Assembly: GCA_015523335.1 (NCBI GenBank) | Contig: WAKM01000031.1 | Location: 1 to 45,542, forward strand | Length of the DNA stretch: 45,542 nt | Source of the DNA: Archaeoglobaceae archaeon | Lineage (GTDB): Archaea; Halobacteriota; Archaeoglobi; Archaeoglobales; Archaeoglobaceae | Reading direction: 5' to 3' | Shown: one piece after another, positions 1 to 45,542 of the stretch | Layout: each line of letters starts with the position of its first letter | How positions within the stretch are numbered: position 1 is the first letter of the stretch | Notes under the pieces: generated by a model | The model's input: the letters and a program-made list of their open reading frames with translations, nothing else | Databases searched by the model: none | What the model was told of the DNA's origin: nothing | Made by a program: the position numbers and the translations under genes

Positions 1-1
1 A

Positions 2-625
2 CTTAGAGATGAACTTGGAGTAGAAAATTTGAAGGATAAAAAGATGCAATCGTTTAAAAAGGTTGATGTGGGTTTTGCGAAAATCGTAGAAAAGGATGGA
101 GAAGGAACACTAACGTTCTTTGGTTTCGGAGAAATTTACACGATAGACGGATTCCTTCAATCTTTGAAAACGGAAGACGTTTGGAAAGCTTTTAAAGAAT
201 ACTACAAGCAAACACGAAAACAACCAGAAAGCAAAGACTTTTGGATAACTGCACGGGATTCGATACTCAGTTTAATTGAAAACTACAAAAAAGTTATCAG
301 ATGCGGGCGTAGACAAACTAAAAAGAATTGGTTCGATCTAAAGTTTGTAATATTGGTGGTGGTTCTTCCAAGAAGGGCAAATTTGGTTTGGAAAGACGAA
401 TTGATGAAGCTTAAAGAGGGTTCCGAAATCCTGAATTGCATTAAATGGGATGAAGTCGAAGATGCACTCAAAAACAAGAGCGAATACGACTACCGCGAAG
501 CATACATTAAATGCTGGAAGGAGTTAAAGAATGAGATTAGTAAGAGCAATCTCGAATGCAGATTATTGGTGATTACCGAAGAAAAAGATAAAGATAGTGA
601 TATTTTCATCGTCGACATCGATTAA
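2..625 (+). CDS. Unknown protein, 5'-truncated by window edge
   Basis: I do not recognise this protein. The reading frame has no stop back to base 2, so the TTG at 29 and ATG at 44 are not necessarily the start and the gene probably begins outside the window. About 200 residues are visible. It is mainly hydrophilic and rich in Lys, Glu and Trp, with one hydrophobic strand (FVILVVVLP) near its middle and a second (LLVITE) near its end, which suggests an alpha/beta soluble protein. There is no signal peptide or catalytic motif that I can name. It ends 4 bp before the methyltransferase start, so the two may be co-transcribed. Its codons look more AT-rich than those of the informational genes that follow. 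Confidence 0.6.
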   Translation, partial: LRDELGVENLKDKKMQSFKKVDVGFAKIVEKDGEGTLTFFGFGEIYTIDGFLQSLKTEDVWKAFKEYYKQTRKQPESKDFWITARDSILSLIENYKKVIRCGRRQTKKNWFDLKFVILVVVLPRRANLVWKDELMKLKEGSEILNCIKWDEVEDALKNKSEYDYREAYIKCWKELKNEISKSNLECRLLVITEEKDKDSDIFIVDID

Positions 626-629
626 TATA

Positions 630-1220
630 ATGAAAAAAGAGTTAGCAATAATCTTGGAAAAATTGGAGGGATTTAGAAATCCCAAAATAGAGCTTGAGCA
701 ATATGTAACACCACCATCTCTTGCATCGGAAATAGTTGTAACCGCAAAACTCATGGGTGATCTAAATTTTGTGGTAGATTTGGGATGCGGAACCGGCATA
801 TTAACCATAGCTTCGGCTCTGCTCGACGCTAAAGCGGTAGGCTTCGACGTAGACATGGAAGCCCTGAAGATTGCGAGGAAGAACGCTGAGAAAGTCGGAA
901 TTCAGGCGGATTTCGTTTTGAGCAGAGTTGAGGATGTAACGATAAAGCGCAGGTGCACGGTGATAATGAATCCGCCCTTCGGCATTCAAAGGAGGCACGC
1001 GGACAGACCCTTTTTGTTTAAAGCCATGGAGATAGCAAACGTGATTTACACGATCCATTCCGCGGGAAGCGAGAGGTTCATAAAGAGGGCTTGTGCAGAA
1101 AGAGGGTTTGAGATAACCCATCTGTGGCGGTATAAGATACCCCTCAAGAGAACTTACTCGTTCCACGAAAAAGAATTTAAATGGATAGCTGTTGAAGTCT
1201 ATAGACTGAGGAGGTTGTGA
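630..1220 (+). CDS. METTL5-like RNA/DNA N6-adenine methyltransferase
   Basis: This 196-residue class I SAM-dependent methyltransferase has a SAM-binding DLGCGTG motif at residues 50-56 and a catalytic NPPF at 114-117, the signature of N6-adenine or guanine-N2 methyltransferases. Size, the early EQY-TPP segment and the NPPFG-RRHAD context fit the METTL5/COG2263 family. In eukaryotes that family methylates a small-subunit rRNA adenine with TRMT112; rRNA as the target here is inference. I chose the ATG at 630, 4 bp after the previous stop, over an upstream GTG at 597 that would overlap it. Its stop directly abuts the Csl4 start, which places it in an RNA-processing operon. Confidence 0.85.
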   Translation: MKKELAIILEKLEGFRNPKIELEQYVTPPSLASEIVVTAKLMGDLNFVVDLGCGTGILTIASALLDAKAVGFDVDMEALKIARKNAEKVGIQADFVLSRVEDVTIKRRCTVIMNPPFGIQRRHADRPFLFKAMEIANVIYTIHSAGSERFIKRACAERGFEITHLWRYKIPLKRTYSFHEKEFKWIAVEVYRLRRL

Positions 1221-1757
1221 ATGTTCGTTTTGCCCGGAGATAGAATCGGTTGCGTTGAGGAATTTGAGGCTGGGGAAGGGGTTTATGAGGAGAACGGTGA
1301 GCTTTACGCGAATGTAGCCGGAAGGTTGATCGTTGAAGGTAGAACCGTTAGAATCGAGCCGATAAACAAGATCCCCAAGCTCGATAAGGGGGATGTAGTC
1401 GTCGGGAAGGTTATTGATGTTAAGAACACGGTAGCCATGGTGAAGCTCACGAGGAAAATTGGTCATGACAGAGAACTTGCAAGGAGCCTGATTGGAATAC
1501 TGCACGTTTCGAACGTTCAGAACGAATTTTTGAAGAGTATAAACTCCGTTATAAAGTTCGGAGACATAGTTAAAGCCGAAGTGCTGGATGAAAGCCTTAA
1601 GCTTTCGACCAAATCGAAGGGTATGGGTGTTATCAAATCAAAGTGCGGTAAATGCGGAAGTGAGCTCGTTTTGGATGGAGATAAGCTTAAATGTCCGAAG
1701 TGCGGGAATGTTGAAAGTCGGAAGATCTCTTCAGATTACGGAAAGGGGGTGCTGTGA
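1221..1757 (+). CDS. csl4: Exosome complex RNA-binding subunit Csl4
   Basis: This 178-residue protein matches archaeal Csl4, a cap subunit of the RNA exosome that binds RNA and recruits DnaG to the Rrp41/Rrp42 ring. The N-terminal domain starts with the typical LPGD-IG segment, followed by an S1/OB RNA-binding domain (about residues 55-130, GDVVVGKVIDV). A C-terminal zinc ribbon uses C142, C145, C158 and C161. An AGGAGGT Shine-Dalgarno lies just before the ATG, inside the end of the methyltransferase gene. The stop overlaps the start of rpoL (TGATG), so translation is probably coupled. Length and domain order are normal for the family. Confidence 0.95.
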   Translation: MFVLPGDRIGCVEEFEAGEGVYEENGELYANVAGRLIVEGRTVRIEPINKIPKLDKGDVVVGKVIDVKNTVAMVKLTRKIGHDRELARSLIGILHVSNVQNEFLKSINSVIKFGDIVKAEVLDESLKLSTKSKGMGVIKSKCGKCGSELVLDGDKLKCPKCGNVESRKISSDYGKGVL

Positions 1758-2020
1758 TGGAGGTAAAGGTTCTTGAGATGGGTGAAAATTACGTGAAGTT
1801 GCTCGTAAAGGGTGAGGATCACACGTATCTGAATCTGCTTCAGTATTATCTTCTCCAAGACAAGAGCGTTGTAATTGCAAAGTATCACATTCCCCATCCC
1901 CTAACCGGAGAACCCGAGCTTTTCGTTAGAACGGATGGAAGCAAAAGCCCGCTTGAGGCTATTAAGGATGCAAACAAAAAGATAATTGAAGCATGCGAAG
2001 AACTGCTATCGCAGATCTGA
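1757..2020 (+). CDS. rpoL: RNA polymerase subunit Rpo11 (RpoL)
   Basis: This 87-residue protein is subunit L/Rpo11 of archaeal RNA polymerase, which pairs with Rpo3 in the assembly platform in the way of eukaryotic RPB3/RPB11. Recognisable parts are the amino-terminal strand, the H-YLNLLQYYLL dimerisation helix and a YHIPHPLTGEPELFVRT block. I chose ATG 1757, which overlaps the csl4 stop, over the in-frame GTG at 1754; the preceding GGGGGTG serves as the ribosome site. A csl4-rpoL pair is a recurrent archaeal arrangement that links RNA synthesis and decay genes. Confidence 0.95.
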   Translation: MEVKVLEMGENYVKLLVKGEDHTYLNLLQYYLLQDKSVVIAKYHIPHPLTGEPELFVRTDGSKSPLEAIKDANKKIIEACEELLSQI

Positions 2021-2646
2021 GCTGGGAGGATCTGCTGGATATAATGGAAAGAGAGGCTAAGAAGAGAAATGCACCGGTTTACTCGCTCAAGTGTAACCTT
2101 AATCCGTTCCAGATTTTGGTTTCGGCAATTTTGAGCACGAGAACGAGGGACGAACAGACCGCTAAGGCATGCGAGAAGCTCTTCAAAGTCGTTAGCACTC
2201 CCGAAGATCTGCTTAAGCTGAGCGAGGATGAGATCGATCGTCTGATTAAGGAAGTGGGCTTTCATCGGGTTAAAGCTAAGAATCTCAAAAAATTGGCTGA
2301 AATTCTCGTCGAGCGTTATGGTTCGAATGTTCCATCAGAATTCGACGAGCTTATCAAGCTACCTGGAGTAGGGAGAAAGGTTGCAAATATCGTCCTCGCA
2401 AATGCTTTCGGTAAGCCGGCAATAGCTGTCGACACTCACGTTCACAGAATTGCAAACAGAATGTGCTTAGTTAAGACGGAGAAGCCGGAGGAAACAGAAA
2501 GGGAGCTAATGAAAGCCGTTCCAAAGGAGCTTTGGCATAAGGTGAATAAACCCTTCGTGGGGTTTGGACAGACCGTTTGCAAGCCGATAAAACCGCTCTG
2601 CAATGATTGTCCGTTTAAGGATTTCTGTCCGAAACGGGATGTTTAA
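1993..2646 (+). CDS. nth: Endonuclease III (DNA glycosylase/AP lyase)
   Basis: This HhH-GPD base-excision repair enzyme removes oxidised pyrimidines and cleaves at AP sites. The helix-hairpin-helix is at LPGVGRK, with catalytic Lys129 and Asp147 (in VDTH). A [4Fe-4S] cluster is bound by the C-terminal C-X6-C-X2-C-X5-C, the canonical spacing. The 217 residues match family length. The listed ATG overlaps the end of rpoL by 28 bp; an internal ATG at 2044 has a GGAGG 14 bp upstream, but that start would remove the first helix, so I prefer 1993. It is the last gene of the METTL5-csl4-rpoL operon. Confidence 0.93.
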   Translation: MRRTAIADLSWEDLLDIMEREAKKRNAPVYSLKCNLNPFQILVSAILSTRTRDEQTAKACEKLFKVVSTPEDLLKLSEDEIDRLIKEVGFHRVKAKNLKKLAEILVERYGSNVPSEFDELIKLPGVGRKVANIVLANAFGKPAIAVDTHVHRIANRMCLVKTEKPEETERELMKAVPKELWHKVNKPFVGFGQTVCKPIKPLCNDCPFKDFCPKRDV

Positions 2647-2765
2647 AATTTAAGGCGAAATAGTTCCTCCTCTTAGCCCTCGCCTCATCACAACCGATCG
2701 AAAGTTGTATAACAAAGATTCAGGAGAAAAAAGATCAAGCATTTCTGTTGCAGACTATCAAGAAC

Positions 2766-2781
2766 TGTGGAAATTTCCACA
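2766..2781. repeat. 16-bp perfect palindrome between convergent genes
   Basis: The sequence TGTGGAAATTTCCACA is a perfect palindrome. It sits 4 bp past the stop of the minus-strand gene ending at 2785 and 120 bp past nth. Its place between converging transcription units suggests a bidirectional termination hairpin or a protein-binding site. No T-run follows directly. Confidence 0.6.
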
Positions 2782-2784
2782 AGT

Positions 2785-3000
2785 TTAGACGTGGTAGTAG
2801 AACAGCTTCAAGAATGCCTTTCTAACCTTATCTTTGGCGTTTGGTTTTCCGCTGATCTCATCCCTCAGAGCTTCTGCAAGCTCCCTAAACAGCCTTGACA
2901 GAAGTTTTGAACATTCTTTGGCTACATTTTCGGCTATTTCAGCAGCTTCTTCGATTTTCCCCTCAATGTAAAGTCTGAGAACTCCCGCGAATGCTTGCAT
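2785..3000 (-). CDS. C-terminal fragment of the frameshifted helical protein
   Basis: This 71-residue piece runs from the first ATG in the downstream frame and is rich in Ala, Glu, Lys and Leu helices (EEAAEIAENVAKEC). No Shine-Dalgarno was found at the ATG, and coding-like sequence continues upstream of it without another start codon. I read it as the displaced tail of the gene starting at 3311, not as an independent gene. Confidence 0.4.
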   Translation of the reverse strand: MQAFAGVLRLYIEGKIEEAAEIAENVAKECSKLLSRLFRELAEALRDEISGKPNAKDKVRKAFLKLFYYHV

Positions 3001-3044
3001 AGAATTGACTGGAGGGTCTTTAAGTATAATCTCCTTTGCAAGTT

Positions 3045-3311
3045 TCAGGAAATCAGTTCGAGGTATTCATGATCCATTTCTTCTGCAAACTCTGGCAGTA
3101 GTCCCAGTGCTTTAACCAAGAAATCCTTTTTCTGTGGATAAGCTATCTCAACCTCAAACTCCTCAATGAGGGAGAGCATCGGCAGAGTTATCCTTTTATG
3201 GCGAGGTATCAGACTTTTTAGCCTCTTCTGATCATCTTTGTCAAAACTACCCTTCACAGCCCTCGAAATGATGTATTCAGATTTAATCTCGGAGTACAAA
3301 AAGGTATCCAT
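3045..3311 (-). CDS. N-terminal fragment of the frameshifted helical protein
   Basis: This 88-residue open frame starts with ATG 3311 and stops early at TGA 3045. It carries short helices separated by Pro-rich turns and a run of Glu/Leu at the end that continues into the other frame. Function is unknown. It is either a truncated product or half of a gene whose frame is restored by one extra T. Confidence 0.45.
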   Translation of the reverse strand: MDTFLYSEIKSEYIISRAVKGSFDKDDQKRLKSLIPRHKRITLPMLSLIEEFEVEIAYPQKKDFLVKALGLLPEFAEEMDHEYLELIS

Positions 3312-3320
3312 TTCAACTAT

Positions 3321-4949
3321 CTATTTGTCGGCATCTCTCATCAGCTTATCGAATTCGTATTTATCGTTCTTCAAAGCGATTGTTCGCTTAATCCAACTTT
3401 CATGCACAAGGACTTCACGACGAAGATTGAGTTCCTCGTCAATTTTCCTTGCGTTTTCGAAGTATTTCAGAGCTTCACCAAGTTTATCTAAGTCCCTCAA
3501 AATCACTGCATAACGGTAATGTATATATCCTTCAAGAGCTTTAAACATTCTATCGATTGACAGAGTCAATGTTGCATCCGCAAATCTCTTCAAGTTGTCG
3601 TCCACTTCTCCTTTCTCCAGTTTATCTCTAAGCATTTTCACAAGATTCAAAACTCTTCTAAGATTTTCCGCACTCTCCTTTAACTCACCCCATAAATTGT
3701 AAAAATTTGCCAGATTTATCCTAAAATGTAATTCAACAAAGTTTTTAAGATCTCCCTTAAGCTTATCAACCCTATTCAGGATTTCTTCAAACTCCCTCTT
3801 TCCATCTTCATAAACCATAGCAGACGCAATCCTTGACAGAGTCGTCAGCTTTATGGCTTTAACGACTTCATCACCTTTAAGCTCTTCAATTAAACTTTTG
3901 ATATACTCAAAACCAAATCCCTCACTCGCAACACGCAAGTTCGCAACCCTAAATAAAAAGTCAGCGTATTCGATCGTGCTTACACCCTTTTCAATACCAT
4001 TTAAAACGAACTCCAAAGTTTGTGCAAGATAAAACTCTCCTATCATCTTAAATCCAGAAATAGTCTCGACACACCATAGAGCCATCGTTTTGCTGAGCCA
4101 TTCCAGATTTTCTTCATTCTTACCTTTCAAAAACTCGCAGTGCTCTAAGGAGTAAAGTGCCATCCTACCAGTAGACCTACGATTCATTCTAAGCTCATTA
4201 GTCATAACTTCGAGCATCGTCTTTTTGACGAATATTACCTCCTCCAGAATATCCTCCTTCTTGCTGTGAAAATCTACGAGTCCTTCCAAGAATATCCTGA
4301 ACTTCCTCCACTCCTCTCTTAGGGTGTAAACTTTTCTGTGTCCATCTATCCATTCCTCTCTTTTAACTTCAACTATGTGCTCGTAATCGCTCAAGTCTGG
4401 GAAGCAATTGCATCCCCTCCTTTTAAACTCTTTAGCCTTTTTGCAGAACTCCTCAAGCTCATCCTCAGCAACATCCTGAACGAACAAAACCAGAAAGCAA
4501 GCATTCTCCCTCTTCAGCTTCGTGTATATGGTGTAAATACCGCCCAGCAGAACGTTCTTGTTGGACTTTATCCTCTCTCTCCTCTTTTTCTCGTCCTTCT
4601 CTTTGAGAATCTTCTCCATCGAAAAATACCTGTGTGCCACCACGAATTCCCTAAGCTCATCAAAAGAAACTTTGGCATCCAACAGCATAATAGCAACGCT
4701 TATCGATCCCGCAGATGCCTTATAGATCAGTTCTCCTTCTTCGCCTTCAGCCTCATACCCGTTAACCTTCAGTATTTCTACGAATTTGTTGAACTCAGGT
4801 GAATCGATCAGGAATATCTGTTCCCTAAACATCACATACTTCTTGATAGCCTTGGGTATCACACTTTCAAACAGTTCATCGATCGGTTTCGATTCGTCGC
4901 TCAAAATTTCAAGCGTTTTCATGGATGAATTGAAGTCCAGTCTTTTCAC
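3321..4949 (-). CDS. C-terminal fragment of the STAND-like ATPase
   Basis: This 542-residue open frame is the intact C-terminal part of the broken ATPase. The apparent GTG start at 4949 (or ATG 4922) is not supported by a ribosome site, and coding-like sequence continues upstream in frame to a stop just before codon KAGEK. The first about 130 residues resemble a winged-helix or lid region after the ATPase core. The rest is alpha-helical with a TPR-like unit at about residues 470-505. No in-frame stops have accumulated, so the lesions are recent or are sequence errors. Confidence 0.6.
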   Translation of the reverse strand: MKRLDFNSSMKTLEILSDESKPIDELFESVIPKAIKKYVMFREQIFLIDSPEFNKFVEILKVNGYEAEGEEGELIYKASAGSISVAIMLLDAKVSFDELREFVVAHRYFSMEKILKEKDEKKRRERIKSNKNVLLGGIYTIYTKLKRENACFLVLFVQDVAEDELEEFCKKAKEFKRRGCNCFPDLSDYEHIVEVKREEWIDGHRKVYTLREEWRKFRIFLEGLVDFHSKKEDILEEVIFVKKTMLEVMTNELRMNRRSTGRMALYSLEHCEFLKGKNEENLEWLSKTMALWCVETISGFKMIGEFYLAQTLEFVLNGIEKGVSTIEYADFLFRVANLRVASEGFGFEYIKSLIEELKGDEVVKAIKLTTLSRIASAMVYEDGKREFEEILNRVDKLKGDLKNFVELHFRINLANFYNLWGELKESAENLRRVLNLVKMLRDKLEKGEVDDNLKRFADATLTLSIDRMFKALEGYIHYRYAVILRDLDKLGEALKYFENARKIDEELNLRREVLVHESWIKRTIALKNDKYEFDKLMRDADK

Positions 4950-5093
4950 AACTATAATTTTTTCACCGGCTTTCAGTCAGCCACTCTATGTAGTTTCCTA
5001 TCCTATTCACATCCAAATCCGCAACGTCGTCAAGAAGAAACACGACATCCCCCTTAAGCTTCGGTTCCCGCTCAATTAATTTTCTTATTCCTT

Positions 5094-5690
5094 TCAGAAT
5101 CGAAACACCAGCGGAAACTCCCACGATGTAATAGTAGTGCCGACATCTTTCAACTCGTTTCCGTGCTCCTTTATGAATTCTGCAATATGTCTGGCGATTT
5201 CATGTGGTTCTACACCGATCAATTCACCTAAATGCTCCGCAAGTTCTTTTATCTCCCCACCTGCTAATTTCCACGTAACATATATCTTGTGTATCTCTTC
5301 TCCCCTTTCAATTACCCCTTTAATCTTGGATTTTAATCCGTCAAAACAACTCTTAAGTTTTTCAGGAATTTCAAAAAACGACCCGTTCACGACCTTAACG
5401 AGTGCATGTGCGAGCAGTTTTTCAGCACCTTTCTCTTCATTTAAAGCGTTAAAAAGAGGCAACACCTTTATCACGTGCTCATTTCCTTTCTCATCTCGGA
5501 ATTCTATCTTCTTATACTCAGACCCTAAGCAAACAACATGATGTTGTTGTAAATTGATACCGAGATATCTTGCCGTCGTGCTCTTACCAACGCCGGGAAG
5601 ACCGAGCAAGCAGATAAGTCCTTCCTTTCGAAGCAGATCTAACATATCTTCTTCGTAACCTCTACGGATATATCTCTGCATCTGACTCAT
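5094..5690 (-). CDS. N-terminal P-loop fragment of the STAND-like ATPase
   Basis: This 198-residue frame starts at ATG 5690 and contains the Walker A GLPGVGKST preceded by the strand LICLLGL. It ends in an unrelated-looking tail (about the last 15 residues, ITSWEFPLVFRF), where the correct frame has shifted. No Walker B is present in this frame; it lies in the next one downstream. Taken alone, this would be a non-functional ATPase fragment. Confidence 0.6.
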   Translation of the reverse strand: MSQMQRYIRRGYEEDMLDLLRKEGLICLLGLPGVGKSTTARYLGINLQQHHVVCLGSEYKKIEFRDEKGNEHVIKVLPLFNALNEEKGAEKLLAHALVKVVNGSFFEIPEKLKSCFDGLKSKIKGVIERGEEIHKIYVTWKLAGGEIKELAEHLGELIGVEPHEIARHIAEFIKEHGNELKDVGTTITSWEFPLVFRF

Positions 5691-5953
5691 TTTATGATTA
5701 CATTATTAATTGAAGTTTAAAACGTTTATTTTCAAAAAATCGACTTGGTATAACTTCTACAACTCAATTAAACATCTATTACTGAAAGGTTTCATGCTCG
5801 TACCTAAGCTTTCAAGCCAAAAGAGGAGTAAATTCTCGTTTATGAGAACAGCCGATTTCGAAACGGGATGAAACTTTGATAGAATATTTGCGGTCTTCCT
5901 AACAGAGAATTAGTTTAAATGTAGACCATTTTATATTTTACGGGAAGAAAAAA
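5691..5953. other. AT-rich intergenic region
   Basis: This 263-bp gap lies upstream of the broken ATPase and downstream of the deaminase gene. On the minus strand, an AT-rich GTTTTAAAC at about 5715-5723 lies near the right distance (about 29 bp) from ATG 5690 for a TATA box. A small hairpin (TTCTC at 5833-5837 with GAGAA at 5844-5848) is present. I see no credible gene or RNA here. Confidence 0.4.
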
Positions 5954-7225
5954 TCATTCGACGAACTTTTCTTTCAAGCTTTCGACCTTCCTCAAAACTT
6001 TGTCTTCATCCATCGTAAGAACTATGTGATCCTCGACTATCAGCTCTCCATCGACGATGACATGGCTGACCTCACAGCCATAGCTCGCGTAAACGATGCT
6101 GTGGAGCGGATCGTAAACCGGGCAATAGTTGAACCTGTCCCTTTCGAGCAGAGTTATGTCTGCAAGCTTTCCCTTCCTCAACTCACCTCCCTCAATCTTG
6201 TATGCTCTGTATCCGTTTTTGGTGGCCATCTCCAAAACGTCTTTGGCGTGCAGAGCATCCGCTTTACCAGTAACCACCTTCTGCAGGAGAGAGGTTAGCT
6301 TTATCTCTTCGAACAGATTGTACGTGTTGTTCGATGCGGCTCCATCTGTCCCTAAGCAGACGTTTATCCCAATTTCGAGCATATCTCTAACCCTCGCAAT
6401 GCCAGAAGCGAGCTTAAGATTGCTTACCGGACAGTGAGCGACGCTAACGTTTTTCTCCTTTAAAATCCTAAGTTCCTCATCGTCGAGCCAGATTCCGTGG
6501 GCTATGACCGTGTTGTCGTCTAAAAACCCGATTTCATCCAAAAGTCTAACTGGAGTTTTTCCATACCTTCGCTTTATCTCCTCAACCTCCTGCTTAGTTT
6601 CAGAAACATGTATGTGAACCAAAGTGCCGATCTTGTTAGCTTCCTCCTTAACCTTCTTCAAAAATTCGGGAGTGCATGTGTATGGGGCATGTGGCCCATA
6701 TATTGCTTTGATTCTTCCATTGAAGGCGTTGTCCCAATTTTTGATGAACTCCGTTCCGATCTTAAGTTCTCTCTCAGCTTTTTCCTTATCCCCCCTATCA
6801 GCCATACCGTAGCAGAGAACAGCCCTGATACCCGTTTCTCCCACAGCCTTAGCGACTTCATCCATGTGGATGTATAGATCCGAAAAGGCGGTCGTTCCCG
6901 TCTTTACCATTTCGAGTATACCGAGCATGGATCCCCAATAAACGTCTTTAGGCGTTAGCTTTCTCTCAACTCGCCATATCTTCTTTTCGAGCCAGTCCAT
7001 TAACGGCATGTCTTCCGCGTAGCCTCTGAAGAGCGTCATGGCAAGATGGGTATGAGCGTTAAACAATCCCGGCAGAACGAACTTTCCGCTTGCGTCTATC
7101 TCCAAATCACCGGCTATTTCATCCCTACCAACGTATGCTATCCTGTTGCCTTCTATCCCAACGTTAGCTTCGATGAATTCGCCTTCGACGAAGCATACGC
7201 CGTTCTTTATCGCCAAGTCGAACAT
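5954..7225 (-). CDS. mtaD: MTA/SAH deaminase (amidohydrolase family)
   Basis: This 423-residue zinc amidohydrolase is of the 5'-methylthioadenosine/S-adenosylhomocysteine deaminase family, which turns MTA or SAH into the inosine derivatives; in some archaea the preferred substrate is 5'-deoxyadenosine. Metal ligands are visible as NAHTH (His58, His60), HVSET, AHG and GTDGAASNN, with the substrate-loop HAPYTCTP. The barrel is flanked by N- and C-terminal beta-sandwich segments, as usual for cyclic amidohydrolases. The start at ATG 7225 fits a TATA-like box 25 bp upstream. It lies downstream of tatC on the same strand with its own promoter. Confidence 0.92.
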   Translation of the reverse strand: MFDLAIKNGVCFVEGEFIEANVGIEGNRIAYVGRDEIAGDLEIDASGKFVLPGLFNAHTHLAMTLFRGYAEDMPLMDWLEKKIWRVERKLTPKDVYWGSMLGILEMVKTGTTAFSDLYIHMDEVAKAVGETGIRAVLCYGMADRGDKEKAERELKIGTEFIKNWDNAFNGRIKAIYGPHAPYTCTPEFLKKVKEEANKIGTLVHIHVSETKQEVEEIKRRYGKTPVRLLDEIGFLDDNTVIAHGIWLDDEELRILKEKNVSVAHCPVSNLKLASGIARVRDMLEIGINVCLGTDGAASNNTYNLFEEIKLTSLLQKVVTGKADALHAKDVLEMATKNGYRAYKIEGGELRKGKLADITLLERDRFNYCPVYDPLHSIVYASYGCEVSHVIVDGELIVEDHIVLTMDEDKVLRKVESLKEKFVE

Positions 7226-7247
7226 CCTATTTGCATTTCGGAGGTGA

Positions 7248-7253
7248 TTTAAA
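7248..7253 (-). promoter_or_regulatory. TATA-like box of mtaD (leaderless)
   Basis: On the minus strand, TTTAAA within CGATTTTTAAATC is centred about 25 bp before ATG 7225. There is no Shine-Dalgarno. Transcription would start at or next to the ATG. A 10-bp palindrome CACAATTGTG (7273-7282) lies just upstream and could be an operator. Confidence 0.55.
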
Positions 7254-7330
7254 AATCGTTACGATCATTGTTCACAATTGTGTAGCGACGCAACACCGTT
7301 ACAACGTGATGACACCTTGTTGCAACTGAG

Positions 7331-8050
7331 TTAACCCTTCTTTTCCATAACCTTTGCAAGAGCTATACTGAGCTCATACATAACGACAACTAGGGCAAGA
7401 ATTACCAGCTGACTTATTCCGGAAATATCCAGAGTTACGTTCGTAGCTAATATGAAAACTACCAGATAAACGATCAATCTCTTATCTTTTAGCCATTTCG
7501 AAGTGATTAAACGAATTCTTACGGCTATCACAGCCAAAACCGGAATTTGGAATGCCAAGCCGAATGCGACTAAAATTTTAAAGGCTGAATAGAGCGTTCG
7601 CTTCACCGACAGGTAAGGCTTTGCCCCCATGTTGAACATCATGGCAACCCGGAATATCCTCGGAATTACGACAAAATACGCTAAACCGACACCTACAAGA
7701 AAGAGAACGTATGAGAAAGGTAAAAACGTTTTGACAAATCTTCTTTCGTGTTCGTATAGCCCGGGCTTCACGAACTGGTAGAGTTCGTAGACTACGTATG
7801 GATAGAGAACCACCAGCGTAAGGATAAACGAGAAAGTGAGTTGAGCCATGAACCATTCCGTCGGTGCGTATACATATATCTTCATTCCCTCGGGTAATAT
7901 CGTATTCCAAAAGTCTCTTATCAGATTTCCGGCAAATCTGAACGTTATACCGATTCCGGCGATCATTACGATACTTATACGAACAACCCTTTTCCGAAGT
8001 TCGGCTAAATGCTCCTCGAGCGGAAGCTCCCTATCTTCGGGCGGTTCCAC
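7331..8050 (-). CDS. tatC: Sec-independent translocase subunit TatC
   Basis: This 239-residue polytopic membrane protein is TatC, the twin-arginine signal receptor that exports folded proteins. The family hallmarks are the N-terminal EEHLAELRKR and the first periplasmic/cytoplasmic loop FVKPGLYEHERR, plus the FGLAFQIPVL segment in a later helix. Six hydrophobic segments can be traced. It starts with GTG 8050; a TATA-like AT tract at 8071-8080 is placed for a leaderless mRNA. No tatA gene lies next to it, so the partner must be elsewhere. Confidence 0.95.
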   Translation of the reverse strand: MEPPEDRELPLEEHLAELRKRVVRISIVMIAGIGITFRFAGNLIRDFWNTILPEGMKIYVYAPTEWFMAQLTFSFILTLVVLYPYVVYELYQFVKPGLYEHERRFVKTFLPFSYVLFLVGVGLAYFVVIPRIFRVAMMFNMGAKPYLSVKRTLYSAFKILVAFGLAFQIPVLAVIAVRIRLITSKWLKDKRLIVYLVVFILATNVTLDISGISQLVILALVVVMYELSIALAKVMEKKG

Positions 8051-8094
8051 AATCGCAATTGATTTCGGGCATAATAATATTCCGACCGCAAGAC

Positions 8095-8137
8095 TTATAT
8101 GTCACATTGTCACTAAGACACAAACTGTCAAGGTGAT
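8095..8137 (+). promoter_or_regulatory. TATA box, TGTCA direct repeats and SD of aldolase-family gene
   Basis: TTATAT at 8095-8100 is a likely TATA box. The site AGGTGAT at 8131-8137 is a Shine-Dalgarno 5 bp before ATG 8143, so this mRNA has a leader, unlike most first genes here. Between them lie three TGTCA copies (from 8100, 8108 and 8126), two of them as TGTCAC. They overlap the expected transcription start and could be an operator. Confidence 0.45.
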
Positions 8138-8142
8138 AGGGG

Positions 8143-8937
8143 ATGTGGATAGGGAAGAAGATCAGGATTGAGAGGATAATAAACAGGGAAAGCGGAAACA
8201 CTGTTATAGTTCCAATGGATCACGGAGTTTCCATGGGGCCGATTCAGGGGCTTGAGGACATGCCGAAGATAATCAACGCCGTAGCCGAAGGCGGAGCGAA
8301 TGCGGTGGTTTTGCATAAAGGCATAGTTCCGTTTGGGCATAGGGGATACGGTAAGGACATAGGCTTGATAGTTCATCTCAGCGGATCCACTTCTCTTGCA
8401 CCGGATCCGAACGAGAAGGTGCTGGTTTGCACGGTTGAGGAGGCTATAAAGCTTGGTGCCGATGCGGTAAGCATCCACATAAACATCGGATCGAAGACGG
8501 AAGCCGAACAGCTGAAGGCTCTGGGATGCATAAGCAGGATATGCATGGAATGGGGAATGCCACTGCTTGCGATGATGTATCCGAGAGGTGAGGGCATAAA
8601 TCAATACGATGAAAAGGCAGTTGCCTTAGCCGCAAGAGTAGGAGCGGAATTGGGAGCCGACATTGTGAAGACGAACTTCACTGGTAGTGTAGAATCGTTC
8701 AAGAGGGTTACGAAAGGCTGTCCGGTGCCGGTTGTTGTAGCTGGTGGGCCGAAGATGAAGAGCGAAGCGGATCTGCTTAAGATGGTCGAGATGGCTATGG
8801 AAGGTGGTGCGAGAGGGGTTGCGATCGGCAGAAACGTCTTTCAGGCTGAAGATCCGACCAAAATGACGAAGGCTATAGCAATGATAGTCCACGAGAATGC
8901 AACGGCTGAAGAGGCTTTGGAGTTCCTGAAGAGTTAG
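8143..8937 (+). CDS. ADTH synthase (class I aldolase-like, DhnA family)
   Basis: This 264-residue TIM-barrel enzyme closely resembles methanococcal MJ0400, 2-amino-3,7-dideoxy-threo-hept-6-ulosonate synthase, which starts the archaeal alternative route to 3-dehydroquinate and aromatic amino acids. Shared stretches include [23 protein letters not shown] and GADIVKT. The Schiff-base lysine is Lys176, with Asp26 and Tyr146 in the positions of the other catalytic residues. The same family includes class I fructose-bisphosphate aldolases, so a glycolytic role cannot be excluded from sequence alone. The ADTH partner gene (dehydroquinate synthase II) is not in the window. Confidence 0.8.
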
Positions 8938-8990
8938 GATGAGCCGAAATGGTGGAAAGTGTGAAATAAATTTCCCCTTTTTGCTTTTAC

Positions 8991-9389
8991 ATGAGGATCG
9001 CAATTCCGTGCGAGGATGCAAGGGGATTGGATTCAAACGTTTCTATGCACTTCGGAAGAGCGAGGTATTTCGTGATCGCTGACGTTGTCAACGGCAAGGT
9101 TGTTGACGTTAAAGTCGTTGAACTGCCTTTTGCTGATCACGTTCCGGGTCAGATTCCGAGGTTTCTCCACTCCTTGGGAGTCGATACCGTTTTAGCCTAC
9201 GGAGTCGGAATGAGGGCGAGGATGTTCTTCGAGCAGTTGGGAATACGAGTTATAACCGGAGCATACGGAAGGGTTAGGGATGTGCTCGAAGCTTTCCTGA
9301 AGGGAACGCTCGTTCTCGACTTAGATTGGGAGAAAAGGGAAGGATTCCACAAGCACGGACACGGGCACTGCGATCACCATCTCTGGTGA
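8991..9389 (+). CDS. NifX/NafY-like protein with His-rich tail
   Basis: This 132-residue protein belongs to the dinitrogenase iron-molybdenum cofactor biosynthesis family (NifX/NifB C-terminal/NafY-like), small single-domain proteins that bind metal clusters. The family pattern MRIAIPCED through MHFGRARYF and YGVGMRA is clear. The last 14 residues are a His/Cys cluster (HKHGHGHCDHH), a likely metal-binding tail. No nitrogenase genes are nearby, so a role in nitrogen fixation is not supported. A TATA-like AAATAAAT at 8964-8971, about 24 bp before ATG 8991, suggests a leaderless mRNA. Its stop abuts the gyrB stop on the other strand. Confidence 0.85.
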   Translation: MRIAIPCEDARGLDSNVSMHFGRARYFVIADVVNGKVVDVKVVELPFADHVPGQIPRFLHSLGVDTVLAYGVGMRARMFFEQLGIRVITGAYGRVRDVLEAFLKGTLVLDLDWEKREGFHKHGHGHCDHHLW

Positions 9390-9391
9390 TC
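9372..9391. terminator. Inverted repeat spanning two convergent stop codons
   Basis: GATCACC, a 6-bp loop, then GGTGATC form a perfect 7-bp stem. It contains the TGA stop of the NifX-like gene (9387-9389) and the first bases of the gyrB stop (9390-9392, minus). It may fold in both transcripts and act as a shared 3' end, though it has no T-run. Confidence 0.4.
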
Positions 9392-11267
9392 ACACATCTA
9401 AATTCTTTACCTCCTTCGAATGTCTAATTATGAACTCTCTTCTAGCCTCTACATCTTCTCCCATCAGTATGCTGAATAGTTGTTCAGCCCTTAAGGCATC
9501 TTCGATCGTAACTTGGATCAGAATCCTTCGCTTCGGATCCATCGTCGTCTCCCAAAGCTGTTCGGGGTTCATCTCTCCCAAACCCTTGAACCTCTGAACT
9601 TCGGCTCCGTCGCCGATTTTCTCAAGCAACCTCTTAAGCTCCTTATCGGAGTAAACGTAGTAGGTTTTCTTGCCCTTCTTGACTCTATAGAGTGGTGGCT
9701 GGGCTATGTAAAGATATCCATGCTCTATGAGTGGTCGCATGTAGCGGTAGAAGAACGTCAGCAGTAGTGTTCTTATGTGCGCTCCGTCCACATCCGCATC
9801 AGTCATGATAATAATTCTGCGATATCTTGCCTTGCTTATGTCGAAGTCCTTTCCTATTCCAGCTCCGATGGCTGAAGCTATAGCCTTAATCTCCTCATTC
9901 TTCAAAGCCCTAAGAAATCCAGCCTTCTCAACGTTTATTATCTTACCCCTTATCGGCAGAACCGCCTGAAATCTCCTATCCCTCGCCTGCTTCGCCGAAC
10001 CGCCGGCAGATTCACCTTCAACAATAAACAACTCTCTCTCCTCTGGATTCTTGGAAGAGCAGTCCGCAAGCTTTCCCGGCAGGGTAATCGAAAGTTCGCT
10101 CTTCTTCCTCACAAGTTCTCTCGCCCTCTTTGCAGCCTCTCTTGCCTTCATTGCAATCAGACACTTTTCTATTATCCTATTTGCTTCGTTGGGATGTTCT
10201 TCGAGCCATCTGAGGACTTCCGAATAGGTTAGAGATTCCACTACGGTCTTCACTTCGCTGTTCGTCAGTTTTGTTTTAGTTTGCCCTTCGAACTGGGGTT
10301 CCGGAACCTTAACGGAGATAACGGCCGTCAACCCTTCCCTGACATCCGTTCCGCTCAACGGCTTGAACTTTTTGATGTGTTTCTTTCCGTATTCGTTTAT
10401 AGCCCTCGTCAATCCTGCTCTGAATCCAGCTACATGCGTTCCGCCTTCGACCGTGTGTATGTTGTTAGCAAACGCAAATAGCGTCTCGAATTCAGTATCC
10501 GTGAACTGCAGAGCAACTTCAACCATTATTCCGTTCCTCTCTCCGGAGAAGTAAATTATATCATGCAGAACGGGCTTATTCTTGTTCAAAAGGGCTACGA
10601 ATTCTCTTATTCCTCCCTCAGAATAAAACTCCTCTTTTCTGCCGTTTCTCTCGTCTATTAGGGTTATTCTTATGCCTTTGTTGAGAAAAGCTAGCTCTTT
10701 CAATCTTTGGGCAACTATCTCATAGCTGAATTCCGTAACCTCGAATATCTCTGGATCGGGTTTGAATCTAATCTTAGTTCCGGTATCTTCGGCTTTTTCC
10801 ACAACCTTAAGCTGGGTTACCGGCTTACCTCTTTCGTATCGTTGGTAGTAAACTTTACCGTTTCTCTTAACCCAAACTTCGAGCCATTCCGAGAGAGCGT
10901 TCACGACAGACAATCCGACTCCGTGAAGACCTCCTGAAACCTTGTAGGCTTTCCTGCTGAACTTACCTCCGGCGTGTAGCTTCGTCATCACTATCTCCAA
11001 AGCCGATTTCTTGAAAACGGGATGCTCCTCTACCGGAATCCCTCTTCCGTTGTCTTCAACGCTTGCAGATCCGTCTTTGTGTAGAATTACAACTATTCGA
11101 TCGCAGTAACCGGCTAAGGCTTCGTCTATGCTGTTGTCTATTATCTCCCAAAGAAGATGATGAAGTCCTCTAACCCCCACTCCGCCTATATACATTCCCG
11201 GTCTTCTTCGAACGGCTTCGAGATCGTCCAAGACCTCTATTTGCTCCGCTGTATACTGATCTTTCAT
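9390..11267 (-). CDS. gyrB: DNA gyrase subunit B
   Basis: GyrB is the ATPase subunit of gyrase, which introduces negative supercoils. The GHKL ATPase domain shows EIIDNSIDEA, EDNGRGIP and GGLHGVGLSVVN; a transducer domain follows; the TOPRIM domain has EGESAGGSA and the DADVDGAHI metal motif; the C-terminal tail has QRFKGLGEMN. At about 625 residues it matches short bacterial GyrB without an E. coli-like insertion. I place the start at ATG 11267 (MKDQYTAEQI) because a TATAAA at 11292-11297 is 27 bp upstream; a TTG at 11276 is the alternative. gyrA is not adjacent. Gyrase in an archaeon indicates ancient transfer from bacteria. Confidence 0.95.
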   Translation of the reverse strand: MKDQYTAEQIEVLDDLEAVRRRPGMYIGGVGVRGLHHLLWEIIDNSIDEALAGYCDRIVVILHKDGSASVEDNGRGIPVEEHPVFKKSALEIVMTKLHAGGKFSRKAYKVSGGLHGVGLSVVNALSEWLEVWVKRNGKVYYQRYERGKPVTQLKVVEKAEDTGTKIRFKPDPEIFEVTEFSYEIVAQRLKELAFLNKGIRITLIDERNGRKEEFYSEGGIREFVALLNKNKPVLHDIIYFSGERNGIMVEVALQFTDTEFETLFAFANNIHTVEGGTHVAGFRAGLTRAINEYGKKHIKKFKPLSGTDVREGLTAVISVKVPEPQFEGQTKTKLTNSEVKTVVESLTYSEVLRWLEEHPNEANRIIEKCLIAMKAREAAKRARELVRKKSELSITLPGKLADCSSKNPEERELFIVEGESAGGSAKQARDRRFQAVLPIRGKIINVEKAGFLRALKNEEIKAIASAIGAGIGKDFDISKARYRRIIIMTDADVDGAHIRTLLLTFFYRYMRPLIEHGYLYIAQPPLYRVKKGKKTYYVYSDKELKRLLEKIGDGAEVQRFKGLGEMNPEQLWETTMDPKRRILIQVTIEDALRAEQLFSILMGEDVEARREFIIRHSKEVKNLDV

Positions 11268-11291
11268 CTCGATCAATTTTGCAGAACGGAA

Positions 11292-11297
11292 TATAAA
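11292..11297 (-). promoter_or_regulatory. TATA box of gyrB (leaderless)
   Basis: Minus-strand TTTATA in GGTTTATATTCC is centred 27 bp upstream of ATG 11267 and supports that start over the TTG at 11276. There is no Shine-Dalgarno. Confidence 0.55.
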
Positions 11298-11300
11298 CCT

Positions 11301-12068
11301 TCAGTATATTATCCTCTCAAGATCGTCTCCTCCGTAGAATAATTCTTGAATGCCGTCGTATATGTCGTCCATTCCGTAGCCCGTAATTGCAGAAACCGGA
11401 ATAAGCGGGCGGAAGAGTCCTAACTCCCTAAGCATGTGGAAGAGTTCACCGCTTAGAACCTTCTCCGATTCCTTTAGTAGATCATCGTATAAAGCGTCGG
11501 GATCTCTGCTCCACTTAATTATATTCTCCAACTCATGTTCCTCAAGCAGATCGGATTTCGCAAGCACCGGAATTTGGGGGATGTTCAGTCTGAAGATGGC
11601 TGAAGAACACATGAAGAGCAGGGATAGGAAACCAGAGGGGGTTTTTGATATAACTGGATCGAACAGATAAACCATGACGCTGTTCTCCTTGCCGAGCATT
11701 CTTAACAGTATATCGCTACTGCTTCTTAGCGTAAACAACTCCATTTGGCCCGGAGTATCGATTATTACGTAGGGCGAATCCTCGTATTCTATCTCGTCCT
11801 TAATATCTTTCGCTATGGTGCTGATCAAATCTGCTCCTATTATCTGAGCTCCGTTTGGTCCTACTCCGTATTTCTCCATGATGTCGGCAAGTGTGAACCA
11901 ATCTCTAACGTCTATGTCAGGATTATAGGGAAGGTTATCCGCACCAGGATCGAGGTTAACCGTGATGTTGTCCAACTTCTTGAAATCGAGCCATTCTGAA
12001 AACGCTTTCGTGAGGTAAGTCTTTCCGGATCCAGCCGTCCCAACCATGTATATGAACACCTGATGCAT
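11301..12068 (-). CDS. GPN-loop GTPase
   Basis: This P-loop GTPase belongs to the GPN family (archaeal homologue of eukaryotic Gpn1-3, involved there in RNA polymerase II assembly). The Walker A is GTAGSGKT (residues 10-17), the family-defining Gly-Pro-Asn is at residues 70-72 (GVGPNGAQ), the switch II is DTPGQMELF, and the base-recognition motif is AKSD. I choose ATG 12068 (MHQVFIYMVG) over 12086, because a TATA-like TTAATTAA at 12090-12097 is 25 bp from 12068 but would lie only 8 bp from 12086. Length (255 residues) is normal. Confidence 0.9.
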   Translation of the reverse strand: MHQVFIYMVGTAGSGKTYLTKAFSEWLDFKKLDNITVNLDPGADNLPYNPDIDVRDWFTLADIMEKYGVGPNGAQIIGADLISTIAKDIKDEIEYEDSPYVIIDTPGQMELFTLRSSSDILLRMLGKENSVMVYLFDPVISKTPSGFLSLLFMCSSAIFRLNIPQIPVLAKSDLLEEHELENIIKWSRDPDALYDDLLKESEKVLSGELFHMLRELGLFRPLIPVSAITGYGMDDIYDGIQELFYGGDDLERIIY

Positions 12069-12089
12069 AAATGGAAGGATTAACATCGG

Positions 12090-12097
12090 TTAATTAA
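12090..12097 (-). promoter_or_regulatory. TATA box of GPN GTPase gene
   Basis: TTAATTAA is centred 25 bp before ATG 12068. It decides between two candidate starts of the GPN GTPase and implies a leaderless transcript. It falls in the 32-bp space before the next upstream gene's stop. Confidence 0.5.
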
Positions 12098-12100
12098 GAT

Positions 12101-13525
12101 TTAGGAGTATATGCCGAATTTCAACTCTTCATCCTGCACATAGTTCTTCCTAAGCTTCAGCGCTATTTCGGCCTTCATCAGTTCCCTTCCCAAGTATCCA
12201 GCATGGTCAAGCCTTGAAACGAGATCGAGCTCGATGATCGTATCTATTATTTCCTTAGCGGTTTTTCCGATTATAGTCACGTTTTCGTGCTCGCAGACTA
12301 TCTTTCCGTTCCATATCCTGATTCTAAAATCCCCCTTCGGATCTCTGACGAACTTCTTGTTAGCCTTAGCTTCCACGATACTGCCGGAAGGCTTTCTTGA
12401 CGGAACTGCAGTTTTCTCCTTCAGAACGAGAAGATTTAAACCCAAATCCTTCGGCGGAGTCTTTTTGATCTTCGATGCCTTCGCCATGTAGCTTGCGGTT
12501 CTAAGCTCTCTAACGCAACCCCTCGTTTTAACGCTTGCTTCAGTTGTAAATAAGAGCTCCACGCCTATTTCTTCCGCTATGCAAGCCATTACCGCATTTA
12601 TTCCGATCGAATCCGCATCTATCAGCTCTGTAACGTTTCCCACGCCCATGAGAAGTGGTGTTTCGGGATCGATCCTTCTGTATTCGATGTATCTAGCAAT
12701 CGAGCTTGCAACGCCTAAGGGTGGGTCGAGGATCGGATCCGCAATAACCTTCTCCGTTCGTCGCTTTAAAGATTCAACCAGCCTCTTCAACCTTCTTACG
12801 TCTCTTTCCACGACAACAACGGCTACATCCTTAAGCAGTTCCGAACACTCGAGGTTCGAATATGATACGCTCATCACCATGTCGATGCCCTGCTCTATGC
12901 CGATCTCTATTGCTTTTTTATCGAACGTGTCTATGCTCAACGCTTTGCAGTGATCCCTCGCAACCTTTACAGTTCTTCTGACATCGCAAACGTCGAACTC
13001 CAACGGTATTCCCAGATCAATTATATCCGCTCCGCTTTCGCAGTAGTATTCTATTCTCTCTATAAGCTCGTCCTTGCTGAGCTTTGTAGCGTCGACGATT
13101 TCTGCAACGATCTTCGCCCTTCCCCCGATTTCGACTTCGCCGATCTTAAACTTGCATTCCCTCTGAGATTCAACGATTCTGATCGTCTCTTCAGTCTTTA
13201 CAGTCCCAAGAAGTCTGCATGCCGGGATTTCATGTGAAAGCTCGATCTTATTCAAATTTTTCAGAACTAAGGGCAGATCCGATATATGGATCGAGCCCAA
13301 TCTTATCTTAACACCTTTCTCCTCTTCGAGGGATCTCCAATCTCCCTTAGCGAGTCCGGGAACCAAAACAAGATCGTAATTACTTAGGTCGAGATCGCGA
13401 AGGTGAGAAGGAGTTATGAATGCGGCAACTTCAACATCGACAACGTGAACGTCAAATTTGAACTTCCGAGCGAGAGCCTTCACTTCATCTTCCGCGAGCT
13501 TGCCCGTTACAACCAATATTTTCAT
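12101..13525 (-). CDS. Dihydropteroate synthase-like protein (methanopterin pathway)
   Basis: This 474-residue protein has an N-terminal alpha/beta domain (about 1-125), a pterin-binding TIM-barrel resembling dihydropteroate synthase (about 135-370: GADIIDLGIP, LSIDTFD, ADPILDPP, LMGVGN), and a C-terminal DUF-type domain. It matches the archaeal MJ0107-type family proposed to make the pterin-arylamine bond in tetrahydromethanopterin biosynthesis. That coenzyme is used in C1 metabolism by methanogens and Archaeoglobales. The start at ATG 13525 agrees with a TATA-like box 26 bp upstream (13548-13554). Confidence 0.82.
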   Translation of the reverse strand: MKILVVTGKLAEDEVKALARKFKFDVHVVDVEVAAFITPSHLRDLDLSNYDLVLVPGLAKGDWRSLEEEKGVKIRLGSIHISDLPLVLKNLNKIELSHEIPACRLLGTVKTEETIRIVESQRECKFKIGEVEIGGRAKIVAEIVDATKLSKDELIERIEYYCESGADIIDLGIPLEFDVCDVRRTVKVARDHCKALSIDTFDKKAIEIGIEQGIDMVMSVSYSNLECSELLKDVAVVVVERDVRRLKRLVESLKRRTEKVIADPILDPPLGVASSIARYIEYRRIDPETPLLMGVGNVTELIDADSIGINAVMACIAEEIGVELLFTTEASVKTRGCVRELRTASYMAKASKIKKTPPKDLGLNLLVLKEKTAVPSRKPSGSIVEAKANKKFVRDPKGDFRIRIWNGKIVCEHENVTIIGKTAKEIIDTIIELDLVSRLDHAGYLGRELMKAEIALKLRKNYVQDEELKFGIYS

Positions 13526-13560
13526 GGTCGATGATGAAAGATTTCGATTTTAATTGATTT

Positions 13561-13585
13561 TTGCTCGATTCAACGATACGAGCAA
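13561..13585. repeat. 25-bp dyad upstream of the pteroate-synthase-like gene
   Basis: TTGCTCG, an 11-bp spacer, then CGAGCAA form a perfect 7-bp dyad. It lies directly upstream of the TATA-like box (13548-13554) of the gene starting at 13525 and 68 bp after the stop of the YlbF-like gene. The position fits a regulator site; a terminator hairpin for the YlbF-like gene is the other option. Confidence 0.45.
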
Positions 13586-13653
13586 TGAAATAAATTCCGA
13601 CTTAGATAATTAAAAATAAATTAGATAAAATAAAAATTGCTAATACTAATCTC

Positions 13654-14010
13654 TTACCTTCTGTAAACTTCGCTGAGATCCAAATTTATCCTTTCGCTGA
13701 TCAAATCCACGATTTCGCCTAAAACCGCAAGAAGTCTGTTATAAGCTTCAAGGAAGTTGACAACACTCTCTCTCGCATTCAACTTCGACTGAATCTCGGT
13801 TAGCTCGTTTAGAAGTTCTTGGTCGAACTCTCCAGAGAGCTGTTTCGTAACAAAATCCTGCTGTTTCTGCTGGAATTCGACGAGCAACTCCTGTGCTACT
13901 TCATCTTCTTTCAACTTCTGCTCCATCTCGACGAATTCCTTATACTCTTCCAATTCCAAGATTGCATCCGCCAAAGCCAATGCTTTTTCCCTAACAACAT
14001 CTACTGCCAT
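13654..14010 (-). CDS. YlbF/YmcA family protein
   Basis: This about 118-residue all-helical protein matches the YlbF/YmcA (DUF964) family, small coiled proteins that in bacilli form a complex regulating RNase Y and development. The typical layout is an N-terminal helix with ADAILELEEYKEF, a middle EFQQKQQD segment and a C-terminal LEAYNRLLAVLGEIVDLI helix pair. I choose ATG 14010 over 14016 because an AGGTGG Shine-Dalgarno ends 7 bp upstream of 14010 and only 1 bp from 14016. What it does in archaea is unknown. The gene follows rnp4 on the same strand. Confidence 0.75.
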   Translation of the reverse strand: MAVDVVREKALALADAILELEEYKEFVEMEQKLKEDEVAQELLVEFQQKQQDFVTKQLSGEFDQELLNELTEIQSKLNARESVVNFLEAYNRLLAVLGEIVDLISERINLDLSEVYRR

Positions 14011-14074
14011 TTTCATTCCACCTAAACACCTTTCTCACGACTTTGCACTACTCATATATCAACTTTTCCATTTT

Positions 14075-14404
14075 TTATTTTTGATTTTTATATTTATTTC
14101 TTTTGGGACGGATCGGGATCCTGCGTTCGTATCCACAGTTAAGGCAGGTTATTATCACCCTCGATTTTCTCACCCTAACTCTAAACCTTCCCTCTTTATA
14201 CGGATAAAGGCACTTCTTGCAGAAGAGGAGTTTGTAGCGTTTCGGCAACTTCAGCCTATACTTCATCGCTATCCTCCTCGCGAGCTCGACGTAACGTCTC
14301 GCGAGATCGTAATCTTCATCCCTCATTCTTTCCATCATTTCAAAGAGTATCCTGATCCTTTCCTTCGCTATCTTCTTTTCAAGCCTCTTCTCCCTCTTCA
14401 GCAT
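14075..14404 (-). CDS. rnp4: RNase P protein component 4 (Rpp21)
   Basis: This 109-residue, very basic protein is the archaeal Rpp21/Rnp4 subunit of RNase P, which works with Rpp29 on the specificity domain of the RNA during tRNA 5' maturation. It has two N-terminal helices (ARRYVELARRIA) and a zinc ribbon formed by C62, C65, C87 and C90, followed by a basic tail. Length and order of elements are as expected. It is divergent from purB, sharing a short upstream region. Confidence 0.9.
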   Translation of the reverse strand: MLKREKRLEKKIAKERIRILFEMMERMRDEDYDLARRYVELARRIAMKYRLKLPKRYKLLFCKKCLYPYKEGRFRVRVRKSRVIITCLNCGYERRIPIRPKRNKYKNQK

Positions 14405-14425
14405 ATCTCGGCATCATCGGGAATG

Positions 14426-14433
14426 TTAAAATA
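14426..14433 (+). promoter_or_regulatory. TATA box of purB (leaderless)
   Basis: TTAAAATA is centred 25 bp before ATG 14455, with no Shine-Dalgarno before the ATG. It lies in the 50-bp space shared with the divergent rnp4 gene. Confidence 0.5.
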
Positions 14434-14454
14434 GTTGCTTACAAAGTCGGAAAT

Positions 14455-15822
14455 ATGATCGTTCATCCGATCGACTACCGTTACGGAACAGATGAGATGA
14501 AGAGGATTTGGAGCGAGGATAGCAAGATAAAGAGGATGATATGGGTTGAGATCGCACTGCTTAGAGCTTTAGCGAAAAAAGGTTATCTGAGCGAAGAGAA
14601 GGTTAAGAAGGCACAAGAGGATGCTTTGAAGGTAACTCCGCAGAGGGTAAAGGAGATCGAGCGGGAAATCAAGCATGACGTAATGGCTTTGGTTAAAGCG
14701 ATAAGCGAAGTGGTAGATCCAGAAGTCGCAAGGTGGGTTCACTTTGGTGCTACATCCAACGACATAACCGACACTGCAGTTGCAACTCAGCTTAGGGACT
14801 CGGTAAAGATTCTGGAGCTAAAGTTGAAGAAGTTGATCGAGCTGTTCGTTCAGAAAGCCTTGGAGTATAAAGATGTCGTCTGCTTGGGTAGAACTCACGG
14901 ACAGCCGGCTTTACCAACCACATACGGATTCAGATTTGCTGTCTGGGCTTCTGAGCTTGCGAGGCACCTGATAAGGCTCAGACAGATGAAGGAGAGGCTT
15001 TTGGTCGGACAAATGAGCGGTGCCGTTGGAACTCAGGCTGGATTCGGGAAGGACGGTTTGGAGATCGAAGCCGAAGTTATGAGACTGCTTGGGCTTAAGC
15101 CGGCGATAATCTCGACTCAAATCGTTCCGAGGGATATATACTGTGAATACGTCGAATTTCTCGCTAATTTGGCTACGACTCTTGAAAAGATCGCTACGAA
15201 CTTCAGAGTTTTGCAGAGGGGTGAAGTCGGAGAGCTTATGGAGGAGTTCGGCAAAAAGCAGGTCGGAAGCTCGACGATGCCTCACAAGAGGAATCCAATA
15301 GACTGCGAGAACATATGCGGAATCGCGAGAGTGATAAGGGGGTTCGTAGAGCCACAGCATCAGAGTGCAATCCTTTGGGAGGAAAGAGACCTCACGAACT
15401 CCTCCGCCGAGAGGATAATACTGGTCGAAGCTACAGTCTTGGCTGATCACATCCTAACGAAGATGATGAAGGTCGTTGAGAGGATGAGGCTCGATCCGAA
15501 CAGAATTAGGGAGAACCTCGAAAGGTTGAAAGGACTGAATTTGAGTGAGGCGGTGATGATAGCTTTAACTAAAAAGGGCTTGGGAAGGCAGGAGGCTCAT
15601 GAGCTCGTTAGAAACGCATCGATGCGGGCTTACGAGAAAGGGACGGGACTGCTCGATGAGTTGCTGAAGAACGAAGTTGTGAGAAAATATCTCAGCGAAG
15701 AGGAACTTAGGGAATTGCTGAAGCCGGAAAACTACTTGGGAACCGCAAGAGAAAGGATAGACAAGGTCGTTGAATGGATCAAAGGTGTTATTAATGAGGG
15801 TAAAAATGATTACCGCTTTTGA
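14455..15822 (+). CDS. purB: Adenylosuccinate lyase
   Basis: PurB cleaves SAICAR and adenylosuccinate in purine biosynthesis, releasing fumarate. This 455-residue protein has the fumarase/aspartase superfamily signature SSTMPHKRNP at about residue 280, the early RYGTDEM start, TSNDITDTA and a GRTHGQPALPTT motif holding the general acid histidine. Family length and all conserved blocks are present. It is a single-gene unit: a promoter lies just upstream and the next gene is convergent. Confidence 0.96.
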   Translation: MIVHPIDYRYGTDEMKRIWSEDSKIKRMIWVEIALLRALAKKGYLSEEKVKKAQEDALKVTPQRVKEIEREIKHDVMALVKAISEVVDPEVARWVHFGATSNDITDTAVATQLRDSVKILELKLKKLIELFVQKALEYKDVVCLGRTHGQPALPTTYGFRFAVWASELARHLIRLRQMKERLLVGQMSGAVGTQAGFGKDGLEIEAEVMRLLGLKPAIISTQIVPRDIYCEYVEFLANLATTLEKIATNFRVLQRGEVGELMEEFGKKQVGSSTMPHKRNPIDCENICGIARVIRGFVEPQHQSAILWEERDLTNSSAERIILVEATVLADHILTKMMKVVERMRLDPNRIRENLERLKGLNLSEAVMIALTKKGLGRQEAHELVRNASMRAYEKGTGLLDELLKNEVVRKYLSEEELRELLKPENYLGTARERIDKVVEWIKGVINEGKNDYRF

Positions 15823-15892
15823 AATAGCGAGAGCCAAGTTTGAGACTGCAATTGTAAAAAATAAATGCTAAATCGATTTACGACAGAATTTT

Positions 15893-16507
15893 TTAAACCA
15901 ACTTCTTGAAGTAGTCTTCGAGCGACGCTACTTTCGCTGAGATAAAGTCGGATTTAGTTCTCTCGATCGCTCCTCTCACGTAGTCCACTTTGGGTCTGAG
16001 ATGCGGTGTGAGCTTGTCAGGGAAGTTGAACGTGAGCAGATTGAGATATATCTCCTCCATAAGTTCGATGAGTTTCTCAGCCTTGTCGAACTCCCCAACC
16101 CTCAGCAGATCTAAGACGTGCCTCCTGATCTCGCCGGCCATATCGGCTAAACCCGTAAGAATTGGGCCTATTTCAACCTTAAGCTTCGAAAAGTCGATCT
16201 CCAAGTTCCCATGCTTCAAGACGTGGTAAAACGAGTATGCTTCGACGAGCTCCTGCATGGCATCGAACGTTATCGGGTAGTATATGTCGGGGTATTTCTC
16301 CTTAAACTCGTATATTTGCTCCATAAGCTCAAGGGCTTTGTTCAGATGTTCCTCAGCTTTATCGAACTCCTTAGCATGCAACAGCGCTATTGCTTTTGTT
16401 GCGTTTATCCTCATCTCCCTCGTGAGCTTTAGCAGTTCTTCCCTCATCTGCTCCTTTTCCTCTAAGATCTTCCTGAATTCATCCAGAGTTCGTCTAAATT
16501 TGCTCAT
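15893..16507 (-). CDS. Archaeal translin/Trax-like nuclease
   Basis: This 204-residue all-alpha protein matches the translin/TRAX superfamily. The Archaeoglobus fulgidus member forms a C3PO-like octameric RNase shell, and that is the role I infer here. Visible are the long N-terminal helix (FRRTLDEFRKILEEKEQMREELLKL), the repeated EFDKAE segments that contribute acidic residues to the active site, and the C-terminal GAIERTKSDF helix. Database annotations of this family as haloacid dehalogenases are wrong. The ATG at 16507 has a TATA-like TTAAAT (16532-16537) 27 bp upstream. It is transcribed alone. Confidence 0.82.
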   Translation of the reverse strand: MSKFRRTLDEFRKILEEKEQMREELLKLTREMRINATKAIALLHAKEFDKAEEHLNKALELMEQIYEFKEKYPDIYYPITFDAMQELVEAYSFYHVLKHGNLEIDFSKLKVEIGPILTGLADMAGEIRRHVLDLLRVGEFDKAEKLIELMEEIYLNLLTFNFPDKLTPHLRPKVDYVRGAIERTKSDFISAKVASLEDYFKKLV

Positions 16508-16602
16508 GGACTTAAGTTGAGGAGAGGATAGTTAAATGTAATCGATGGGTAGAGATAAAATAGAAATAAGAGATGAGAATAAAAATGGTGGGATCCAAAA
16601 AA

Positions 16603-16875
16603 TTACTCCTTCTTAGCCAGTATTATCTCGATTGCCGAAACGTTTGCTTCTCCCTGCTCGCTCTCCACCTTTTCGGTTGAGATCTTTATGTCTTTAACGT
16701 CCACATCCGTTAGGAACCTCTTCCTTACGATCTCTGCCACGTCTACAGCCCTGCTTATGGCTTTACCTCTGGCTTTTATGGCTACTTCCTTTGCTCCGCT
16801 GTTGAACTGCGTCAATACCGCCAACACGTAGTTCATTACCGGCTTGCTACCAACAAACACTGCGTTCTCGGCCAT
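16603..16875 (-). CDS. albA: Alba chromatin protein, paralogue 1
   Basis: This 90-residue DNA/RNA-binding Alba protein coats archaeal chromatin as dimers. It has the [11 protein letters not shown] segment with the lysine that is acetylated in some species, and the [19 protein letters not shown] helix-loop block that contacts nucleic acid. A GAGGTG ribosome site precedes the ATG, and an AT-rich TATA-like element (about 16906-16917) lies further upstream, so this mRNA has a short leader. A second Alba gene is at 40772-41050, with about two-thirds identity by eye. Confidence 0.95.
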
Positions 16876-16962
16876 CTTTTCACCTCTTTCCTTCGCAAAA
16901 TGTCATGCTATATTAATTTTTCTTTCGTAACATCTATATGCCGTTCCAACCGACAAGACGGC

Positions 16963-17517
16963 ATGAAAAAAAAGGAAATTGCTATATACTTCACGTTGCT
17001 TACGATCATCTTCGGATTGTCGATTTTTGCCGGCTACCAGACCGCTAAAAGCCATCCAGAGCAAGCTAAGCAGTTTATAAACCAATTCTCATCGGAGTTC
17101 GGCTTTATAAAGTTACTACCGCCCATAATAATCTTCGCAATAATATTCCTGAACAATTCGATCAAAGCTTTCATAGCGATGATCTTAGGCTTGTTCTTCG
17201 GCTTGGCACCAATCTTCTTCGTATTCATCAACGGATACATAATCGGAATCGTCGTTTACGTTGTCGGCTTGAGGATGGGTTTGAAAAAGGTTGCCATGAT
17301 GTTAATTCCGCACGGAATCGTCGAAATACCGGCAATAATCTTAGCCTGTAGCTACGGACTCTGGCTCGGAAGGATGTTCTTCAGAAAGGTCACCGGCGAA
17401 AAGGTATCAATTCGAAACTGCATAAATTTGGCTATATACTACTACATGAAAACTGTCGTTCCGATGCTAATAGTCGCGGCCTTCATCGAAACATACATAA
17501 CGCCGCACATCGCCTAA
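16963..17517 (+). CDS. SpoIIM-like (DUF95) membrane protein
   Basis: This 184-residue polytopic membrane protein is of the SpoIIM/DUF95 family: about five hydrophobic segments with the conserved NNSIKAF at the start of one helix and LIPHGIVEIPAI in a later one. Bacterial SpoIIM works in engulfment with SpoIID/P; archaeal members have no known role and may be linked to membrane remodelling. I choose ATG 16963 (MKKKEI) because TATATG at 16935-16940 lies 26 bp upstream; a longer frame from 16900 would overlap the Alba promoter. Its stop overlaps the stop of the convergent FtsZ-like gene. Confidence 0.8.
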   Translation: MKKKEIAIYFTLLTIIFGLSIFAGYQTAKSHPEQAKQFINQFSSEFGFIKLLPPIIIFAIIFLNNSIKAFIAMILGLFFGLAPIFFVFINGYIIGIVVYVVGLRMGLKKVAMMLIPHGIVEIPAIILACSYGLWLGRMFFRKVTGEKVSIRNCINLAIYYYMKTVVPMLIVAAFIETYITPHIA

Positions 17518-18449
17518 ATCTTGAACCTCGTAATTCCGGCTAACAGCAAAACTACGCTTATGAAGGGAGATCGCGGAATCGGATAATCGCCGTATCTGAC
17601 TATTATGCTGTCGTTTAGTTTTTCTATTCGCTCTATACACGAAAACATTCCGTCCATCGTTATCTCGTTAGGGTTTCCGGCGAAAACTATCAAAGCGCTC
17701 TTCGCCGTTTCGACGTCTCCCTTAACGCTTAAATTCTGCAGAGCTTCATCGATCATCTCAACCATCCTCTGAGTTCGAACCGCAACGAGTTCGCTCTCTC
17801 TTCTCAGCAGAATCTTGTATAGCCACGAAATCGGCAAGCTCCTCTTTGCAAAGCCGAGGACGGAAAATCCTTCACACATCAGAGCGTTGAATACATCCGA
17901 TGTATCTATGACGACCTCTCCAGCAACTCTTTTCTTCAAATCGATCTCGCCGACCCTCGCAATTATGTTCAGAGACTCTATTAGGTTTTGATCGATTCTG
18001 CTCTCTTCGGTGAGCATCAGAACTCTGACGGCATCCTTAAATTTCCTGATCCTCTGCTTGAGTTCACTTGGACTTATTCTTTCGAAAGGTGGGACTATTC
18101 CTAAGCCGATTACGGGATCTTCGGAATAATCCATCAACCTTTTTCCGAACTCCACTGCCGTCATGACTCCGAATTCGTCTTCGAGCGATGTTATGATGAG
18201 CGAACCCTCGTGAATCTCGTATCTGCTCAGGATCTCATTCAGAATGCTCCTGACGTCAACTTTGTCGTTTCCAGCCAGTAGCCAAAATTTATTTTTTTGA
18301 CTCAATTTTATCGATTTGAGATCGTCCAAGCTATTCGTAACGGCGTAGCATCTAAAAAGCGGAATCCTGTTAACTTTGACTCCTTTCTTGGCGAGCAAAC
18401 TCGATAGTTCTGAGCCCTTTCTGCCGACTCCGATCGTCAATAACTTCAT
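17514..18449 (-). CDS. Tubulin/FtsZ-like protein with degenerate nucleotide site
   Basis: This 311-residue protein looks like a non-canonical archaeal tubulin/FtsZ-superfamily member. Its start (MKLLTIGVGRKGSELSSLL) is like the FtsZ T1 loop, a CYAVTNSLDDLKSI segment matches the T2/T3 region, and FERISPSELKQR and NPNEITMDGM resemble later blocks. However, the GTP-binding GGGTGSG signature loop is replaced by a SLEDEFGVM sequence, so binding of GTP is doubtful. It may be a divergent FtsZ-like regulator. Its stop overlaps the stop of the SpoIIM-like gene, and it is divergent from iorA. My assignment rests on fold-level resemblance and could be wrong. Confidence 0.55.
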   Translation of the reverse strand: MKLLTIGVGRKGSELSSLLAKKGVKVNRIPLFRCYAVTNSLDDLKSIKLSQKNKFWLLAGNDKVDVRSILNEILSRYEIHEGSLIITSLEDEFGVMTAVEFGKRLMDYSEDPVIGLGIVPPFERISPSELKQRIRKFKDAVRVLMLTEESRIDQNLIESLNIIARVGEIDLKKRVAGEVVIDTSDVFNALMCEGFSVLGFAKRSLPISWLYKILLRRESELVAVRTQRMVEMIDEALQNLSVKGDVETAKSALIVFAGNPNEITMDGMFSCIERIEKLNDSIIVRYGDYPIPRSPFISVVLLLAGITRFKI

Positions 18450-18500
18450 TTTTCGGCTTGTTTACGGTTAAACTAATAATACTTTCGTAAATCAACAAAC

Positions 18501-18508
18501 TTAAATAA
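18501..18508 (+). promoter_or_regulatory. TATA box of iorA (leaderless)
   Basis: TTAAATAA is centred about 25 bp before ATG 18529; there is no Shine-Dalgarno. It lies in the 79-bp gap shared with the divergent FtsZ-like gene, whose own TATA-like element is at about 18467-18477 on the minus strand. Confidence 0.55.
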
Positions 18509-18528
18509 GCTCCGATTCAGTTAAAAAC

Positions 18529-20385
18529 ATGCTCAAAGACGTTTTGGAGGAAGAAGGCAAGACCGTATTCTTGTTGGGCAACGAATCCATCGCGAGAGGA
18601 GCATTGGAGGCGGGAATAGACGTTTTCGCATGCTATCCCGGAACACCTTCATCGGAAATCGGCGATACGCTATCAGAAGCTTGCAAGGTTTTGAAAACCT
18701 TTCACATGGAATATTCAACGAACGAAAAGGTTGCATTCGAAGTTGCGCTTGGAGCATCGTTAGCTGGTAAAAGAGGAATGTGCGCGATGAAGCACGTCGG
18801 CGTTAACGTTGCGAGCGATGCCATGTTCAGCTTCGCTTACGTAGGAGCAAGGGGAGGTTTTGTTTTGGTTTCTGCTGATGATCCTTCCATGCACAGCAGT
18901 CAAAACGAGCAGGATAACCGTTGGTATGGAATCTCAGCGAAGATACCAGTTGTCGAAGCTTTCAGCGTTCAGGAGCTTAAGGATATAACGTCAGAGCTTT
19001 TCGACATTTCGGAGCGATTCGGCTTGCCTATTATGCTCAGAACCTACACGAGGCTAAGTCATGCGAGAGGAATCGTGAAGCTTGGCAGGATTCCGGAAAA
19101 GAAACTTGAAAAGGTTGAATGGAGAAAAAATCCTAAGACCGATGTGGTTCTTCCGGCTCACGCGAGGATGTTGAAAAAGAAGCTTTGGAAGAAGCTTGAG
19201 AGGCTTGAAGAGTTCTTCCGCAATTGGAACCGCAATTGGATCGATGAAGGTGAAGACAAAAGGTTGGGTATCATAGCATGCGGTTTGAGCTATGCTTATG
19301 CGAAGGAAGCCGTGCAGAGACTCAAGCTGGACGTTCCGATCTTAAAGCTATCTTCGATGTTCCCCTTGCCGATGAAACTTATCGAGGATTTCGTTTCTCA
19401 AGTGGATAGGGTTTTGGTCATCGAAGAAGTCGATCCTTTCGTTGAGTTGCAGGTTAAGACGATAGCAAAGGAAGTTTACGGAAAGCTCAGCGGACATCTG
19501 CCCATGGACTACGAGTTCAACGTTTCGATAGTTGAAAGGGGGATTGCCAAGCTTTTGGGAATCACTACCAGCATCGATTACGATGCAGTAGAGAGAAGGA
19601 GTCAAGAACTTGCTAAGCTTGCTCCTCCCCGTCCACCCGTTCTTTGCCCAGGTTGTCCCCACTCCGCGACTTTCTACGTTATAAGGAAGGTCGTTAACGA
19701 AATCGGAAACGCATGTCTGCCGAGTGACATAGGTTGCTACACGTTGGGCATAAACAAGCCGTTTGAGGCTGTTGACATCTGCATCTGCATGGGTGCGAGC
19801 GTTGGAGTTTCGAACGGCTTGAGCAGGGTTGTTAAGGATCCGATAATCGCAACTATCGGCGATTCAACTTTCCTGCACGCCGGAATCCCCGCTTTGATCA
19901 ACGCCGTGTATAACAAAAATAGGTTCGTGCTCGTAGTTCTGGACAATCAGACAACGGGAATGACGGGGCACCAGCCACACCCCGGCGTTGGAGTTACCGG
20001 ATGCGGTGATGAGGGAGAGGTCGTTAGAATTGAAGATGTTGTTAGAGGTGTAGGAGTAAAATTCGTCGAAGTCGTAAATCCATACAACATCTCAAAGCTT
20101 GAAGAGGTTCTTAAGAAAGCTTTGGCACACAACGGCGTTGCGGTTGTGATAGCAAGACAGAAGTGCGCGATTTTGAGGCTTAGGGAAGCCAAAAAGTCGG
20201 GGAATAAGATCAAACCTTTCACAATTACCGAAGCATGCAACGGCTGTATGAAATGCGTTAAGGAATTCGTGTGTCCGGCTATATTTATAGAGAACGGGAA
20301 ACCGAAGATAGATCCCGCTCTATGCACATCGTGCGGTGTATGCGCTAAGATATGCCCCGAGAAGGCGATAAAGGTTCTGAGCTGA
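18529..20385 (+). CDS. iorA: Indolepyruvate ferredoxin oxidoreductase, alpha subunit
   Basis: IorA is the thiamine-diphosphate subunit that oxidatively decarboxylates aryl pyruvates from aromatic amino acids to aryl-acetyl-CoA, reducing ferredoxin. The 618 residues carry an N-terminal pyrimidine-binding domain (CYPGTPSSEIGD), a thiamine diphosphate domain (CPGCPHS, IGDSTFLHAGIP) and two C-terminal 4Fe-4S motifs: C570, C573, C576, C582 (last gap five residues) and C599, C602, C605, C609. The beta subunit, iorB, is not adjacent and must be elsewhere. A TATA-like box lies 25 bp upstream of the ATG. Confidence 0.95.
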   Translation: MLKDVLEEEGKTVFLLGNESIARGALEAGIDVFACYPGTPSSEIGDTLSEACKVLKTFHMEYSTNEKVAFEVALGASLAGKRGMCAMKHVGVNVASDAMFSFAYVGARGGFVLVSADDPSMHSSQNEQDNRWYGISAKIPVVEAFSVQELKDITSELFDISERFGLPIMLRTYTRLSHARGIVKLGRIPEKKLEKVEWRKNPKTDVVLPAHARMLKKKLWKKLERLEEFFRNWNRNWIDEGEDKRLGIIACGLSYAYAKEAVQRLKLDVPILKLSSMFPLPMKLIEDFVSQVDRVLVIEEVDPFVELQVKTIAKEVYGKLSGHLPMDYEFNVSIVERGIAKLLGITTSIDYDAVERRSQELAKLAPPRPPVLCPGCPHSATFYVIRKVVNEIGNACLPSDIGCYTLGINKPFEAVDICICMGASVGVSNGLSRVVKDPIIATIGDSTFLHAGIPALINAVYNKNRFVLVVLDNQTTGMTGHQPHPGVGVTGCGDEGEVVRIEDVVRGVGVKFVEVVNPYNISKLEEVLKKALAHNGVAVVIARQKCAILRLREAKKSGNKIKPFTITEACNGCMKCVKEFVCPAIFIENGKPKIDPALCTSCGVCAKICPEKAIKVLS

Positions 20386-20406
20386 TCTTAAATTTTATTT
20401 AACCAT

Positions 20407-20426
20407 AAGTTATATTTGAATAACTT
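20407..20426. repeat. 20-bp dyad upstream of ribosomal cluster promoter
   Basis: AAGTTAT, a 6-bp spacer, then ATAACTT form a perfect 7-bp dyad. It ends 14 bp upstream of the TATA-like box (20441-20447) of the YhbY-S19e cluster and 22 bp after the iorA stop. The position suits a regulator site for the cluster; a weak transcript-end hairpin for iorA is possible. Confidence 0.45.
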
Positions 20427-20440
20427 GGTAACGGCAAAAA

Positions 20441-20447
20441 TTTTAAA
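20441..20447 (+). promoter_or_regulatory. TATA box of YhbY-S19e ribosomal cluster
   Basis: TTTTAAA preceded by an A-rich stretch is centred 25 bp before ATG 20469. It is the likely sole promoter for the operon running to ftsY. Confidence 0.55.
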
Positions 20448-20468
20448 CAATTCGAAGAGCCTAAAAGA

Positions 20469-20720
20469 ATGCCTATGAAGAAGGATGACATCGTCACGAT
20501 CAACGTCGGAAAGAAGGGGATTACGGAAGGTTTAATAAACGAGATAAACACCGTGCTCGAAAAACGTGGAATAGTCAAGGTTAGGATGCTAAAGAATTTC
20601 AGAACGATCGGTGAGTTGGAGGGTAAAGATAAAAAACAGTTGGCAAAGGAGATCGCCGAAAAGGTTAACGGTAAGCTTGTAGACTTTAGGGGGTTCGTTT
20701 TAACGTTTAAGAGGTGTTGA
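20469..20720 (+). CDS. YhbY-like CRM-domain RNA-binding protein
   Basis: This 83-residue CRM-domain protein is like YhbY, which associates with pre-50S ribosomes. The [10 protein letters not shown] loop (the CRM GxxG) and [10 protein letters not shown] end are diagnostic. It is shorter than bacterial YhbY. It leads a translation cluster and its stop overlaps the S19e ribosome site, so it is probably a ribosome-assembly factor made together with the ribosomal proteins. The start at 20469 fits a leaderless mRNA. Confidence 0.82.
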
Positions 20721-20721
20721 T

Positions 20722-21171
20722 ATGGCGACGGTGTATGATGTCCCTGCGGATATGCTGATCCATAGAGTGGCTGAGAAGCTTAAAGAGATGCCGGAATTCG
20801 AGCCTCCGGAGTGGGCTAAGTTCGTCAAAACTGGCGTTCACAAGGAGAGGGCTCCAGAGCAGGTGGACTGGTGGTGGATCAGAGTGGCTGCTATCTTCAG
20901 AAAGGTCTACATAGATGGGCCGGTTGGAATCGAAAGGCTCAGAACGGCTTACGGCGGAAGGAAGAGGAGAGGTGTCGAGCCACCGAAGTTCAGAAAGGGT
21001 AGTGGTTCAATAATTAGAAAGGCTCTTCAGCAGTTAGAGAAGGCTGGCTTCGTTAAGAAAACGGAAGAGGGTAGGGTCGTAACACCCGAAGGTAGGTCTT
21101 TCTTGGATAAGATTGCTGCCGAGATTAAGAGGGAGCTCGTCCAACAGATTCCGGAGCTCGCAAAATACTAA
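20722..21171 (+). CDS. rps19e: Ribosomal protein S19e
   Basis: This 149-residue protein is archaeal/eukaryotic-specific S19e of the small subunit. The block [16 protein letters not shown] and the [27 protein letters not shown] winged-helix region are unmistakable. A GAGGTG site overlapping the end of the YhbY gene sets the ATG at 20722. It is the second gene of the cluster. Confidence 0.97.
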
Positions 21172-21208
21172 ATACTTTCAATGACAACGATTAAGGGGGG
21201 TGATGCAC

Positions 21209-21544
21209 ATGGATGAAAGGGAGCTTGAAGAGATTCGAAGACGGAAGCTTTTGGAATTGCAGAGGCAGAGGGAACTTGAAGAGCTCAGAAGACAGCAGGA
21301 AATTCAGAGGCAGATCGAACTGCAAAAGAAGGAGATTTTAAGGGCTATACTCGAACCTGAAGCCAGAGAGAGGCTTGCAAGACTTAAGCTTGCTCATCCT
21401 GATATAGCTGAAGCGGTCGAGAATCAGCTTATAGCTTTGGCTCAGGCTGGTAGGATAAGGCAGAAGATTACGGATGAGGTTTTGGTTTCCATCTTGAGGC
21501 AGATTTCGGCAAGGAAGAGGGAGCCGAGAATCATTAGGAAGTGA
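21209..21544 (+). CDS. PDCD5-like DNA-binding protein
   Basis: This 111-residue protein is the archaeal homologue of human PDCD5 (TFAR19), a small three-helix bundle with a long basic N-terminal helix. The run of [13 protein letters not shown] followed by [19 protein letters not shown] is family-typical. I choose ATG 21209 because GGGGGGTGAT ends 4 bp upstream; in-frame starts at 21200 and 21203 lie inside that site. In archaea it is almost always next to S19e and L39e. Its biochemical role is unsettled. Confidence 0.92.
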
Positions 21545-21549
21545 TGGTT

Positions 21550-21702
21550 ATGGGGAAGAAGACTGTTGGTGTGAAGAAGAGACTCGCAAAGTTCTTGAAG
21601 GCTAACAGAAGACCTCCGCTCTGGGTTACACTTAAGACGAAGAGAAGGGTTGTTACAAGTCCAGCAAGAAGGTTCTGGAGGCATAACAAGCTGAAGGTCT
21701 GA
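21550..21702 (+). CDS. rpl39e: Ribosomal protein L39e
   Basis: This 50-residue, very basic protein is L39e, an extended peptide lining the peptide exit tunnel. It reads [17 protein letters not shown], then the RRPPLWV and [11 protein letters not shown] blocks. An upstream ATG at 21544, which overlaps the PDCD5 stop, would add two residues; the family normally starts at MGKK. Confidence 0.95.
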
Positions 21703-21712
21703 GGTGGTTGTG

Positions 21713-21979
21713 ATGGCGAAGATAGTCGTCGAGAGGGTTTATTCGATTAGATTAAAGCATAAGATGAAGAGGTATCCGAGATGGCTCAGGGCTAAGAAGG
21801 CGATGAGGTTCATAAGGAACTACCTCAGCAGACACATGAAGGTTGAGCCTGATAAGATAAGAATCGATCCGAGCATAAACGAGAAGGTCTGGGAAAGAGG
21901 AGCTCAAAAACCGCCGGCGAAGATCAGAATTAGAGCGGTGAAGTTTGAGGATGGAGTAGTTGAGGCAGAGTTAGCGTAA
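21713..21979 (+). CDS. rpl31e: Ribosomal protein L31e
   Basis: This 88-residue large-subunit protein sits near the exit of the tunnel. Its recognised blocks are [27 protein letters not shown] and INEKVWERG. The GAGGTGG overlapping the L39e stop sets ATG 21713; GTG codons at 21704 and 21710 are too close to that site. Two bases separate its stop from the eIF6 gene. Confidence 0.96.
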
Positions 21980-21980
21980 C

Positions 21981-22634
21981 ATGCCGAAATTGCTTGCAAT
22001 AAGGGGAGTCCCGCTGATCGGACTATACATAAGAGCAACGGAGGACTTTGCGGTCTTAGGGGTTAACGACGAGAAGGCAAAGCAGTTTTTAAAGGAAGAG
22101 CTCGATGTTGATGTCGTTGTGACGACGATAGCCGGATCGGAACTTGTAGGTGCTTTAGCATGTGCGAACTCGAAGGGAATATTGGTCAGCGATCAGATAG
22201 CGGAGAGAGAAAAGGAGAAACTGAGTAAGATCTTCGAAGTTCACGTGGTTAGAACACCAATGACGTGTTTGGGTAACATAGTCTGCGTGAACGACAAAGG
22301 TGCTATAGTTCATCCCGAAGCGGACGAAGCAATAGTTTCCGCTGTAAGGGAATTCTTAGATGTAGAAGTTGCGAAGAGCACGATAGGTGGAATAAAAACC
22401 GTCGGCATGTCGGCGGTAGTGACGAATAGGGGGGGATTGCTTAATCCAAACGCCAGCGAGTGGGAGATCAAGAAGGTTGAGGAAGTCATGAAGGTCGAGG
22501 TTGGAACTGGAACTGTCAACTTCGGTAGCGATATGGTTGGAACGGGCTTGGTTGCGAATTCGAAGGGCTATATAGCTGGGAAGGACACGACAGGATTTGA
22601 GTTGGGTATAATTGAGGAGTCTCTCTTTCCATAG
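21981..22634 (+). CDS. eif6: Translation initiation factor aIF6
   Basis: This 217-residue protein is aIF6/eIF6, which binds the 50S face and prevents joining with the 30S. The five-fold pseudo-repeat is visible in the recurring pattern of a strand, LGNIVCVND, a helix and VGTGLVANSKG. Length is normal. It lies between L31e and LX, the usual archaeal order, and the LX ribosome site AGGAGGTGAT follows its stop. Confidence 0.96.
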   Translation: MPKLLAIRGVPLIGLYIRATEDFAVLGVNDEKAKQFLKEELDVDVVVTTIAGSELVGALACANSKGILVSDQIAEREKEKLSKIFEVHVVRTPMTCLGNIVCVNDKGAIVHPEADEAIVSAVREFLDVEVAKSTIGGIKTVGMSAVVTNRGGLLNPNASEWEIKKVEEVMKVEVGTGTVNFGSDMVGTGLVANSKGYIAGKDTTGFELGIIEESLFP

Positions 22635-22645
22635 GAGGTGATGAT

Positions 22646-22822
22646 ATGAAGTTTGAGGTGGAGGGGGTCTTTAAGAACGCGAACCAGTGGCAGAAGTTTA
22701 GGAAGGTCGTTGAAGCTCACAACGAGCGTTTTGCCTTGGAGAAGGTCTATTCGTTGCTCGGGAGTAACCATAAAGTTAAGAGGCATCTGATAAAGATAAA
22801 GAACGTTAAGATCGTTGAGTAG
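22646..22822 (+). CDS. rpl18a: Ribosomal protein L18a (LX)
   Basis: This 58-residue protein is LX, the short archaeal L18a. It starts MKFEVEGVFK and has QKFRKVVEA, LEKVYSLLGS and HLIKIKNVKI. A strong AGGAGGTGAT precedes ATG 22646. It is followed closely by prefoldin alpha, whose ribosome site overlaps its stop. Confidence 0.93.
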   Translation: MKFEVEGVFKNANQWQKFRKVVEAHNERFALEKVYSLLGSNHKVKRHLIKIKNVKIVE

Positions 22823-22832
22823 GGGTGCTAAA

Positions 22833-23255
22833 ATGGAAGAAAGGGAAATTCAGGAGAAGTATTATCTTTTGCAACAGTTGCAGGCTGAAAGCGAAGCCAT
22901 TCAGAGGCGGATCGTAGAGCTTGAGCTTGTTGATGCTCAACTTGAGAAGACTATCGAGAGTTTGGAGTATTTTAATTCTCTCGACGACGGCGTTGAGGCT
23001 TTAATGAATTTGGGCGGAGGAGTTTTTGCTTACGTTGATGTTAAGACGGCTAAGAAGATGCTTGTAGATATCGGTGCTGGAGTTGTAGTTGAAAAAGAAG
23101 TAGGAGAGGCTATAGAGTTTTTGAAGAAGAAAAGGGAGGATATTCAGCAGAACATAGCCCAGCTCGAGCAGTTGCTACAGCAGATCTTGGAAAGGGCGAG
23201 AGCTATTCAGGAGGATTTAGCCAAAGCTTTAAAGGCTGAAGAGGAGAAGAAGTGA
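22833..23255 (+). CDS. pfdA: Prefoldin subunit alpha
   Basis: This 140-residue chaperone subunit has two long coiled-coil helices (1-45 and 90-140) joined by a central beta-hairpin region with GGGVFAYVDV and IGAGVVVEK, the prefoldin alpha hallmark. The hexamer delivers unfolded proteins to the thermosome. I choose ATG 22833 with a GGGGTG ribosome site over the upstream start at 22815. The prefoldin beta gene is not in the window. The stop is followed one base later by ftsY. Confidence 0.95.
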   Translation: MEEREIQEKYYLLQQLQAESEAIQRRIVELELVDAQLEKTIESLEYFNSLDDGVEALMNLGGGVFAYVDVKTAKKMLVDIGAGVVVEKEVGEAIEFLKKKREDIQQNIAQLEQLLQQILERARAIQEDLAKALKAEEEKK

Positions 23256-23256
23256 T

Positions 23257-24372
23257 ATGTTCAAGTTTTTAAAGGAGAAGCTATCCGCTTTTAAGAAGAA
23301 GTTGGATAAAAAGGTTGAAGAGGGAGTTAAGCATGTAGAGGCTAAAGAACCGAAAATCGAACCGGCTAAAACCGTCGTAGAGGAAGCTAAAGCGATCGAA
23401 ACTGTCAAGACAGATATTGCTAAGGCTGAAGAAGTTTCAGCTAAAGCTGAAAAAGAGGAAAAGCCTAAGAAGATTGGGCTCGTAAGTAAAATCAAAACGC
23501 TCATAGTTGATAGGGAAGTTCTAATCGATGAAAAGAAGGTTGAAGAAATTTTAGAAGATCTTGAGATCATTTTGCTTGAGAGCGATGTAGCTTTTGAGGT
23601 TGTTGAAGAAATTTCGTCCAAGCTTAAGGATAGGCTCGTCGGAAGAAGGAAGAAGATCGGCGAGAAATTATCAGATATAGTCATAAATGAGCTTAAGCTA
23701 ATAATTCAGGAGATTCTGGATGCTAATCGATTCGACTTTGACGAGTTTGTTCAAACTAAGCTTAAGGAGAAGAGACCTCTCAACATCATATTTGTTGGAG
23801 TTAACGGAACTGGCAAGACAACTACGATAGCAAAGATCGCCAAGAGGCTTATGGATTTTGGTTATTCTGTTGTGCTCGCCGCTGGAGACACGTTTAGGGC
23901 TGGTGCCATAGAGCAGTTGGAGGAACACGGGCAGAGATTGGGTGTTAAAGTGATCAAACATAAGCCCGGAGCTGATCCCGCCGCCGTAATTTACGATGCC
24001 ATAAAGCATGCTGAGAGTAAAGGAATCGATGTAGTTCTTGCGGATACAGCCGGAAGAATGCATACCAAGAAGAACCTGATCGATCAGCTGAGCAAGATCA
24101 AGAGGGTTACGAAGCCCGATTTGACGATATTCGTAGATGAGAGCATAGCCGGAAACGATGCGGTTGAGAGGGCGAGGATGTTCAACGAATCCGTCGGCAT
24201 TGACGGATCGATTCTGACAAAGATCGATGCCGATCCGAAAGGTGGGACTGCCATCTCGATCAGTTACGTTACCGGAAAACCGATATTGTTCTTGGGAACC
24301 GGACAAGATTACGACGATCTCGTTAAGTTCGATTCCAAATGGCTGATTGAGAGGATTTTTGGAGATATTTAA
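23257..24372 (+). CDS. ftsY: Signal recognition particle receptor FtsY
   Basis: FtsY docks the SRP-ribosome complex on the membrane. The 371 residues have an acidic, Lys/Glu-rich variable N-terminal region (about 1-72), an N-domain helix bundle (about 75-165), and the G-domain with P-loop GVNGTGKTTT (181-190), DTAGRM, TKIDADPKGG and the ALLFLGTGQ-like end. It closes the cluster begun by YhbY; the link between prefoldin alpha and FtsY is common in archaea. Its end faces the slipin gene on the other strand. Confidence 0.97.
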   Translation: MFKFLKEKLSAFKKKLDKKVEEGVKHVEAKEPKIEPAKTVVEEAKAIETVKTDIAKAEEVSAKAEKEEKPKKIGLVSKIKTLIVDREVLIDEKKVEEILEDLEIILLESDVAFEVVEEISSKLKDRLVGRRKKIGEKLSDIVINELKLIIQEILDANRFDFDEFVQTKLKEKRPLNIIFVGVNGTGKTTTIAKIAKRLMDFGYSVVLAAGDTFRAGAIEQLEEHGQRLGVKVIKHKPGADPAAVIYDAIKHAESKGIDVVLADTAGRMHTKKNLIDQLSKIKRVTKPDLTIFVDESIAGNDAVERARMFNESVGIDGSILTKIDADPKGGTAISISYVTGKPILFLGTGQDYDDLVKFDSKWLIERIFGDI

Positions 24373-24420
24373 CTTTAAAAATTAAATTAGCATACGTGCA
24401 TTATTCATAAAGAAAAAAAA

Positions 24421-25191
24421 TTAGTTACTACTGCTCATCCGCTTGAAATACTCAAGTATTTCGATCGGAATCGGGAACACGATGGTGTTCGCTTCCTCAT
24501 CCGCTATTTCGTTCAACGTCTGCAGAATTCTAAGCATCATAGCCCCTTTACTTTGCTCCAGAATCTGAGCGGCTTCGAGCAACTTTTGCGCAGCCTGATA
24601 CTCTCCGTCAGCCCTAATTATCTTCGCCCTCCTCTCTCTTTCAGCTTCCGCCTGCATTGCCATAATTCTCTTCATTTCCTCCGGCAACTCGACATCCTTG
24701 ATCTCTACAGCACTAACCTTAACACCCCAAGGATTCGTGGCTTCGTCGATTATCTGCTGTAATCGCGCGTTTAGCTTCTCCCTTTCTGAAAGGAGTTCAT
24801 CCAATTCAGCTTGACCTATTACGCTCCTCAAAGTCGTCTGAGCTATTTGGGCTGTGGCGTACATGAAATCCCTAACCTCAGTTACGGCTTTTTCCGGATC
24901 TACGACTCTATAATATACTACGGCGTTTACTCGCACTGTGACGTTATCCTTGGTTATCACCTCCTGAGTCGGCACATCGTATGTGATCGTTCTGAGATCG
25001 ACTTTAATCATGCTTTCGAGTATGGGTATAACGAAGAAGAGTCCCGGTCCTCTCGCCCCAACGAGTCTTCCGAGTCTGAAGATAACTCCCCTTTCGTATT
25101 CCTTGACAACTCTGATTCCGGCGGCGATAAATCCAACTACAACCACCACCAGTCCGGCTATTAGAATCCAGAGCGGTGAGAATAGAGCCAT
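24421..25191 (-). CDS. Slipin (stomatin-like SPFH protein)
   Basis: This 256-residue membrane protein is a stomatin/slipin: an N-terminal transmembrane segment (about 7-27), then an SPFH domain ([35 protein letters not shown]) and a C-terminal coiled coil ([21 protein letters not shown] is typical). Such proteins form oligomeric membrane scaffolds and often pair with an NfeD protease partner, which is absent here. The ATG at 25191 is 25 bp from a TATATAA (25213-25219), so the mRNA is probably leaderless. Confidence 0.93.
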
Positions 25192-25275
25192 AGTTCAAGG
25201 TAGATCGATAAATATATAAATCTTCTCCTTAACTTAAAAGAATAAAATTAACTTTAATCGTTGAATAAAATTTGA

Positions 25276-26511
25276 TTAAACTACCTCATACTTCGTCGTC
25301 GGCGTTATCTCCCCGACCAAATTAACCTTAACGAGCTTTTTTGCCTCCTCAAGGTCGTAGTTGCCCAGAAGCCACATGACTTTAACCAGAGCGACTTCCG
25401 GTAGCATGTCTTCGCCTTCAATCACTCCGGCTTTTAGGAGGTATCTGCCCGTATCGTAAACTCTATCGCATATCCTCCCCCATAGGCATTGGGAAGTCAT
25501 GACTACCAAGCTGTCCTCGGCAATCCTCTTTATCGTGTCAAGCCAAGTGGTTGAAACGTGTCCCAAGCCTGTTCCTTCCAAAACGAACCCTCGATAGCCC
25601 TTGTCGTAGTAGTAGTCAAGTATGTCTGGCTTCATTCCGGGGAAGAACTTGATTAGCACGACCTTATCCTCAAGTTTATCTCTAAGTTCGAGTTCCCTCT
25701 CATTCCTTCTGAATCTCTCTTCTACGAACCAAGTGATGTCGCCAGATGGATAATCGACTTTGCCCAATGGAGGAAAGTTTATCGATTTAAAGGCATCTCT
25801 CCTCGACGTATGGCACTTCCTAACCTTCACGCCACGATGGATGTAGCAGAAGTCGTCGCTCGTCGTTCCGTGCATAACTACAACTACTTCTCCTAAATCT
25901 GACGTTGCCGCTTTTGCCGCGCAGAAGAGGTTCATAGCGGCATCGCTTGACGGACGATCGCTGCTTCTCTGCGCACCCACCAAAACTACCGGAACGGGAG
26001 TTCGAAGCATGAATGCTAAGGCTGAAGCCGTGTAATGCATCGTGTCCGTTCCGTGCGTAATTATAATTCCGTCGTATCCCTTCTTTATCGAATCGTAAAC
26101 TTCCCTTGCGAGTTCGATCCAGTTATGAGGAGTCATGTTCTCGCTGAGTATGTTGTAGAGCAACATCGCGTCCACGTTGCAGATCTCAAGAAGTTCCGGC
26201 ACATCTCCGGCGATCTCCTCAGCGGTAAACTGACTTGTGACTGCTCCTGTTCTGTAATCGACTTTGCTCGCTATAGTTCCTCCTGTTGAGATTATCTTAA
26301 CGCTGGGCAGTCCCTCTCTCTTTTCAAGCTTTGGAGTTGGTGTTGCTATGTGCTTTTCTTCTATAACCTCAACTACCTCGTAATCTTTAAAACCTACGTT
26401 GTAGCCGTTATCCAACTTGAGAACGAGACAATCGGTGAAGGAGGGCATGACTATACCTTCGAAAATCCTACCTTTGGCTTTTATTCTGACCCTTTTTCCC
26501 TGAAGTTCCAT
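25276..26511 (-). CDS. gatD: Glutamyl-tRNA(Gln) amidotransferase subunit D
   Basis: GatD is the asparaginase-like ammonia-producing subunit of the archaeal GatDE complex that converts Glu-tRNA(Gln) to Gln-tRNA(Gln). It has an N-terminal SH3-like domain (about 1-60), an L-asparaginase domain with STGGTIASKVDYRTGAV and the catalytic THGTDTMHYTA, and a C-terminal subdomain. I choose ATG 26511 (MELQGK), since a TATA-like tract at 26531-26540 is 25 bp upstream; the longer frame from 26532 would cover the promoter. gatE is not in the window. Length (411) is normal. Confidence 0.95.
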   Translation of the reverse strand: MELQGKRVRIKAKGRIFEGIVMPSFTDCLVLKLDNGYNVGFKDYEVVEVIEEKHIATPTPKLEKREGLPSVKIISTGGTIASKVDYRTGAVTSQFTAEEIAGDVPELLEICNVDAMLLYNILSENMTPHNWIELAREVYDSIKKGYDGIIITHGTDTMHYTASALAFMLRTPVPVVLVGAQRSSDRPSSDAAMNLFCAAKAATSDLGEVVVVMHGTTSDDFCYIHRGVKVRKCHTSRRDAFKSINFPPLGKVDYPSGDITWFVEERFRRNERELELRDKLEDKVVLIKFFPGMKPDILDYYYDKGYRGFVLEGTGLGHVSTTWLDTIKRIAEDSLVVMTSQCLWGRICDRVYDTGRYLLKAGVIEGEDMLPEVALVKVMWLLGNYDLEEAKKLVKVNLVGEITPTTKYEVV

Positions 26512-26530
26512 AAACCGAATTTTACGGCAC

Positions 26531-26540
26531 AATTTTTAAG
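26531..26540 (-). promoter_or_regulatory. TATA-like box of gatD
   Basis: On the minus strand CTTAAAAATT is centred 25 bp before ATG 26511. No Shine-Dalgarno is present. The divergent DUF5371-like gene has its own element at 26613-26619 (TTTATAA, about 30 bp before ATG 26646). Confidence 0.5.
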
Positions 26541-26645
26541 GGTTTTTAATCAATCGACGGTTTTCAAAGTTAGCGCCAAGTTCGGAGAATCCGTTTATTG
26601 TAAAAAGAAAGATTTATAACTATCAATGAACATTTATGCTATACT

Positions 26646-26870
26646 ATGGGCAAGCTTTTGATAGTTCAAACGAAAATTTCGAGCGAGAAGGTTGAGATGC
26701 TCAAGATTAAGACGGGCAAGAACACGATCAAAGATGCGCTGAGCGAAGCCGTTTATCATTACATCTACTGCCCCTTAGCAAGGAAGATCGACGAAAGCAT
26801 TGAGAGGAGTAGGAGAGGTAGGAAACCGTTATATCTCAAGGAGATATCCGACTCTCATGAATCTGAGTAG
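26646..26870 (+). CDS. Small DUF5371-like protein before AcnX genes
   Basis: This 74-residue protein has a short beta-strand start (GKLLIVQTKISSEKVEML) followed by KIKTGKNTIKDALSEAVYHYI, the sort of strand-helix-helix seen in ribbon-helix-helix regulators. I suspect it is of the DUF5371 family but can see no diagnostic motif. The stop overlaps the AcnX large-subunit start by 14 bp, so the three genes are probably one operon and the small protein may regulate or serve the dehydratase. Confidence 0.6.
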   Translation: MGKLLIVQTKISSEKVEMLKIKTGKNTIKDALSEAVYHYIYCPLARKIDESIERSRRGRKPLYLKEISDSHESE

Positions 26871-27990
26871 GGAAGAGGAGAAGTTGCTCGAATCCGACAA
26901 TCCGACGATCGCAAAATGTATGGAAATTCTGGTAGCCTTGGGAGAGATATTCGGAGCGGAGAAACTTATCCCTATAAAATCGGCTCACATCTCCGGAATT
27001 TCGTATAAGAATATAGGCGAAGAAGGGCTCGAATGGTTGAAAAACCTAAAAGCTAAGGTTCGTGTTAGAACAACACTGAATCCGGCTGGAATGGACTTGG
27101 AACGATGGAAGGAAATGGGACTGGACGATCACTTCGTTAAAAAGCAGATCGAGGTTATTAAGGCTCTGGAAAGCATAGGTGCCGAGCTTACGCTTACATG
27201 CACACCCTACTACATCCACAAACCGTCCTTAGGCGATCACTTAGCTTGGGCGGAGTCCTCAGCCGTAGTATATGCGAATTCCGTAATCGGGGCGAGAACG
27301 AATAGGGAGAGCGGAATCAGTGCATTGGCATCCGCTATAATCGGAAAAACCCCGTATTACGGATTGCACGTTAAGGAGAACAGGGCACCCACGATTCTTG
27401 TAAAGGTTAAAGGCGATTTGAATCCCTCAATAGTCGGATACAAAATCGGAAGCGAAATCGACGGAATTCCCATATTTGATTTCGAAAGAAGGCTCAGCTA
27501 CGACGAACTGAAACAACTCGGAGCGTCTCTTGCCTCAACCGGCAATATAGCCATGTTCCACGTTGTCGATCAAACACCGGAGTGGAGGGAATTCGAGGTT
27601 CCGAACGAGAAGATGGAGATCGACAGGGTTGAGATCGAAGATAACTGCGAGCCCGATCTGATAGCTTTGGGATGTCCGCACCTTTCGGAAGATGAGATTA
27701 CGGAAATTGCGAGGATAATCGAAAGATACGGAAAGCCTAAGAAGCCGGTATGGCTCTTCACTTCGAGGCATGTCTATAATAAGCTGAGGCATGCAATCGA
27801 AAAGCTTGAGAATAGGGGAATAAAGGTGTTCAGGGATACGTGCATGGTGGTTTCGCCGGCAACCGAAAGGTTCGAATGCGTAATGGTAAACTCGGGAAAA
27901 GCTTTAACTTATCTTCCGAAGCTCAGAAGGGTTAAAGCCATCTTCGGATCGACGCATGAATGTCTGAGGAGGGCTTTTGATGAGAGTTAA
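26857..27990 (+). CDS. AcnX large subunit (phosphomevalonate dehydratase, catalytic)
   Basis: This about 377-residue protein is the large subunit of aconitase X. In archaea the heterodimer is phosphomevalonate 5-dehydratase, making trans-anhydromevalonate 5-phosphate in the modified mevalonate route to isoprenoid lipids. Typical parts are SAHISGISYKNIGEEG, LTLTCTPYY, ESSAVVYANSVIGARTNRE and the C-terminal TDTCMVV-like RDTCMVVSP; a Cys in this last block helps bind the iron-sulfur cluster. I choose ATG 26857 over an upstream start at 26800, which would run through the preceding gene. The stop overlaps the small subunit start. Confidence 0.9.
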   Translation: MNLSREEEKLLESDNPTIAKCMEILVALGEIFGAEKLIPIKSAHISGISYKNIGEEGLEWLKNLKAKVRVRTTLNPAGMDLERWKEMGLDDHFVKKQIEVIKALESIGAELTLTCTPYYIHKPSLGDHLAWAESSAVVYANSVIGARTNRESGISALASAIIGKTPYYGLHVKENRAPTILVKVKGDLNPSIVGYKIGSEIDGIPIFDFERRLSYDELKQLGASLASTGNIAMFHVVDQTPEWREFEVPNEKMEIDRVEIEDNCEPDLIALGCPHLSEDEITEIARIIERYGKPKKPVWLFTSRHVYNKLRHAIEKLENRGIKVFRDTCMVVSPATERFECVMVNSGKALTYLPKLRRVKAIFGSTHECLRRAFDES

Positions 27991-28384
27991 GGGGAGGATA
28001 ATTTCGAAAGGCGTTGCGGAAGGAGAGGCGATCGTGAGCAGGAGGAAGTTCTCGTTTCTGGGAGATGTCGACGTCGACAGCGGAATCGTCGTGGCTGAAG
28101 ACAGCGACATATGCGGTGAATCTATTGCTGGCAAGATCTTCGTTTTTCCCACCGGCAGAGGATCTACGGTAGGAACTTACGTCTTGTTGAGAATGAAAAA
28201 GAAGGGAACTGCACCGAAAGCCATAATAAACGTTGAAACCGAACCCATTATAGCCGTAGGAGCGATTATAGCTGAGATCCCGCTTATGGACAAGCTTGAG
28301 GGGGATCCATTCAAAATTATTAAATCCGGCAACCGCGTTAAGGTTGACGCCATAAACGGATGGGTTGAAGTCCATGGAGATTGA
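27980..28384 (+). CDS. AcnX small subunit (swivel domain)
   Basis: This 134-residue protein is the swivelling small subunit of AcnX. It has the DSGIVVAED-like strand and the PTGRGSTVGTYVL loop that reaches the active site of the large subunit, and ends with NAETEPI-type INVETEPII. The ATG at 27980 overlaps the large-subunit stop, so translation is coupled. Together the two subunits act in lipid precursor synthesis. The M50 protease start overlaps its own stop. Confidence 0.92.
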   Translation: MRVKGRIISKGVAEGEAIVSRRKFSFLGDVDVDSGIVVAEDSDICGESIAGKIFVFPTGRGSTVGTYVLLRMKKKGTAPKAIINVETEPIIAVGAIIAEIPLMDKLEGDPFKIIKSGNRVKVDAINGWVEVHGD

Positions 28385-29408
28385 GAAGATCAGATCCAAG
28401 CTTGAGGAGGAATTCATCGTTTACGATTTCGAGAAGCTCGAAGACGGTGTTAGATTTTATCTTCATCCGAGGTTCGGTGCTATAAGTAAAGATCTAAAGC
28501 TGTTCCTAACGGAATTGGCCAGGAAGTATTCCGTAGAATTTAGAGAAAGATACGGAGAACTCGTTTTGGAAATCAGAAAAGCCAAGAAGGAGAGAATTTG
28601 GATCAACATAGTTCTACTGATCGCAACCTTCTGTTCCACAACCCTCATGGGTTCGATGATGTTCGAAAGGTTCGACATCAGAGGAGGAATTCTGTTCTCC
28701 TTAGCCGTCATGTTCGTTTTGGGCAGTCACGAAATGGGACACTACTTTGCGGCGAGAAGGTGGAAGATGAGAACTTCGCTACCTTACTTCATACCGTTTC
28801 CGACCATAATAGGAACGTTAGGGGCGATAATAAAGCATAAGGGACCCATTCCGAACAGAAAGGCATTATTTGACGTCGGAGTTTCGGGTCCTTTAGTGGG
28901 AATAATAGCATCGATAATCGTAATCTTAATCGGATTAAGCATCCCTTTCAAGCCGGGCAGGGTTGGAGAAACGATGATAGTTCTCGGCTCTCCACCCCTC
29001 TTCAAGCTACTTGCGAGATTGGTCGGTTACGAAGGGCGGTTCATACATCCGATAGCGTTTGCCGGCTGGGTGGGATTGTTCGTAACGTTCCTAAACCTTA
29101 TTCCTGTCGGACAGCTCGACGGCGGACATATACTGAGGGCGATGATCGGCAAGAGGGCTGATGTAGTTTCGAGAGTTATGCCGATGGTTCTAATCGGCGT
29201 AGGATTTCTCGTTGACTACGTATACCAAACTTCAGATTCCATTTGGATATTTTGGGGATTAGTAACATTGTTCTTTTCGATACATCCACACCCCGAACCC
29301 GTTGACGATGAGACCCCATTGGATTCGAAGAGGATGCTGTTGGGTGTTCTCACGTTCGTTTTGGCTTTGATGTGTTTCACTCCAGTCCCCTTCAGAGTCG
29401 TAACCTGA
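28374..29408 (+). CDS. Site-2 protease-like membrane metalloprotease (M50)
   Basis: This 344-residue polytopic membrane protein is an intramembrane zinc protease. It has the HEMGH metal-binding motif at residues 119-123, the third-ligand block LIPVGQLDGGH, and about six hydrophobic segments. Such enzymes cut membrane-bound regulators or signal peptides. A soluble alpha/beta N-terminal region (about 1-70) precedes the membrane part. I choose ATG 28374, which overlaps the AcnX small-subunit stop, over the upstream TTG at 28365. Substrates are unknown; the membrane-anchored winged-helix proteins later in the window are only speculative candidates. Confidence 0.9.
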   Translation: MEIEKIRSKLEEEFIVYDFEKLEDGVRFYLHPRFGAISKDLKLFLTELARKYSVEFRERYGELVLEIRKAKKERIWINIVLLIATFCSTTLMGSMMFERFDIRGGILFSLAVMFVLGSHEMGHYFAARRWKMRTSLPYFIPFPTIIGTLGAIIKHKGPIPNRKALFDVGVSGPLVGIIASIIVILIGLSIPFKPGRVGETMIVLGSPPLFKLLARLVGYEGRFIHPIAFAGWVGLFVTFLNLIPVGQLDGGHILRAMIGKRADVVSRVMPMVLIGVGFLVDYVYQTSDSIWIFWGLVTLFFSIHPHPEPVDDETPLDSKRMLLGVLTFVLALMCFTPVPFRVVT

Positions 29409-29419
29409 CACGGAAAATA

Positions 29420-29427
29420 TTTAAATA
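29420..29427 (+). promoter_or_regulatory. TATA box of rps8e
   Basis: TTTAAATA is centred 26 bp before ATG 29450; no Shine-Dalgarno precedes the ATG, as for a leaderless mRNA. It sits directly after the M50 protease stop. Confidence 0.55.
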
Positions 29428-29449
29428 ACTCTAACATTAGCTCGATATC

Positions 29450-29836
29450 ATGATCTGGCAGGGTAGGAGTAGGAGAAGCTACACGGGCAAGCTCCTCAGA
29501 CCTCACAGAAAGAAGAGAAAGTATGAGATGGGAAGACCGCAGGTGGAAACGCTCATCGGGGAGAGGAAAATTAAGAAGGTTAGAGTTAGAGGCGGTAACT
29601 ACAAGATAAAGCTCTTCAGAGATCAGTTCGCGAACGTTTACGTGCCTAAGGAGGGCAAAGTCGTCAGGGCCGAGATCAAGAGGGTTGTTGAAAATCCCGC
29701 ACACGTTCACTACGCGAGGAGAAACGTCATAACGAAGGGAGCCATAATCGAAACTTCCGTTGGACTTGCAAGAGTTACGAACAGACCGAGTCAGGAGGGA
29801 ATAATAAACGCCGTGCTGATTGAGGAATCCTCCTGA
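29450..29836 (+). CDS. rps8e: Ribosomal protein S8e
   Basis: This 128-residue small-subunit protein has the S8e start MIWQGRSRRSYTGK, then RGGNYKIKLFR, VENPAHVHYARRNVITKG and the end TNRPSQEGIINAVL. Length is normal for the archaeal form. It is followed by topA on the same strand. Confidence 0.97.
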   Translation: MIWQGRSRRSYTGKLLRPHRKKRKYEMGRPQVETLIGERKIKKVRVRGGNYKIKLFRDQFANVYVPKEGKVVRAEIKRVVENPAHVHYARRNVITKGAIIETSVGLARVTNRPSQEGIINAVLIEESS

Positions 29837-29897
29837 CTTTTTTGTTTACAGCTTTCGACTTTACGTTTTACTATTCTTAAACGTTCGATCCGAGTGC

Positions 29898-31904
29898 ATG
29901 TGGCTCATAATTGCGGAGAAGGACAAAACTGCAAGAAGAATTGCGCAAATTCTGTTCAGAGATTTTAAAAGACTAAATCGCTACGGCGTAAACTATTACT
30001 TTTCCCCCTCAAATCGTGCCTACATCTTGGGCTTGAAGGGGCACATAGTTGAAGTAGACTTCCCGCCCGAATACAACGACTGGAGACGAACGCCACTCAA
30101 ATCTCTTCTGAGAGCTAAGTTCGTCTGGAGAGTTAAGGAAAAGAACATAGCGAAGTTGTTGGTCGAGCTTGCGAAGGAAGTTGAAAGGGTTACTATCGCT
30201 ACGGACTACGATAGGGAAGGGGAGCTCATAGGCGTTGAAGCTCTGAAGATCATTCGAAAGGTAAATCCGAACGTTAAAGTTGATAGGGTTAGATTCAGCG
30301 CGATAACTCCGGCGGACATAAGGCGGGCATTCGAAAATCCTGTTGAAATCGATTACAACTTAGCAAAATCGGCTGAAGTCAGGCAGAAGATCGATCTGAT
30401 ATGGGGGGCGGTGCTCACCAGATTGCTTTCACTCTCAGCTGGAAAGGTAGGTAAGGACTTTCTAAGCGCGGGCAGAGTTCAGTCTCCGACGTTGAGGCTC
30501 ATAGTTGAGAGGGAGAAGCAGATTCGAGAGTTCAAATCGAAGAAGTTCTGGGAGATATACGTCAAAGTTGGGGGAATCGAAGCCAAGCTTGATAAAAGAT
30601 TCGAGAGCAAAGAGGAAGTTCAGAAGGTTTTGGCATCCATAGGTGATTTTGCAAAAGTTACGAAGTTTGAGAAGAAGGTAGTTGAGGAGAACAAACCGAT
30701 TCCGTTCAACACGACCGAATTTCTGAAGGAAGCTTCCCGATTCATGAGTCCCGACAAGGCGATGAGGATAGCTGAAGAGCTATACATGAGCGGTTACATA
30801 TCGTATCCGAGAACCGACAACACGGTCTATCCTCCTACTCTGAATCTGAGAAGGCTTGTGGAAATGTTCGTCGGAACTGAATTCGATAGGGAAGCAAAGA
30901 TAGTTTTAGCCGGAGACATAGTCCCTTCCAAAGGAAGAAGGGAGACGAAGGATCATCCTCCCATTCATCCCACCGCAGTGGCATCAAAGGAAGAGCTCAG
31001 TAAGGACGAATGGATAATTTACGAACTCGTCGTTAGGAGATTCTTAGCCTCTCTCGCCCCCAAAGCCGTTTGGGAGATTAGGAGAGTTGAACTTTCGGTT
31101 GATGGACTTATGTTTAGAGCATCGGGTAAAAGGCTTATCGAGAGGGGTTGGAGATCGATCTACACATACGTTCAAGCTGAGGAGAATGTAATTCCGGAAT
31201 TTAAGATCGGAGAGGTTATAAAAATCGAAGCCAAGAGGATAGCCGAAAAGAAGACGAAACCGCCTCAGAGATACACCACGGGAAGGCTGATAAAACTCAT
31301 GGAGAAGTTGGGCTTGGGAACTAAATCCACGAGGCACGAGATAATCAAAAAGCTTTACAGCAGGAGATACGTTTACGGAAATCCGCTGAAGCCTACAAAT
31401 ACGGCATTTGCAGTGATAGAGGCTCTGAAAAGAAATGCAGAACTGATAACACTTCCCGACATGACAGCGAAATTGGAGGAGGACATGGATTCGATAGCGG
31501 AGGGAAAGCTGGATGAAAAAACCGTTCTGCTCGAATCGGTAAGGTTTCTGGACAAGATCTTGAGCGATGTTAATACAGACGAGTTGGGCAAGAGCCTGAG
31601 GGAGGGGATCGAAGAGGACAGAAGGAAAGAGCTTGAAAAGAACTCGATAGGGAGGTGTCCGAAGTGCGGCGGAATATTAGTCGTAAAGAAGTTTGAAAAG
31701 CGATTCGTTGGGTGCACCAACTATCCGAACTGCGACTTTACCCTACCCCTCCCCCAGAAGGGCAAAATATACATAACGTCGAAGGTCTGCGAAAAGCACG
31801 GGTTAAAGAAGATAAAGATCAGAACGAAAGATGGAATTTGGAATCTCGGCTGTCCCTACTGCAATTATTTAAGCTGGAAAGAAAAGAAGAAGGATGCTAC
31901 TTGA
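29898..31904 (+). CDS. topA: DNA topoisomerase I (type IA)
   Basis: This 668-residue type IA topoisomerase relaxes negative supercoils. It has a TOPRIM domain (IIAEKDKTA, ATDYDREGELI), the active-site tyrosine Y303 in SYPRTDN, the GLGTKSTR motif, and C-terminal zinc-finger repeats (CPKCGGILVVKK-CTNYPNC and CEKHG-CPYC). I choose ATG 29898 (MWLIIAEK); an earlier start at 29820 would overlap S8e and add a non-homologous tail. Its stop overlaps the stop of the convergent pilin-like gene by 8 bp. Reverse gyrase is not in this window. Confidence 0.94.
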   Translation: MWLIIAEKDKTARRIAQILFRDFKRLNRYGVNYYFSPSNRAYILGLKGHIVEVDFPPEYNDWRRTPLKSLLRAKFVWRVKEKNIAKLLVELAKEVERVTIATDYDREGELIGVEALKIIRKVNPNVKVDRVRFSAITPADIRRAFENPVEIDYNLAKSAEVRQKIDLIWGAVLTRLLSLSAGKVGKDFLSAGRVQSPTLRLIVEREKQIREFKSKKFWEIYVKVGGIEAKLDKRFESKEEVQKVLASIGDFAKVTKFEKKVVEENKPIPFNTTEFLKEASRFMSPDKAMRIAEELYMSGYISYPRTDNTVYPPTLNLRRLVEMFVGTEFDREAKIVLAGDIVPSKGRRETKDHPPIHPTAVASKEELSKDEWIIYELVVRRFLASLAPKAVWEIRRVELSVDGLMFRASGKRLIERGWRSIYTYVQAEENVIPEFKIGEVIKIEAKRIAEKKTKPPQRYTTGRLIKLMEKLGLGTKSTRHEIIKKLYSRRYVYGNPLKPTNTAFAVIEALKRNAELITLPDMTAKLEEDMDSIAEGKLDEKTVLLESVRFLDKILSDVNTDELGKSLREGIEEDRRKELEKNSIGRCPKCGGILVVKKFEKRFVGCTNYPNCDFTLPLPQKGKIYITSKVCEKHGLKKIKIRTKDGIWNLGCPYCNYLSWKEKKKDAT

Positions 31905-33525
31905 ATATCTGAAGAACTCCTATGTAGTCCGTGTATAGTTCAGACGGATACGTAAACCACCACCACCGCCTAGTTACATCGTTTTGAACTACCAGAACTA
32001 TCATCTTCCCGTTTCTGACGTAGTTCTTGATCTGAGTCGAGTTCAGCCCGATTCCGAGCCAAGTCTCGTAAGATGAGCTGGTCGTAGCTATTAGATCATA
32101 CGATCCCTTCGTGTAATTCCAAATGTAGAGCGATTCTCCGTCATACCATCCAATTCCGTAACCGTTCCAGTTCACGTAGGTTTCTATAACGTTCGTCGTG
32201 TTCAGCCCGTAGATCTCAAATCTCTGCGCGGCGTAGTATCCCGAATCGGCTTCGCTTACTAAATATATGCCGTCGTCTTTCGTTATGTTTGCGGTCGGCA
32301 ACGGCACTGTAGGTGTCGAGTTCGTCTTCGGCGGATTTGAAGAAACCTCGTTACCGAACGCGAACAACGCTCCGGGAGTGTTGGCATCGTAGGTAACGCC
32401 GTAGGGGAATTTGAGTCGAACGCCGGTGCTTATAACCGATATTTCATAGAGAACGAATCCGCACGACGCGCTGAAGTTTACCGTGGCATCTCCAGTTGAA
32501 TTCGAGCTAAAAACGACTTTCGCGTAACCGTTTTTGTCGGTGTAAACAAGATTTTTCGGTGTGATTGATCCTACTCCGATCAAGGTAACGTTTACTGGAT
32601 ACCCCCTAACGGGGTTGTTGTATTCGTCGAGAACCTTAACACCCAAAACGATAGATTCGTTGACGTTTATGGTGTATGCGGTGGTCGGATTCGTCGGAAT
32701 TATTCTAAAAGGCTTTGGCTTTTCGACGTTGACATACTGCACGGCTGTAACCGATACTCCTTTGAACAGCAGTGTGTATGACAGCTCAAGTTTAGTTACG
32801 TTTCGATACGTTACCGTAACGATATTGCTACTGCTGTTTACCGTTACGTTGTAACCCATACTCTCAAGCTCCGGTTTAATCTTAGACCAGTAGCTCGGAC
32901 AATCGGTGCTGAAAGTCACTGTGACGTTTTTAGCCAAGACGTATCCACCGTAGGAAACTGGAACTACGACAAAATCTACCGGTTGAGATGAGGTGAACGA
33001 ATTAAACGTCGTATTTATCAGCGGAATTTTTATTTCGTTCTGCGTGAACATCTGCTGGTCGGTAACGGCACCGATAAATCTATCCTCTATAAACCTCAAA
33101 ATGGCTGTGTTCTCTAATAGCAGTTTGTATCCTCTGTTGTAAAAGTAATTCAGATCTATTTCAATGCGATTTGTGGTGTAATTATCCGATCTGAACGTTG
33201 CGGATCCGTTGGGCAGTAGCTCTTCGTAACTCAACTCAATCGTAAATCGCTTTGAAGTTACGGAGGATGCCATGGTAGGAGGAGAAAGCAGAAGTGGATA
33301 TTTCGGATAATTTATACCCAAATCGAGTGTCACCGTGGTTAGCCTGTTGTCCATTATTTCCTTATCGAGGGTTTGAAGTTCTTCGGTAAGCCTGTCGATA
33401 TGCTTAAGTTCCGCATCCTTACACATGCTCGGAACCATCTGAGTTTGGAGTATAGCCAAGAATATCATTAGGGTCAACATCAGGAGTATGAATCCGACCA
33501 AAACCGAGACACCTTTTCTGTTCAT
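31897..33525 (-). CDS. Pilin-like surface protein with Ig-like domain
   Basis: This 542-residue secreted protein has a class III (prepilin) type start: MNRKG followed by the hydrophobic VSVLVGFILLMLTLMIFL, with likely cleavage after Gly5. The mature part is rich in Asn/Thr N-glycosylation sites (NTT, NVT, NST). A middle Ig-like region (about 275-370: GYPVNVTLIGVGSI, TDKNGYAKVVF) is of the invasin/bacterial Ig type. The C-terminal Trp/Tyr-rich part (about 400-540) may be a binding domain. It is the last gene of the pilus unit; at this length it is more likely a minor pilin or adhesin than the main subunit. Confidence 0.65.
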   Translation of the reverse strand: MNRKGVSVLVGFILLMLTLMIFLAILQTQMVPSMCKDAELKHIDRLTEELQTLDKEIMDNRLTTVTLDLGINYPKYPLLLSPPTMASSVTSKRFTIELSYEELLPNGSATFRSDNYTTNRIEIDLNYFYNRGYKLLLENTAILRFIEDRFIGAVTDQQMFTQNEIKIPLINTTFNSFTSSQPVDFVVVPVSYGGYVLAKNVTVTFSTDCPSYWSKIKPELESMGYNVTVNSSSNIVTVTYRNVTKLELSYTLLFKGVSVTAVQYVNVEKPKPFRIIPTNPTTAYTINVNESIVLGVKVLDEYNNPVRGYPVNVTLIGVGSITPKNLVYTDKNGYAKVVFSSNSTGDATVNFSASCGFVLYEISVISTGVRLKFPYGVTYDANTPGALFAFGNEVSSNPPKTNSTPTVPLPTANITKDDGIYLVSEADSGYYAAQRFEIYGLNTTNVIETYVNWNGYGIGWYDGESLYIWNYTKGSYDLIATTSSSYETWLGIGLNSTQIKNYVRNGKMIVLVVQNDVTRRWWWFTYPSELYTDYIGVLQIFK

Positions 33526-33529
33526 GCTG

Positions 33530-35404
33530 TCACCTTAATAGTATCTTAAACACTATATAGGTTGCCATCAAAAACACGTAGGAATGCTTCAGTCCGGACT
33601 CGATCTTGCCCTCTCCTATAACCCCCGCTATTATTCCCGAAAACAGTCCGACCATCAGCGATATCTCGAAGAAAACTTCCTTTATTGTATCGATATTCAT
33701 AGTAAACGTTATGGAACCCATGGCGGTCGTATTCACCGCAAAAGCCGAGAGAAAGCTCTTGATGACGATATACACAACGAACAGGAATATAAATATCGAC
33801 ATGTATGTTATAATAATATATGTAAACATGTAGTTTTTAATTCTTTTCGAAAATCTAACTTCGGAATCCGCATATCTCGCAACGGTTATGAACGCGTCCT
33901 TGAAAGTTGGCGAAACCTCCAACGCCTTCGTTATTATCGGAATTATCTTCGCTATCAAGTCGCTTTTAATTCTAACCCCCAAAACGGCAAAAGCTCTGTG
34001 GATGGTCGTTCCCCACTCAATTTTTCTCCTTACTACGTTAATTTCCTTCGAAATTATTCCGATTTCGGACGATGAAATAACGTTAAGGGCTTCCAAGATG
34101 TTAAGTCCGGCTTCGTTTAGAACAGCAAGTTCTCTGAAAAGGTTGGGTATCTTCTCTTCTATTTTCTTGATAGTCCTACCCCTAAGCTCTACCAAAATTA
34201 TCAAAGGAATTGCAACAGCGGACACCGTCAAAATTAGAGATCGCTCAAGGTTTAAAAATTTTGAAGCTACGGCAAATGTGATAATAGCGATCAACGCAAA
34301 ATGAAAGCTTAGAATTCTAAATTGAAGTGTATAAATGGTTTTCTCTTTGAAGGGATACACGACGATCTTTTTCAATTTTTTCAAAAGTCTTCCGAATTCG
34401 TCTATCTTGAAGGTTTCAGCCCTACCGCTCCTAACACCTACTATCGGCTTTTCCACTTCTTCGAGTTCTTCCTCGATCTTCACCTTCGGTGTTGGCAGAC
34501 TGGACTTGATAAGATACACGAAAGCTACGGTTGCCACCGGAAGAACGAAAGCTATTGCGAGTCGGTATAGGTTTATGACGTTCTCTCCGATCAACTGCAT
34601 TACAACGAGGACGATGAGTAGAAAAAGGGGAAGCAGAACGAATATCGCAATGTAGACTTCAGCCATAATTCCCAAAAAGTCTATGTATGATTCGAAGCTT
34701 ACCTCCTGCTCCTCAAGCAACTCCTCGGACTTACCCCTAAGAAATTCCGTGAGTCTGCCTCCGCTACTCATTACGAATATAAGATCGTCCAAGAACGCCG
34801 CGAGCTTTTCGCTCGGTGTTGTGTCCCTAACAAAACGCATGCTATCGAACAGATCGTGCTTGAAGTTCTCAACAAGATCAACGATAATTCTAAACTCCCT
34901 GCTTAGCTCTCCGCACATAACTTTAGATTCGGCTATGCACTTGATGATGTCGTAAACTCGGACACCTCCAACAGCCATTCCGAACATCATGTTTACGGCA
35001 TGGGGTAGGTAGAGGTCGATCTCGTTTTTTCTTTTCGCGGCTATGAAAAAGGGGTAAGTCAGAACAAGATAGTGAACGAACTTAAATGAAATAATTCCCA
35101 ACAACGAAGCACCCAATGCGACGTAAACTATGCTTAAAATCTTAAAATTTCGTATGATTATTTCCGGGGGTAGAATCCGAGCTATAAGGGGTGTTACCTT
35201 ACCGAACGGAATTAAAATAGTGAAGATCAAAATTCCCAGCACCGCTCCTACCATCGCCGATACTGCGGAATATACGAAAGCTAAGGCGAGGTATCTTTGA
35301 GTGGTAATCGGCATTCGCGCTCTAACTATGGCTTTGGATAGATCCTCAAATTTTTCAGGCTTTTCCCTTATTAGTTTGCTATATCTACGGATTAGAGCTT
35401 TCAA
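33530..35404 (-). CDS. Duplicated GspF/TadC-like membrane platform protein
   Basis: This 624-residue membrane protein has two copies of the type II/IV secretion F-domain: one at about 120-290, the other at about 420-590. About eight or nine hydrophobic segments surround them. It is the inner-membrane platform that couples the ATPase motor to pilus assembly. A fused double platform is common in archaeal type IV pilus and Tad-like loci. The gene overlaps the end of the ATPase gene by about 20 bp and is followed 5 bp later by the pilin-like gene, so the three are co-expressed. Confidence 0.85.
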   Translation of the reverse strand: MKALIRRYSKLIREKPEKFEDLSKAIVRARMPITTQRYLALAFVYSAVSAMVGAVLGILIFTILIPFGKVTPLIARILPPEIIIRNFKILSIVYVALGASLLGIISFKFVHYLVLTYPFFIAAKRKNEIDLYLPHAVNMMFGMAVGGVRVYDIIKCIAESKVMCGELSREFRIIVDLVENFKHDLFDSMRFVRDTTPSEKLAAFLDDLIFVMSSGGRLTEFLRGKSEELLEEQEVSFESYIDFLGIMAEVYIAIFVLLPLFLLIVLVVMQLIGENVINLYRLAIAFVLPVATVAFVYLIKSSLPTPKVKIEEELEEVEKPIVGVRSGRAETFKIDEFGRLLKKLKKIVVYPFKEKTIYTLQFRILSFHFALIAIITFAVASKFLNLERSLILTVSAVAIPLIILVELRGRTIKKIEEKIPNLFRELAVLNEAGLNILEALNVISSSEIGIISKEINVVRRKIEWGTTIHRAFAVLGVRIKSDLIAKIIPIITKALEVSPTFKDAFITVARYADSEVRFSKRIKNYMFTYIIITYMSIFIFLFVVYIVIKSFLSAFAVNTTAMGSITFTMNIDTIKEVFFEISLMVGLFSGIIAGVIGEGKIESGLKHSYVFLMATYIVFKILLR

Positions 35405-36959
35405 CGCTCATCACCTCTTCGAAAGCCTTTTCGGGACTTCGGTAGTACTCGTGGATAAGCTTGGTAACCGCTTTGTAGTGTCTGATTCCCTTGGCGTTCA
35501 TAAGCTCTAAGAACTCCTTTCTTCTTTTTAATTCCTCTATAACCTCAAACGGCTCCATACCCATTATCTGGGCGATCTTCTCAAGTTTTTTGGAGTCTCC
35601 AATTTGGACGAACTTATCTTCTATTGGATCCCACTTGAAGAGCGGATTTACGAGCAGATTCTTGTTGGCCGGATCTATTCCGAAGATTTCGTTGACCTCC
35701 CTCGCTCTTCTCTTTCTGATCCCCCTCCTAACCCACATGAACTGCACTATGACCGCATCTAAAAACTGAATCATAACCCTCGGAACGTTTAAAGGATCGT
35801 TCTCCAACCTGTAAACTAATTGATTAACATCTCCGGCGTGCAGAGTAGAATACGAAGCGTGTCCGGTTGACATAGCCTGAAACAGCGTCTGAGCTTCTCG
35901 TCCTCTTACCTCTCCGACTATGATGTAATCTGGTCTCTGCCTCAGAGCAGCCCTAAGCAGATCATACATGTCTATTTCGTGCCCCTCAATACCCATCCTC
36001 GTAACTCCGGCAATCCAGTTTTCATGATAGAGCTGGATCTCTCTTGTATCCTCAATCGAGATAACCTTTGCTTCTGGAGGTATAAACATCATCAGAGCGT
36101 TCATCGTCGTTGTTTTTCCTGCCGCGGTTTCTCCGATAACCATGAAGCTCATCTTATTCTCTACGAGTAACCAGAAATAGGCTAATATTGCTGAATTCAT
36201 AGTTCCAAATCTCATAAGATCAATAGGTGTGAATGGCTCTACTCTGAACTTTCTGATGGTAAAACTGCTACCTCTCGTCGTAATTTCAGTTCCGTAGGTA
36301 GCTTGCAGTCTGCTACCATCCGGCAAAGTCGCATCTATAAGCGGGTTCGCATACGATATGTGCTTACCAGATTTCTGGCAGAGTAAAAGGACGAGAGAAT
36401 CCAGCTGTTCTTTGGAAAACTTTACGTTCGTTTTCAAGCTACCGAACTTTCTGTGAAAGACGTAAATCGGAATATCGTAACCGTCGCACGAGATGTCCTC
36501 CAAATACGGATCGTTCATAAAACATTCGAGTGGACCGAAGCCGAAGAAATCCCGAAAGAGAAAGTAGAGGATCTTGAGCGAGAGATTGCTTTTAATCTTT
36601 ATTGCGTATTCGTCCATGAGCTCGTCCAAAGTGTCCACGATTACCTTTATTCTCGTCTGCACATCCCTACCGTAATCCTTCAGAACGAGAATTCGCTTTA
36701 GATCGTTGTATATAATGGACATCAGTTCGTATTCGTCTTCCGCAAGCTGAGGCTCTATTACGTAATACATTTGCTGTAACGTGTCCAAATTTTTTCTAAT
36801 CTGAACTTTAAGAAACTCTGGAACGATCCAGTAATCTTCAACAACTTCTTCGTTTTCCGGAACTTCGACTTCCAATATCGGCTTTTTGACTTCATCGTAA
36901 ATTTCCAATAAGATTTTATAGTGATCTGGCAGTGATATCTTAAACAGTTCCGATACCAT
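35385..36959 (-). CDS. Type IV pilus/secretion ATPase (GspE/TadA family)
   Basis: This 524-residue ATPase powers pilus assembly. It has a Walker A GETAAGKTT, an ISIEDTREIQL Asp box, a Walker B (DYIIVGEVRGREA) and a His-box (TGHASYSTLHA), all typical of archaeal GspE-like motors. I choose ATG 36959 (MVSELFKI) because TTTTAAAA at 36982-36989 is 26 bp upstream; 36965 is the alternative ATG. This promoter shows that the motor-platform-pilin unit starts its own transcript after the vWA gene. Confidence 0.92.
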   Translation of the reverse strand: MVSELFKISLPDHYKILLEIYDEVKKPILEVEVPENEEVVEDYWIVPEFLKVQIRKNLDTLQQMYYVIEPQLAEDEYELMSIIYNDLKRILVLKDYGRDVQTRIKVIVDTLDELMDEYAIKIKSNLSLKILYFLFRDFFGFGPLECFMNDPYLEDISCDGYDIPIYVFHRKFGSLKTNVKFSKEQLDSLVLLLCQKSGKHISYANPLIDATLPDGSRLQATYGTEITTRGSSFTIRKFRVEPFTPIDLMRFGTMNSAILAYFWLLVENKMSFMVIGETAAGKTTTMNALMMFIPPEAKVISIEDTREIQLYHENWIAGVTRMGIEGHEIDMYDLLRAALRQRPDYIIVGEVRGREAQTLFQAMSTGHASYSTLHAGDVNQLVYRLENDPLNVPRVMIQFLDAVIVQFMWVRRGIRKRRAREVNEIFGIDPANKNLLVNPLFKWDPIEDKFVQIGDSKKLEKIAQIMGMEPFEVIEELKRRKEFLELMNAKGIRHYKAVTKLIHEYYRSPEKAFEEVMSVESSNP

Positions 36960-36981
36960 TATCATTATAATGGTTTCATCA

Positions 36982-36989
36982 TTTTAAAA
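36982..36989 (-). promoter_or_regulatory. TATA box of pilus ATPase gene
   Basis: TTTTAAAA on the minus strand is centred 26 bp before ATG 36959. It lies in the 66-bp gap after the vWA gene and points to a separate transcript for the motor, platform and pilin genes. Confidence 0.5.
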
Positions 36990-37025
36990 AATGTATCGAA
37001 AAAAAATAAAATTTAACTAAAAAAA

Positions 37026-39638
37026 TTAGGAGGGTGTTACCGGTCTTATTCTTACTGGAACATCCTTCCACAGTAATAATGTAGTCGTTGTATTATTTAT
37101 TGCGTTCACTTTGATTGTGTAATCTCCAGCCGCGTTAGGAATGAACACCGCCGATATTATTCCACTGCTGGTGTTGGTTATCACCAAACCGTTAACAGTT
37201 ACGTTACCATCTGTCGCATTTATCAATTTGCCTTTAATATTTATGACCTCCCCAATGTATAGCGGAATTGGATAGCCTACGGACCCCTTCCAATTTATAG
37301 TTAGGTTATCGAGTTTTCTTATGTCGTCTATTACGGGATAGAAGGTAACGTTTGTTTTGTTGATATTAATGCTCGTTCCGTTCAGATAAACACCTTTTTC
37401 GGTGTAGAACGTAACGTTTGCAGTAACGTTTTGAGTTAGGTTGTTCGTGAATGTATACTGAGGAGAAATCTCCAAAACCCAAGCTGTATCGTTCTTTCTG
37501 AAGTATGTGAGTATGAAGCTGTCGTTGGTGTAATCGATGACCTTTCCGTCAATCTCCATCTTAAATCCGACGTCTTTTGGCGGTGTTTTATCCAAATACG
37601 TTATTATGTATAGATTCTTAACACGACTTACCAATACTTTGCCGGGAGTCTGCTGATATGTAGTAGTCCTGTTATATACACTTATAACTGCGCTCGCAGA
37701 ACCACTTAGACCGTTGTTGCTCGTCACATCAAAAGTCAGTTTTTCGTTAACGTATGTCTGTCCGCCAGATACGAAATTACGCAACGGTGTCCAGCTGACG
37801 ATAACAGTCGTATTGTTAAGGTTATACTTAGCTATATTGCTGTTTGTAGAATTGATTTCAACAGGTGATCCCGATATAGTCACATTGGAACTGTCTATCG
37901 GATAATTTGCTATCACCTTTATAGTTACTGTTTCGCCTTCTGTAATGTTATTCCTGCTTGGAACAACCTCAACTATCAACGGTGCCTTCTTATCGAACAC
38001 TTGAACACTTACGGATGTTGAGTTGATGCCGTATGGCGGACTGTAAACCGTTATATTTATCGTAGCGGTTGTATTCTTATTGGTGTAATTGAACAGGGGA
38101 GTCCATACCATATTTGCCGTGCTGTTGTTCACGGTCAAAGTAACTATGCTGTTAGCGTTGGTTATGGGCGGTGTTGCGTTGTATGTAATTTTACTGATCG
38201 GATGAGTAGATGTTATGTTTATTCCCACAGTCTCGCCTTCCCAAATCGCAGTCTTATTAGGTGTTGCTGTAACTATCAGATTGCCAGAGAAGTTCATCGT
38301 TACATTGAATTGCACGGAATGTAAACCTGAGCGGTCGTAATACGTTATGTTTCCAATTGCGACGGTCTGCTTTCCAGCTATCGTCGAGTTAACCCAAACT
38401 GTAACGCTCGTATTGTTCTTAAGTTCGTTCCAGTGCCATGCAACAACGTTACCGCTCACGGACGTCGGGCTTGGAATTGCATGATCGAACCTGACGTTCG
38501 GATTGTCGAAGTTCAAGGTCAACGTTACGTTCGTAGCGTAAACCGTTATTTCTTTATAAATTTCGTCGTAGATCTCCTTGAGATCCCCCTCGCTTGCGGC
38601 GTAGTAGTATTTACCTCCCGTAATCTCTGCTATCTGCTTTAGCAAACTTTCATTGACGGCACCGAAACCTATCGTGTATATCCTATATCCCAACGGTTTC
38701 GCGATATACCTTGCAACATCTATTGGGCTTATACCGTTGTTCCAGCCTCCATCGGTGAGCAGTATTATAGCCTTTACGGACTGCCTGCTGGAAGCATTTA
38801 AGATGTCGCATGCTTTCTTGAGTCCCTCGCCTAAAGCCGTTAGCTCGTATACGCGTGTAAATCTTCTACAGCAACAGCCCATACATATCCAGTCGTCGAG
38901 GGTTAGGCTGTCGATCGTGCTGTTAAGTGCAATCTTGTCGTCGGTTAGATTCAGCTTAATCTCGGTCGTGTCTACTGAACCCACTCTTACTACAGCCGCT
39001 CTGTCATCATCTTTAAGCAAGCCAACGAAATACTTAGCGGTATCCTTTGCGGCGTCTATTCTTGTCGGCGGTAGAGCTATTATCAGAGTTCTTATTTCAG
39101 TTCTTGGCATTCCGTAAAGTTTTGCGTATACGGTGTGAGTTCCAGCCGAGACATTTTCAAAAATAAAGCTTGCTGGATCACCGCATGTGCTCCATCCCAT
39201 GCACATGTATCCCCAATATTGGCTCGGCGTTGTGTTATCCAAAGCTACATCTATTCTGTCGTAACCCATACTGCTATCGTTGTAGTAGTCTTCCAACGGA
39301 TAGCTCAGCAAAATTTCTACGTTGGACGTTTTATCTAATGTGAAGTTCGCGATGGGAACCCACATTCCATAGCGATGTATAACATTCGTAATGTTTACCG
39401 TGACAGGGCCGTAGATAACCTTACTGTATCTGCCCATCGAAGGTGAGCAGTCTACTGCAAGAACTACATCAACCGGTATATGCTTAACCGCCGGATTCAC
39501 GGTTAAATTTACGGTAAAACCTGAGGCTTTACCTACGACTCCTTGGGAGTATACGTTACTCGGAACTCTTAGAACTTCCGCGTTGACTACTGTTAACACT
39601 GCTGACAATACCAATACGGCAAGTATTATTTTTTTCAA
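37026..39638 (-). CDS. Secreted vWA-domain surface protein, multi-Ig
   Basis: This about 870-residue protein has a Sec signal peptide (MKKIILAVLVLSAVLTVVNA) and no clear C-terminal anchor. The von Willebrand A domain has its MIDAS DxSxS as DCSPS at residues 63-67, then a T and a Asp later (TALGEGL, LLTDGGWNNG). About 120 residues with Cys and Trp-rich stretches (CMGWSTCGDP) are inserted between the first MIDAS strand and the rest of the vWA fold. A second Cys cluster (ICMGCCCRR) follows. The rest (about 380-870) is repeated beta-sandwich domains dense in N-glycosylation sites. I choose TTG 39638 with a GGAGGTGG ribosome site 6 bp upstream over the GTG at 39647. It is a likely cell-surface adhesin. 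Confidence 0.78.
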   Translation of the reverse strand: MKKIILAVLVLSAVLTVVNAEVLRVPSNVYSQGVVGKASGFTVNLTVNPAVKHIPVDVVLAVDCSPSMGRYSKVIYGPVTVNITNVIHRYGMWVPIANFTLDKTSNVEILLSYPLEDYYNDSSMGYDRIDVALDNTTPSQYWGYMCMGWSTCGDPASFIFENVSAGTHTVYAKLYGMPRTEIRTLIIALPPTRIDAAKDTAKYFVGLLKDDDRAAVVRVGSVDTTEIKLNLTDDKIALNSTIDSLTLDDWICMGCCCRRFTRVYELTALGEGLKKACDILNASSRQSVKAIILLTDGGWNNGISPIDVARYIAKPLGYRIYTIGFGAVNESLLKQIAEITGGKYYYAASEGDLKEIYDEIYKEITVYATNVTLTLNFDNPNVRFDHAIPSPTSVSGNVVAWHWNELKNNTSVTVWVNSTIAGKQTVAIGNITYYDRSGLHSVQFNVTMNFSGNLIVTATPNKTAIWEGETVGINITSTHPISKITYNATPPITNANSIVTLTVNNSTANMVWTPLFNYTNKNTTATINITVYSPPYGINSTSVSVQVFDKKAPLIVEVVPSRNNITEGETVTIKVIANYPIDSSNVTISGSPVEINSTNSNIAKYNLNNTTVIVSWTPLRNFVSGGQTYVNEKLTFDVTSNNGLSGSASAVISVYNRTTTYQQTPGKVLVSRVKNLYIITYLDKTPPKDVGFKMEIDGKVIDYTNDSFILTYFRKNDTAWVLEISPQYTFTNNLTQNVTANVTFYTEKGVYLNGTSININKTNVTFYPVIDDIRKLDNLTINWKGSVGYPIPLYIGEVINIKGKLINATDGNVTVNGLVITNTSSGIISAVFIPNAAGDYTIKVNAINNTTTTLLLWKDVPVRIRPVTPS

Positions 39639-39639
39639 G

Positions 39640-39867
39640 TTAACCACCTCCTATCAGCGTATCTTCAATAAGATACTGCATCGGATTAAACGGATCCGTT
39701 CCGTGCTGGGTTTCGATTATGTTTGGAACGCCGTCTCCGTCTATGTCCTCATCTATCGCGTTCGGAATTCCGTCCTTATCCTTGTCGCCAATTTTCTTTG
39801 CCGTCAACTTTAAGCTACCGATCGTTACAAATGTTAACAGCAACAGCAAAGCCAACAACCACCTCAT
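39640..39867 (-). CDS. Small secreted calcium-binding (TSP3-type) protein
   Basis: This 75-residue protein has an N-terminal hydrophobic signal (LLALLLLLTFVTIGSL) and one thrombospondin type 3-like calcium loop region (DKDKDGIPNAIDEDIDGDGVPN-type, with the acidic residues spaced as in EF-hand loops). The stop lies directly ahead of the vWA start, and the GGAGGTGG site for that gene is inside its end, so the two are coupled. An AGGTGAT precedes its own ATG at 39867 by 5 bp. It may act as a surface linker. Confidence 0.7.
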   Translation of the reverse strand: MRWLLALLLLLTFVTIGSLKLTAKKIGDKDKDGIPNAIDEDIDGDGVPNIIETQHGTDPFNPMQYLIEDTLIGGG

Positions 39868-39949
39868 ACTATCACCTATCTTCTAAATTATTTATCACTA
39901 CATTACTTAAGCTTTTTTGTTAGAAAATATATAAAATATTATGATACAA

Positions 39950-39967
39950 ATTTTGTTTTTACAAAAT
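39950..39967. repeat. 18-bp AT-rich inverted repeat
   Basis: ATTTTGT, TTTT loop, ACAAAAT: a perfect 7-bp stem lying about 83-100 bp upstream of the small secreted protein gene. A regulator site or hairpin is possible. Confidence 0.4.
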
Positions 39968-40000
39968 ATAATCTTCATTAAGAGGTTAACAGGAGTCTCA

Positions 40001-40016
40001 TTTCGGCTTACCGAAA
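40001..40016. repeat. Short GC-centred hairpin in intergenic region
   Basis: TTTCGG, CTTA loop, CCGAAA form a perfect 6-bp stem in otherwise AT-rich DNA. There is no T-run to mark it as a terminator. Function unknown. Confidence 0.35.
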
Positions 40017-40199
40017 AAGACTTACACCTCAAAACTCGAACTTCGGTAGATAAAATTGACATTAAGGTAAAATATTTAACAACGAATTTGAATTAAAATA
40101 CCGATAAAGTTTTAACGACCGATCAAAACAATCTAAAAGTTGCAATTCGTATGATCGTTATTAAAATTAGTCGGTGAATATTCAAAACATTTCAAAATT

Positions 40200-40207
40200 T
40201 TTAAATA
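40200..40207 (+). promoter_or_regulatory. TATA box setting the DUF366 start
   Basis: TTTAAATA is centred 26 bp before ATG 40230 but only 17 bp before the other ATG at 40221. It supports 40230 as the first base of a leaderless mRNA. Confidence 0.5.
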
Positions 40208-40229
40208 CGTTTATCATTGGATGCAAGGT

Positions 40230-40775
40230 ATGGATTGGGTGTTTATAGAAGATGAACTCGAATATGACGGTTCTCAATTAAAATCTCTGTGGGCTTACAG
40301 CCTTTTGGGTATTAAAGAGGACAGCATAATTTCCTTCATCGGACCTTGCAACGTAAAACGTGAGCACATGGTTGATTACGAAGATTATGCATCCGGCTAT
40401 TCTATATATTCGCCAAAAATGTTGCATTTTATAGTCGAACACTTCGATGAGGTTAGCTTGAGGCTGATCTACACGAGGCAGAGGCTCTTAGTAACCATCG
40501 CAAGAGATACGATCGATCCGGCAATTGAAAGAGTTGGAGACGATCTCTACTGGAACGGAAAAAAGCTCAGCGTTAGCATAGCTACGATTTCGCCGATTTC
40601 GGCAAAGATTCATTTTGGAATAAATATAGAGAGTCCCGAAGGCTACGCCTGCCTAAGAGAGATAGGTGTAAACGACGTTAAGGAACTCGCAATAGAGATT
40701 TGCAGAAGATACACGGCGGAAATAATGGATATAGAAGAAGATTTAAGAAAAACAAGACCCATCGAAAGCTTTTAA
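40230..40775 (+). CDS. DUF366 family protein
   Basis: This 181-residue protein matches the conserved archaeal DUF366 family (start [21 protein letters not shown], then [15 protein letters not shown] and [16 protein letters not shown]). No function is established. A Cys at the FIGPCNV position, a conserved block of acidic residues and the [12 protein letters not shown] strand suggest an enzyme. I choose ATG 40230 from the TATA position. Its stop overlaps the stop of the convergent Alba gene by 3 bp. Confidence 0.8.
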
Positions 40776-41050
40776 GATGAAGTCTTGGCCAATACAATTT
40801 CGATCGTCGAGACGTTTACCTTCCTTCCCTGCTCCGAATCCAGCTCCTCGGTGTCGATCTTTATGCTCTTCACTGTAACGTTCGGCAGGAATCTGTTTCT
40901 TACGATCTCTGCCACGTCTACAGCCCTGCTGATAGCCCTACCTCTCGCTTTAATTGCTACCTCTTCCGCTCCCTCATTAAACTGCGTCAATGTAGCCAAT
41001 ACGTAGTTCATTACCGGCTTGTTGCCTACATAGACTACGTGCTCCGTCAT
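40772..41050 (-). CDS. albA2: Alba chromatin protein, paralogue 2
   Basis: This 92-residue second Alba protein shares the [16 protein letters not shown] and [19 protein letters not shown] blocks with the gene at 16603-16875. Alba paralogues can form heterodimers that change DNA bridging. I choose ATG 41050 (MTEHVV) because a GGTGAT site ends 5 bp upstream; the frame from 41059 would start inside that site. A 32-bp stretch (40899-40930) is identical to 16724-16755 in the first gene. Confidence 0.95.
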
Positions 41051-41101
41051 GGCGATCACCCAAGGTATGCAAAAAAGTGTTTGCTATTTAAACTTTGCTC
41101 A

Positions 41102-41794
41102 CTATGGTATGTAGCCGAGGTAGTACAGCGTAGAAAGAACAAGCACTATCGCGGTTAAAATTATCGCAACATCTATTACTTTAACTCCTATACCTTTTTC
41201 CTCTTCCGTCGGAATTCCAGCGAGATGTATCGCCTTCTCGGCCACATTGAGGTCTTCATCGAGGTATCCTTTTTCAATTAACCTTTCGATAGCCCTGCTT
41301 ATGACTATCTCCGGATAACCGGTAGCTTTGGAGATCCTTCGGATGTTCGCTCCGTATCTAAGTACGGATTTCAGAACGTTTATCTCGACATCCGAAAGGT
41401 ATGGTTGCTCTTTAAACTTTGGCTTTATTTCCGCTTTAGGCTTAACCTTGGCTGACTTCGGCTCCTCTTTAATAGTTTTTTCTTCTTTAACCTCTACATG
41501 TGGGGATATCGATTCGACAACCTTTTCATCTGAAACAGCCTTCTCAAGTTCGGATACGCCTACGCTCAAATTTTCAATTCTCTGCTTGATCCTTTCGAGT
41601 CTTTCAATCTGAGCCTGCCTATCCTCTTTAGACTCTTCGTCGAGAGCTCTCTTCTTGATAGTTTCGCGAACCTGCTTGACGATACTTTCGATTCTGTCAT
41701 CTTTCCTATCCTCACCCCCTCTTTTCTTTACGATAAAAGATTCATCGTCATCGAGTAATGCGTTCAATATCTTCTTTTCATCGTTCACACCCAT
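41102..41794 (-). CDS. Winged-helix protein with C-terminal membrane anchor
   Basis: This about 230-residue protein has a charged, coiled N-terminal half (Lys/Glu-rich), a winged-helix domain at about 135-190 (LSDVEINVLKSVLRYG, then PEIVISRAIERLIEKGYL), and a single C-terminal transmembrane helix (VAIILTAIVLVLSTLYYLGY). So a DNA-binding domain would be held at the inner face of the membrane. It begins at the end of the MinD-like gene and is co-transcribed with it. Its helix-turn-helix and RLIEKGYL-DEDL end resemble those of the smaller protein at 44479-44787. Function unknown. Confidence 0.7.
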   Translation of the reverse strand: MGVNDEKKILNALLDDDESFIVKKRGGEDRKDDRIESIVKQVRETIKKRALDEESKEDRQAQIERLERIKQRIENLSVGVSELEKAVSDEKVVESISPHVEVKEEKTIKEEPKSAKVKPKAEIKPKFKEQPYLSDVEINVLKSVLRYGANIRRISKATGYPEIVISRAIERLIEKGYLDEDLNVAEKAIHLAGIPTEEEKGIGVKVIDVAIILTAIVLVLSTLYYLGYIP

Positions 41795-42549
41795 CACCAT
41801 CCGAAGAGGTATTTCAGCTTACCATAAGGCTTGACTTCCACCTTACTGCCGACTATCTTCTTTGCAAGCAGTAGAAACTCCTTGGAAACTTTCGAATCCG
41901 GTTTTTTTATCGTTACCGGCACACCCTCTTTCCAGCATTCGGTTATGAGCTTAGATTCCCTTATTATACCTATCGTTTCGGCACCTATGGCTTTCTCTGC
42001 ATAGTCGATCATCTTCTTTTCTCCCTTGTATCTGTTCACTATGATACCCCTTACCGCGATGTCCGATATGTCCGCGATCTTTCTAACTTTGTGTGCGTCC
42101 GATATGGCTGTTTTTTCCGGATTTATCACGATGCAGATTTTATCCGAGCTTAGCATCGGAATCATTGCATACTTGCTCAATCCAGCCGCTACGTCCAATA
42201 CAATAAAGTCATAATCATGTTTAAGACTTTCGATTATATCCTTCAATTTCTCCATGTCTATCTCTTCGAGTGCTTTTACGGACGTTGAAGCTGGAATAAT
42301 ATCGAGTCTTCCCACGTTCTTAGCTCTGATTCTGTAGATAGAATCTTCGAGATAGTTTATATCTCTCAGAGCGTCCAAAAGAGATACTAAGGGATCTTCT
42401 ATTCCGAAGAAAGTGTGAAGATTAGGAAGTGCTATGTCGCAATCGATTACGAGGGTTTTTCCGAATTTGGACAGCATGACCGATAGATTCGCCGCCACGG
42501 TTGTTTTTCCGACTCCACCCTTACCGGAGCATATTGCGATTACTGGCAT
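41794..42549 (-). CDS. MinD/ParA-like ATPase with C-terminal amphipathic tail
   Basis: This 251-residue deviant Walker A ATPase starts MPVIAICSGKGGVGKTT, the MinD/ParA signature with the extra lysine, and has DCDIALPNLH and FIVLDVAAGL (switch II) motifs. The last residues (KPYGKLKYLFGW) closely resemble the MinD membrane-targeting tail (FLKRLFG) that inserts in the membrane when the ATPase dimerises. The start at ATG 42549 is 25 bp from a TATA-like tract. It sits with two membrane-anchored winged-helix proteins and a surface protein. A role in positioning a surface structure, as TadZ/CpaE or archaeal MinD homologues do, is inference. Confidence 0.82.
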   Translation of the reverse strand: MPVIAICSGKGGVGKTTVAANLSVMLSKFGKTLVIDCDIALPNLHTFFGIEDPLVSLLDALRDINYLEDSIYRIRAKNVGRLDIIPASTSVKALEEIDMEKLKDIIESLKHDYDFIVLDVAAGLSKYAMIPMLSSDKICIVINPEKTAISDAHKVRKIADISDIAVRGIIVNRYKGEKKMIDYAEKAIGAETIGIIRESKLITECWKEGVPVTIKKPDSKVSKEFLLLAKKIVGSKVEVKPYGKLKYLFGW

Positions 42550-42570
42550 TTTCTCACTATCGGCTAAATG

Positions 42571-42585
42571 ATAAAATATATATTT
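42571..42585. promoter_or_regulatory. Bidirectional AT-rich core promoter
   Basis: ATAAAATATATATTT holds TATA-like boxes for both directions: one centred about 25 bp before ATG 42549 (minus, MinD-like), the other about 26 bp before ATG 42608 (plus, surface protein). The two divergent starts are only 58 bp apart. Confidence 0.5.
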
Positions 42586-42607
42586 TCTTTTCATCATAGT
42601 AAAGTCG

Positions 42608-44476
42608 ATGCCAAAAGTTAGCATTGCAATAGCATTAGCCCTGATCGTTCTGATCGTATTTCCGGTTTCGGCTCTAACCTCAGCAGATTTTGACGTTAAA
42701 ATAGTTACGTTCGTTCACGATTATAACAAATACATCACGAGATGGAACGATGTCTTCAGACAAGGTGAAACTCTAAAGCTCTATTTGGGTGTCGGAAACC
42801 TGAATAAAAATATAGGTGCAGTTGCCATAGATTTCGTAATATTCGTCAAGGATCCGAACAATTACGTCGTTTACAAGAAGGTCGTCGAAATAAGGAAGCT
42901 CGGATACATCGATCACGTTTACACTGTTGTGGACATTCCAATTGGAGAGAACTGGCTTGACGGAAAATACACAATTGAGGCGTATGCGTTTGACGTTCTG
43001 AACTACACGGCTGTCCTAAAGAGCTACACAAAGTATAACATCTTTTCCGCAACTGGTGGAGGAGAGATAAAGACTATAAGTAGGAAGGATGCGCCCTACG
43101 TTAAGAAGGAGATAACGTTCTACGTTAATTCAAATGCGGATACCGTTCCTCCGAATAGGTTCGTTATATTCGATTCTCAGTTTGAATCCCGAATACTTCC
43201 AGTCAACGTTCCGAACAAGCTCGAAGTTTCCGTTTTGAACAATTTCGACAAAGAGGGTGAGATAAAGATCGGGCTAAAGGTTGACGGTAAGGTAGTGGAA
43301 ACTAAGGTAGTCGACTTGAAGGGTTATGAAGTCAAAAGAATTGGATTTACCGTTCCTCCGCTTTCGAAGGGAACCCACAGGATTGAGATCGTTGCTTTCG
43401 ATAACCACGTCAAGTTCGCCGATACGCCGCCGATATTCATAAAGCCCCTACTTTACGATAAATCGATACTACTCGGAAAGGTTTACGATGGATGCATAAT
43501 ATACACCCCAAACAATTACGTGCTCGGTAGCGTCGGCATATCGGAGATAAATAACGTAAATGTGGAATCGGCGGTAAGTGTATTTAACGAGAACGGTTAT
43601 CTGATGAACAGAGAGTCCGCGGAGAGAGTTTTTACGAACATATTAGCCTATACATACATAAACTACGTAAAAACTGGAACAATTTCGGTTGCCCTACTTA
43701 AGGGAAGCGATGAAAGGGCGGAAGTCGTTCTTCCGAGGTTACTTAAATACGTAAAGAAGAAGACGAAAGCTCCGATACGATACTTGGGCGTCAGAGACTA
43801 CTACCACCTCGGCGATGTTGACGTTTTGATCTACGTTGGAAACAGCGTTCCGAAGCTCAGTATGCTCGATTACTTCTTCAGGAATGGCGGCGTTCTCGTT
43901 ATAGATAACACGGATTACTGGAAAGACCTATCCAGTTCAATCGAGGCTCAAGCGTGCTTCATGAAGAACTGGAGCGGTTTGTCCTATTCGGATGAGCTTT
44001 ACAAGTCCTACTACGATTTCAACGTTAATAAGGTGGTTACCATAACCGTCAAGGAGCATATACCTCCGAAGTTCGTGTATTCCGATCTGAACGTGGATAA
44101 GTTCATTACGGACGTCGGAACACCTGTGACGATTTCGTTTAAGGTTAGGAACATCGGCGGGACTGGAAAGGAAAAGGTCGAAGTTAAGGTAAACAACGAA
44201 ATCGTGTTCAGCAAGGAGATCGAGCTCAAGAAAGGTGAAGAAAAGATCATTTCGTTCAAATACACACCGAAGGTAGAGGGGAGCTACAAAGTTCAGATAG
44301 TCGGAACTGATTTGATCAAGGTATTCTTCGCGAAGAGTAAAACGGAAGTTTCCGCAGAGGGAATTAAGATTACGCCGACTCCCGTTAAAGAGAAAAAGAA
44401 GGGTGCTGGACTCGTCGTAGGTTCTGCGGCGTTATTGGCAGTCTTGGTGATAATTCGAATGCTCATGCGTGATTGA
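42608..44476 (+). CDS. Secreted CARDB-type surface protein with membrane anchor
   Basis: This 622-residue protein has an N-terminal signal (VSIAIALALIVLIVFPVSAL), several beta-sandwich regions, and near the end a CARDB-like domain (about 490-575: VDKFITDVGTPVTISFKVRN, GTGKEKVEVKV, FKYTPKVEGSYKVQIVG). A Lys/Pro-rich linker and a C-terminal transmembrane helix (GLVVGSAALLAVLVIIRMLM) anchor it. A middle part (about 290-440) is a Rossmann-like region (VDVLIYVGNSVPKL, GGVLVIDNTDYW). It shares a bidirectional promoter with the MinD-like gene, so it may be the surface partner of the cassette. Not a named family to my knowledge. Confidence 0.65.
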   Translation: MPKVSIAIALALIVLIVFPVSALTSADFDVKIVTFVHDYNKYITRWNDVFRQGETLKLYLGVGNLNKNIGAVAIDFVIFVKDPNNYVVYKKVVEIRKLGYIDHVYTVVDIPIGENWLDGKYTIEAYAFDVLNYTAVLKSYTKYNIFSATGGGEIKTISRKDAPYVKKEITFYVNSNADTVPPNRFVIFDSQFESRILPVNVPNKLEVSVLNNFDKEGEIKIGLKVDGKVVETKVVDLKGYEVKRIGFTVPPLSKGTHRIEIVAFDNHVKFADTPPIFIKPLLYDKSILLGKVYDGCIIYTPNNYVLGSVGISEINNVNVESAVSVFNENGYLMNRESAERVFTNILAYTYINYVKTGTISVALLKGSDERAEVVLPRLLKYVKKKTKAPIRYLGVRDYYHLGDVDVLIYVGNSVPKLSMLDYFFRNGGVLVIDNTDYWKDLSSSIEAQACFMKNWSGLSYSDELYKSYYDFNVNKVVTITVKEHIPPKFVYSDLNVDKFITDVGTPVTISFKVRNIGGTGKEKVEVKVNNEIVFSKEIELKKGEEKIISFKYTPKVEGSYKVQIVGTDLIKVFFAKSKTEVSAEGIKITPTPVKEKKKGAGLVVGSAALLAVLVIIRMLMRD

Positions 44477-44478
44477 AT

Positions 44479-44787
44479 ATGTTATCAGAGCTTGAGGAGG
44501 ACGTTCTTGAGGCTATAATTTTAGGAAAGAGGAGAGTGGATCAAATCGCAGAATTCTGCGGAATTCCGGAATTCACCGTGAACGAGATCGTCAAGCGATT
44601 GATCGAGAAGGGGTATATATCCGAAGAGTTATTTCCAACTGTAAAAGCATACAAAGATTTAAGGTGGATAGACAGGACGCATCTTCCCGCATTTTACGGT
44701 GAAAATTTTAGGAGGTTTTTTAAAGCAATTCTCGATATTATTATAATTTTGATAATATTGTTTTTAATAAAAAATGCTTTGATTTAA
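44479..44787 (+). CDS. Small winged-helix protein with C-terminal membrane anchor
   Basis: This 102-residue protein has a winged-helix domain (about 1-48: LSELEEDVLEAIILGKRRV, PEFTVNEIVKRLIEKGYI) and a C-terminal hydrophobic helix (ILDIIIILIILFLIKNAL). The layout matches the longer protein at 41102-41794. The start at ATG 44479 follows the surface protein gene stop by 2 bp; a TTG at 44473 overlaps that stop. Its stop lies just before tmk. The pair of anchored winged-helix proteins flanking the MinD-like ATPase and the surface protein is unusual. Confidence 0.7.
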   Translation: MLSELEEDVLEAIILGKRRVDQIAEFCGIPEFTVNEIVKRLIEKGYISEELFPTVKAYKDLRWIDRTHLPAFYGENFRRFFKAILDIIIILIILFLIKNALI

Positions 44788-44816
44788 TGCGATTAACCGG
44801 AGCGAGGGACTCAAAG

Positions 44817-45407
44817 ATGTTGATAGCCGTAGAAGGAATCGACGGTTCGGGTAAGACTACCGTAGTTAAGTTCCTCGAAGAAGAGCTTAAAAAGAGAGGA
44901 TACGACGTAGTCGTATTCAAAGAACCAACGAACAGCGAATGGGGTAGAAAGATCAAAAGAGCATTCAAAGATAGAAGGTTAAAGCCCGAAGAGGAGCTTG
45001 AACTATTTTTGAAAGATAGGGTGTGGAACGTAAAGAATAACGTTGTGCCTGCACTTAAAGCTGGTAAGGTCGTAATAATGGATAGATACTACTACTCTAC
45101 GATAGCCTATCAGGGCGCCTTGGGAATAGATCCTGATTATATAAGGCAATTGAATGAAAAAATTGCGCCGAAACCGGATTTGGTAATAATTCTGGACGTT
45201 AAACCTGAAACAGCTTTGAAAAGAATAATAGGTAGAGGTAACAGACCGAACAGATTCGAAGATCTTGAATACCTGAGAAGAGTTCGGGAAATATTTTTAT
45301 CTCTGAAAAATAAAAATATCGTTGTGATAGATGCCGAAAGGGATCTGGAAAACGTCAAATCCGATGTTCTTAAAGTAGTTTCCAAATACTTGGCTACGAA
45401 ATCTTAA
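44817..45407 (+). CDS. tmk: Thymidylate kinase
   Basis: Tmk phosphorylates dTMP to dTDP. The 196-residue kinase has the P-loop EGIDGSGKTT, the base-binding FKEPTNSEWG, and the DRYYYSTIAYQGA motif that holds the DRY/H motif. I choose ATG 44817 because a GAGGG site lies about 9 bp upstream; an earlier ATG at 44787 would add ten residues before the P-loop strand. Length is normal. The next gene is a tRNA. Confidence 0.93.
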   Translation: MLIAVEGIDGSGKTTVVKFLEEELKKRGYDVVVFKEPTNSEWGRKIKRAFKDRRLKPEEELELFLKDRVWNVKNNVVPALKAGKVVIMDRYYYSTIAYQGALGIDPDYIRQLNEKIAPKPDLVIILDVKPETALKRIIGRGNRPNRFEDLEYLRRVREIFLSLKNKNIVVIDAERDLENVKSDVLKVVSKYLATKS

Positions 45408-45456
45408 CCGATCGAGGGGCAAAATTTATCTTACCTTATCTTTAACAATATTCCAA

Positions 45457-45540
45457 GCCGGGGTTGCAGAGCTCGGCACTGCGGGGGACTCGAGATCCCC
45501 TGCCCGTAAGGGTTCGTGGGTTCAAATCCCACCCCCGGCG
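45457..45540 (+). tRNA. tRNA-Ser(CGA)
   Basis: The acceptor stem is GCCGGGG pairing with CCCCGGC, with a discriminator G at 45540. The D-stem is GCAG/CTGC, the anticodon stem GGGGA/TCCCC, and the loop CTCGAGA gives anticodon CGA (45491-45493). A long variable arm (CCC-loop-GGG) and the T-stem GTGGG/CCCAC with TTCAAAT loop identify a class II tRNA. No intron is seen, and 3' CCA is not encoded. A TATA-like AAATTTATC about 30 bp upstream may be its promoter. Confidence 0.95.
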
Positions 45541-45542
45541 TA

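Follow-up and report, generated by a model that had tools for sequence, protein, structure and literature searches.

Organisation of the locus

In the window (the whole stretch of DNA that was analysed, 45,542 nt from a heat-loving archaeon), four adjacent genes form two divergent pairs. On the minus strand lie a MinD-family ATPase (41794..42549; 251 aa) and WH1 (41102..41800; 232 aa), a tail-anchored protein with an N-terminal charged motif, a predicted long helix, a winged helix-turn-helix (wHTH) domain and a C-terminal membrane helix. The longest open reading frame (ORF) of the ATPase is 41794–42624, and the start at 42549 is probable because the nearest orthologues begin there. On the plus strand lie a CARDB surface protein (42608..44476; 622 aa) and WH2 (44473..44787; 104 aa, TTG start), a tail-anchored wHTH protein and a paralogue of WH1. 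An ORF check placed all four genes exactly where the initial annotation had them, and gene ends within the stretch overlap by 7 and 4 bases. The two pairs are separated by a 58-bp divergent intergenic region (42550..42607) with an AT-rich palindromic sequence, AAAATATATATTTT, which, on a by-eye reading, is likely a shared promoter.

The initial annotation treated the four genes as one group. They are indeed adjacent here, but a single fixed cassette is excluded, because Geoglobus- and Ferroglobus-like genomes keep the two pairs apart, with MinD–WH1 located elsewhere by neighbourhood comparison; MinD–WH1 and CARDB–WH2 are therefore separable. That annotation had named scattered neighbourhoods in close relatives, or unconserved membrane helices, as evidence against its proposal: the helices are conserved, whereas the four-gene order is not. 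WH1 and WH2 are both conserved tail-anchored partners, as the gene directly after MinD encodes a small protein ending in a membrane helix at 24 of 24 testable Archaeoglobi loci, and the same holds after CARDB at 23 of 23.

MinD and the CARDB protein

MinD scored 190.1 bits against TIGR01969 (minD_arch), just below the cut-off of 201.75, which marks it as a divergent MinD; at 79.5 bits against PF13614 (cut-off 27), it has the P-loop fold. The deviant Walker A motif (SGKGGVGKTT) was invariant in an alignment of 17 sequences, and the C-terminal tail (KPYGKLKYLFG) was conserved. This tail had been described as amphipathic and MinD-type, a description that its hydrophobic moment does not support: at 0.164 in one 11-residue window it was no greater than that of shuffled sequences, 73% of which scored as high. 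Orthology to the MinD proteins of G363 and G389, two MCR-bearing archaea outside Archaeoglobi, was moderately supported in the tree (74/53; 80% of bootstraps). The window genome (G000) encodes another MinD-like ATPase (L003).

The CARDB protein has a signal peptide, Ig-like domains, an alpha/beta domain, a CARDB domain and a C-terminal membrane helix with cytoplasmic Arg (AlphaFold2 mean pLDDT 84). The alpha/beta domain (43505..44017; residues ∼300–470), which weakly matches DUF4159, is missing in homologues outside Archaeoglobi. The CARDB domain (44111..44302; residues 502–565) matched PF07705 at 34.3 bits (cut-off 22.7). The matches that Foldseek returned for the model were all generic beta-sandwiches of low TM-score, and no function was assigned from them. 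Orthologues were found in 24 of 59 Archaeoglobi genomes.

WH1 and WH2 are tail-anchored paralogues

In the window, WH1 and WH2 matched each other by BLAST (3e-8 and 4e-6), and WH2 matched A. veneficus WH1 with values down to 3e-13. The two proteins are paralogues, and the 'RLIEKGY' segment previously noticed in both therefore reflects homology. Their C-terminal membrane helices, also noticed previously, are present and conserved across orthologues. The helix of WH1 (41135..41191, minus strand; residues 204–222) includes the conserved 'IDVAI', where D210 and I213 did not vary among 21 sequences, and that of WH2 occupies 44728..44784 (residues 86–104).

The wHTH domains were less uniform. In WH1, this domain (41222..41401; residues 134–193) gave only sub-threshold wHTH matches in the profile search, including 18.5 bits against PF01978 (TrmB; gathering cut-off 25.6), while WH2 (44479..44637; residues 3–55) exceeded the same cut-off at 29.1 bits. 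The AlphaFold2 model of WH1 (mean pLDDT 65) predicted a helix at residues 5–16, a long helix at 33–92, the wHTH at 137–193 and the membrane helix at 202–227. The wHTH is lost or largely lost from WH1 orthologues in genera g7, g8, g9 and g11, in G016 (g4) and in family f2, and these orthologues retain the membrane helix and the N-terminal charged motif (41738..41779; residues 8–21), in which L15 and D18 are at least 90% conserved across 21 aligned sequences. Since G363 and G389 have the wHTH, we dropped the idea of a lineage-specific insertion; judged from its distribution, the domain is more likely to be ancestral but dispensable, and later lost. Among 394 genomes searched, full-length WH1 (E below 1e-39) occurred only in Archaeoglobi, G363 and G389. 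The wHTH of WH2 has a net negative charge in the window and is neutral to acidic in 17/17 orthologues (net charge −7 to 0), and in Geoglobus-like genomes WH2 is reduced to 82–90 aa.

The locus is linked to extracellular cytochrome nanowires

The filament of an archaeal extracellular cytochrome nanowire (ECN), AvECN, was reportedly solved by Baquero et al. in 2023 (PDB 8E5G). Among the papers searched, nothing relevant turned up on MinD together with cytochrome nanowires. Our ECN query had a single match in the PDB (8e5g_A, E 8e-50), and G020, which was taken as A. veneficus, encodes the exact 8E5G sequence in a row of ECN, ECN paralogue and the pentaheme cytochrome cl5.

Across the 59 Archaeoglobi genomes, CARDB and homologues of the 8E5G subunit shared 22 genomes with 3 mismatches (Fisher 7e-13, uncorrected for kinship). 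CARDB also co-occurred with cl5 (22 shared, 3 mismatches), with cl3, a dedicated signal peptidase I above the TIGR02228 cut-off (23 shared, 1 mismatch), and with this MinD (23 shared, 4 mismatches). The association of CARDB with ECN extended outside Archaeoglobi (Fisher 1e-24, likewise uncorrected for kinship). A further family, cl4, has about six transmembrane (TM) helices by hydropathy and no Pfam or NCBIfam match; it tracks ECN over 394 genomes, each being present in 59.

G389 (L199) carries on a single strand four ECN genes, a 9-heme cytochrome, signal peptidase, cl4, CARDB, MinD and WH1, and G363 (L195), also on a single strand, carries cl5, a lipoprotein, ECN, signal peptidase, an 11-heme cytochrome, cl4, CARDB, MinD and WH1. 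Cytochromes lie near the cassette genes in Geoglobus- and Ferroglobus-like genomes, where cl5 adjoins CARDB, and in G032, G055 and G056, in the last of which cl5 overlaps MinD by 4 bp. Beyond the genus of the window, most loci have signal peptidase I after WH2. In the window genome itself, cytochrome, peptidase and cl4 genes are on contigs other than that of the cassette, with AvECN-type tetraheme cytochromes on C29, C33 and C39.

Presence also varied among close relatives: G030 lacks everything that its same-genus sisters carry, and G016 has MinD, cl5 and ECN while G015 and G017, of the same genus as G016, have none of these. In G024 (90% complete) and G034 (81%), MinD–WH1 was present but neither ECN nor CARDB was detected. 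When the f7 loci were read, ECN, cl4, peptidase and CARDB were present with no adjoining MinD, hence MinD is not essential to ECN. In summary, the analysis shows linkage and co-occurrence with ECN genes and a conserved pairing of MinD and of CARDB with tail-anchored proteins; the link of the cassette to ECN is well supported. The earlier proposal of a MinD and a membrane-anchored winged-helix protein tied to a surface structure is supported, with neighbourhoods and co-occurrence identifying that structure as ECN; its other half, transcription control, is not supported as the core function.

A proposed role in nanowire placement, and alternatives

We consider it probable that the four genes belong, as a dispersed component, to the archaeal ECN apparatus, in which MinD and its membrane-anchored partner govern where or when nanowires are built. 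We infer a single machine formed by the modules, with MinD binding to WH1 and the placement, number or timing of nanowires as its output. WH1 probably docks on the MinD dimer via its charged N-terminal motif, although this motif has a strongly acidic stretch, whereas the partner peptides known from other systems are reported to carry positive charge (PMC10241942). Together, MinD and WH1 would designate or restrict the places on the membrane where the base of the nanowire is assembled. This base probably includes the single-pass CARDB protein, with its large extracellular part and WH2 beneath, the 6-TM protein cl4 and the membrane-associated pentaheme cytochrome cl5; the dedicated signal peptidase cl3, probably also in the base, would mature the secreted cytochromes. 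A bolder version, to which we give slightly less than an even chance, is that CARDB, cl4, the pentaheme base cytochrome and the signal peptidase form an undescribed, dedicated machine for nanowire assembly and placement, to which MinD and tail-anchored winged-helix partners belong in Archaeoglobi and two other lineages, with the MinD module setting where or how many nanowires are made.

Alternatively, MinD–WH1 might serve type IV pili (T4P) or the archaellum, in the FleN/MinD role proposed for archaeal T4P, with an indirect cytochrome link such as shared surface biology. A T4P locus (secretion ATPase and TadC-like protein; 31897–36965) lies ∼4 kb from the cassette here and is close to it throughout the window's genus, pilin-like genes sit beside cl4 in g12 and G055, and FleN/MinD ATPases (arCOG00589) have been placed with T4P (Makarova 2016; PMC4858521). 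However, pilin neighbours occur in some lineages only, other lineages have no T4P genes beside the cassette, the neighbours in g7, g8, g9, f36 and f37 are nanowire cytochromes, and the second MinD-like ATPase of the window genome (L003) could serve pili, so we regard this explanation as unlikely.

Less likely again is that WH1 and WH2 bind DNA in an ArnR-like manner, with MinD or the CARDB protein holding them at the membrane or freeing them. This explanation, close to the membrane-tethered transcription control originally suggested, would account for the combination of wHTH and C-terminal membrane helix in both proteins, the TrmB score of WH2 and the ancestral wHTH found in G363 and G389. Against it, many genera have kept the N-terminal motif and membrane helix of WH1 without its wHTH, and the WH2 domains are neutral to acidic throughout and belong to a very short protein in Geoglobus-like genomes; these losses and charges set back transcription control as the core function.

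Rather than in spatial placement, MinD–WH1 and CARDB–WH2 might act when surface cytochromes are secreted or matured, by powering or timing the cleavage of signal peptides and delivery. This would suit the peptidase after WH2, its presence in the same run as MinD and CARDB in G363 and G389, and the (G/S)QH-like motif common to ECN-type subunits past their hydrophobic N-terminus, but is the most doubtful explanation: f7 clusters retain peptidase and ECN without MinD, making MinD unneeded for maturation, and most MinD proteins with an established function serve positioning or the control of assembly (PMC10241942).

Nanowires conduct electricity and are candidate structures for respiring minerals and, in methane-oxidising archaea, for exchanging electrons. 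The analysis provides a concrete gene list for studying the assembly, anchoring and placement of archaeal cytochrome nanowires (MinD, WH1, CARDB, WH2, cl3, cl4 and cl5), and cl4, unnamed in the libraries searched, is a usable marker for nanowire subunits across the 394 genomes. If the proposed role of MinD–WH1 in nanowire placement is correct, nanowires would add a class to the cargo known for ParA/MinD ATPases and a partner protein would have been identified for an orphan MinD.

Comparison with known systems

ArnR and ArnR1 are membrane-bound archaeal regulators with a winged helix and C-terminal membrane helices, linked to surface structures. WH1 and WH2 similarly combine a wHTH with a C-terminal membrane helix, but their winged helix is either acidic or missing, and their translation is coupled to that of MinD or CARDB. 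With respect to AvECN (PDB 8E5G), the cassette genomes encode tetraheme subunits of this type; that structure is of the filament, whereas the genes of the window are proposed to assemble or place it.

In ANME, a signal peptidase has been noted beside multiheme cytochromes, together with an '8x TMH' protein that Geoglobus and Ferroglobus encode as well (PMC9012536). cl3 and cl4 may be equivalent to these two genes, although cl4 has ∼6 TM by hydropathy. Unlike the cassette runs, the ANME maturation genes, in the passages found, include no named MinD, CARDB or wHTH protein (PMC9012536).

The deviant Walker A MinD-family ATPase is shared with MinDE, FlhG, ParC and McdAB (PMC10241942) and with Haloferax MinD2/MinD4 (PMC11588486). 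In Haloferax, HVO_0596 follows MinD2, and its deletion had no phenotype (PMC11588486). ParA/MinD systems generally have their cargo genes near that of the ATPase and charged N-terminal partner peptides (PMC10241942), and the cassette likewise has a downstream coupled partner with a charged N-terminus and in some genomes, G363 and G389 among them, lies near its presumed cargo. It differs from these positioning systems in that the presumed cargo is the cytochrome nanowire apparatus and the partner is a tail-anchored protein in which the wHTH is optional.

Two gene pairs with tail-anchored partners

ORF reading of the window bore out the four genes of the initial annotation: the winged-helix protein WH1 (41102-41800, −), the ATPase MinD (41794-42549, −), the membrane-anchored surface protein CARDB (42608-44476, +) and the second winged-helix protein WH2 (44473-44787, +). 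The source genome (1.40 Mb, 99% complete; window, contig C31) belongs to the class Archaeoglobi, which also includes the genome encoding the 8E5G nanowire protein, and the named relatives are Archaeoglobaceae. MinD overlaps WH1 by 7 bases and CARDB overlaps WH2 by 4, and sequence comparison showed that WH2 is paralogous to WH1. MinD probably starts at 42549 and not 42624; the 58 bp then left between the divergent genes, where an AT-rich palindrome was read by eye, is probably a promoter region. The 45-kb window also carries two Alba paralogues (16603-16875 and 40772-41059, both −).

CARDB orthologues occur in 24/59 Archaeoglobi genomes, all full length except a contig-end case (G056). Wherever the contig permits, a protein with a C-terminal membrane helix directly follows MinD (24/24 loci, two resting on an ORF with a 142-base overlap) and another follows CARDB (23/23 loci, including L093, with an ORF of only 54 aa after a 79-base gap), mostly overlapping or within a few bases. 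Genomes of the Geoglobus-like g8 and the Ferroglobus-like g7 have MinD–WH1 far from CARDB–WH2; the proposed cassette therefore comprises two modules, its pairings holding but not its unity.

WH1 and WH2 as possible docking proteins

In an alignment of 21 WH1 orthologues, the winged helix was absent or mostly absent in many lineages (proteins of 67-94 aa), which retained the N-terminal motif (type KKIxDxLMDDDE) and a membrane helix with an invariant Asp. Since WH1 complete with motif, winged helix and membrane helix also occurs in G363 and G389, two genomes outside Archaeoglobi, the winged helix was most simply ancestral and later lost. In an AlphaFold2 model of modest confidence (pLDDT 65), a helix at the N-terminus and a long helix precede a disordered linker, after which come the winged helix and the membrane helix. 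WH2 retains its helix-turn-helix core, with a net charge of -7 to 0 in 17/17 orthologues. Membrane-tethered transcription control had been suggested; WH1 winged-helix loss and the neutral-to-negative charge of WH2 argue against DNA binding as the core function and would fit protein docking.

Linkage to nanowire cytochromes

In most other Archaeoglobi, CARDB–WH2 is neighboured by cl3, an archaeal signal peptidase I scoring above the TIGR02228 cut-off, and by cl4, a convergent 6-TM protein that matched nothing in Pfam or NCBIfam. Multiheme cytochromes surround these genes in g7, g8, g9 and family group f2: cl5 (5-6 CxxCH, ~205 aa) and cl8 (4-5 CxxCH, ~230-260 aa), joined by a 22-29 heme protein in g7 and g8. 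In G056, cl5 and MinD overlap by 4 bases. Searched against PDB, cl8 matched one entry, 8e5g_A (8e-50), which is the A. veneficus nanowire. G020 encodes the exact 8E5G sequence, the gene forming one run with cl5 and a paralogue of cl8. The cytochrome filament of A. veneficus has been structurally solved (reviewed in PMC12954529).

A (G/S)QH-like motif directly after the N-terminal hydrophobic stretch is common to nanowire-type cytochromes (L123, L138:6286-7065, L142:9805-10593 and others) and is a possible cleavage site of the dedicated signal peptidase. On contig C47 of the window's genome, cl5 has five CxxCH motifs, one CxCH and a C-terminal hydrophobic tail, and overlaps a gene for a small lipoprotein-like product (both within L137:9016-10085); homologues of that gene (cl45) also lie alongside cl5 in G363 and in f7 genomes.

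In two genomes outside Archaeoglobi, one strand carries nanowire and cassette genes together. The order in G389 is four extracellular cytochrome nanowire (ECN) genes, a 9-heme cytochrome, signal peptidase, cl4, CARDB, MinD and WH1; in G363 it is cl5, a lipoprotein, ECN, signal peptidase, an 11-heme cytochrome, cl4, CARDB, MinD and WH1. No MinD was found in the f7 clusters examined.

Across the 59 Archaeoglobi, 22 genomes had both CARDB and ECN, two CARDB only (G043, 68% complete, and G056), one ECN only (G016, 72% complete) and 34 neither (Fisher 7e-13, shared ancestry uncorrected). The corresponding counts were 23/1/0/35 for CARDB and the signal peptidase and 23/1/3/32 for CARDB and cassette-type MinD. 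Among close relatives, G030 (g8) lacks all the genes its sister genomes carry, and within g4 MinD, cl5 and ECN are present in G016 and absent from G015 and G017. When the set was widened to 394 genomes, 27 from outside Archaeoglobi carried a shorter CARDB homologue that lacks the alpha/beta domain, by a hand count of N-terminal-domain matches; ECN is present in 24 of these 27 (1e-24, ancestry uncorrected). Matches to cl4 and to ECN were each found in 59 of these 394 genomes, mostly the same ones, making cl4 (L093:11843-12619 and orthologues; G000:C22:22548-23267 in the window's genome) a possible marker of nanowire makers. Methyl/alkyl-CoM reductase was present in 8/11 tested genomes outside Archaeoglobi, which fits methane- or alkane-metabolising lineages. 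The cassette genes co-occur with nanowire genes and, in some lineages, are linked to them.

Three genomes of ~1.0-1.1 Mb (G063 of f8; G081 and G115 of f18) carry cl4 and a weak nanowire-subunit match, with no CARDB match, and possibly hold a reduced form of the system. A pilin-like run (cl29, cl19, cl44, cl43, cl28) adjoins cl4 at L081-L083 and L089 (g12, G055), on the side occupied by nanowire cytochromes in Geoglobus-like genomes.

A possible role in nanowire placement

The cassette ATPases of Archaeoglobi form one group in the MinD tree (97/99), and next to it lies the G363/G389 pair, whose separation from the closest paralogue is weak (74/53). The amphipathic tail first ascribed to MinD was not recovered as a convincing helix, possibly because WH1 brings the membrane anchor. 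Genes for ParA/MinD ATPases are commonly near cargo genes, and their partners have a charged N-terminal peptide (PMC10241942); by analogy, WH1 would suit the role of MinD partner. MinD would contact WH1, and this pair would most likely mark or limit the sites of nanowire-base construction, its output being placement; CARDB, WH2, cl4, cl3 and cl5 would be members of one base complex.

Comparison with known systems

FleN/MinD ATPases have been assigned to type IV pili (Makarova et al., PMC4858521). A type IV pilus locus (31897-36965, −, with 37026-39867 upstream) is kept near the cassette within the window's genus; it encodes a secretion ATPase (T2SSE, PilB3_C), a TadC-like T2SSF protein and a class III-like signal peptide protein, followed by a surface protein with vWA domain and a small protein with TSP3 repeats. 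Among the papers searched, none was found that ties MinD to cytochrome nanowires; parts of this neighbourhood may already have been described elsewhere. For ANME, Chadwick et al. (PMC9012536) reported cytochrome maturation genes accompanied by a signal peptidase and by an 8-TM protein that also occurs in Geoglobus and Ferroglobus; cl3 and cl4 may be these two proteins.
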